The notes under the pieces were generated by a model. It was not told the DNA's origin and searched no databases. It saw nothing but the letters and a program-made list of their open reading frames with translations. Shown piece by piece: positions 1 through 33,162 of a stretch of 33,162 nucleotides of DNA. This DNA comes from Actinomycetota bacterium (GTDB taxonomy: Bacteria > Actinomycetota > Thermoleophilia > Solirubrobacterales > 70-9). The translations under genes were made by a program, and so were the position numbers. Every line of letters begins with the position of its first letter. Position 1 is the stretch's first letter. The stretch is taken from the NCBI GenBank assembly GCA_005885405.1, contig VAYN01000009.1, positions 1 through 33,162 on the forward strand, written 5' to 3'.

Positions 1-898
1 GGTCGAGCTGCTGCCGAAGCTGGTCGAGGCCTTCGACGAGCCCTTCGGCGACTCCTCGGCGTTGCCGACCTACCTCGTCTCCGAGTTGGCTGCGAGCCAG
101 GTCAAAGTCGCCCTCTCTGGCGAGGGTGGGGATGAGCTTTTCGGCGGCTACTACACCTACGTCGCCGATCTCCTCGCCCGCCGCGTCGGCCGCCTGGCGC
201 CGCTCGCCCGGCCGTTGGCCGAGGCGCTGCCGAGCCGCACCGACCGCGTCGGCTTCGACTACAAAGCCAAGCGCTTCGCCCGCGCCGCGGCGAATGCGGA
301 CCCGCTGGAGCGCCATCATGCCTGGAAGGAGATCTTCGCGCCGCAGCTGCGGGCCGAGCTGGCCGGACCCGGCGCCACCGGCTGGGATCCGGTCGACCTC
401 TACCGCGAGCGGTACGCCGAAACCGCCGGCGCTGACCCGCTGGCGCGGATGCAGGACGTCGACCTTGGCATCTACCTGGTCGACGACCTGCTGGTGAAGA
501 CCGACCGCGCGAGCATGACCCACTCGCTGGAGACGCGGGTGCCGTTCCTCGACCCGGCCGTCGCCGAGTTCGCCTTCTCGCTGCCGCGGCGGATGAAAGT
601 TCGCGGCTTCGCGAAGAAGCGGCTCTTGCGCAAGGCGCTGGCGCCGCTGCTGCCGAAAGAGATCGTCCGCGGCCGCAAGCAGGGCTTCTCGATCCCGATC
701 GCTGCCTGGCTGCGCGGGCCGCTCGAGCCCTTCGCCCGCGAGGTGCTCTCCGCCGGCGCGCTCGAGCGTCAGGGGTTGCTCGAGCCCACCGCGGTAGCCC
801 CGATCCTCGACCGCCACTGCGCTGGCCAGGAGGACCTCAGCCGCCAGATCTGGGGCCTGATGGCGCTTACCCTCTGGTTCGACCGCTATGCCCACTGA
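1..898 (+). CDS. asnB: Asparagine synthase (glutamine-hydrolysing), C-terminal part, 5' end outside window
   Basis: Reading frame is open from base 2, so the gene begins upstream of the window; about 298 C-terminal residues are visible. This is the ATP-dependent synthetase domain that converts aspartate to asparagine via beta-aspartyl-AMP. Visible family motifs are SGEGGDELFGGY shortly after the left edge and, later, DDLLVKTDRASMTHSLETRVPFLD, both diagnostic of the AsnB synthetase domain. The glutaminase domain and the SGGxDS pyrophosphate loop would lie upstream, so glutamine use is inferred. The 3' end overlaps the WecA-like gene by 11 bases (TGA 896-898, next ATG 888), indicating coupling. 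AsnB paralogues beside glycan genes often amidate sugar or peptide precursors, so a role in surface polysaccharide rather than bulk asparagine supply is possible but not shown. Confidence 0.9.
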   Translation, partial: VELLPKLVEAFDEPFGDSSALPTYLVSELAASQVKVALSGEGGDELFGGYYTYVADLLARRVGRLAPLARPLAEALPSRTDRVGFDYKAKRFARAAANADPLERHHAWKEIFAPQLRAELAGPGATGWDPVDLYRERYAETAGADPLARMQDVDLGIYLVDDLLVKTDRASMTHSLETRVPFLDPAVAEFAFSLPRRMKVRGFAKKRLLRKALAPLLPKEIVRGRKQGFSIPIAAWLRGPLEPFAREVLSAGALERQGLLEPTAVAPILDRHCAGQEDLSRQIWGLMALTLWFDRYAH

Positions 899-2150
899 TA
901 CCGACGCCTACCTCGCCTTCGCAGTCGCCGCCGTCCTCACCCTGCTGCTGGTGCCGCTGACGAAGTGGCTGGCGCTGCGGGTCGGGGCGATCGACTACCC
1001 GAGCGAGCGCAAGCTCCACCTGGCGCCGACGCCGAAGCTCGGCGGCCTTGGGATCCTCGGCGGCGTCGCCGTCGCCGGCCTGCTCTTCCTCCCCAACGAC
1101 ACCGAAAGCCACGCGATCCTGATCGGCGCTGTCGCGATCGCCTGGGTGGGCGTCCTCGACGACGTCTTCGAGCTCTCCGCGATCCCGAAGCTGCTCGGCC
1201 AGGTCGTATCGGTCGTGATCCCCGTCTCCGTCGGGGTCACCGTCGACGACTTCACCTTCCCCTTCTTCGGCCGCCTCACCCCGGGGACGGTCGACCTGCT
1301 GACCCTGCCGGGAGGCGGCGTCGTCCACCTCGGCGACGTCGCCACCGTGCTCGCGATCGTCGCCGTGATCAACGTCATCAACCTGATCGATGGCGTCGAC
1401 GGGCTCGCCGCTGGCGTCGCGGTCATCTCCGGCATCACCTTGGCGACGATCGCCCTCTCGCTCGACCGCACCGCCGCCGGCGTCCTCGCCGCCCTCACCG
1501 CCGGCGCCGCGCTCGGCTACCTGCGCTGGGGCTTCCCGCCGGCGAGCACGTTCATGGGCGATACCGGCTCGAACTTGCTCGGTTATTTGTTAGGTGCGGT
1601 GGCCGTGCAGGGGGCGCTGAAGACGAACGCGGTGATCGCCCTCTTCTTACCGTTGATCATCCTCGCGGTGCCGATCCTCGACACCGGATTCGTCGTCGCC
1701 AAGCGGCTCAAATACGGAAAACCGATTTACAAAGCCGACCGCTGGCACTTCCACCACCGGATGGCCGACATCGGCTTCTCGCAGCGACGCACCCTGCTCT
1801 ATCTCTACGGCTGGACCGCGGTGATGGCGCTGCTGGCGCTGGCCCTGCGCTTCGTCCCCTACAGCGACGACCACGGCAACTTCGACCCGCTTTGGACCGC
1901 GGTTATCGCCTTCTTCGGCGTCCTCGCCCTCGCCGCCAGCGTCTACCTCGTCGAGGTCCTCGAGATCCTCAAGCTGCGCCAGACCCGGCTCCGCCAGCTC
2001 GTCACCCTGCGCCGTACCACCGGCGCTCCTGAACCCAATCTGGGCGAGGTCAACGCTGCGGTCGAGCAGGAGCTCGAGACTGGTTCCTTCCCGGCGGTTG
2101 ATCCGGAGACCGGCGAGTTCGAGGCGGTGGAGCCCACCCCTCCGCGGTAG
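888..2150 (+). CDS. wecA: Undecaprenyl-phosphate sugar-1-phosphate transferase, WecA/TagO type
   Basis: 420-residue polytopic membrane protein of the MraY/WecA family. It transfers a sugar-1-phosphate (usually GlcNAc-1-P) from a UDP-sugar to undecaprenyl phosphate, the first membrane step of teichoic-acid, arabinogalactan-like or O-antigen-type glycans. Visible catalytic motifs: LDD at residues 90-92, NLIDGVDGLA at 165-174, FMGDTGS at 222-228 and HFHHRM at 287-292, equivalent to the HIHH motif of WecA. About ten hydrophobic segments are present. After the last segment there is a soluble tail of roughly 60 residues rich in E, P and T, not needed for the family fold. WecA/TagO/Rfe proteins are more likely than MraY because the HxHH motif is WecA-like and no mur genes are nearby. 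The start overlaps the asparagine synthase end. Confidence 0.92.
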   Translation: MPTDTDAYLAFAVAAVLTLLLVPLTKWLALRVGAIDYPSERKLHLAPTPKLGGLGILGGVAVAGLLFLPNDTESHAILIGAVAIAWVGVLDDVFELSAIPKLLGQVVSVVIPVSVGVTVDDFTFPFFGRLTPGTVDLLTLPGGGVVHLGDVATVLAIVAVINVINLIDGVDGLAAGVAVISGITLATIALSLDRTAAGVLAALTAGAALGYLRWGFPPASTFMGDTGSNLLGYLLGAVAVQGALKTNAVIALFLPLIILAVPILDTGFVVAKRLKYGKPIYKADRWHFHHRMADIGFSQRRTLLYLYGWTAVMALLALALRFVPYSDDHGNFDPLWTAVIAFFGVLALAASVYLVEVLEILKLRQTRLRQLVTLRRTTGAPEPNLGEVNAAVEQELETGSFPAVDPETGEFEAVEPTPPR

Positions 2151-2163
2151 TGGCAACCCTCAC

Positions 2164-2199
2164 GAAGTGGCTTCACAGAGCCATTCCCGGGGCCACTTC
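2164..2199. repeat. Short inverted repeat between the wecA-like gene and the ATP synthase operon
   Basis: Perfect 8-base arms GAAGTGGC (2164-2171) and GCCACTTC (2192-2199) flank a 20-base loop, 14 bases after the wecA-like stop codon. It is followed at once by an AT-rich TATATAGT stretch (2200-2207), unusual in this GC-rich sequence and a possible -10 element for the atp operon. No U-tract follows, so a standard intrinsic terminator is not supported. It may be an operator, a processing site or chance. Confidence 0.35.
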
Positions 2200-2264
2200 T
2201 ATATAGTCGACATGCGCCCGCTCTGCCCCGAGCTGGGCGTATTTCTGTCTTTCGCGACCTTCTT

Positions 2265-2645
2265 ATGTCTCCTCCAAAGTACGTCGATCTACTCGCGCTG
2301 CTCATTGCCCTCGCCGTTTTCGTGATCGGTGATCTGCCCCTGCTCGGCTACGCGGTGGCCGCGGCAGCCTGGCTCGCGCAGCGCGGCATCCATATGCTCG
2401 CCCAGCGCCGGATGAAGCAGGAGCTGGCGGCCGGCAACCGCCAGAAGGCGATGGGAATCGTCGCCGGCAGCGGCCTCGGCCGTGTCTGGCTGATGGCCAC
2501 CTCCGTCCTCCTCGTCGGCATCGCCGAACGGGAGGCCGGCCTCGCCGCCGCGATCCTCCTCCTCGCCCTCTTCACGCTCTCCTTCGCCGCGCAGGGGCTG
2601 AACCACCTCCTCGACGACCAGCCTGAAGGACAAGGGGTTCTCTGA
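2265..2645 (+). CDS. Small membrane protein in the AtpI position of the ATP synthase operon
   Basis: 126 residues with hydrophobic segments near residues 6-24, 27-40, 66-84 and 89-106, and a short basic stretch (RRMKQE) between the second and third. It lies immediately before atpB, where many bacteria encode AtpI or another small Fo assembly protein, and its TGA overlaps the atpB ATG by one base (TGATG at 2643-2647). That arrangement supports co-translation with the Fo genes. I do not see a strong sequence motif that proves AtpI homology, so the functional label rests on position, size and topology. The ATG at 2265 follows a leader of about 115 bases with no other credible gene. Confidence 0.7.
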   Translation: MSPPKYVDLLALLIALAVFVIGDLPLLGYAVAAAAWLAQRGIHMLAQRRMKQELAAGNRQKAMGIVAGSGLGRVWLMATSVLLVGIAEREAGLAAAILLLALFTLSFAAQGLNHLLDDQPEGQGVL

Positions 2646-3622
2646 TGGAGTCGGCAACCGTGCAGGGGGCGCCGGGCGGCGCCACCAGGAGCAACGACCC
2701 CGAGAAGAAGGGGCTCAGCACCAAGGCCAAGGTCCTGATCGGCTTCGGCATCTACTTCGCCCTGGCGATCCTGCTGTTGCTGATCTTCGGCAACGACGGC
2801 AAGAACGAAGCCTTCAAGCCGCAGAACGAGTTCAAACTCGAACCGTGGCTGACGATCGAACTCGCTGGGATCGACTTCAGCATCAACAAGGCGGTCCTCT
2901 ACCTCTTCCTCGCCAGCGCCCTGACGATCGCGACGATGACCTGGATCGCGAAACGGATGGTCGAAAAGCCCAACCGGGTTCAGACCGCCGTCGAGGTCGC
3001 CTACGACCTGACCAAGAACACGATCACCGGCGGCAGCCTCCACGGCGAGCTGGCGCGCAAGTGGTTCCCCTTCATCGGCGCCCTCTTCTTCTGGATCTGG
3101 TTCTCGAACATGCTCGGCTTCCTGCCGTTGCCTACCAACACCGAGCACACCTTCTCGATCGGCGGCCTCGAGATCCCCTCCTTCGCGATCTACGCCGCCA
3201 CCGCCAACATCGCAATCCCCCTCGTCCTCACCCTCGTCGTCTGGCTCAGCTACCACGTCGAGGGGATCCGCGCCAAGGGGGCGCTGCCCTACTTCAAGAG
3301 CTGGCTGCCCCCGGGCCTGGAGGACATGCACCCGGTCGGCAAGGCCGCGATCTTCATCATCGAGGTGATCTCCCACTTCGTGCGGCTGATCAGCCTCTCC
3401 GTTCGTCTCTTCGCCAACATCCTCGCCGGCCACCTGCTGCTGCTCTTCATGGGCGGCGGGCTGGCGGTGCTGCTGGGGATCGCCGCCCTCGGGGCGCTGA
3501 CCTTCCCGCTCGCCTTCGCCTTCTTCATCTTCGAGGTCGGGCTGGTCGCGACCCTGCAGGCATTCATCTTCTCGACGCTTAGCGCTATCTACATCGGCGG
3601 AGCGACCTCCGCCTCTCACTAG
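2645..3622 (+). CDS. atpB: ATP synthase Fo subunit a
   Basis: 325-residue proton-channel subunit a. After a hydrophilic N-terminus of about 30 residues there is a membrane helix (about 31-49), then several more. The key segment HFVRLISLSVRLFANILAGH (244-263) carries Arg254, equivalent to the essential arginine (R210 in E. coli) that faces the c-ring carboxylate. The C-terminal hairpin ending in TLQAFIFSTLSAIYIGGA is typical. The start ATG overlaps the preceding stop by one base. Length is somewhat above the common 250-280 residues because of the N-terminal extension and the periplasm-side loop (about 50-70). Confidence 0.97.
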   Translation: MESATVQGAPGGATRSNDPEKKGLSTKAKVLIGFGIYFALAILLLLIFGNDGKNEAFKPQNEFKLEPWLTIELAGIDFSINKAVLYLFLASALTIATMTWIAKRMVEKPNRVQTAVEVAYDLTKNTITGGSLHGELARKWFPFIGALFFWIWFSNMLGFLPLPTNTEHTFSIGGLEIPSFAIYAATANIAIPLVLTLVVWLSYHVEGIRAKGALPYFKSWLPPGLEDMHPVGKAAIFIIEVISHFVRLISLSVRLFANILAGHLLLLFMGGGLAVLLGIAALGALTFPLAFAFFIFEVGLVATLQAFIFSTLSAIYIGGATSASH

Positions 3623-3641
3623 AAAAGGAGTCAACTCTCAA

Positions 3642-3914
3642 ATGGATCCCACCTTGTTGCCCGTCGCTGAGGTAAGCAGCGAAGCTGTGGAAAGCGCCGG
3701 CAAAGCGATCGCCCTCGGCGTCGGTGCCGGGCTCGGTTCGATCGGCGCCGGTATCGGCGTGGGCTTCATCTTCGGTAAGGAGATCGAGTCGGTCGCCCGC
3801 CAGCCGGAGATGAAAAGCGACCTGGAAAGCATCCGCTGGCTCGGCTTCGCGCTGACCGAGGCGGTCGCCTTCTACACCTTCATCTTCGGTCTGATCGCCT
3901 TCTTCCTCGCCTAG
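3642..3914 (+). CDS. atpE: ATP synthase Fo subunit c (proton type)
   Basis: 90-residue two-helix hairpin. Helix 1 contains the glycine-rich packing run (GVGAGLGSIGAGIGVG, 26-41), the polar loop carries RQP at 53-55, and helix 2 carries the ion-binding Glu73 in LTEAVAFY. The residue after Glu73 is Ala rather than Ser/Thr and helix 1 lacks the Gln of sodium-type rings, so proton coupling is inferred. There is a good ribosome-binding site (AAAAGGAG, about 11 bases before the ATG). About 14 extra residues precede the first helix. It lies between atpB and atpF as expected. Confidence 0.97.
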   Translation: MDPTLLPVAEVSSEAVESAGKAIALGVGAGLGSIGAGIGVGFIFGKEIESVARQPEMKSDLESIRWLGFALTEAVAFYTFIFGLIAFFLA

Positions 3915-3920
3915 GTCGGT

Positions 3921-4505
3921 ATGGAGCTGCTCGGTTACATAGTCCCGCTCGCCGCAGAGGCGGCGGAGCACGGCGAGGAAAGCGGCGGCAGCTTCCTGGT
4001 CAGCCCCGGTCTGGGCCTGATGATCTGGACGCTGGTCCTCTTCCTGATCACGATGTGGGTGTTGAGCAAGGTCGCCTTCCCGAAAATCCAGGAAGCGCTC
4101 GACAAACGCGCAAACGCGATCAGCGAGTCGATCGACGCCGCCGAACGGCAGCGCAAGGAATCGGACGAGCTCCTCGCCGAGTACCGCGCCCGCCTCGCCG
4201 AGGCCCGGGAGCAGGCTGACGACATCATGGTCCGCGCCCGCAAGTCGGCCGAGACCGCCGAAGCCGAGGCCGCCGCTGCCGGCAAAGAGAAACGCGAGGA
4301 GCTGGTCGCCGCCGCCAAGCGCGACATCGAAGCGGAGACGCGTCGCTCGCTCGACCAGATCCGCCAGGAGGTCGCCGACCTGACCGTGCTCGCCACCGAG
4401 CGGGTGACCCGCAAATCGCTCACCGGGGAGGACCAGAAACGCCTCGTCGAGGAGGCGCTCAGCGAGGTCGACTTCTCGACGCTGTCCGGGTCGGAGAAGA
4501 ACTAG
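3921..4505 (+). CDS. atpF: ATP synthase Fo subunit b
   Basis: 194 residues: an N-terminal stretch of about 30 residues, one membrane helix near 32-52 (GLMIWTLVLFLITMWVLSKV), then a long charged helix rich in Ala, Glu, Arg and Lys without prolines, the peripheral stalk. It connects Fo subunit a to delta/F1. The b subunit is separate from delta here, unlike the b-delta fusion found in mycobacteria. The gene follows atpE by 6 bases and precedes atpH by 3 bases. Confidence 0.95.
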   Translation: MELLGYIVPLAAEAAEHGEESGGSFLVSPGLGLMIWTLVLFLITMWVLSKVAFPKIQEALDKRANAISESIDAAERQRKESDELLAEYRARLAEAREQADDIMVRARKSAETAEAEAAAAGKEKREELVAAAKRDIEAETRRSLDQIRQEVADLTVLATERVTRKSLTGEDQKRLVEEALSEVDFSTLSGSEKN

Positions 4506-4508
4506 GCC

Positions 4509-5042
4509 ATGGCCGACGCAGCTCGTGTATACGCCGGCGCACTGTTCGAAGTGGGCCGCGAGAAAGGCAAGCTGGACACGCTGCAGCAACAGCTCAGCGA
4601 ATTCACCGACGCCGTCGACAGCAACCACGAGCTGCAGGTCTTCTTCTTCAGTCCCTACCTCTCCTCGGAGGAGAAGAAGGAGGGGCTGAAGCGCGCGATC
4701 TCGGGTGCCGAGCCCGAGCTGATCAACTTCCTCGAGCTGCTCGTCGACAAACAGCGGATGCCGGAGATCTTCCGCATCCGCCGCGAGTTCGAGGAGCTCT
4801 GGAAACAAGAGAACCGTCGTATCGACGTCACCGTCACCAGCGCCGTCGAGCTGGACCCGGAGGTCGTCGAGAAAATCGGCCATGAGGTTGAACGCCAGAC
4901 CGGGGAGGAGGTCGACCTCTCGAGCGCGGTCGACGACCGGATCCTCGGCGGCATCGTCCTCCAGGTCGGCAACATGGTCCTGGACGCGAGCATCCGCAGT
5001 CGCCTGGAGAAACTTCGAAAGAGCGTCGCCACCGCGGCGTAA
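4509..5042 (+). CDS. atpH: ATP synthase F1 subunit delta
   Basis: 177 residues, the normal size of delta/OSCP. The N-terminal helical domain (ARVYAGALFEVGREKGKLD) and the C-terminal conserved block DDRILGGIVLQVGNMVLDAS before the terminal helix (RSRLEKLRKSV) are family hallmarks. It links the peripheral stalk to the top of the alpha3beta3 hexamer. Position between atpF and atpA is canonical. It ends just before a strong AAGGAGG sequence that serves atpA. Confidence 0.95.
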   Translation: MADAARVYAGALFEVGREKGKLDTLQQQLSEFTDAVDSNHELQVFFFSPYLSSEEKKEGLKRAISGAEPELINFLELLVDKQRMPEIFRIRREFEELWKQENRRIDVTVTSAVELDPEVVEKIGHEVERQTGEEVDLSSAVDDRILGGIVLQVGNMVLDASIRSRLEKLRKSVATAA

Positions 5043-5060
5043 GGAGGCAGAGAGCACCCG

Positions 5061-6737
5061 ATGGAGATCAAGCCCGACGAGATCGCAAGCATCCTGCGAG
5101 AGCGGATCGAGGGACTGGAGACCGGTTCCGCAGACCTCACCGAGGTCGGCACGGTCCTGTCCGTCGCCGACGGCATCGCCCGCATCCACGGGCTCGACAA
5201 CTGCATGGCGCTGGAGATGCTCGAGTTGCCGCACGGGGTCACCGGCCTGGCGCTGAACCTCGAGGCCGACAACGTCGGCGCCGTGCTCTTCGGCGACTGG
5301 GACAAGATCGTCGAGGGCGACACCGTCAAACGGACCGGCAAACTGCTGGAGATCCCGGTCGGCGAGGAGCTGCTCGGCCGCATGGTCGACCCGCTCGGCC
5401 GCCCGCTCGACGACCGCGGCGAGATCGCCACCACCGAGACCCGCCCGGCCGAGTTCAAAGCCCCCGGCGTCGTCCAGCGCCAGCCGGTCGAGGAACCCGT
5501 CCAGACCGGGCTGATGTCGATCGACGGAATGATCCCGATCGGCCGCGGCCAGCGAGAGCTGATCATCGGCGACCGCCAGACCGGCAAGACCGCGATCGCG
5601 ATCGACACGATCATCAACAACAAGGACAAGGACCTGATCTGCATCTACGTCGCGATCGGGCAGCGGATGTCGACGGTCGTGCAGCTGAAAGAGACGCTCG
5701 AGGAAAACGGCGCGATGGAGAACACCATCATCGTCGCCGCCCCTGCAGACGAGGCTGCTCCGATCAAGTACATCGCCCCCTACGCCGGCTGCGCGATGGG
5801 CGAGTACTTCCTCTACAACGGCAAAGCCGCGCTCTGCGTCTACGACGACCTCACCAAACACGCCTCCGCCTACCGGCAGATGTCGCTGCTGCTGCGCCGC
5901 CCGCCCGGTCGTGAGGCCTACCCGGGTGACGTCTTCTACCTGCACTCCCGCCTGCTGGAGCGGGCGGTGAAACTGAACGACGAGCTCGGCGGTGGCTCGC
6001 TGACGGCGCTGCCGATCATCGAGACCCAGGCCTCCGACGTCTCCGCCTACATCCCGACCAACGTGATCTCGATCACCGACGGTCAGATCTTCCTCGAGTC
6101 CGACCTCTTCTTCTCCGGCGTCCGCCCGGCGATCAACGTCGGCATCTCGGTCTCCCGCGTCGGCGGTAACGCGCAGACGAAGGCGATGAAGAAGGTCGCC
6201 GGAAAACTGCGCCTCGACCTCTCCCAGTACCGCGACCTCGAGGCCTTCGCCCAGTTCGGCTCCGAGCTCGACGCCGAGACCCAGAAAGCCCTGACCCGCG
6301 GCGAACGGCTGGTCGAGCTGCTGAAACAGAAAGAGCGCGAACCGCTTTCGGTCGGCGACCAGGTCGCCTCGATCTACTCGGGCACCGGTGGCTACCTCGA
6401 CCGGATCAAAGTCGAGCGCGTCGGCGAGTTCCTCGCCGACCTGCGAACCCGCCTGCACTCGGAGAAGTCCGAGCTGCTGAGCCGGATCGAAGAGACCGGC
6501 AAGCTCGAGGAGGACGACGAGAAGGAGCTCGGGCAGGCGATCGCCGACTTCGTCGATGACTTCGGTCCCGACTTCGACGAGCACGGCGACGCGCTCGAGG
6601 AGGGCGAGTCCGACCGCGTCCACTCCAAAGAGGAGCGCGAGGCTCCCGCCCGCACCTCCTCGGATGACGAGGGCGACTCCGAGGACTCGGGCGATGCCGA
6701 GCAGTCCGACTCGAGCCAGGAGGCGACCCCGGCCTAG
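5061..6737 (+). CDS. atpA: ATP synthase F1 subunit alpha with acidic C-terminal tail
   Basis: 558 residues. Non-catalytic nucleotide-binding subunit: Walker A GDRQTGKT at 170-177, the [18 protein letters not shown] region, and the arginine finger in ISVSRVGG (Arg366). The conserved fold ends near residue 500. It is followed by about 50 residues dominated by Glu, Asp and Ser (roughly 506-558), which lengthens the protein well beyond E. coli alpha (513). Mycobacterial alpha also has a C-terminal extension at this place that restrains ATP hydrolysis; a comparable role here is inference. The ATG is 13 bases after an AAGGAGG site, a little far, but the N-terminus [16 protein letters not shown] aligns with family starts. 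Confidence 0.97.
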
Positions 6738-6755
6738 TTCGTCCGGAGCTCCGCT

Positions 6756-7679
6756 ATGGCAACGCAGAAGGAAGTCAAGAACCGCATCGCGTCGGTCAAG
6801 AACATCAACAAGATCACGCGAGCGATGGAGATGGTTGCGGCGGCGCGCCTGCGCCGGGCCGAACAGCGGATCTCCGACATGCGGCCCTACGCCGAGGGGA
6901 TGCGGAAGCTGACCCGCCGCGCCGCCGCCCAGGCGGGAGGCATCCCGCGGGTGCCGGTGCTGGAAGAGCGGGAGAACATCAAGCGAGTCGGGATCGTGCT
7001 GGTCACCGGCGACCGCGGCCTCGCCGGCGCCTTCAACTCGAACATCATCCGCGAGGGGATGCGGATGGCGGCGAAAGTTCGCGAGGAGGGGGCCGAGCCC
7101 ACCTTCGCCGTGGTCGGCCGCAAGGGCGTCTCCGCCCTTACCTTCCGCAAAATGGACGTCACCGATTCCTACGTCGGCTTCACCGACCGCCCCGCCTTCG
7201 CCAATGCGCGCGAAATCGGCGAGGCGCTGACCGCGCGCTACGTCGACGAGGACCTCGATCGGGTCGAGCTGATCTACAACCGCTTCGTCTCGCCGCTGAC
7301 GCAGCATGTGTGGCGCCAGACGCTGCTGCCGCTGCAGCAGGCCGAGGTGATCGGCGAGGGCGCCGACGACGAGGCCGCCGCCGAAGACGAGGAAACGGAT
7401 GCCGAGAAGGCGCAGAGCCGCTCGGAGTGGATCTACGAGCCCGACCCGGAGGAGCTGCTGGCGCGGCTGATCCCGGAGTACGTGACGATCTCGGTCTACC
7501 GGGCGCTGCTCGAGTCGGCGGCGTCGGAGCTCGGCGCCCGGATGACGGCTATGCGCAACGCGGCGGAGAACGCGGAGACGATGATCGGCGACCTGACCCT
7601 GGAGATGAACCGGGTCCGTCAGGCGGAGATCACGCAGGAGATCTTGGAGGTCGTCGGCGGCGCCGAGGCGCTCGGCTAG
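6756..7679 (+). CDS. atpG: ATP synthase F1 subunit gamma
   Basis: 307-residue central stalk. The N-terminal helix (KNRIASVKNINKITRAMEMVAAARLRRAE) and the C-terminal helix (ASELGARMTAMRNAAENAETMI, then NRVRQAEITQEILEVVGGAEAL) are the coiled-coil rotor signature. GDRGLAGAFNSNI is the conserved central motif. A strongly acidic insert (GEGADDEAAAEDEETDAEKAQSR, near 201-223) sits in the globular domain before EWIYEPDPEELL and makes the protein about 20 residues longer than E. coli gamma. It is followed by a 47-base gap before atpD, the largest gap inside the atp cluster. Confidence 0.96.
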   Translation: MATQKEVKNRIASVKNINKITRAMEMVAAARLRRAEQRISDMRPYAEGMRKLTRRAAAQAGGIPRVPVLEERENIKRVGIVLVTGDRGLAGAFNSNIIREGMRMAAKVREEGAEPTFAVVGRKGVSALTFRKMDVTDSYVGFTDRPAFANAREIGEALTARYVDEDLDRVELIYNRFVSPLTQHVWRQTLLPLQQAEVIGEGADDEAAAEDEETDAEKAQSRSEWIYEPDPEELLARLIPEYVTISVYRALLESAASELGARMTAMRNAAENAETMIGDLTLEMNRVRQAEITQEILEVVGGAEALG

Positions 7680-7708
7680 CGACGACAGAGCAACCAACTT
7701 CGTTTTAG

Positions 7709-9166
<1,458 letters not shown>

Positions 9167-9175
9167 GAGTCGAAG

Positions 9176-9589
9176 ATGGCGGCGGAGCACATGGTCGATG
9201 TCGAGGTCCTGACCCCGGAGGGCGAGGTCTGGAGCGGTGAAGCGCGCCAGGTCTCAACCCGGACCGAGGTCGGCGAAATCGGCATCCTCGCCAACCACGC
9301 GCCCGTCCTCGCGGCGCTGCGGCCGACTGAGCTCCGCCTCCACGTCTCCGACTCGGAGACGAAAACCTACGCCCAGGCCCACGGTTGGCTGCAGGTTTAC
9401 GGCAACCGGGCCCGGCTCCTGCTCGAGGAGGCGATCCCGCCCGAGGACCTCGACAGCGGCACCCTGAAAGAGCAGCTTTCCGACGCCGAACAGCGGCTCT
9501 CGGAGTGCGAGGAGGGCAGCGCCGAGCACAACCGGGCGCAGAAAGACCGCGACCGGGCCCAGGCGTTTCTTTCGATCGCCGGGGGGTGA
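9176..9589 (+). CDS. atpC: ATP synthase F1 subunit epsilon
   Basis: 137 residues: an N-terminal beta-sandwich (VDVEVLTPEGEVWSGEARQVSTRTEVGEIGILANHAPVLAAL) and a C-terminal two-helix segment rich in Glu, Gln and Arg. The family block GEIGILANHAP is clear. It couples rotor to c-ring, and the C-terminal helices inhibit hydrolysis in many species. It is the last atp gene, but the next gene starts only 4 bases later, so the transcript probably runs on. Confidence 0.95.
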   Translation: MAAEHMVDVEVLTPEGEVWSGEARQVSTRTEVGEIGILANHAPVLAALRPTELRLHVSDSETKTYAQAHGWLQVYGNRARLLLEEAIPPEDLDSGTLKEQLSDAEQRLSECEEGSAEHNRAQKDRDRAQAFLSIAGG

Positions 9590-9593
9590 GCCT

Positions 9594-10685
9594 ATGAGCG
9601 AGGAGCTCGTTGTCCTCGCAAAACGCCTGATCTCCTACGAGACCTGTGAGCCGGAGGGGATCTCCGAGGCGGCGGGGTTTGTGCAGGGGTGGCTGGAAGC
9701 TCGTGGGATCGAGACCTCCAGCGATGAGGTGCGGGGGTTGCCGGTTGTGAAGGCCGAGGTCGGGCCGGAGGGGGCGCCGACGGTCGTGCTCCACGGCCAC
9801 CTCGACGTCGTTCCCGCCTTCGCTGGCCAGTTCGAACCGAAGGTCGACGGCGACCGCCTCTACGGGCGCGGCGCCTACGACATGAAGGGCGCGATCGCGG
9901 CGATGTTGATGGTGACGGCGGCGATGCGCGAGCAGGACCGGGTCCGGGTGCGACTTGGGATCGTCGGCGACGAGGAGTCCGAGGAGGAGTCCGAGCGCGG
10001 CTCCGACCACCTTGTCGACAGCGGCTTCGTCGGCGACTTCGCGATCACCGGCGAGCCGACCGATCTCCACATCGGAATCGAGGCCAAGGGCGTCCTGGCG
10101 CTGCGCCTTGAGGTCGGCGGCACCGCCGCCCACGGAGCCACGCCCTGGCTTGGGGATAACGCCGTTCTCAACGCGATCGACATTTTCCGCAGTATCGAGT
10201 CGCTACCTTTTGCCCGACACAGCTCCGAGCTCTTCGACCGGCCGTCGATCAATCTGGGGAGGATCGTCGGCGGCGACGCTCTTAACAAGGTGCCCGACCG
10301 ATGCGTGATCGACGTCGACATTCGCTACCTCCCGGACCAAGACCCGCAGCAGATCCTCGCCCAGGTGGGCGAGCTGCAGGGGATCGAGGTGCAGGCGCTC
10401 TTGACGCGGCCGCCGGCGACCGTGGGGCGGGACTCCGCCTACGTCCAGGCGCTGCGCACGGCGGCGACCGAGCACCACGACGGGGAGCCGATGAGCGTCG
10501 GCCGCGACGGCGCATCCGACGCCGTCTCCTTCCTCCGGGTGGGGGTTCCGGCGGTCGAGTTCGGTCCGATCGGGGCGGGGCACCACGGCCCCTCCGAGTG
10601 GGTCTCCGTCTCCTCGCTGGAGACCTACCGCCAGGCCCTGGAGTCGTTCCTGCGGGCGATCCCGGACCGGTTGAACGATGACTGA
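9594..10685 (+). CDS. M20-family metallopeptidase / deacylase (ArgE-DapE-CPG2 type)
   Basis: 363 residues of the co-catalytic zinc M20 family. Metal ligands visible: HGHLD (His69, Asp71), GRGAYDMKG with the bridging Asp96, and the catalytic Glu127/Glu128 in VGDEES, plus the late GAGHHGPSEWVS histidine. The dimerisation domain starts near GIEAKGVLALRLEVGGTAAHGATP. Substrate cannot be read from sequence: acetylornithine deacetylase, succinyl-diaminopimelate desuccinylase and dipeptidase are all possible. No arginine or lysine pathway gene is adjacent. It starts 4 bases after atpC and overlaps the next gene by 8 bases. Confidence 0.85.
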   Translation: MSEELVVLAKRLISYETCEPEGISEAAGFVQGWLEARGIETSSDEVRGLPVVKAEVGPEGAPTVVLHGHLDVVPAFAGQFEPKVDGDRLYGRGAYDMKGAIAAMLMVTAAMREQDRVRVRLGIVGDEESEEESERGSDHLVDSGFVGDFAITGEPTDLHIGIEAKGVLALRLEVGGTAAHGATPWLGDNAVLNAIDIFRSIESLPFARHSSELFDRPSINLGRIVGGDALNKVPDRCVIDVDIRYLPDQDPQQILAQVGELQGIEVQALLTRPPATVGRDSAYVQALRTAATEHHDGEPMSVGRDGASDAVSFLRVGVPAVEFGPIGAGHHGPSEWVSVSSLETYRQALESFLRAIPDRLNDD

Positions 10686-12312
10686 GCCGATCCCGGGCTG
10701 GGCTCCAAAGAAGCCGCCCCCGCACGGGGATCCCGAGCCGGCGCCGAAGCCGAAGCGCTTCTGGTGGCGCTTCCTCCTCGCCTCGTTCCTGATCGTCGCG
10801 GTCTCGGCGGCGACGACGGCCACCGCGGTCCTCGTCTACCTCGACGACGTCGCCAGCGCGATCGAAGAGAACGACCCGGTGCAGAAGAAGCTCGACCGCT
10901 TCCTCGCCGATGCCGGCGGCGGCGCCCAGACCTTCCTCGTAATCGGCTCCGACAAGCGGGCCAACGAAGAGGAAGACCCCGGTCGTTCGGACACCACGAT
11001 GCTGATCCGGCTCGACCCCGACAAGGGGCTGATCTCGATGATGTCGATCCCCCGCGACCTCAAAGTCGAAATCCCCGGTTACGGCACCGGCAAGTTCAAT
11101 GAAGCGTATTCCTACGGCGGCACCAAGCTGACCCTGCAGACGATCAAGCAGCTAACCGGCCTCCCGGTCAACCACGTGATCAACGTTGATTTCCTCGGCT
11201 TCGCCCAGGGCGTCTACGCGATCGGCTGCGTTTACACCGACGTCGACCGCCGCTATTACCACTCCAACGAAGGGGTCGCTGCCTCCGAACAGTACGCCGA
11301 AATCAACGTCCAGCCCGGTTACCAGCTGATGTGCGGCAAGCAGGCGCTCGACTACGTCCGCTACCGCCACACGGACACCGACATCGTCCGCTCGGCCCGC
11401 CAGCAGGACTTTCTCACCGCCGCCCGTTCGCGGGTCTCGGTCCAGGACATCGTCTTCGACCAAGGCGAACTGGTCGAGGCTTTCACGGACTACACGACCT
11501 CCGACATCAGCGACAAGGAGACGCTGCTCGAAGTTCTGAAGCTGCTCGCCGCCTCGCGCAACTCGACGATCAACGAGGTCCACTTCCCGGCCGAACTCGG
11601 CCCCAGCTTCGTCTACACGACGAAAAGCGCGCTTGACGGGGCGGTGCAGGAATTCCTCGGCGGCGAGACCCCGCAGGAGGCGAAAGCCGAGCAACGGCGT
11701 CAACGCCAGGAAGCAGCCAAGGGCAAAAAGCACAAGCGGAAGCACAAGCACAAACAGAAGCGGAAGAACCCGAAGCTCGAACTCTCCGGGCCGGGAACCG
11801 ACGGCCTTGTCCCCGCCCGCGCAGCCGGCGAAGCGGAGGGGAAGATCGCGGCCCGCCGCTCGCGTGGTCACTTCCCGATCTACTACCCGACCCGACTGCC
11901 CGAAGATGCCCGCTTCGTCGAATCGGATCCCTACGAGAAGGTCGTCGACCCCTACGTCTACAACCTCAAGGACGAAGATGACAACCGCCACCTCGCCTAT
12001 CGGATGATGATGGTGGCGGAAATGTCAGACGGGACCCATTACTTTGGACTGCAGGGGATCCGCGGCTGGTCGGATCCGCCGATCCTCGACGACCCAAGCC
12101 TGACCAAGGAGATCAATGGACGTGAGTACGACATCTTTGTCGACGGCGAAAACGTCAAACTTGTCGCCTGGCGACGGGGGGATAATTCCTACTGGGTCTC
12201 GAATGACCTGCTGCGGACGCTGAGCAACGAGCAGATGATTGGGATGGCCCGCTCGGCTGACCTGATCATCGCCAAGAAGAAGCCAAAGAAGAAGGGTAGG
12301 AGGGACCCATGA
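10678..12312 (+). CDS. LytR-CpsA-Psr (LCP) family cell-wall glycopolymer ligase with extra C-terminal domain
   Basis: 544 residues. A proline-rich cytoplasmic N-terminus leads to one membrane helix (about 29-55). The extracytoplasmic LCP domain runs from about 84 to 250: FLVIGSDKR, GRSDTTMLI with Asp105, MSIPRDLKV with Arg126/Asp127, GKFNEAYSYGG, and YVRYRHTDTDIVRSARQQ with Arg238/Arg241, the residues that bind the polyprenyl pyrophosphate and magnesium. LCP enzymes transfer lipid-linked glycopolymers to peptidoglycan. After the LCP fold there is a very basic Lys/His-rich linker (about 348-366) and a further domain of about 150 residues (about 390-530) that I do not recognise. Its neighbours (ugd and sugar nucleotidyltransferases) fit ligation of an acidic glycan. 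Confidence 0.9.
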   Translation: MTEPIPGWAPKKPPPHGDPEPAPKPKRFWWRFLLASFLIVAVSAATTATAVLVYLDDVASAIEENDPVQKKLDRFLADAGGGAQTFLVIGSDKRANEEEDPGRSDTTMLIRLDPDKGLISMMSIPRDLKVEIPGYGTGKFNEAYSYGGTKLTLQTIKQLTGLPVNHVINVDFLGFAQGVYAIGCVYTDVDRRYYHSNEGVAASEQYAEINVQPGYQLMCGKQALDYVRYRHTDTDIVRSARQQDFLTAARSRVSVQDIVFDQGELVEAFTDYTTSDISDKETLLEVLKLLAASRNSTINEVHFPAELGPSFVYTTKSALDGAVQEFLGGETPQEAKAEQRRQRQEAAKGKKHKRKHKHKQKRKNPKLELSGPGTDGLVPARAAGEAEGKIAARRSRGHFPIYYPTRLPEDARFVESDPYEKVVDPYVYNLKDEDDNRHLAYRMMMVAEMSDGTHYFGLQGIRGWSDPPILDDPSLTKEINGREYDIFVDGENVKLVAWRRGDNSYWVSNDLLRTLSNEQMIGMARSADLIIAKKKPKKKGRRDP

Positions 12313-13616
12313 GCGAGAGCCTGAAACCAGTCGGCGTCATCGGAGTGGGTTGGGTGGGGTTGGTGACTGCGGCCTGTTTCGCCGAGCTCGGTCACCCCGT
12401 CGTCGCGCGCGACATCGTCCAGGAGAAGGTCGACTCCCTCTCCCGCGGCGAAGTGCCGCTGCACGAGCCCGAACTCGAAGACCTGCTGCGGCGGAACGCC
12501 GAGCGGATCACCTTCACCACCGATATGGACGAGCTGCTGGCGGGGGCGCAACTGCTCTTCGTCTGCGTCGACACGCCGCCGACCTACTCGGGCGACGCCG
12601 ACCTCTCGCGGGTCCGGGCGGTCGTCCAGGAGCTCCCCGAGGACAGCGAACACGTCCTGATCATGAAGAGCACGGTCCCGGCCGGGACCGGCGAGTCGAT
12701 CCGCCGCGACGTGCCAAGCCTCTCCTATGTCTCCTGCCCCGAGTTCCTCAAGGAGGGGACGGCGGTCAAGGACTTCATGAACCCCGACCGGGTGGTGGTC
12801 GGCGCCGACGAGGGCGACGAGGCCGCGGCCGACGCGGTCGAAGAGCTCTACCGGCCGCTCGGGGGGGAGATCCTCCGCACCGATGTCGCCAGCGCCGAGA
12901 TGATCAAGCTCGCCTCCAACGCCTTCCTGGCGACGAAGATCTCCTTCATCAACGAGATCGCCAACGTCTGCGAGGAGGTCGGCGCTGACGTCGGCCAGGT
13001 CGCCAAGGGAATGGGTCTGGATGCGCGGATCGGAACCGCCTTCCTCCGCGCCGGGATCGGCTACGGCGGAAGCTGCTTCCCCAAGGACGTCAGCGCCCTG
13101 AAGATGCTGGCCGGCAACACCGGCTACCACTTCCAGCTACTGACCTCGGTGATCGAGGTCAACGAGCTGCAGAAGCGGCGGGTGGTGGGCAAGCTGGAGA
13201 AGCACTTGGGTTCGCTTATCGGCAAGCGGGTGGCCCTGCTCGGACTCGCCTTCAAGCCCGACACCGACGACATGCGGGAGGCCTCGAGCCTGGTGCTGGC
13301 GGCGCGGCTGCAGGGGGAGGGAGCCGAGGTGGTCGGCTATGACCCGGTGGCCGCCGAGCGCGCCGGCAGCCTGCTCGGCTCGGTCGAGATGGCGACCTCG
13401 GCGATGGAGGCGCTCGAGGGTGCCGACGCCGCGGTCCTGGTCACCGAGTGGCGCGAGTTCGCCGCGCTCGACTGGAGCGCTGTCGCCGAGCGGATGGCAC
13501 GGCCGCTGCTCGTCGACGGGCGCAACTTCCTCGACCCTGAGGCTCTCATCAAGGCTGGGTTCGAGTACGAGGGGATCGGCCGCAAAGTCAGCTCCCCTCG
13601 GGCCGCCACCGCCTAG
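12309..13616 (+). CDS. ugd: UDP-glucose 6-dehydrogenase
   Basis: 435 residues of the UDP-glucose/GDP-mannose dehydrogenase family. The N-terminal Rossmann motif GVGWVG at 12-17 binds NAD; CVDTPPTYSGDADLS, MKSTVPAGTG and the MIKLASNAFLATK helix (Lys200, Asn204) are present. The catalytic cysteine Cys256 lies in GYGGSCFPKD (251-260). The C-terminal domain has LGLAFKPDTDDMREASS. The product, UDP-glucuronate, feeds acidic polysaccharides; GDP-mannose dehydrogenase activity cannot be excluded given the mannose-type genes downstream. The ATG overlaps the LCP gene stop (ATGA), supporting coupled translation of producer and ligase. Confidence 0.93.
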   Translation: MSESLKPVGVIGVGWVGLVTAACFAELGHPVVARDIVQEKVDSLSRGEVPLHEPELEDLLRRNAERITFTTDMDELLAGAQLLFVCVDTPPTYSGDADLSRVRAVVQELPEDSEHVLIMKSTVPAGTGESIRRDVPSLSYVSCPEFLKEGTAVKDFMNPDRVVVGADEGDEAAADAVEELYRPLGGEILRTDVASAEMIKLASNAFLATKISFINEIANVCEEVGADVGQVAKGMGLDARIGTAFLRAGIGYGGSCFPKDVSALKMLAGNTGYHFQLLTSVIEVNELQKRRVVGKLEKHLGSLIGKRVALLGLAFKPDTDDMREASSLVLAARLQGEGAEVVGYDPVAAERAGSLLGSVEMATSAMEALEGADAAVLVTEWREFAALDWSAVAERMARPLLVDGRNFLDPEALIKAGFEYEGIGRKVSSPRAATA

Positions 13617-13647
13617 TGCCCGCCGCCGCTCACGAGAGCTAGGTGGG

Positions 13648-14631
13648 ATGCAGGCGATTGTTTTAGTTGGCGGTGAGGGAACGCGCCTGCGACCGCTGAC
13701 CGCTGATGTCCCGAAGCCGGCGGTGACGCTGGTCGACCGGCCCTTCCTCGCCTACGCGATCGAGTGGCTGGCCGCGCACGGCGTCACCGAGGTCGTGCTC
13801 GCCTGCGGCTTCCTGCCGGACGCCCTGCGCGAGGCGCTGGCAGGGGAGGAGGAGCGCGCCGGCGTCGCCATCACCTACTACGCCGAGCCGGAGCCGCTGG
13901 GGACCGCAGGGGCGATCCGCTTCGCCGCCGACTCGCTCGGCGATCGGCTTGAGGACCGCTTCCTTGCCCTCAACGGCGACGTCCTCGCCGACCTCGACCT
14001 CTCGGCGCTGCTGCGTGCCCACGAGGAGCGGGGCGCCAGGGCGACGATCGCCCTGCACCCGGTCGCGGATTCGGCCGCCTACGGCCTCGTCAGCTGCGAC
14101 GAGGAGGGGGCCGTCCTCGAGTTCCGGGAGAAGACCGGGGAGCCGGTGCCGGGCCGGATTAACGCCGGCGCCTACGTGCTCGAGCGCGACGTCCTCGACC
14201 TGGTACCGGCGGGGAAGGCGGTCTCGATCGAGCGTGAGGTCTTTCCGCGCCTCGTCGGCGACGGCCTCCACGGCTTGGTGCTGGAGGGCTACTGGATGGA
14301 CATCGGCACGCCCGAGCGCTACCTACAGGCGAGCTGGGACATCCTCGAGGGCAGGGTCGAGACGCGGGTCGAGCCGACCACCGCCGGGATGCTCGTCGCC
14401 GCCGACGCGGTGATCGCCGAGGAGGCTTCGGTCGGGCCGCGGGCCATCGTCTCCCCAGGCTGTCGGATCGAGGCCGGAGCCGAGGTCGCCGACTCGGTCC
14501 TGCTCGACGGCTGTACGGTCGGCCGCGACGCCCTCGTCTCCGGCTCGATCCTCGCTCCCGGGGCCGAGGTCGAGGCGGGCGCGGCCTTGAGAAACGCGGT
14601 CGTCGGGCGAGATGAAAGAGTCCCCGGCTGA
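13648..14631 (+). CDS. Sugar-1-phosphate nucleotidyltransferase with left-handed beta-helix tail
   Basis: 327 residues when started at the ATG at 13648, which places the nucleotide-binding motif GGEGTRLRPLT at residues 8-18 as in the family. NGDVLADLD supplies the metal-binding Asp, and GYWMDIGTPERY closes the catalytic domain. From about 250 on, hexapeptide-like repeats (VGPRAIVSPGCRIEAGAEV, then VGRDALVSGSILAPGAEV) form a left-handed beta helix. The best guess is mannose-1-phosphate guanylyltransferase because the SIS-domain phosphomannose isomerase gene follows, but glucose-1-phosphate thymidylyl- or uridylyltransferase remains possible. A longer reading frame upstream only overlaps ugd. 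The stop overlaps the next start (TGATG). Confidence 0.88.
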   Translation: MQAIVLVGGEGTRLRPLTADVPKPAVTLVDRPFLAYAIEWLAAHGVTEVVLACGFLPDALREALAGEEERAGVAITYYAEPEPLGTAGAIRFAADSLGDRLEDRFLALNGDVLADLDLSALLRAHEERGARATIALHPVADSAAYGLVSCDEEGAVLEFREKTGEPVPGRINAGAYVLERDVLDLVPAGKAVSIEREVFPRLVGDGLHGLVLEGYWMDIGTPERYLQASWDILEGRVETRVEPTTAGMLVAADAVIAEEASVGPRAIVSPGCRIEAGAEVADSVLLDGCTVGRDALVSGSILAPGAEVEAGAALRNAVVGRDERVPG

Positions 14632-15614
14632 TGAGCGCGATGATCGACGACGTCCTCGGTCTGCCCGACCAGTTGCGCGACGCCCTCTGGCGGGTCGAAA
14701 CCGCGAGGCTGGAGGAGGCCAACTCAGCCGGGCTGATGGTCTGCGGGATGGGGGGCTCGGCGATCGGCGGCGACCTCGCGGCGAGCGCGATCGGCGACCG
14801 CCTCTGCCGGCCGATGATCTCCATCCGCGGCTACGAGCTGCCGAGCTGGGCGACCCCGGAGTGGACGGTTCTCTGCTCGAGCTACTCGGGCAACACCGAG
14901 GAGACGCTTGCATGCTTCGAGGCCGCCGAAGCCCTCGGTGCCCGACGCCTCGTCCTCAGCACCGGCGGGGCGCTGGTCGAGCGGGCCCGCGAGGCGGGGG
15001 TGCCGGTCGTGGCGCCGCCGGGGATCTACCAGCCCCGGGTCGCGATCGCCTACATGTTCGTCGCCGCCGCCGAGGCCGCCGCGCTGGCTGGAGTGGCACC
15101 GCGAATCCGCACCGAGATCGATGCCGCCGCCGCTTTCCTCGAACGCGAGGCGCTGACGGTGAAGGCGAAGGCGGCCGAGATCGCCGCCGCGCTCGGCGCC
15201 GCGCCAACTGTCGTCTACGGCTCCGATTTGACCGCTCCCGTCGCCCACCGCTGGAAGACGCAGATCAACGAGAACGCCAAGCGGCACGCCTTCTACTCGG
15301 AGCTGCCGGAGGCCGATCACAACGAAATCTGCGGCTGGACCGGCGAGGACGCCGCCAGGATGGCCACCGTCTTCCTCGAAGACTGCGATCAGCACCCCCG
15401 CGAGCGCCGCCGCTTCGAGCTGACCGCCGAGATCGTCGCCGAGAGTGGCGCCGGCGTGGTTCGGGTAGAGACGGTCGGCGAGACGCGCGTCGAGCGCCTT
15501 CTCTGGGGGGTCCTGCTCGGCGACCTCGTCTCGTTGGAGATCGCCCGCAAGGCCGGGGTCGACCCGGAGCAGATCGAGGCGCTGAACCGGATCAAGGAGG
15601 GGATGGCGGGATGA
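14631..15614 (+). CDS. SIS-domain bifunctional phosphoglucose/phosphomannose isomerase
   Basis: 327 residues with two sugar isomerase folds. CGMGGSAIGGD (38-48) and SSYSGNTEET (83-92) are the phosphate-binding motifs of the archaeal/actinobacterial bifunctional PGI/PMI family, and the late HRWKTQINENAKRHAFYSELPEADHNE block carries the catalytic His/Glu region. It interconverts fructose-6-phosphate with glucose-6-phosphate and mannose-6-phosphate. It lies between two nucleotidyltransferases with one-base and four-base overlaps. A phosphomannomutase, needed to link it to GDP-mannose synthesis, is not in the window. Confidence 0.88.
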   Translation: MSAMIDDVLGLPDQLRDALWRVETARLEEANSAGLMVCGMGGSAIGGDLAASAIGDRLCRPMISIRGYELPSWATPEWTVLCSSYSGNTEETLACFEAAEALGARRLVLSTGGALVERAREAGVPVVAPPGIYQPRVAIAYMFVAAAEAAALAGVAPRIRTEIDAAAAFLEREALTVKAKAAEIAAALGAAPTVVYGSDLTAPVAHRWKTQINENAKRHAFYSELPEADHNEICGWTGEDAARMATVFLEDCDQHPRERRRFELTAEIVAESGAGVVRVETVGETRVERLLWGVLLGDLVSLEIARKAGVDPEQIEALNRIKEGMAG

Positions 15615-16615
15615 GGGCGATGGTGCTGGCGGCGGGGCTGGGGACGCGGTTGCGGCCGATTACCTACGAGATGCCGAAGCCGATGGTGCCGGTGATCAAC
15701 CGGCCGGTGATGGAGCACATCCTGCGCCTGTTGGCGCGCCACGGTTTTGAGGAGACGATCGCCAACCTCTACTGGTTCCCGGAGCTGATCGAGGGCTACT
15801 TCGGCGACGGCTCAAAGGCTGGCGTCTCGCTCAGCTACAGCCGCGAGGAGGCCCTTCTCGGCACCTCCGGCGGGGTTCGCAACGCAGCCGAGTTCCTCGG
15901 CGACTCCTTCCTCGTCATCTCCGGCGACGCCCTCACGGACATCGACCTGGCGGCGATGCGCGAGTTCCACGAGTCCCACGACGGGATCGCGACGCTGGCG
16001 ATGAAGCGGGTCGAGGACACGAGCCAGTTCGGGGTCGCGATCGTCGGCGCCGACGGCCGGATCCAGGGCTTCCAGGAGAAGCCGGACCCCTCGGAAGCTC
16101 TCTCCGACCTCGCCAACTGCGGCATCTACATGTTCCGCAAGGAGATCTTCGACTTCTTCCCCGCTCCCGGCACCAGCAAGGCGGCCAAGCAGGGCGATCC
16201 GCCCGGCTTTGCCGACTGGGCGATGGACGTCTTCCCGAAACTGCTCGACGGCGACGTCCCCTTCTACTCGCACGAGATTGACGCCTACTGGAACGACATC
16301 GGCAACCTCGAGGAGCTGCGGGGCGGCAACATCGACGCCCTCACCGGGGCGGTCAAGCTGGAGATGGAGGGCGAGCTCGTCGAGGGCTATCGCAGCGGCA
16401 ACCGGATGGAGGGCGAGCCCGACCTCGTCGGCCCCGTCCTCCTTGGCCCCGGCTGCAAAATCGGCGACGACGTCCGCATCGACGGGCCCTCGGTGATCGG
16501 CGACAACGTCAAGGTGGGGGACGGGGCCCGTCTACGCGAAGTGATCGCCCTGCCAGGGTCTGAAGTCCCAGCCAACTCGCTGCTGATCAACGCCATCACT
16601 GCCGCACGGGGTTGA
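15611..16615 (+). CDS. Second sugar-1-phosphate nucleotidyltransferase (glucose/mannose-1-phosphate type)
   Basis: 334 residues from the ATG at 15611, which overlaps the preceding TGA (ATGA). Motif AAGLGTRLRPIT at 7-18 binds the nucleotide, SGDALTDID binds metal, and GFQEKP and YWNDIGNLEEL are family blocks. The tail has a short hexapeptide region (VGPVLLGPGCKIGDDVRI, then VIGDNVKVGDGARL). It differs enough from the gene at 13648 to be a distinct enzyme rather than a recent duplicate. Substrate (GDP-mannose, UDP-glucose or dTDP-glucose formation) is undecided; UDP-glucose would feed the nearby ugd. It is the last gene of the long plus-strand block starting at 2265. Confidence 0.87.
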   Translation: MRAMVLAAGLGTRLRPITYEMPKPMVPVINRPVMEHILRLLARHGFEETIANLYWFPELIEGYFGDGSKAGVSLSYSREEALLGTSGGVRNAAEFLGDSFLVISGDALTDIDLAAMREFHESHDGIATLAMKRVEDTSQFGVAIVGADGRIQGFQEKPDPSEALSDLANCGIYMFRKEIFDFFPAPGTSKAAKQGDPPGFADWAMDVFPKLLDGDVPFYSHEIDAYWNDIGNLEELRGGNIDALTGAVKLEMEGELVEGYRSGNRMEGEPDLVGPVLLGPGCKIGDDVRIDGPSVIGDNVKVGDGARLREVIALPGSEVPANSLLINAITAARG

Positions 16616-16616
16616 A

Positions 16617-16728
16617 GAGGGAGGGGGCGGGTGCCCCTCTCCCAGAGACCGTCGCGCAGCTGGGCGGACTTGAGGGCGCCACTGTGACTTCTTGAGCCTC
16701 TGTGAGAGGGGCACCCGCCCCCTCCTGC
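16617..16728. repeat. REPIN-like inverted repeat element 1
   Basis: Two 31-base arms (16617-16647 and 16698-16728) match in inverted orientation at 28 of 31 positions, with 22 consecutive matches that begin exactly at a GGAG tetranucleotide (16620-16623; CTCC on the right at 16722-16725). The spacer is 50 bases. Each arm is itself partly self-complementary (GGGGC-GGGT-GCCCC). It fills most of the 198-base gap between the nucleotidyltransferase and comF. No U-tract follows, so an ordinary terminator is not supported. See the two related elements at 21142 and 21369. Confidence 0.75.
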
Positions 16729-16813
16729 AAGCCGCAGCTGTGACACGAAGTTGGGCCCGAATCGTTTGATTCTGCGCGCCACGTGTGCGTAATGGCTCGG
16801 CAGGGTTTTTGGC

Positions 16814-17437
16814 ATGGAGTTGTTGCCGACGATTGGGGTGGCGCTGGTGCCGGCGCTTTGTGCTTCTTGCGGGCGCAGCTGTCGTTCGGAGTCGGTGATC
16901 TGCACTCGGTGCTCGCGGCGGCTTGGGGATGCGGAGCCGTTGCTGGGGAAGGGGCCTGCTGGGTTGGACAAGGTTTGGTCTTCGGCCTCCTATGAAGGGG
17001 TGGCGCGGAATCTGGTTGGGGCTTTGAAGTTTCGGCGGTTGCTGCCGGTGGCGGATCTGATGGCGGAGCGGATCGAGTGGATGGCTCCCGCCCACATGCT
17101 GAGCGGGACGATCGTGCCGGTGCCTCCGGCTCCGGCGCGGTTGCGGCGGCGGGGGTTCGATCCGGCCGGCGAGCTGGCCGCTGCTCTGGCGGCACATCTG
17201 GAAGCGCCGCTGTCGCAGTGCCTGGAGCGGCGGGGGAGTGGGCGTCAGGTCGGGCGGCGTCGGGCCGAGCGGGTCGGGCACCCGCCGCGGATTCAGAGCA
17301 AGGGCGCCGCTCCCCGTAGCGTCCTCCTGGTCGACGACGTGCTCACCACCGGGGCCACCCTCACGGCCTGCGCTCGCGCGCTGCGGGCCGTGGGGGCGTC
17401 CCGGGTGGTTGCGGTGACCTTTGCCCGGCGCCTTTAG
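16814..17437 (+). CDS. comF: ComF-family phosphoribosyltransferase-like protein
   Basis: 207 residues. The N-terminal zinc ribbon has Cys16-x2-Cys19 and Cys30-x2-Cys33. The phosphoribosyltransferase domain ends with the PRPP-binding loop VDDVLTTGAT (173-182). IVPVPPAPARLRRRGFDPAGELA is the other ComF hallmark. ComF proteins are needed for DNA uptake in competent bacteria, but many carriers are not known to be competent, so the role is uncertain. Position upstream of hpf, secA and prfB matches the Bacillus order. No strong ribosome-binding site is visible before the ATG. Confidence 0.88.
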   Translation: MELLPTIGVALVPALCASCGRSCRSESVICTRCSRRLGDAEPLLGKGPAGLDKVWSSASYEGVARNLVGALKFRRLLPVADLMAERIEWMAPAHMLSGTIVPVPPAPARLRRRGFDPAGELAAALAAHLEAPLSQCLERRGSGRQVGRRRAERVGHPPRIQSKGAAPRSVLLVDDVLTTGATLTACARALRAVGASRVVAVTFARRL

Positions 17438-17446
17438 TTGGCTCTC

Positions 17447-17464
17447 CGCGGCCCTACGGCCGTG
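17447..17464. terminator. Candidate hairpin at the comF/hpf convergent junction
   Basis: CGCGGCC (17447-17453), loop CTAC, GGCCGTG (17458-17464) gives seven pairs including one G-U. It sits at the 16-base gap between the convergent comF and hpf genes and into the hpf 3' end. There is no U-tract; a bidirectional termination role is inferred from position only. Confidence 0.3.
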
Positions 17465-17813
17465 CCTCGGCCGGGCGGCCTCGCATCTGGTCGACAAGCT
17501 TCCGCGTACGGCTTCGCTTGCGACGCAGTTCTCGGTGCTTCTTCACCTGGCGACCCATGTCCTCGGCGAGCTCGCGGACCGTGTGGGTCATCTCAGGACT
17601 GGACTCGTGCGCGTGCAGAGTTACCCCCTTGAGGTAGAACGTCGCCTCCGCCACCTGGCTGTCGGCGACCCGGGGGTTTTTCTCCTCCGAGAGCACCACC
17701 TCCAAGGTCGCGAGGGGCGAGACCTGGCGTCCCAGCCTGGCGAAGCGTTTCCGCACCATCTCACGCAGGTCATCCGTCATCTCGACGTTCCGGCCCCGAA
17801 TCTCCATCCGCAT
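17454..17813 (-). CDS. hpf: Ribosome hibernation-promoting factor, short form (HPF/YfiA family)
   Basis: 119 residues. The beta-alpha-beta-beta-beta-alpha fold of HPF is recognisable: MEIRGRNVEMTDDLREMVRKRFARL, then VVLSEEKNPRVADSQVAEATFYLKGVTLHAHES, then a basic helix (MGRQVKKHRELRRKRSRTRKL) that contacts 16S rRNA. It binds the small subunit and silences ribosomes in starvation. Only the N-terminal domain and a basic tail are present; the C-terminal dimerisation domain of the long HPF found in most actinobacteria and firmicutes is absent. A perfect AAGGAGG lies 5 bases before the ATG. The gene is divergent from secA, with about 90 bases between them. Confidence 0.9.
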   Translation of the reverse strand: MRMEIRGRNVEMTDDLREMVRKRFARLGRQVSPLATLEVVLSEEKNPRVADSQVAEATFYLKGVTLHAHESSPEMTHTVRELAEDMGRQVKKHRELRRKRSRTRKLVDQMRGRPAEARP

Positions 17814-17891
17814 GAGTGCCTCCTTGTGGGTTCCGTCACGAGGGTAGTACCCCTGGCGCGGGGGAGCAAGAAGAATTTAAGTCGGCACCGC

Positions 17892-17897
17892 TACTCT
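17892..17897 (+). promoter_or_regulatory. Putative -10 element of a leaderless secA transcript
   Basis: TACTCT fits the TANNNT -10 consensus and ends exactly 6 bases before the secA ATG (17904). This spacing puts the transcription start at the A of the start codon. No Shine-Dalgarno sequence precedes secA, consistent with leaderless translation. The same arrangement is seen at prfB and nadC. No clear -35 is visible. Confidence 0.5.
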
Positions 17898-17903
17898 TGA
17901 CCA

Positions 17904-20738
<2,835 letters not shown>

Positions 20739-20744
20739 CGGCGC

Positions 20745-21137
20745 ATGGCTGACCCGGTCCGCGAGTTCGTCCGCGCCTTCAACGAGCGCGACTTGGATGC
20801 GTTTGTCGCCGTCCTCGACCCGGAGGTCGAGCTGCACGCGAGCAGGGGGCTGCGGAAGGGAATCGAGGCAGCGCGGGTGTGGGCGACGCGGGCGCCGGGG
20901 GGCGTTCAGCAGACGATCGAGCTGGAGGACCTCTATGAGGACGGGACCGAGGGAGGCGGCGGCCGGGCGGTGGCGCTGATCCTGCGGCGCTGGCACTGGG
21001 AGGAAGACGAAAGCATCGCCGGCATCGACTTCATGGCCTGGGCCTTCGAGCTCCGCGACCGCAAGATCCTCAGCTGGCGGCCCTACGAGAACCGGGAAGA
21101 GGCGCTGCGCGACTTCCATTTTGCTCGACCCTCGTAG
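20745..21137 (+). CDS. SnoaL-like / NTF2-fold protein of unknown substrate
   Basis: 130 residues with the compact alpha+beta cone typical of SnoaL-like proteins: VREFVRAFNERDLDAFVAVLDPEVELHASRGLRKGIEAARVWATR at the N-terminus and VALILRRWHWE...FMAWAFELRDRKILSWRPYENREEALRDF at the end. The family includes isomerases, hydrolases and non-catalytic binding proteins, so no reaction can be assigned. It starts 6 bases after secA and is probably co-transcribed with it. About 400 non-coding bases follow. Confidence 0.75.
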   Translation: MADPVREFVRAFNERDLDAFVAVLDPEVELHASRGLRKGIEAARVWATRAPGGVQQTIELEDLYEDGTEGGGGRAVALILRRWHWEEDESIAGIDFMAWAFELRDRKILSWRPYENREEALRDFHFARPS

Positions 21138-21141
21138 TTGG

Positions 21142-21262
21142 GGAGGGCGTCGGTGGGGGTCCCCTGGGCGCAGCTCGGCGGGTCGGCGTTCTGTCGCTGG
21201 CGCCCGATCGTGGCTGGCCCGCCTCGTGCTAAGTGCCCAGGAGACCCCCACCGACACCCTCC
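21142..21262. repeat. REPIN-like inverted repeat element 2
   Basis: Arms of 28 bases (21142-21169 and 21235-21262) match inverted at 26 of 28 positions; the spacer is 65 bases. The outer end of the match is exactly GGAG (21142-21145) on the left and CTCC (21259-21262) on the right, and similarity stops beyond it. Each arm contains a GGGGGTCCCC palindrome. The two mismatches would be G-U pairs in an RNA read from the minus strand. It starts 4 bases after the SnoaL-like stop codon. Confidence 0.75.
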
Positions 21263-21293
21263 AGCGAGCGAGCTCCGGCAACTCACTATTCAC

Positions 21294-21338
21294 CGAGTCC
21301 GCGAAAACCATCCCTCAAGAGCCGTTCTCGCGGACTCG
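21294..21338. repeat. Hairpin between the two REPIN-like elements upstream of prfB
   Basis: Arms CGAGTCCGCGAAAAC (21294-21308) and GTTCTCGCGGACTCG (21324-21338) pair at 14 of 15 positions around a 15-base loop. The single mismatch is a G-U pair if transcribed from the minus strand. No U-tract is adjacent on either strand. Function unknown; it sits in the 399-base non-coding stretch before prfB. Confidence 0.6.
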
Positions 21339-21368
21339 ATGAAAAATGAATCTTCAAGACTGTCGCCT

Positions 21369-21486
21369 GGAGGGAGGGGTGTCCCCCCTGGCCGACCGGC
21401 GTCCTGTTCCTCGCCCTATCCACTGCAGAGAGATGCGACGCGCGGGCGAGGAACCCAGGGAGGTCAGGGGGGACACCCCTCCCTCC
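21369..21486. repeat. REPIN-like inverted repeat element 3
   Basis: Perfect 22-base inverted arms (21369-21390 and 21465-21486) start at GGAG and end at CTCC; similarity stops immediately outside. A second perfect 11-base inverted pair lies inside (GTTCCTCGCCC at 21406-21416 and GGGCGAGGAAC at 21444-21454), so the element can fold into one long two-part stem. The arm core GGGGTGTCCCC is itself palindromic. It lies just upstream of the prfB promoter region. Confidence 0.78.
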
Positions 21487-21524
21487 TTACCGAACACGGT
21501 CGGCAGTAGAGAACGTCCCTGCAA

Positions 21525-21530
21525 TACCCT
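21525..21530 (+). promoter_or_regulatory. Putative -10 element of a leaderless prfB transcript
   Basis: TACCCT (TANNNT) is followed by exactly 6 bases and then the ATG at 21537. No Shine-Dalgarno sequence is present before the ATG. The arrangement is the same as at secA and nadC. It also supports 21537 as the true start, ahead of the frameshift. Confidence 0.5.
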
Positions 21531-21536
21531 GTCCCA

Positions 21537-22656
21537 ATGGCCGACGCCGCGCAGAGCCAACCCGTAGCGCCCCGCCTGGCCTCCGTCCGGGAGCAGCTGT
21601 CCCTGCTCTCGGACTACCTTTGACCCGGCTGGGCTAGAGGCAGAAGCAGCGCTGCTGGAGGAGGAGATGGGCCGTCCCGGCTTCTGGGACGACCAGGACA
21701 CCGCCGCGCGCACCTCCGCCGCCCACGCCCGCGCTCAGCGGCGGCTGGAGACGTTCCGCGGGCTCGAGCGTGACGTCGCCGATCTCGATGACCTCGCCGA
21801 GATGGCAGCCGAGGACGAGGAAATGGCCACCGAGCTGGACTCGCAGCTGGCCTCGGTCGAGCGCCGGCTGGCCGAGCTCGAGGAGGCGCGTCTGTTCAGT
21901 GGCGAGTACGACAGCGGCGACGCCGTCGTCACCGTCCACGCCGGCGCCGGCGGTACCGACTCCCAGGACTGGGCCGAGATCCTCCTGCGGATGTACCTGC
22001 GCTGGGCCGAACGCCGCGGCTTCGGAGTCGAGATGGTCGAGGCTTCGCCGGGGGAGGAGGCGGGGCTCAAGTCCGCCACCTTCATCGCCCGCGGCGAGAA
22101 CGCCTACGGGCTCTTCGCCGCCGAGCGCGGCGTCCATCGACTGGTGCGGATCTCGCCCTTCGACTCCTCCGCCCGCCGCCACACCAGCTTCGCCCAGGTC
22201 GATGTCGGCCCGGTGGTCGAGGACAGCGTCGAGGTGGAGATCGACGAGGGCGACCTGCGGATCGACACTTACCGCGCCTCTGGCGCCGGCGGCCAGCACG
22301 TCAACAAGACCGACTCCGCGGTCCGCATCACCCACCTTCCCACCAACGTCGTCGTCCAGTGCCAGAACGAGCGCTCGCAGACGCAGAACAAGGCGGTCGC
22401 GATGCAGCTGCTGCGCTCGAAGCTGATCGAGCTGGAGGAGCGCAAACGTTCCGAAGAGCTGGCCAAGGCGCGGGGCGAGGTCAAAGACGTCGCCTGGGGC
22501 TCGCAGATCCGCAGCTACGTGCTGCACCCCTACACGATGGTCAAGGACCACCGCACCGAGCACGAGGTCGGCGACGTGCAGCGGGTCCTCGACGGCGACA
22601 TCGACGAGTTCATCCGCGACTACCTGAATAAGACCGCGGCGGCCTCGGCCAACTAA
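21537..22656 (+). CDS. prfB: Peptide chain release factor 2, expressed by programmed +1 frameshift
   Basis: The first frame runs from ATG 21537 through 28 codons ending SLLSDYL, then an in-frame TGA at 21621-21623. A +1 shift at CTT-TGA-C continues at GAC 21622 to the TAA at 22654-22656, giving 28 + 344 = 372 residues, close to E. coli RF2 (365). In the shifted product the peptide-anticodon motif SPF is at 206-208 and the catalytic GGQ at 251-253, almost the same numbers as in E. coli. That supports the shift and the upstream start. SPF marks RF2, which reads UGA and UAA. Starting instead at 21667 would remove the first 43 residues. The stop overlaps the next ATG (TAATG). Confidence 0.95.
21615..21624 (+). 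promoter_or_regulatory. prfB +1 frameshift site (autoregulatory)
   Basis: TAC-CTT-TGA-C: the canonical slippery codon CUU, the stop UGA and the following C are all present. RF2 scarcity lets the ribosome slip from CUU to UUU, so RF2 controls its own synthesis. The E. coli stimulatory sequence AGGGGG three bases upstream is replaced by TCGGAC, so a strong internal Shine-Dalgarno is absent. Confidence 0.9.
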
Positions 22657-23303
22657 TGGCCCCGCTCTTCCAGGCAGAACGGGCGGCGGCCGACGAGCCG
22701 GAGGGGCTGCTGGTCCTCCACCACGGTCGCGGCACCGACGAGCGCGACCTCCTCGGGCTGGCCGATCTTCTCGACCCGGAGCGGCGGCTGCGGGTGGTGA
22801 CGCCGCGGGCGCCGCTGCAGCTGCCCGGCTCGCCGGGCTACCACTGGTACCTGGTGCCGCGGGTCGGCTACCCGGATCCGGAGAGCTTCGCCGCGGCGCG
22901 GGCTGCCCTGGCCGAGCTGCACGACGGACTCTGGGAGGAGAGCGGGATCGGCCCCGAGCGCACCGTCCTCGCCGGCTTCTCGATGGGCGCGGTGATGAGC
23001 TACACGATGGGGCTGAGCGCCGATCGCCCCGCCGTCGCCGGCATCCTCGCCTTCAGCGGCTTCATCCCGACCGTGGAGGGATGGGAGCCGGCGCTCGCCG
23101 ACCGCAGTCAGACCCCAGTCTTCATCAGTCACGGGCGTCGCGATCCGGTGATCGGGATCGAGTTCGCCGAGCGCGCCCGTCAGCTACTCGCCGGCGGTGG
23201 CCTCGACGTCACCTACCGTGAGTCTGACCTCGGCCACCAGATCGACCCCGCCCACCTGCGTGATGCGGGCGCTTGGCTCGGCGAGGCGCTCCCTCGAGGT
23301 TGA
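22656..23303 (+). CDS. Alpha/beta hydrolase, phospholipase/carboxylesterase type
   Basis: 215 residues of the dienelactone-hydrolase-like / carboxylesterase (YpfH-EstB) family. The nucleophile Ser109 is in GFSMG (107-111), Asp163 in SHGRRDP, and His194 in LGHQI complete the triad. LHHGRGTDERDLLGLADLL is the oxyanion-side signature. No signal peptide is seen, so it is cytoplasmic. Natural substrate unknown. Translation is coupled to prfB by a one-base overlap. Its 3' end overlaps a convergent minus-strand gene by 95 bases. Confidence 0.85.
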   Translation: MAPLFQAERAAADEPEGLLVLHHGRGTDERDLLGLADLLDPERRLRVVTPRAPLQLPGSPGYHWYLVPRVGYPDPESFAAARAALAELHDGLWEESGIGPERTVLAGFSMGAVMSYTMGLSADRPAVAGILAFSGFIPTVEGWEPALADRSQTPVFISHGRRDPVIGIEFAERARQLLAGGGLDVTYRESDLGHQIDPAHLRDAGAWLGEALPRG

Positions 23304-23862
23304 GGCGGCAGTAGCGCGGGGTGTTGACCGCCTGTAGCTCGACGACGAATTCGCGGGCGCCCAGCGCTCGCTCCATCTGCTTCTCGCCGAGGACGAAGTT
23401 GTCGCGGTAGATGCCGGAACGGCGGAAGTGGGTGTGCTCGGAGCCGAGGTGGAGGCCACCGCGGGAGCCGCGGAGTCGGGCGTCGATTGCGACCGAGACG
23501 GGCGACGCGGCTTCGTAGTGGATGATCAGCTCGACGGTGCGACTGCCCGGTCGCGCGGCTAGTTTCGCCGTGGCGTCTTCGACGACGCAGCGTTCAGATT
23601 CTTCTTCTTCCCGTTCTTCGGCGGCGATTTCAGCGCAGAGGGCGACGTCTTCTGAGTCTTCGATCTCGCACTCTTCGGAGCCGTCTTCGTTTTCGGATTC
23701 GTCTTCGTCGCCGGAGTCCGCTTCGTCAGCGTCTTCGCTGGCCGTTTCGGGGGCCGCGAGGATGTTCGGCAGGGTCAGCGCCTGTGCCGGCGCCGCGCAG
23801 GCGAGGAGCGCGAGGAGGACTAGAAGCAAGGAGAGGGGGACCTTCCGCATCCCGCCTCTCAT
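23209..23862 (-). CDS. Secreted acidic protein of unknown function
   Basis: 217 residues. A signal peptide is clear (MRKVPLSLLLVLLALLACAAPAQA, start either at residue 1 or at Met5, cleavage after AQA). A highly acidic stretch rich in Glu, Asp and Ser follows (about residues 36-92), with Cys residues in EECEIE, ALCAE and ERCVVE. A beta-rich domain follows (RTVELIIHYEAASPVSVAIDARLRG...FVVELQAVNTPRYCRLNLEG). I do not recognise the family. The last ~30 residues are low-complexity and lie antisense to the esterase 3' end, so they may not be conserved. It is the third gene after the ECF sigma factor and ogt. Confidence 0.65.
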   Translation of the reverse strand: MRGGMRKVPLSLLLVLLALLACAAPAQALTLPNILAAPETASEDADEADSGDEDESENEDGSEECEIEDSEDVALCAEIAAEEREEEESERCVVEDATAKLAARPGSRTVELIIHYEAASPVSVAIDARLRGSRGGLHLGSEHTHFRRSGIYRDNFVLGEKQMERALGAREFVVELQAVNTPRYCRLNLEGAPRRAKRPHHAGGRGRSGGRGQTHGR

Positions 23863-23863
23863 C

Positions 23864-23882
23864 GGAGGATCTCGGGTCCTCC
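23864..23882 (-). promoter_or_regulatory. Hairpin that can mask the ribosome-binding site of the secreted protein gene
   Basis: On the minus strand GGAGGA, loop CCCGAGA, TCCTCC forms a perfect six-pair stem directly after the ogt stop codon. The GGAGG half is the Shine-Dalgarno-like sequence, but it is about 15 bases before the first ATG (23860-23862). Met5 has its own AGAGGCGGG-ATG site. The hairpin may set which start is used or couple translation to ogt. Confidence 0.4.
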
Positions 23883-23883
23883 T

Positions 23884-24465
23884 TTAGGTCTTGGAGCGTC
23901 CGTCCAGCACGCCCTCGAGCTCCAGCAGCCCCTGCTTCATCGGCAGCCCGCCGCCATAGCCACCGAGGGCGCCACCGGTCCGCAGGACGCGGTGGCAGGG
24001 GACGACGAGCGGGATCGGGTTGCTGCCGCAGGCGGTGCCGGCGGCGCGGACCGCCCGCTCGTTGCCGGCTCTGCGGGCCATCTCCGTGTAGCTGCGGGTC
24101 TGGCCATAGGGAATGCGGTTGATTGCGCGCAGTACCCGCTGGCGGAAGCCGCCGCTTAGCTGCCAGTCGAGCGGTAGGTCGAAGCGGTCGAGCTTGCCCT
24201 CGAAGTAGAGGTCGAGCTCGCGGCGGACCTCGTCCAGCTGCGCCGGCGCCTCCAGCACCCGTGGTGAGACGCGGTCGGCGAGGTCGACCAGAAGCCCGTC
24301 TTGGTCCTGGTTGGGGAGGCCGACCCGGACCAGCCCACGCTTCGTCTGCGCCAGCAGCAGCGGCCCGAAGGGGGAATCGGCGGTGGTGTAGGCGACGTCG
24401 AGCAGTCCCTCCTCCGCGGCCCGGGCCTTCAGTCGGTCAATTGCGCTGTTGGTCGCGGTCTTCAT
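23884..24465 (-). CDS. ogt: Methylated-DNA--protein-cysteine methyltransferase (O6-alkylguanine repair)
   Basis: 193 residues from the ATG at 24463-24465, which follows a good AAAGGAG site and overlaps the sigma factor stop (ATGA). An upstream in-frame extension would run only through the sigma factor gene and is not used. The active site is IPLVVPCHRV with acceptor Cys157; the helix-turn-helix (RIPYGQTRSYTEMARRAGNERAVRAAGTACGSNP) binds DNA and flips the base. The N-terminal domain is of the Ogt type without an Ada regulatory module. It removes alkyl groups from O6-guanine in a suicide reaction. It is co-transcribed with an ECF sigma factor gene. Confidence 0.93.
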   Translation of the reverse strand: MKTATNSAIDRLKARAAEEGLLDVAYTTADSPFGPLLLAQTKRGLVRVGLPNQDQDGLLVDLADRVSPRVLEAPAQLDEVRRELDLYFEGKLDRFDLPLDWQLSGGFRQRVLRAINRIPYGQTRSYTEMARRAGNERAVRAAGTACGSNPIPLVVPCHRVLRTGGALGGYGGGLPMKQGLLELEGVLDGRSKT

Positions 24466-24929
24466 GCCAGCTCCTTTCGCAGTCGCTTCAGTCCCTCGTG
24501 CAGGTTGCGCCGCGCCGCCTCGGGCGAGCAGCCGAGGGCGGCGCCGATCTCGTTGTGCGGGAGGTCGCTGCCGTAGCGCAGCGCCACCGCCGCCCGCTGC
24601 TTCGGTGGCAGCGCACCGACCGCAGCCCACAGCCTCTCGTCGGGTTCGGAGATGCCGTCCTCGACGGCGACCTCCGCTACCTCGGCCACCGGCACGGGGT
24701 TGCGCCCCCGGGCGCGGTGGTGGTCGATCGCCTTGCGGTGGGCGATCGTCAGCAGCCAGCCGCGCAGGCTGCTCGCGTCGGCGAGCTTCGGGTAGGCCCG
24801 CAGCGCCGCCAGGAAGGTCTCCTGGAAGCAGTCGTCGGCCCCGTCGCGCCCTACGGCCCCCTGCAAAATCGCCATCACGGCAGCGGAATGCTCGTCCAGG
24901 ACGGTTTGAAAGGGCGGCAGCGCGGTCAC
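24462..24929 (-). CDS. ECF-type RNA polymerase sigma factor
   Basis: 155 residues starting at GTG. Sigma region 2 spans about 10-75 (DDCFQETFLAALRAYPKL...SLRGWLLTIAHRKAIDHHRARGR) and region 4 about 100-152 (ALPPKQRAAVALRYGSDLPHNEIGAALGCSPEAARRNLHEGLKRLRKEL), joined by an acidic linker. Extracytoplasmic-function sigma factors usually have an anti-sigma partner beside them. Here no anti-sigma gene is adjacent; instead ogt overlaps the stop codon and a secreted protein gene follows. The gap to nadC (107 bases) holds divergent promoters. Target promoters cannot be read from the window. Confidence 0.9.
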   Translation of the reverse strand: MTALPPFQTVLDEHSAAVMAILQGAVGRDGADDCFQETFLAALRAYPKLADASSLRGWLLTIAHRKAIDHHRARGRNPVPVAEVAEVAVEDGISEPDERLWAAVGALPPKQRAAVALRYGSDLPHNEIGAALGCSPEAARRNLHEGLKRLRKELA

Positions 24930-25024
24930 TCTGTGGGATTAAACGTGGCCGAACAGCGAAACGTGAGATCCCAGAGACCGAACCTGCAATTTGCCACTTC
25001 TGAGGGGGTAAATCGCAACCTCGT

Positions 25025-25030
25025 TAGGCT
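25025..25030 (+). promoter_or_regulatory. Putative -10 element of a leaderless nadC transcript
   Basis: TAGGCT (TANNNT) is followed by exactly 6 bases (GCCGAA) and the nadC ATG at 25037, with no Shine-Dalgarno. Same geometry as secA and prfB. No clear -35. Confidence 0.5.
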
Positions 25031-25036
25031 GCCGAA

Positions 25037-25894
25037 ATGATCGAGCTGGCGGGCGAAATCGAGGAGCTGGTCGGCCGCGCCCTGGCCGAGGACCTCGGCG
25101 AGGGGGACATCACCTCCGAGGCGACGGTGCCCGAGGACGCGCGCGGCCGCGCCCGGATCGTGCAGAAACAGGCCGGTGTCGTCTGCGGCCTCGCCGTCGT
25201 TGCCGAGACGATGCGCCAGTGCGGGGTGGAGGACGTCGACAACCTCGTCGTCGAGGGGCAGTGGCGGGAGGATGTCCCTGCCGAGGTGCTGATTGCCAGT
25301 GGCAGCGCCCGCGCCCTGCTGGCGGCGGAGCGCACTGCGATCAACTTCCTCGGCCACCTCTCCGGAGTGGCGACGCTGACCGCCCGCTATGCCGAGGCTG
25401 TGGTCGGGACCGGGACGACGATCCTCGACACCCGCAAGACGACTCCGGGCCTGCGGATCCTGGAGAAGGCCGCGGTCGCGGCCGGCGGCGGGATCAATCA
25501 CCGGATGGGTCTCTACGACGCGATCCTGATCAAGGAGAACCACATCGCCGCCGCGGGCGGCCTCGCGAAAGCGGTCCACGCCGCCCGCACGGCGCAGCCG
25601 GACAAGGCGATCGAGGTCGAGGTCCGAAACCTCGACGAGGCCGCCTACGCGCTCGGCATGGGCGTCGACCGCCTCCTTCTCGACAACATGAGCCCCCCGC
25701 TGCTGCGCGAAGCCGTCGCCCTCCGCGACGAGAACGCCGGCGGTGCCGACGGCGTCTCCCTCGAGGCCTCCGGTGGCGTCACCCTGGAGAACGTCCGCGA
25801 GATCGCTGAGACGGGGGTGGAGTTCATCTCGGTCGGTGCGCTGACGCACTCGGCCGCGACGCTCGACTTCTCGATGCTGCTCGAATTGTCTTAG
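25037..25894 (+). CDS. nadC: Nicotinate-nucleotide pyrophosphorylase (quinolinate phosphoribosyltransferase)
   Basis: 285 residues. It converts quinolinate and PRPP to nicotinate mononucleotide, CO2 and PPi in de novo NAD synthesis. Visible substrate-binding residues: ER at 98-99, DTRKTTPGLR at 131-140, Lys144, HR at 155-156 and KENH at 166-169. The C-terminal SVGALTHSA loop binds phosphate. nadA lies about 1 kb downstream in the same direction; nadB is not in the window. The 3' end is 4 bases from the convergent glycosylase gene. Confidence 0.96.
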   Translation: MIELAGEIEELVGRALAEDLGEGDITSEATVPEDARGRARIVQKQAGVVCGLAVVAETMRQCGVEDVDNLVVEGQWREDVPAEVLIASGSARALLAAERTAINFLGHLSGVATLTARYAEAVVGTGTTILDTRKTTPGLRILEKAAVAAGGGINHRMGLYDAILIKENHIAAAGGLAKAVHAARTAQPDKAIEVEVRNLDEAAYALGMGVDRLLLDNMSPPLLREAVALRDENAGGADGVSLEASGGVTLENVREIAETGVEFISVGALTHSAATLDFSMLLELS

Positions 25895-25898
25895 CGCC

Positions 25899-26744
25899 CT
25901 ACTTCAAAAGTTTCGAAAGCCGGCGGTCTTTGAGGATGCGGCCGCCCGTCTGCTCTTGCGGGCAGTAGTTGGTCTGGTGTTCGGAGAAGTAGACGGCCTC
26001 GATCGTGGTTCCGCAGCGGGGACAGGGCTCGCCCTCGTGTTTGTGGATCCTGAGTGGCTTCTCGACCTTCTCCGGGACCTCGGGGCCGATCGTCTCCTCG
26101 TAGTGGTCGATTGCGTCGCCAAGGACGTGGAAGGCCGCGTGGAGGCGCTCGATCTCCCCGGTGTCGAGTTCCGCGCCTTTCTTGAACGGCGAGAGTTTGG
26201 CCTCCCAGAGGATCTCGTCGACCCAGGAGCGGCCGATTCCGGCGATGTCGCGTTGATGACGCAGCAGCGGGTGCAGGTGGCGCGGCTGGTCGAGGGCCGC
26301 CGCGAACTCCTCGAGTGGGGGAGGGGGCCAGGCCTCGGGGCCGAGGCTCGCGACCATCTCGTCTTCGGCGACGGCGTCAACCGGCAGCAGCTTCGCCCAG
26401 GCGCGCTGCTTGGTCCCGAACTCGCGCAGGCGCAGCTCGCGGCCGTCGCTGAGCCGGATCAGGACCCGCGAGGCTTTGTCTTTGAGCGAGGCGCGTTTGT
26501 CGAGGACGCGGAGCCGTCCCGCCGACATCAGGTGGATCAGCAGCGCCAGGTCGCCGAACTCGACGACGGGCATCTTCCCGATTCGCCGCACCCCCGTCAC
26601 CTCGCGGCCGACCAGCGCTTCCAGTGGCGGGTCGAAGGTCTTCATCACGTTCATCCCCGGCGCCAGCGCCGATTCGACCTCGGCGCCGCGGATGGCGCTG
26701 TCGAGGCGGCGGGCGACGATCTCTACCTCCGGCAGCTCGGGCAT
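25899..26744 (-). CDS. Fpg/Nei-family DNA glycosylase with altered zinc finger
   Basis: 281 residues. The N-terminus PELPEVE supplies the catalytic Pro (after Met removal) and Glu; Lys57 in RRIGKMP is the conserved beta-hairpin lysine. The helix-two-turn-helix region (GIGRSWVDEILWEAKLSPFKKGAELD) is typical. The C-terminal finger has Cys241, Cys244 and Cys261, but the fourth position, in YCPQEQTGGR, is Glu264 instead of Cys; the conserved Arg269 of TGGR remains. It should excise oxidised bases such as 8-oxoguanine or formamidopyrimidines; Fpg versus Nei specificity is undecided. It is inserted, in reverse, between nadC and nadA. Confidence 0.9.
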   Translation of the reverse strand: MPELPEVEIVARRLDSAIRGAEVESALAPGMNVMKTFDPPLEALVGREVTGVRRIGKMPVVEFGDLALLIHLMSAGRLRVLDKRASLKDKASRVLIRLSDGRELRLREFGTKQRAWAKLLPVDAVAEDEMVASLGPEAWPPPPLEEFAAALDQPRHLHPLLRHQRDIAGIGRSWVDEILWEAKLSPFKKGAELDTGEIERLHAAFHVLGDAIDHYEETIGPEVPEKVEKPLRIHKHEGEPCPRCGTTIEAVYFSEHQTNYCPQEQTGGRILKDRRLSKLLK

Positions 26745-26753
26745 CGCCCCGAA

Positions 26754-26759
26754 AGGCTA
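26754..26759 (-). promoter_or_regulatory. Possible -10 element of the glycosylase gene
   Basis: On the minus strand TAGCCT is followed by 9 bases and the ATG at 26744, which would give a leader of only 2 or 3 bases. No Shine-Dalgarno is evident. Weaker case than the three genes with exact 6-base spacing. Confidence 0.3.
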
Positions 26760-26787
26760 CGCACACGGACAGCGCGGCCTGGTCCTC

Positions 26788-26793
26788 TAAACT
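26788..26793 (+). promoter_or_regulatory. Possible -10 element of nadA
   Basis: TAAACT lies 65 bases upstream of the nadA ATG in the divergent gap with the glycosylase gene. It is the best TANNNT in the gap and would give a leader of about 59 bases that carries the AGGAAAGGAAGG ribosome-binding region. No convincing -35 element. Confidence 0.3.
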
Positions 26794-26858
26794 GTCGTTA
26801 CGTCATTCGACCGGTCCGGACCCAGTCCCGCCGGCGAACATCAGGAAAGGAAGGGCTC

Positions 26859-27890
26859 ATGCAGGAGCTCCCGACGATCCAACCTACTTTCGCCCCGGAG
26901 CTGAGCCCGGAGCAGGTCGCTGAGATCAGCGACGAGATCCGCGTGCTCGCAGAGCAGCGGAACGCGGTCATCCTCGCCCACAACTACGAGCTTCCCGAGG
27001 TCCAGGACGTCGCCAACTACCGCGGCGACTCGCTCGGGCTCTCGCGCCAGGCGGCCGAGACCGACGCCGAGGTGATCGCCTTCTGCGGTGTCCACTTCAT
27101 GGCCGAGACCGCCTCGATCCTCTCGCCGCAGAAGACCGTCCTGATCCCTGACCTCGACGCCGGCTGCTCGCTCGCCGACTCGATTACCGCCGACCAGCTC
27201 CGCGCCTGGAAGGCCGAATACCCCGGCGCCCTCGTCGTCATGTACGTCAACACCTCGGCCGAGGTGAAGGCCGAGACCGACTACTGCGTCACCTCCTCCA
27301 ACGCCGTCGACGTCGTCCGCCACATCTGGGCCGAGCACGGCCCCGAGACCGAGATCCTCTTCGGCCCCGACATGTGGCTCGGCGCCTTCGTCGAGCGCGA
27401 GACCGGCCTGGTCGAAGAACCCGAGCGCCGCGGCCGCTTCCACATCTGGGACGGCGAGTGCCACGTCCACGCCGGGATCAAGCCGCTCGACATCGCCCGC
27501 ACCCGCGACGAACACCCGAACGCCGAGTTCCTGATCCACCCCGAGTGCGGCTGCTCGACCCAGGCGATGGAGTACGTCGCCTCCGGCGACATCGACCCCG
27601 ATGGCGTCCACATGCTCTCCACCTCGGGGATGCAGAAGCACGTCGAAGCGCACCCCGACGGCGAGTTCATCGTCGCCACCGAGAACGGGATGCTCTACCC
27701 GCTGCAGCAGGCTGCGCCCCGCGCCAACCTGATCGAGGCCAACCGGATGGCCACCTGCAAATACATGAAGATGATCACGCTGCCGAAACTGCGGGACGCC
27801 CTGCGGGATATGAAGTTCGAGGTCAGCGTCGCCCCGGAGATCGCCGAGCGGGCGCGGATCCCGATCGAGCGCATGGTCGCGATCGGTTAG
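26859..27890 (+). CDS. nadA: Quinolinate synthase A (4Fe-4S)
   Basis: 343 residues from the ATG at 26859, preceded by a strong AGGAAAGGAAGG site; the longer upstream open frame is antisense to the glycosylase gene. It condenses iminoaspartate with dihydroxyacetone phosphate to quinolinate. Three domains are marked by AHNYELPEVQD (His41), HPECGCS and MATCKYMKMI. Cluster ligands are most likely Cys103 (DAGCSLAD), Cys230 or Cys232, and Cys300. Length and the GCS motif match the longer, Bacillus-type NadA. The iminoaspartate source (NadB or aspartate dehydrogenase) is not in the window. Confidence 0.96.
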   Translation: MQELPTIQPTFAPELSPEQVAEISDEIRVLAEQRNAVILAHNYELPEVQDVANYRGDSLGLSRQAAETDAEVIAFCGVHFMAETASILSPQKTVLIPDLDAGCSLADSITADQLRAWKAEYPGALVVMYVNTSAEVKAETDYCVTSSNAVDVVRHIWAEHGPETEILFGPDMWLGAFVERETGLVEEPERRGRFHIWDGECHVHAGIKPLDIARTRDEHPNAEFLIHPECGCSTQAMEYVASGDIDPDGVHMLSTSGMQKHVEAHPDGEFIVATENGMLYPLQQAAPRANLIEANRMATCKYMKMITLPKLRDALRDMKFEVSVAPEIAERARIPIERMVAIG

Positions 27891-27920
27891 CGTCGGCTTT
27901 TCACCCTTCTTGTAAGCGGC

Positions 27921-27937
27921 TTTACCCGTTCTTTGCC
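27921..27937 (+). promoter_or_regulatory. Candidate response-regulator box upstream of the haem protein gene
   Basis: TTTACC (27921-27926) and TTTGCC (27932-27937) are direct repeats exactly 11 bases apart; a weaker TTTCAC lies 22 bases before the first (27899-27904). The spacing of one helical turn is typical of OmpR/PhoB-family tandem sites. The same half-sites precede the gene at 30997. Confidence 0.45.
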
Positions 27938-27960
27938 CGCCCTCCGGCAGGCTCCCGACC

Positions 27961-28455
27961 GTGCCGGAGATGAACGAGCAACGGCGGCGGTGGCCACCAT
28001 CGCGTCGCCAAGTCAAGCTCGGCCTCCTCGTCATCGTCGCCCTACTGCTGCTGATCCAGCTCGTCCCCTACGGCCGGGCCTCCCACAGCAATCCGCCGGT
28101 TACCCAAGCGGCGAAATGGCCGGCCGGGCCAGGGCAGCAGATCGCCGAAGCCGGCTGTTACGACTGCCACAGCAACCTGACGAAATGGCGCTGGTACTCG
28201 AATGTCGCCCCTTCCTCATGGCTTGTCGAGCACGACGTCGAAGATGGGCGCGGCGCCCTCGACTTCTCCGAATGGGACAAGCCGCAGCCCGATGCCGGCG
28301 AGCTGATCGAGAAGGTTGAAAGCGGCGAGATGCCGCCCCTCCAATACAAGCTCGCGCACGGGGAGGCCCGTCTCTCCTCGCAGGAGAAGAAGCAGCTGGT
28401 AGCGGCGATCACCCGCCTATACGCGACCGATCCGCCGCCGCTCGGCGGCGGCTGA
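27961..28455 (+). CDS. Membrane-anchored haem-binding (cytochrome c-like) protein
   Basis: 164 residues starting at GTG 27961, or nine bases later at an ATG. A positively charged N-terminus and one membrane helix (about 18-36) act as an uncleaved anchor, placing the rest outside the membrane. Cys66-Tyr-Asp-Cys69-His70 is a c-type haem attachment site, and Met124 in SGEMPP could be the axial ligand. The domain matches the haem-binding domain proteins of about this size in which CYDCHSNxT...WYSNVAPSSWLVxHDV is conserved. Probably a small electron carrier. It is preceded by TTT(A/G)CC repeats and ends 4 bases from the convergent two-component operon. Confidence 0.82.
   Translation: MPEMNEQRRRWPPSRRQVKLGLLVIVALLLLIQLVPYGRASHSNPPVTQAAKWPAGPGQQIAEAGCYDCHSNLTKWRWYSNVAPSSWLVEHDVEDGRGALDFSEWDKPQPDAGELIEKVESGEMPPLQYKLAHGEARLSSQEKKQLVAAITRLYATDPPPLGGG
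28432..28451. terminator. Strong GC hairpin at the convergent junction
   Basis: CCGCCGCC (28432-28439), loop GCTC, GGCGGCGG (28444-28451): eight perfect G-C pairs ending just before the haem protein stop codon (TGA 28453-28455). It encodes the Pro-Pro-Pro-Leu-Gly-Gly-Gly C-terminus. No U-tract, but U-poor hairpins can end transcription in high-GC actinobacteria. A role as a bidirectional terminator between two convergent units is inferred. Confidence 0.4.
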
Positions 28456-28459
28456 GACC

Positions 28460-28753
28460 TCAATCGTCGTCGCCGTCGGAGTCGCCACCGCCGTGATCGT
28501 CGGGGACGGTGGTTTCTTCCGGGGGTGGGGGTTCTTCGGTCGTGGTCGTCCGAGGCCCGTCGCCGGTCCCCCTTGGTTCGCCTTCGGGCCGGACGTTCAG
28601 CGCCGGGGCGAGGGCGTCGCCGGCTGAGACCGATTCCGAGGCGATCCCGATCTGCCGGCTGGTCAGGTTGGCGGCGGCGATCGCGATCGCGATCGCAATC
28701 GCCAGGCCGAGGAGGGCGAGCAGGACCCATTTCGCCGTCGCCGAGAGGCTCAC
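28460..28753 (-). CDS. Small membrane-anchored protein of the two-component operon
   Basis: 97 residues: one N-terminal membrane helix (about 8-28, rich in Ala/Ile), a short conserved-looking segment (LTSRQIGIASESVSAGDALAPA, about 30-51), and a Pro/Thr/Glu-rich then Asp/Gly-rich acidic tail. The start overlaps the kinase stop by four bases (ATGA), so it is the third gene of the regulator-kinase unit. Its small size, topology and coupling suggest an accessory or sensory partner of the kinase; no domain name can be given. Confidence 0.7.
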   Translation of the reverse strand: MSLSATAKWVLLALLGLAIAIAIAIAAANLTSRQIGIASESVSAGDALAPALNVRPEGEPRGTGDGPRTTTTEEPPPPEETTVPDDHGGGDSDGDDD

Positions 28754-30132
28754 GAGCGCACCTCCGCCGGCGCCAGCTCGATCGTCGCCACGAGGCCGCC
28801 GCCGTCACGGTTGCGGAGACGGACGTCCCCGTCCCACTGGCGCGTCAGCTCGCGGGCGATCGCCAGACCAAGGCCAGTTCCCGGGGCGCCGCGGCGGCCG
28901 GCGCTGCCGCGGCTGAAGCGCTCGAAGACCGCCTCCTCCTCGCCCGCGGAGAGACCGGGCCCTTCGTCGAGGACGGCGATCCGGCCGGGCGCAACCCGCA
29001 GCTGCACAGCCGATCCGCGCGGCGAGTAGGCGAGCGCGTTCTCGACCAGGCAGTCAAGCGTGCGCTCCAGATCCGGCGCCGCGCACCAGCCCTCGGCCGC
29101 TATGTCTCCGGTTTCGGCCGTCAGCTCGATGCCACGGTCCTCGGCGCTCGCCCGCCAGCGCTCCGCCGCCCGCCCCGCCGCCTCCCGCAGGTCCAGCCGC
29201 TCACCCGGCACTTCGTGCTCGCCGGCGCGGCTGAGGATCAGCAGCTCGTCGACGATCAGCGAGAGGCGGTCGATCTCGCCCATCGCCGCCCCGAGCTCCC
29301 GCTCGGTCCCAGCGTCGCCGCGGAAGCGGTCGGCGAGGTTCTCCAGGCGCAGTCGCAGGCCCGTCAGCGGCGTCCGCAACTGGTGGGAGGCATCGGCGAC
29401 GAAATCCTGCTGGACGCGCAGCAGCCGCTTGATCCGCTGCGTCATCTCGTTGAAGGCGCGGGCCAGCGAGCGCTGCTCGGTGCTCCCCTGGACGGCGACG
29501 GTGGTGTCGAGGTTGCCTTCGGCGACGCGGCGGGCGGCGCTGTCGAGGCGATGGATCGGCCGGGCGATCTGCTGGGCGATCAAAGCGCCAGCGACGATCC
29601 CAAGGAGGAGCACGACGCCGGCGAGGGCGGCGATGTCGAGGATCGAGGTCTTCACGGCCTCGTGGACCGCCTCGACGCTTTGGGTGATTCGAACCGCGCC
29701 GACCGGGCGGTTGCGCTCGAGGATCGGAGTCGAGGTGGCGAGGATCTCTTCGCCGAGCGTTTCGCTGTCGCGGGTGATCTGTTCTCCGCGTCCCTCGAGG
29801 GCCGCTTCCACCTCGGGGCGGTCGTCGTAGCTGCGCCCCGACGCCGCCCCGGCCGAGTCGGCGAGCAGGTCCCCGCGGGCGTCGACGACGATGACCCGGC
29901 CCCGCACGCTTTCCGCCGAGCGCTCGGCGATCCGCTGCAGCGGCAACGGCTGCGGGGGGTCGACGAACTCGGTGGCGCTGGTCGCGACCACTTCGGCCTG
30001 GCTGCGCGCCTGGCCCTTGACCTCGCTGTCGACGCGGTCGCGCAGGCTCAGCGCCAACGGCACACCGAAGGCGATCAGCGCCAGCAGGAGCACGTAGGCC
30101 AGCGCCAAGAGGAGGGTTGCGCGGAGGCTCAG
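28750..30132 (-). CDS. Membrane sensor histidine kinase
   Basis: About 460 residues if started at CTG (30132-30130), whose last two bases overlap the regulator's TGA (CTGA); the first conventional start, TTG at 30108, is 8 codons further in and has no ribosome-binding site. From that TTG: membrane helix 1 about 3-21, an extracytoplasmic sensor region about 22-155, helix 2 about 156-178, HAMP about 179-232, and the phosphoacceptor His242 in FVADASHQLRTPLTGLRLRLE. N, G1 (LDEGPGL) and G2 (GAPGTGLGLAIAREL) boxes of the ATPase follow. It phosphorylates the OmpR-type regulator encoded just upstream. Confidence 0.93.
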   Translation of the reverse strand: MSLRATLLLALAYVLLLALIAFGVPLALSLRDRVDSEVKGQARSQAEVVATSATEFVDPPQPLPLQRIAERSAESVRGRVIVVDARGDLLADSAGAASGRSYDDRPEVEAALEGRGEQITRDSETLGEEILATSTPILERNRPVGAVRITQSVEAVHEAVKTSILDIAALAGVVLLLGIVAGALIAQQIARPIHRLDSAARRVAEGNLDTTVAVQGSTEQRSLARAFNEMTQRIKRLLRVQQDFVADASHQLRTPLTGLRLRLENLADRFRGDAGTERELGAAMGEIDRLSLIVDELLILSRAGEHEVPGERLDLREAAGRAAERWRASAEDRGIELTAETGDIAAEGWCAAPDLERTLDCLVENALAYSPRGSAVQLRVAPGRIAVLDEGPGLSAGEEEAVFERFSRGSAGRRGAPGTGLGLAIARELTRQWDGDVRLRNRDGGGLVATIELAPAEVRS

Positions 30133-30860
30133 CGGTCCGGTTCCCCGTCCTCCGGGGCGGCGAAGCGGAAGCCGACGCCGCGGACCGTCTCGATGTAGGT
30201 CGGGTCGGCGGGGTCGTCGTCGAGCTTGCGCCGTAGCCAGCCGATGTGGACGTCGAGCGTCTTGGTCGAGCCGAACCAGTTCGTGTCCCAGACCTCGGAC
30301 ATCAGGTCCTCGCGCTTGATGACGTGGCCGGCGTTCCGCATCAGCGCCGCCAGGAGGTCGAACTCCTTGCGCGACAGCTCCAGCTCCTCGCCGCGGAGGC
30401 GGGCGATCCGCGCCGCCGGGTCCAGCTCCAGTTCTCTGATCGTGATCGGCTCCAGGGCGGGGCCGTCGCCGTTTTCGCGCGGAGCGCTGCGCCGCAGGAC
30501 GGCGCGGATGCGGGAGATCACCTCGGCGGCGCTGAAGGGCTTGACCACGTAGTCGTCGGCGCCGAGCTCGAGGCCGACGATCTTGTCCATCTCCGTGCCG
30601 CGGGCCGTCAGCATCACGATCGGCACGTCGGAGCGTCGGCGCAGCTCGCGGCAGACGTCGCGGCCGTCGCCGTCGGGGAGGGCGAGGTCGAGCATCACCA
30701 GGTCCGGGTCCTCTGAGTCGGTGAGCTCCAGCGCACCGGCGGCGGTACCGGTGACGACGGCTTCAAAGCCCGCCCGCCGCAGCGCCTCGGCGAAGGGCTG
30801 CGAGATCGATTCCTCGTCCTCGACGACGAGGATGCGGCCGCCCGGAGACTGGCTGCTCAT
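30129..30860 (-). CDS. OmpR/PhoB-family response regulator
   Basis: 243 residues. Receiver domain at about 9-123: acidic pair VEDEES (Glu14/Asp15), phosphoacceptor Asp58 in VMLDLALPDGDG, Thr in MLTARG and Lys in YVVKPFS. The C-terminal winged helix (about 140-235) has ELELSRKEFDLLAALMRNAGHVIKREDLMSEVWD and KTLDVHIGWLRRKLDDDPADPTYIETVRGVGFRF, the PhoB-type DNA-binding signature. Such regulators bind tandem direct repeats about 11 bases apart. Repeats of that kind lie in the divergent gap upstream of this gene and before the haem protein gene. Confidence 0.95.
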   Translation of the reverse strand: MSSQSPGGRILVVEDEESISQPFAEALRRAGFEAVVTGTAAGALELTDSEDPDLVMLDLALPDGDGRDVCRELRRRSDVPIVMLTARGTEMDKIVGLELGADDYVVKPFSAAEVISRIRAVLRRSAPRENGDGPALEPITIRELELDPAARIARLRGEELELSRKEFDLLAALMRNAGHVIKREDLMSEVWDTNWFGSTKTLDVHIGWLRRKLDDDPADPTYIETVRGVGFRFAAPEDGEPDR

Positions 30861-30910
30861 AGATCAACTGTAGGGCCTGCTTCGGCAATTCAGGCCCGCC
30901 CGGCGCAGGT

Positions 30911-30939
30911 TTTGCCAGGGCTTTACCGATCGCTTTCCG
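30911..30939. promoter_or_regulatory. Candidate response-regulator boxes in the divergent gap
   Basis: TTTGCC (30911-30916), TTTACC (30922-30927) and TTTCCG (30934-30939) form three direct repeats spaced 11 and 12 bases. They lie between the response regulator (start 30860, minus) and the gene at 30997 (plus), so they could serve both autoregulation and the ApbE-containing operon. The half-sites match those at 27921-27937. Confidence 0.5.
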
Positions 30940-30996
30940 GCGCTTGGAGGGGGTGGGCGCAGACTGGCTCCACAAGCTGCGAACCAGGGAGACGCC

Positions 30997-31383
30997 GTGA
31001 AGAACGCCAAAGTCAAGGTCGCGACCGGAGCCACCGCCGTTCTCCTCGGGGGGCTGGGCGGGCTGGCGCTGAGTCAAGGAGGCAAGGAGCCGGTCAAGCC
31101 GGTGGCCGACAACCCCGTCGTCCACACGAAGGTGATCCGGCGCACCATCCACGTCACCAAGCACGCAAAGCCGAAGCACCCGCCGGCGGCCGCCCCGGTC
31201 GAACCGGCGCCGGAACCCGCCCCCGTCGTCACCGCAGCGAGCGGCAGCAGCGAACCGGCTCCGATTGCCACTGCGAGCAGCGGCGGCGAAGCCGAATTCG
31301 CGCCGGTGACGACGGCGACCAGTGGTGGAGGTGGCGGCGGCGAGGTCGAGTACGAGAGCGAGGGGGAGGGCGGCGATGACTGA
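30997..31383 (+). CDS. Small membrane or secreted protein with VH-KVI-R motif (copy 1)
   Basis: 128 residues starting at GTG with an AGGGAG site upstream. A basic N-terminus and hydrophobic stretch (about 8-26) act as anchor or signal. It is followed by NPVVHTKVIRRTIHVTKHAKPKH (about 39-61) and a low-complexity tail of Pro, Ala, Ser and Gly ending in an acidic patch. The VHTKVIRRT segment resembles VHVRKVIKRRVVT of the next gene. I do not recognise a named family. It overlaps the next gene by eight bases and begins a run of four overlapping genes that includes apbE. Confidence 0.65.
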   Translation: MKNAKVKVATGATAVLLGGLGGLALSQGGKEPVKPVADNPVVHTKVIRRTIHVTKHAKPKHPPAAAPVEPAPEPAPVVTAASGSSEPAPIATASSGGEAEFAPVTTATSGGGGGGEVEYESEGEGGDD

Positions 31384-31654
31384 GTGGCGCCGTTCCAAGC
31401 GTCCCCCCGCGGCTCTGGTCTTCTGGCCGTCGATCCTCCTCTTCGCGGCGCTCTTCGCCCTGCTCGCCTATCGCTTCCCGGCCGAACAGGCGGCGAGCGC
31501 GGCGGCGCGCCAGGTCCACGTCCGCAAGGTGATCAAGCGGCGGGTCGTGACGACGATCGTCCCCTCGCCCGGCGCAAACACTGTCAGCAGCGAACCCGCC
31601 GAAAGCTCCTCCTACTCCTCTCCGGCCGAACCGGTGGTGACCAGCTCCTCATGA
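31376..31654 (+). CDS. Small single-helix membrane protein with VH-KVI-R motif (copy 2)
   Basis: 92 residues from the ATG at 31376 (a longer frame upstream only overlaps copy 1). Basic start MTEWRRSKRPP, one membrane helix (about 12-30: ALVFWPSILLFAALFALLAY), then a juxtamembrane segment QVHVRKVIKRRVVTTI (about 46-61) and a Ser/Pro-rich tail. Topology and the VHxxKVIxR segment are shared with the preceding protein, suggesting divergent paralogues. Its stop overlaps the apbE start (ATGA), so it is translated together with the flavin transferase; partner role is inferred. Confidence 0.68.
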   Translation: MTEWRRSKRPPAALVFWPSILLFAALFALLAYRFPAEQAASAAARQVHVRKVIKRRVVTTIVPSPGANTVSSEPAESSSYSSPAEPVVTSSS

Positions 31655-32622
31655 GTGAACGCGACCTCAGCTTCGAGGCGATGGGCAGCCACGTGCGGCT
31701 GTTGATCGGCGAGCCCGGGCCGGGGATGCCGCCGGCCGCCGTCGCGGCCGAGCAGGGGCGACGGTTCATCGAGGACTTCGAGGCGGCGCTTTCCCGCTTC
31801 AGGCCCGACAGCGAGCTCTGTCGGCTGAACGCCGACCCGCGGGGTCGGGTGCCCGCCTCGGAGCTGATGCGCCGCGCCGTCCAGGCGGGCGTCTTCGCCG
31901 CCGAGCGCAGCGGAGGTCTCGTCGATCCGACCCTGGTTGACGAGATCGAGAGCGCGGGCTATCTCGCCTCGCGTGCCGGGATGCAGGGTTTGCCGCTTCC
32001 CGAGGCGCTCGCCGACGCCCCGCCGCGGCGACCGGCGAGCCCGCGGCCTGAGCAGCGGTGGCGCTGCTTTGAGGTCGACAACGGGGTGGGGGAGATAGTC
32101 CGTCCGCCGGGGCTCCGCTTCGACACCGGCGGCACCGGCAAGGGCCTGGCCGCCGACATGGTCGCCGCCGGCCTGCGCGGCTACTCGCGCTTCATCGTCG
32201 ACTGCGGCGGCGACATCCGGATCGGCGGCGCCGACGCGCTCGTCCATCCCTACGAGGTCTACGTCGAGCACCCGATCAGCGGCACCCGCGCCCACGTCCT
32301 GCGCCTCGGCTCCGGTGGCGTCGCCACCTCCGGCATCAACGTCCGGATCTGGCGTGACGAGCGGGGGCGTTTCGCCCACCACCTGCTCGATCCGGCGAGC
32401 GGCAAGCCCGCCTGGACCGGCCTCGTCGGCGCCACCGCCCTCGGCGACAGCGCCCTGGAAGCCGAGACGCTCTCGAAGGCAGCCTTGCTCTCCGGACCCG
32501 AGCACGGCCGCGAGATCCTCGTCGGGCGCGGCGGGATGCTGATCCACGACAGCGGCCGGGCGGAGCTGGTCGGGCCGCTGGCGGTGGCACCGCGCATCCG
32601 GCTGCCGGAGTTGATCGGGTGA
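31651..32622 (+). CDS. apbE: FAD:protein FMN transferase (ApbE family)
   Basis: 323 residues from the ATG at 31651, which overlaps the previous TGA. Family motifs: DTGGTGKG at 158-165 (GGIAKG-like FAD binding), CGGDIRIGG at 185-193, VATSG at 224-228, HHLLDPASGKPA at 243-254, and the ALGDSALEAETLSKA metal/flavin segment from about 263. The enzyme splits FAD and attaches FMN covalently to a Ser/Thr of a target protein. No signal peptide or lipobox is visible, so it appears cytoplasmic. No FMN-binding-domain substrate is encoded in the window; one may follow the ferric-reductase-like gene. Confidence 0.92.
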   Translation: MSERDLSFEAMGSHVRLLIGEPGPGMPPAAVAAEQGRRFIEDFEAALSRFRPDSELCRLNADPRGRVPASELMRRAVQAGVFAAERSGGLVDPTLVDEIESAGYLASRAGMQGLPLPEALADAPPRRPASPRPEQRWRCFEVDNGVGEIVRPPGLRFDTGGTGKGLAADMVAAGLRGYSRFIVDCGGDIRIGGADALVHPYEVYVEHPISGTRAHVLRLGSGGVATSGINVRIWRDERGRFAHHLLDPASGKPAWTGLVGATALGDSALEAETLSKAALLSGPEHGREILVGRGGMLIHDSGRAELVGPLAVAPRIRLPELIG

Positions 32623-33162
32623 ACGTCAGCGGCAGCGCCGAAGCGATCGAGACCCACGGCTGGTGGCTGGCCAGCCGCGCCTCCGGCCTGGTGGCGCTGG
32701 TCCTCGTCACCGTCTCGGTCTTCCTCGGCCTGGCGATGGCGGGGAAGCTGATGCGCCGCCCCGGCCTCGGGAAGAAGCTGATGGCGCTGCACGAGCAGAC
32801 CGCGCTCGCGGGCCTAATCGCGATCTCCGTTCATGGCATCGCCCTGCTCGGCGATCCCTGGCTAAATCCTGGCGTCGCCGGAGTCACCGTCCCCTTTGCG
32901 CTCGGCTTCAAGACTTTCTTCACCGGCCTCGGCGTGATCGCCGCCTATCTGGCGGCCCTGCTCGGCCTCAGCTACTACTTCCGGCGCCGCATCGGAACCA
33001 AGCTCTGGCGCAAGGCGCACCGGGCGACGGTCCTCGTTTTCGTGCTCGGCCTCGTCCACGCGCTTGGTGCCGGCAGCGACGCGGGCGCGCCCTGGTTCCG
33101 CTGGTGGGTGATGCTGACGACGCCCCTGATCGGGGCCCTCTTCACGCACCGCGTTATGAAAT
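32619..33162 (+). CDS. Ferric-reductase-like transmembrane protein, 3' end outside window
   Basis: Starts at GTG 32619, overlapping the apbE TGA (GTGA); 181 codons are visible and the frame is still open at the window end. At least four or five hydrophobic segments are seen, with His residues in ALHEQTALAGLIAISVHGIALL, KAHRATVLVFVLGLVHALGAG and THRVM placed as in the haem-binding helices of ferric reductase / YedZ (MsrQ)-type domains. It probably passes electrons across the membrane through two b haems. Coupling to apbE points to a flavin-linked electron transfer chain; cytoplasmic FAD/NAD-binding domains may follow outside the window. Confidence 0.8.
   Translation, partial: MNVSGSAEAIETHGWWLASRASGLVALVLVTVSVFLGLAMAGKLMRRPGLGKKLMALHEQTALAGLIAISVHGIALLGDPWLNPGVAGVTVPFALGFKTFFTGLGVIAAYLAALLGLSYYFRRRIGTKLWRKAHRATVLVFVLGLVHALGAGSDAGAPWFRWWVMLTTPLIGALFTHRVMK

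What the first reader, a model, noticed from the sequence alone, without database searches (positions are those of the whole stretch)
16617..21486. Three REPIN-like elements: long inverted repeats whose continuous matching begins exactly at GGAG
Elements at 16617-16728, 21142-21262 and 21369-21486 each have inverted arms (28/31, 26/28 and 22/22 matches) separated by 50-75 bases. In all three the continuous match begins exactly at GGAG on the outside and fades immediately beyond it (in the first, scattered matches continue for three more bases), and each arm is a G-run / C-run imperfect palindrome. REP sequences mobilised by RAYT (TnpA-REP) transposases are known to carry a GTAG or GGAG tetranucleotide followed by an imperfect palindrome, often as inverted pairs (REPINs). 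The elements differ inside, so they would be an old or diverse family. No RAYT gene is in the window.
Basis: partly seen in the sequence, partly recalled or inferred. Interest (0 to 1): 0.72.

Follow-up and report, generated by a model that had tools for sequence, protein, structure and literature searches.

The report
Mobile hairpins with fixed loops
The three hairpins belong to families of small, apparently mobile DNA hairpins in one group of uncultured bacteria; their centres stay constant while their stems change freely yet remain almost perfectly self-matching, which points to one arm being copied from the other in DNA.

Summary
Confirmed: three near-perfect inverted repeats lie at 16620-16725, 21142-21262 and 21369-21486. 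They belong to dispersed families (A, B, C; others elsewhere) in a Solirubrobacterales-like genus. Congeners lack them at the same sites (11 of 11 at prfB; at comF 9 of 10 show no hairpin, 1 a different one), so they behave as mobile elements; E2+spacer+E3 recurs as a unit at two other own-genome places. RAYT REPINs are not supported: no Y1 transposase was found in the own genome or 11 congeners, GGAG starts only 17 of 70 arms, and stems are not conserved. The striking feature is reversed conservation: constant cores, hypervariable but complementary stems. Of 1,076 stem-pair cells in three alignments, 236 changed on both sides and 2 on one side (both G-U); tRNAs of the same genomes have 46 G-U of 656 pairs. 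This argues for DNA-level copying of one arm from the other (template switching, or a hairpin intermediate) rather than RNA selection. Some small members lie in frame inside genes. The mobilising factor is unknown. New variant of mobile palindromic repeats.

The parts
16620..16725 (+). Element E1, family A: arms 16620-16647 and 16698-16725
   Evidence: 22 aligned members
16648..16697 (+). Conserved family A core (begins ACCGTCGCGCAGCTGGG)
   Evidence: core motif shared by 22 members while the arms differ; members were picked by this motif
21142..21262 (+). Element E2, family B: arms 21142-21169 and 21235-21262
21170..21234 (+). Conserved family B core (GCAGCTCGGCGGG...CCCGCCTCGTGCTAAGT); family F elsewhere looks like a shortened form
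21263..21368 (.). Spacer of the E2-E3 composite, with a small palindrome at about 21289-21343 (GAGTCCGCGAAAAC...GTTCTCGCGGACTC) that also occurs without B or C elsewhere
21369..21486 (+). Element E3, family C: arms 21369-21390 and 21465-21486
21391..21464 (+). Conserved family C core (GCCGACCGGCGTCCTG...GAACCCAGGGAGGT)
21142..21486 (+). Composite unit B-spacer-C; homologous copies at G000:C29:173131-173473 (88%) and C23:37705-38007 (79%)

Best explanation
The three features are members of several families of small non-autonomous mobile hairpin elements. Each family has a constant core and a stem of about 20-30 bp whose sequence differs from copy to copy but is almost perfectly self-complementary. 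Shown by comparison: dispersal, presence/absence between sister species, composites, in-frame copies in genes, and covariation nearly without wobble pairs. Inferred: one arm is repeatedly copied from the other at the DNA level, by replication template switching on a folded nascent strand or through a hairpin intermediate during movement, so that a change in one arm is passed to the other; the constant core is what an unknown factor recognises in single-stranded DNA.
For: Dispersal and families. Sites without the element: composite absent upstream of prfB in 11 of 11 congeners; E1 only in the own genome, 9 of 10 congeners with no hairpin in 420 bases and 1 with a different one; composite C23:37705-38007 absent in G009, 27 bp there; a G element of G009 absent in the window at 25894/25895. 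Covariation: family A 615 cells, 141 changed on both sides, 1 on one, score 0.587 against 0.156 in shuffles and at most 0.153 when slid; B/F 296 cells, 71 and 0; C 165 cells, 24 and 1. Members taken by core motif from the held sequence: 47 matches, 15 without arms, 32 with; two of the 32 look like chance, the other 30 have 4 G-T of 720 pairs. tRNA control: 46 G-T of 656 pairs in 29 tRNAs. Changes at a shared site: pabB-like linker, 24 pairs, 6 changed on both sides and 2 on one. Polarity: in family A 27 of 37 unpaired cells sit at three pairs near the core (columns 24, 25, 30), as copying outward from the loop would leave. Arm homogenisation and spacer inversion are the published result of template switching (PMC8604942, abstract); the fbiC G core is inverted in G003 relative to G006 and G002.
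Against: No enzyme and no experiment; mobility is inferred from draft genomes. Most members were found by their pairing, which biases against mismatched copies; the core-only count reduces but does not remove this, since many of its loci had been fetched by similarity. Copies at a shared site may have been replaced rather than have changed in place. Selection for a perfect single-stranded DNA hairpin could also give few G-T pairs. The shuffles do not remove relatedness, and for B/F the number of pair types was not unusual (193 of 500 shuffles). Template switching alone does not explain where new arm sequences come from or how cores spread.
Confidence: 0.55

Rival explanations
1. RAYT-mobilised REPINs: inverted REP pairs with a GGAG/GTAG tag moved by a Y1 transposase.
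For: Inverted arms; 40 of 70 arms hold GGG-N0-5-CCC against 7.5 in shuffles; GTAG abuts some B, C, D and F copies.
Against: No PF01797 match in the own genome or 11 congeners; GGAG at 17 of 70 arm starts; GTAG near chance over all flanks; folding of single arms weak overall, mean z -0.40, 15 of 70 at p<=0.05; stems not conserved.
Confidence: 0.08
2. Structured RNA elements (regulatory hairpins or terminators) kept by selection on pairing in transcripts.
For: Very stable folds; strong covariation; mostly intergenic.
Against: G-U in 2 of 1,076 cells against 46 of 656 in tRNAs of the same genomes; no Rfam family at gathering score in the window; no T-run directly beside the three elements (sequence); different between sister species; copies inside coding linkers.
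Confidence: 0.12
3. Ordinary MITEs: terminal inverted repeats recognised by an unidentified DDE transposase.
For: Inverted ends, species-specific insertions, composites.
Against: Ends differ from copy to copy, whereas ends of one MITE family should match; no target duplication seen by eye at two sites compared. DDE transposase families were not searched.
Confidence: 0.2
4. attC-like recombination sites folded as single strands and used by an integron integrase.
For: Constant unpaired motifs with variable stems resemble attC logic (recalled).
Against: No TIGR02249 match over its cut-off in 12 of 12 genomes; weaker matches occur in all 14 control genomes too, and none of those passes the cut-off, so there was no positive control; the elements are scattered, and no cassette array was seen.
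Confidence: 0.05

Closest known systems
REP/REPIN and GTAG-/CGTC-tagged palindromic repeats (PMC3733652; passages, parts of the abstract among them)
   Same: Short, dispersed, often in inverted dimers, some inside genes; the CGTC superfamily also lacks a dedicated transposase.
   Different: Published stems are 5-13 bp (GTAG) or 8-9 bp (CGTC); here stems are about 20-30 bp and hypervariable, the core is the constant part, and no RAYT was found in the genus.
Rickettsia palindromic elements (RPE; recalled, and mentioned in PMC3733652 passages)
   Same: Palindromic insertions kept inside protein genes.
   Different: Here the in-frame copies of one family share a constant loop and have unlike arms; different phylum.
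Repetitive hairpin elements of sponge mitochondria and GC clusters of yeast mitochondria (PMC2800124, PMC4478555; passages)
   Same: Dispersed GC-rich hairpins thought mobile, with an unsettled mechanism.
   Different: There stems are conserved and loops vary; here the reverse.
Template-switch mutation at inverted repeats (PMC8604942, PMC8794818; abstracts)
   Same: Homogenised arms, paired changes, spacer inversion.
   Different: Described for yeast coding genes and for RNA genes; here it would act on whole families of dispersed elements.

Membership tests
REPIN (RAYT-mobilised) | RAYT/Y1 transposase in the genome | tested here: not met
   PF01797: 0 of 12 genomes of the own genus; 7 of 61 genomes searched in all have a match; own genome is a draft, 93% complete
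REPIN (RAYT-mobilised) | Conserved REP sequence in both arms across copies | tested here: not met
   26 of 30 stem pairs of family A have changes on both sides
REPIN (RAYT-mobilised) | Tetranucleotide tag (GTAG/GGAG) at the foot | tested here: inconclusive
   GGAG is not fixed: 17 of 70 arm starts; GTAG 15 of 250 flanks against 11.1 shuffled over all families, 7 directly adjacent, but it does abut several B, C, D and F copies, which were not tested apart
REPIN (RAYT-mobilised) | Inverted pairs of palindromes | tested here: inconclusive
   inverted arms with nested GGG-CCC in 40 of 70; inverted pairs of whole A elements 98-108 bp apart in G006, G007, G010
Mobile palindromic repeat (broad sense) | Dispersed copies with presence/absence between close relatives | tested here: met
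RPE-like | In-frame insertion in protein genes | tested here: met
   5 of 32 hand-listed own-genome hairpins lie inside heuristic gene calls without an internal stop; 0 of the 22 A-D elements
Structured RNA family | Covariation that includes wobble pairs | tested here: not met
   covariation yes; wobble 2 of 1,076 cells
Integron attC | IntI integrase in the genome | tested here: not met
   TIGR02249: 0 of 12 over the cut-off

The most novel reading that the evidence does not exclude
The selfish unit is the loop, not the hairpin: short constant cores enter or replace the loops of existing palindromes, and the host replication fork rebuilds and diversifies the stem by template switching, so that no dedicated transposase is needed. 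Hints: the fbiC hinge holds an F core in two species and a G core in four others; one hairpin with matching flanks keeps its arms but has different loops in G000 and G009 (L041 17452, L297 1713); an F copy sits, by eye, inside the loop of a terminator-like palindrome that G009 has without it.
Probability: 0.22. Interest if true: 0.88.

Novelty: new variant of a known kind. Interest (0 to 1): 0.66.

Why it matters
The mobile hairpins that I could compare in print keep their stems and vary in their loops; these do the reverse. Many dispersed copies, some at shared sites in sister species, are a natural assay for how palindromes stay perfect over evolution, and a warning that strong covariation need not mean a selected RNA structure when wobble pairs are missing.

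Tried and rejected
Rfam scan of the window: nothing at gathering score. Plasmid search with E1: no match. A scan of genome contigs for an A core motif gave 106 stretches, 80 listed; of those 80, 9 showed inverted arms, 8 of them in MAGs labelled Solirubrobacterales, Thermoleophilia or Actinomycetota and 1 (L183, Streptomyces) probably chance; 26 stretches were not examined. A GTAG foot tag was considered because it abuts several B, C, D and F copies, and dropped as a general feature. CTGTCGC in the 14 flanking bases is commoner than in shuffles (8 of 250 against 0.2) but limited to some families. Each arm as its own REP hairpin: mixed. Reverse transcriptase route: RVT_1 in 2 of 12 genomes, not in the own one. 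Arms derived from the target: not seen by eye at the sites compared. Alignment A2 of G elements mixes two stem registers and has one misaligned row, so no pair counts were made on it. Two early comparisons were mis-anchored (the G009 row; rows L289 and L291) and were redone. In G009 and G010 other coding-like sequence lies directly before prfB, so these are sites without the hairpins, not clean empty sites; G008 has an unlike inverted repeat 499-641 bases before prfB. The gene calls are heuristic and missed the gene left of E1. Searches for print on such elements listed no paper that I recognised as describing this family; I saw listings of at most 15 papers each, and subscription papers are not held.

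Full report
What is there. The window is G000:C3:1-33162 of a 2.61 Mb draft genome in 30 contigs, 93% complete. The three inverted repeats of the finding are real and far from chance. E1 lies between a sugar nucleotidyltransferase-like gene and comF; E2 and E3 lie between an NTF2-like gene and prfB (gene names from the sequence and general knowledge).

They are families. In 825 kb of the own genome 28 inverted repeats that are not runs of N pass the threshold, against 5 in one Markov simulation. By the sequence between the arms they fall into types: A (E1), B (E2), C (E3), D, F (like a shortened B core), G (loop AACAGCGGGGAGG), P (loop TAC.TGC), and Q in other species (about CACAGCCTGCC). Of 125 distinct hairpins collected from own, G009 and other fetched stretches and loci, 83 were classed and 42 were not; some of the 42 look like ordinary terminators or coding palindromes. 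E2 and E3 form a composite with a spacer that holds a small palindrome; full-length homologous composites lie at C29:173131-173473 and C23:37705-38007. Inverted pairs of A elements 98-108 bp apart occur in G006, G007 and G010.

Distribution. A covariance model of family A matches 14 of 50 genomes of the taxonomic family at E <= 1e-4: 9 of the own genus, 2 of genus g9 and 3 of g11 with one match each. At E <= 1e-6 it matches 10 of 232 genomes of the order, 8 in the own genus and 2 in g9. Both runs used strict filters; some matches are the reverse strand of a listed one or an F element. G009, the closest relative by prfB, comF and fbiC, has no A match.

Mobility. Upstream of prfB (493-1150 bases read) none of 11 congeners has the composite; 10 show no inverted repeat at the threshold used, and G008 has an unlike one 499-641 bases upstream. 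At comF, E1 is found only in the own genome; of 10 congeners with a comF match 9 have no hairpin in 420 bases upstream and one a different one, while 8 of the 10 have other hairpins in the 800 bases after comF. Between G000 and G009: one composite is absent in G009 with 27 bp in its place, one F element is absent in G009, two G elements of G009 are absent in G000 (one at window 25894/25895, one in L046), and one intergenic gap holds a C element in G000 and a D element in G009. Two in-gene hairpins are shared (fbiC and a pabB-like gene). At one more site G009 has only the small palindrome where G000 has the whole composite; gain and loss cannot be told apart.

In genes. Of 32 hand-listed own-genome hairpins 5 lie inside open frames without an internal stop: a G element in a glycosyltransferase and in an FAD/FeS protein, an unclassed one in a NifU-MnmA fusion, P in the pabB-like protein, F in an fbiC/cofGH-like protein; 0 of the 22 A-D elements do. 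Pfam places the NifU-MnmA, pabB-like and FAD/FeS copies between domains and the glycosyltransferase copy before its domains; fbiC was not scanned (fbiC named from its sequence). At the fbiC hinge, of 10 genomes with a match, 2 have an F core, 4 a G core and 4 no hairpin detected, one of these with masked bases. The pabB-like hairpin is found in G000 and G009 only.

Stems vary, cores do not. In four own-genome F copies the 27-base core is identical while arm identity is 18-26 of 27. In family A 26 of 30 stem pairs have changes on both sides. Totals over the three alignments: 1,076 cells, 236 with both sides changed, 2 with one side changed (both G-U). None of 500 shuffles reached the observed pairing percentage or covariation score in any of the three, and sliding the partner lowered both; for B/F the number of pair types alone was not unusual (193 of 500). 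These controls do not remove relatedness. With members chosen by core motif in the held sequence, 47 matches gave 32 with arms and 15 without; without two likely chance hits, 30 elements have 4 G-T pairs of 720. Of eleven G loops chosen by loop only, 9 have 22-23 Watson-Crick pairs of 23, one has 14 (with 3 G-T), and one has its register shifted (13). 29 tRNAs in the same stretches have 46 G-T of 656 pairs as drawn by ARAGORN.

Mechanism. Selection on RNA pairing is expected to leave many wobble pairs; here they are nearly absent. The simplest reading is that one arm is copied from the other in DNA. Copying on a folded nascent strand would run outward from the loop, leave inner mismatches and perfect the outer stem (inference); in family A 27 of 37 unpaired cells lie at three pairs near the core. 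Shared sites agree with change in place: pabB-like linker 6 paired against 2 single changes among 24 pairs; fbiC F in G000/G009, 3 against 1 of 27, with two broken pairs in G009; fbiC G, G006/G002 4 against 0 of 19, G006/G003 8 against 0 of 19, where the core is also inverted. Replacement at the same site is not excluded. The mobiliser is open: no Y1 transposase, no integron integrase over the cut-off, no reverse transcriptase in the own genome; other transposase families were not searched.

Comparison. REP families have stems of 5-13 bp and, for GTAG, RAYT genes (PMC3733652, passages). Sponge and yeast mitochondrial hairpin elements have conserved stems and more variable loops (PMC2800124, PMC4478555, passages). 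Arm homogenisation and spacer inversion by template switching are known (PMC8604942 and PMC8794818, abstracts), and perfect inverted repeats inside coding genes are known from Nematomorpha mitochondria (PMC6649704, abstract). The present elements combine apparent mobility with reversed conservation, hence a new variant of a known kind.

Noticed in passing
window 25894/25895: Site directly after the nadC-like stop codon where relative G009 carries a 65-bp G-type hairpin plus TACGACAGT that the window lacks.
   Followed up: yes
L284-L291, after comF in congeners: The stretch after comF holds hairpins of other families (loop about CACAGCCTGCC; loopless palindromes around GACCCTGCCATGGCAGGGTC with unlike outer arms) in 8 of 10 congeners.
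   Followed up: partly
L317 1958-2008, L319 1959-2007, L320 1456-1504, L327 1959-2007: A further small palindrome (GTTGAYGGGCCGAAAA ... TTTTCGGCCC) lies inside pabB-like genes of four congeners; here the outer arms are alike and the inner part varies.
   Followed up: no
window 21618-21624: prfB has a likely programmed-frameshift site (CTTTGAC, recalled motif); the leader around it was found in all 12 genomes of the genus.
   Followed up: no
L103 1380-1500: Small clustered repeats (AGCTTCCGTGG) next to a partial A element in G003.
   Followed up: no
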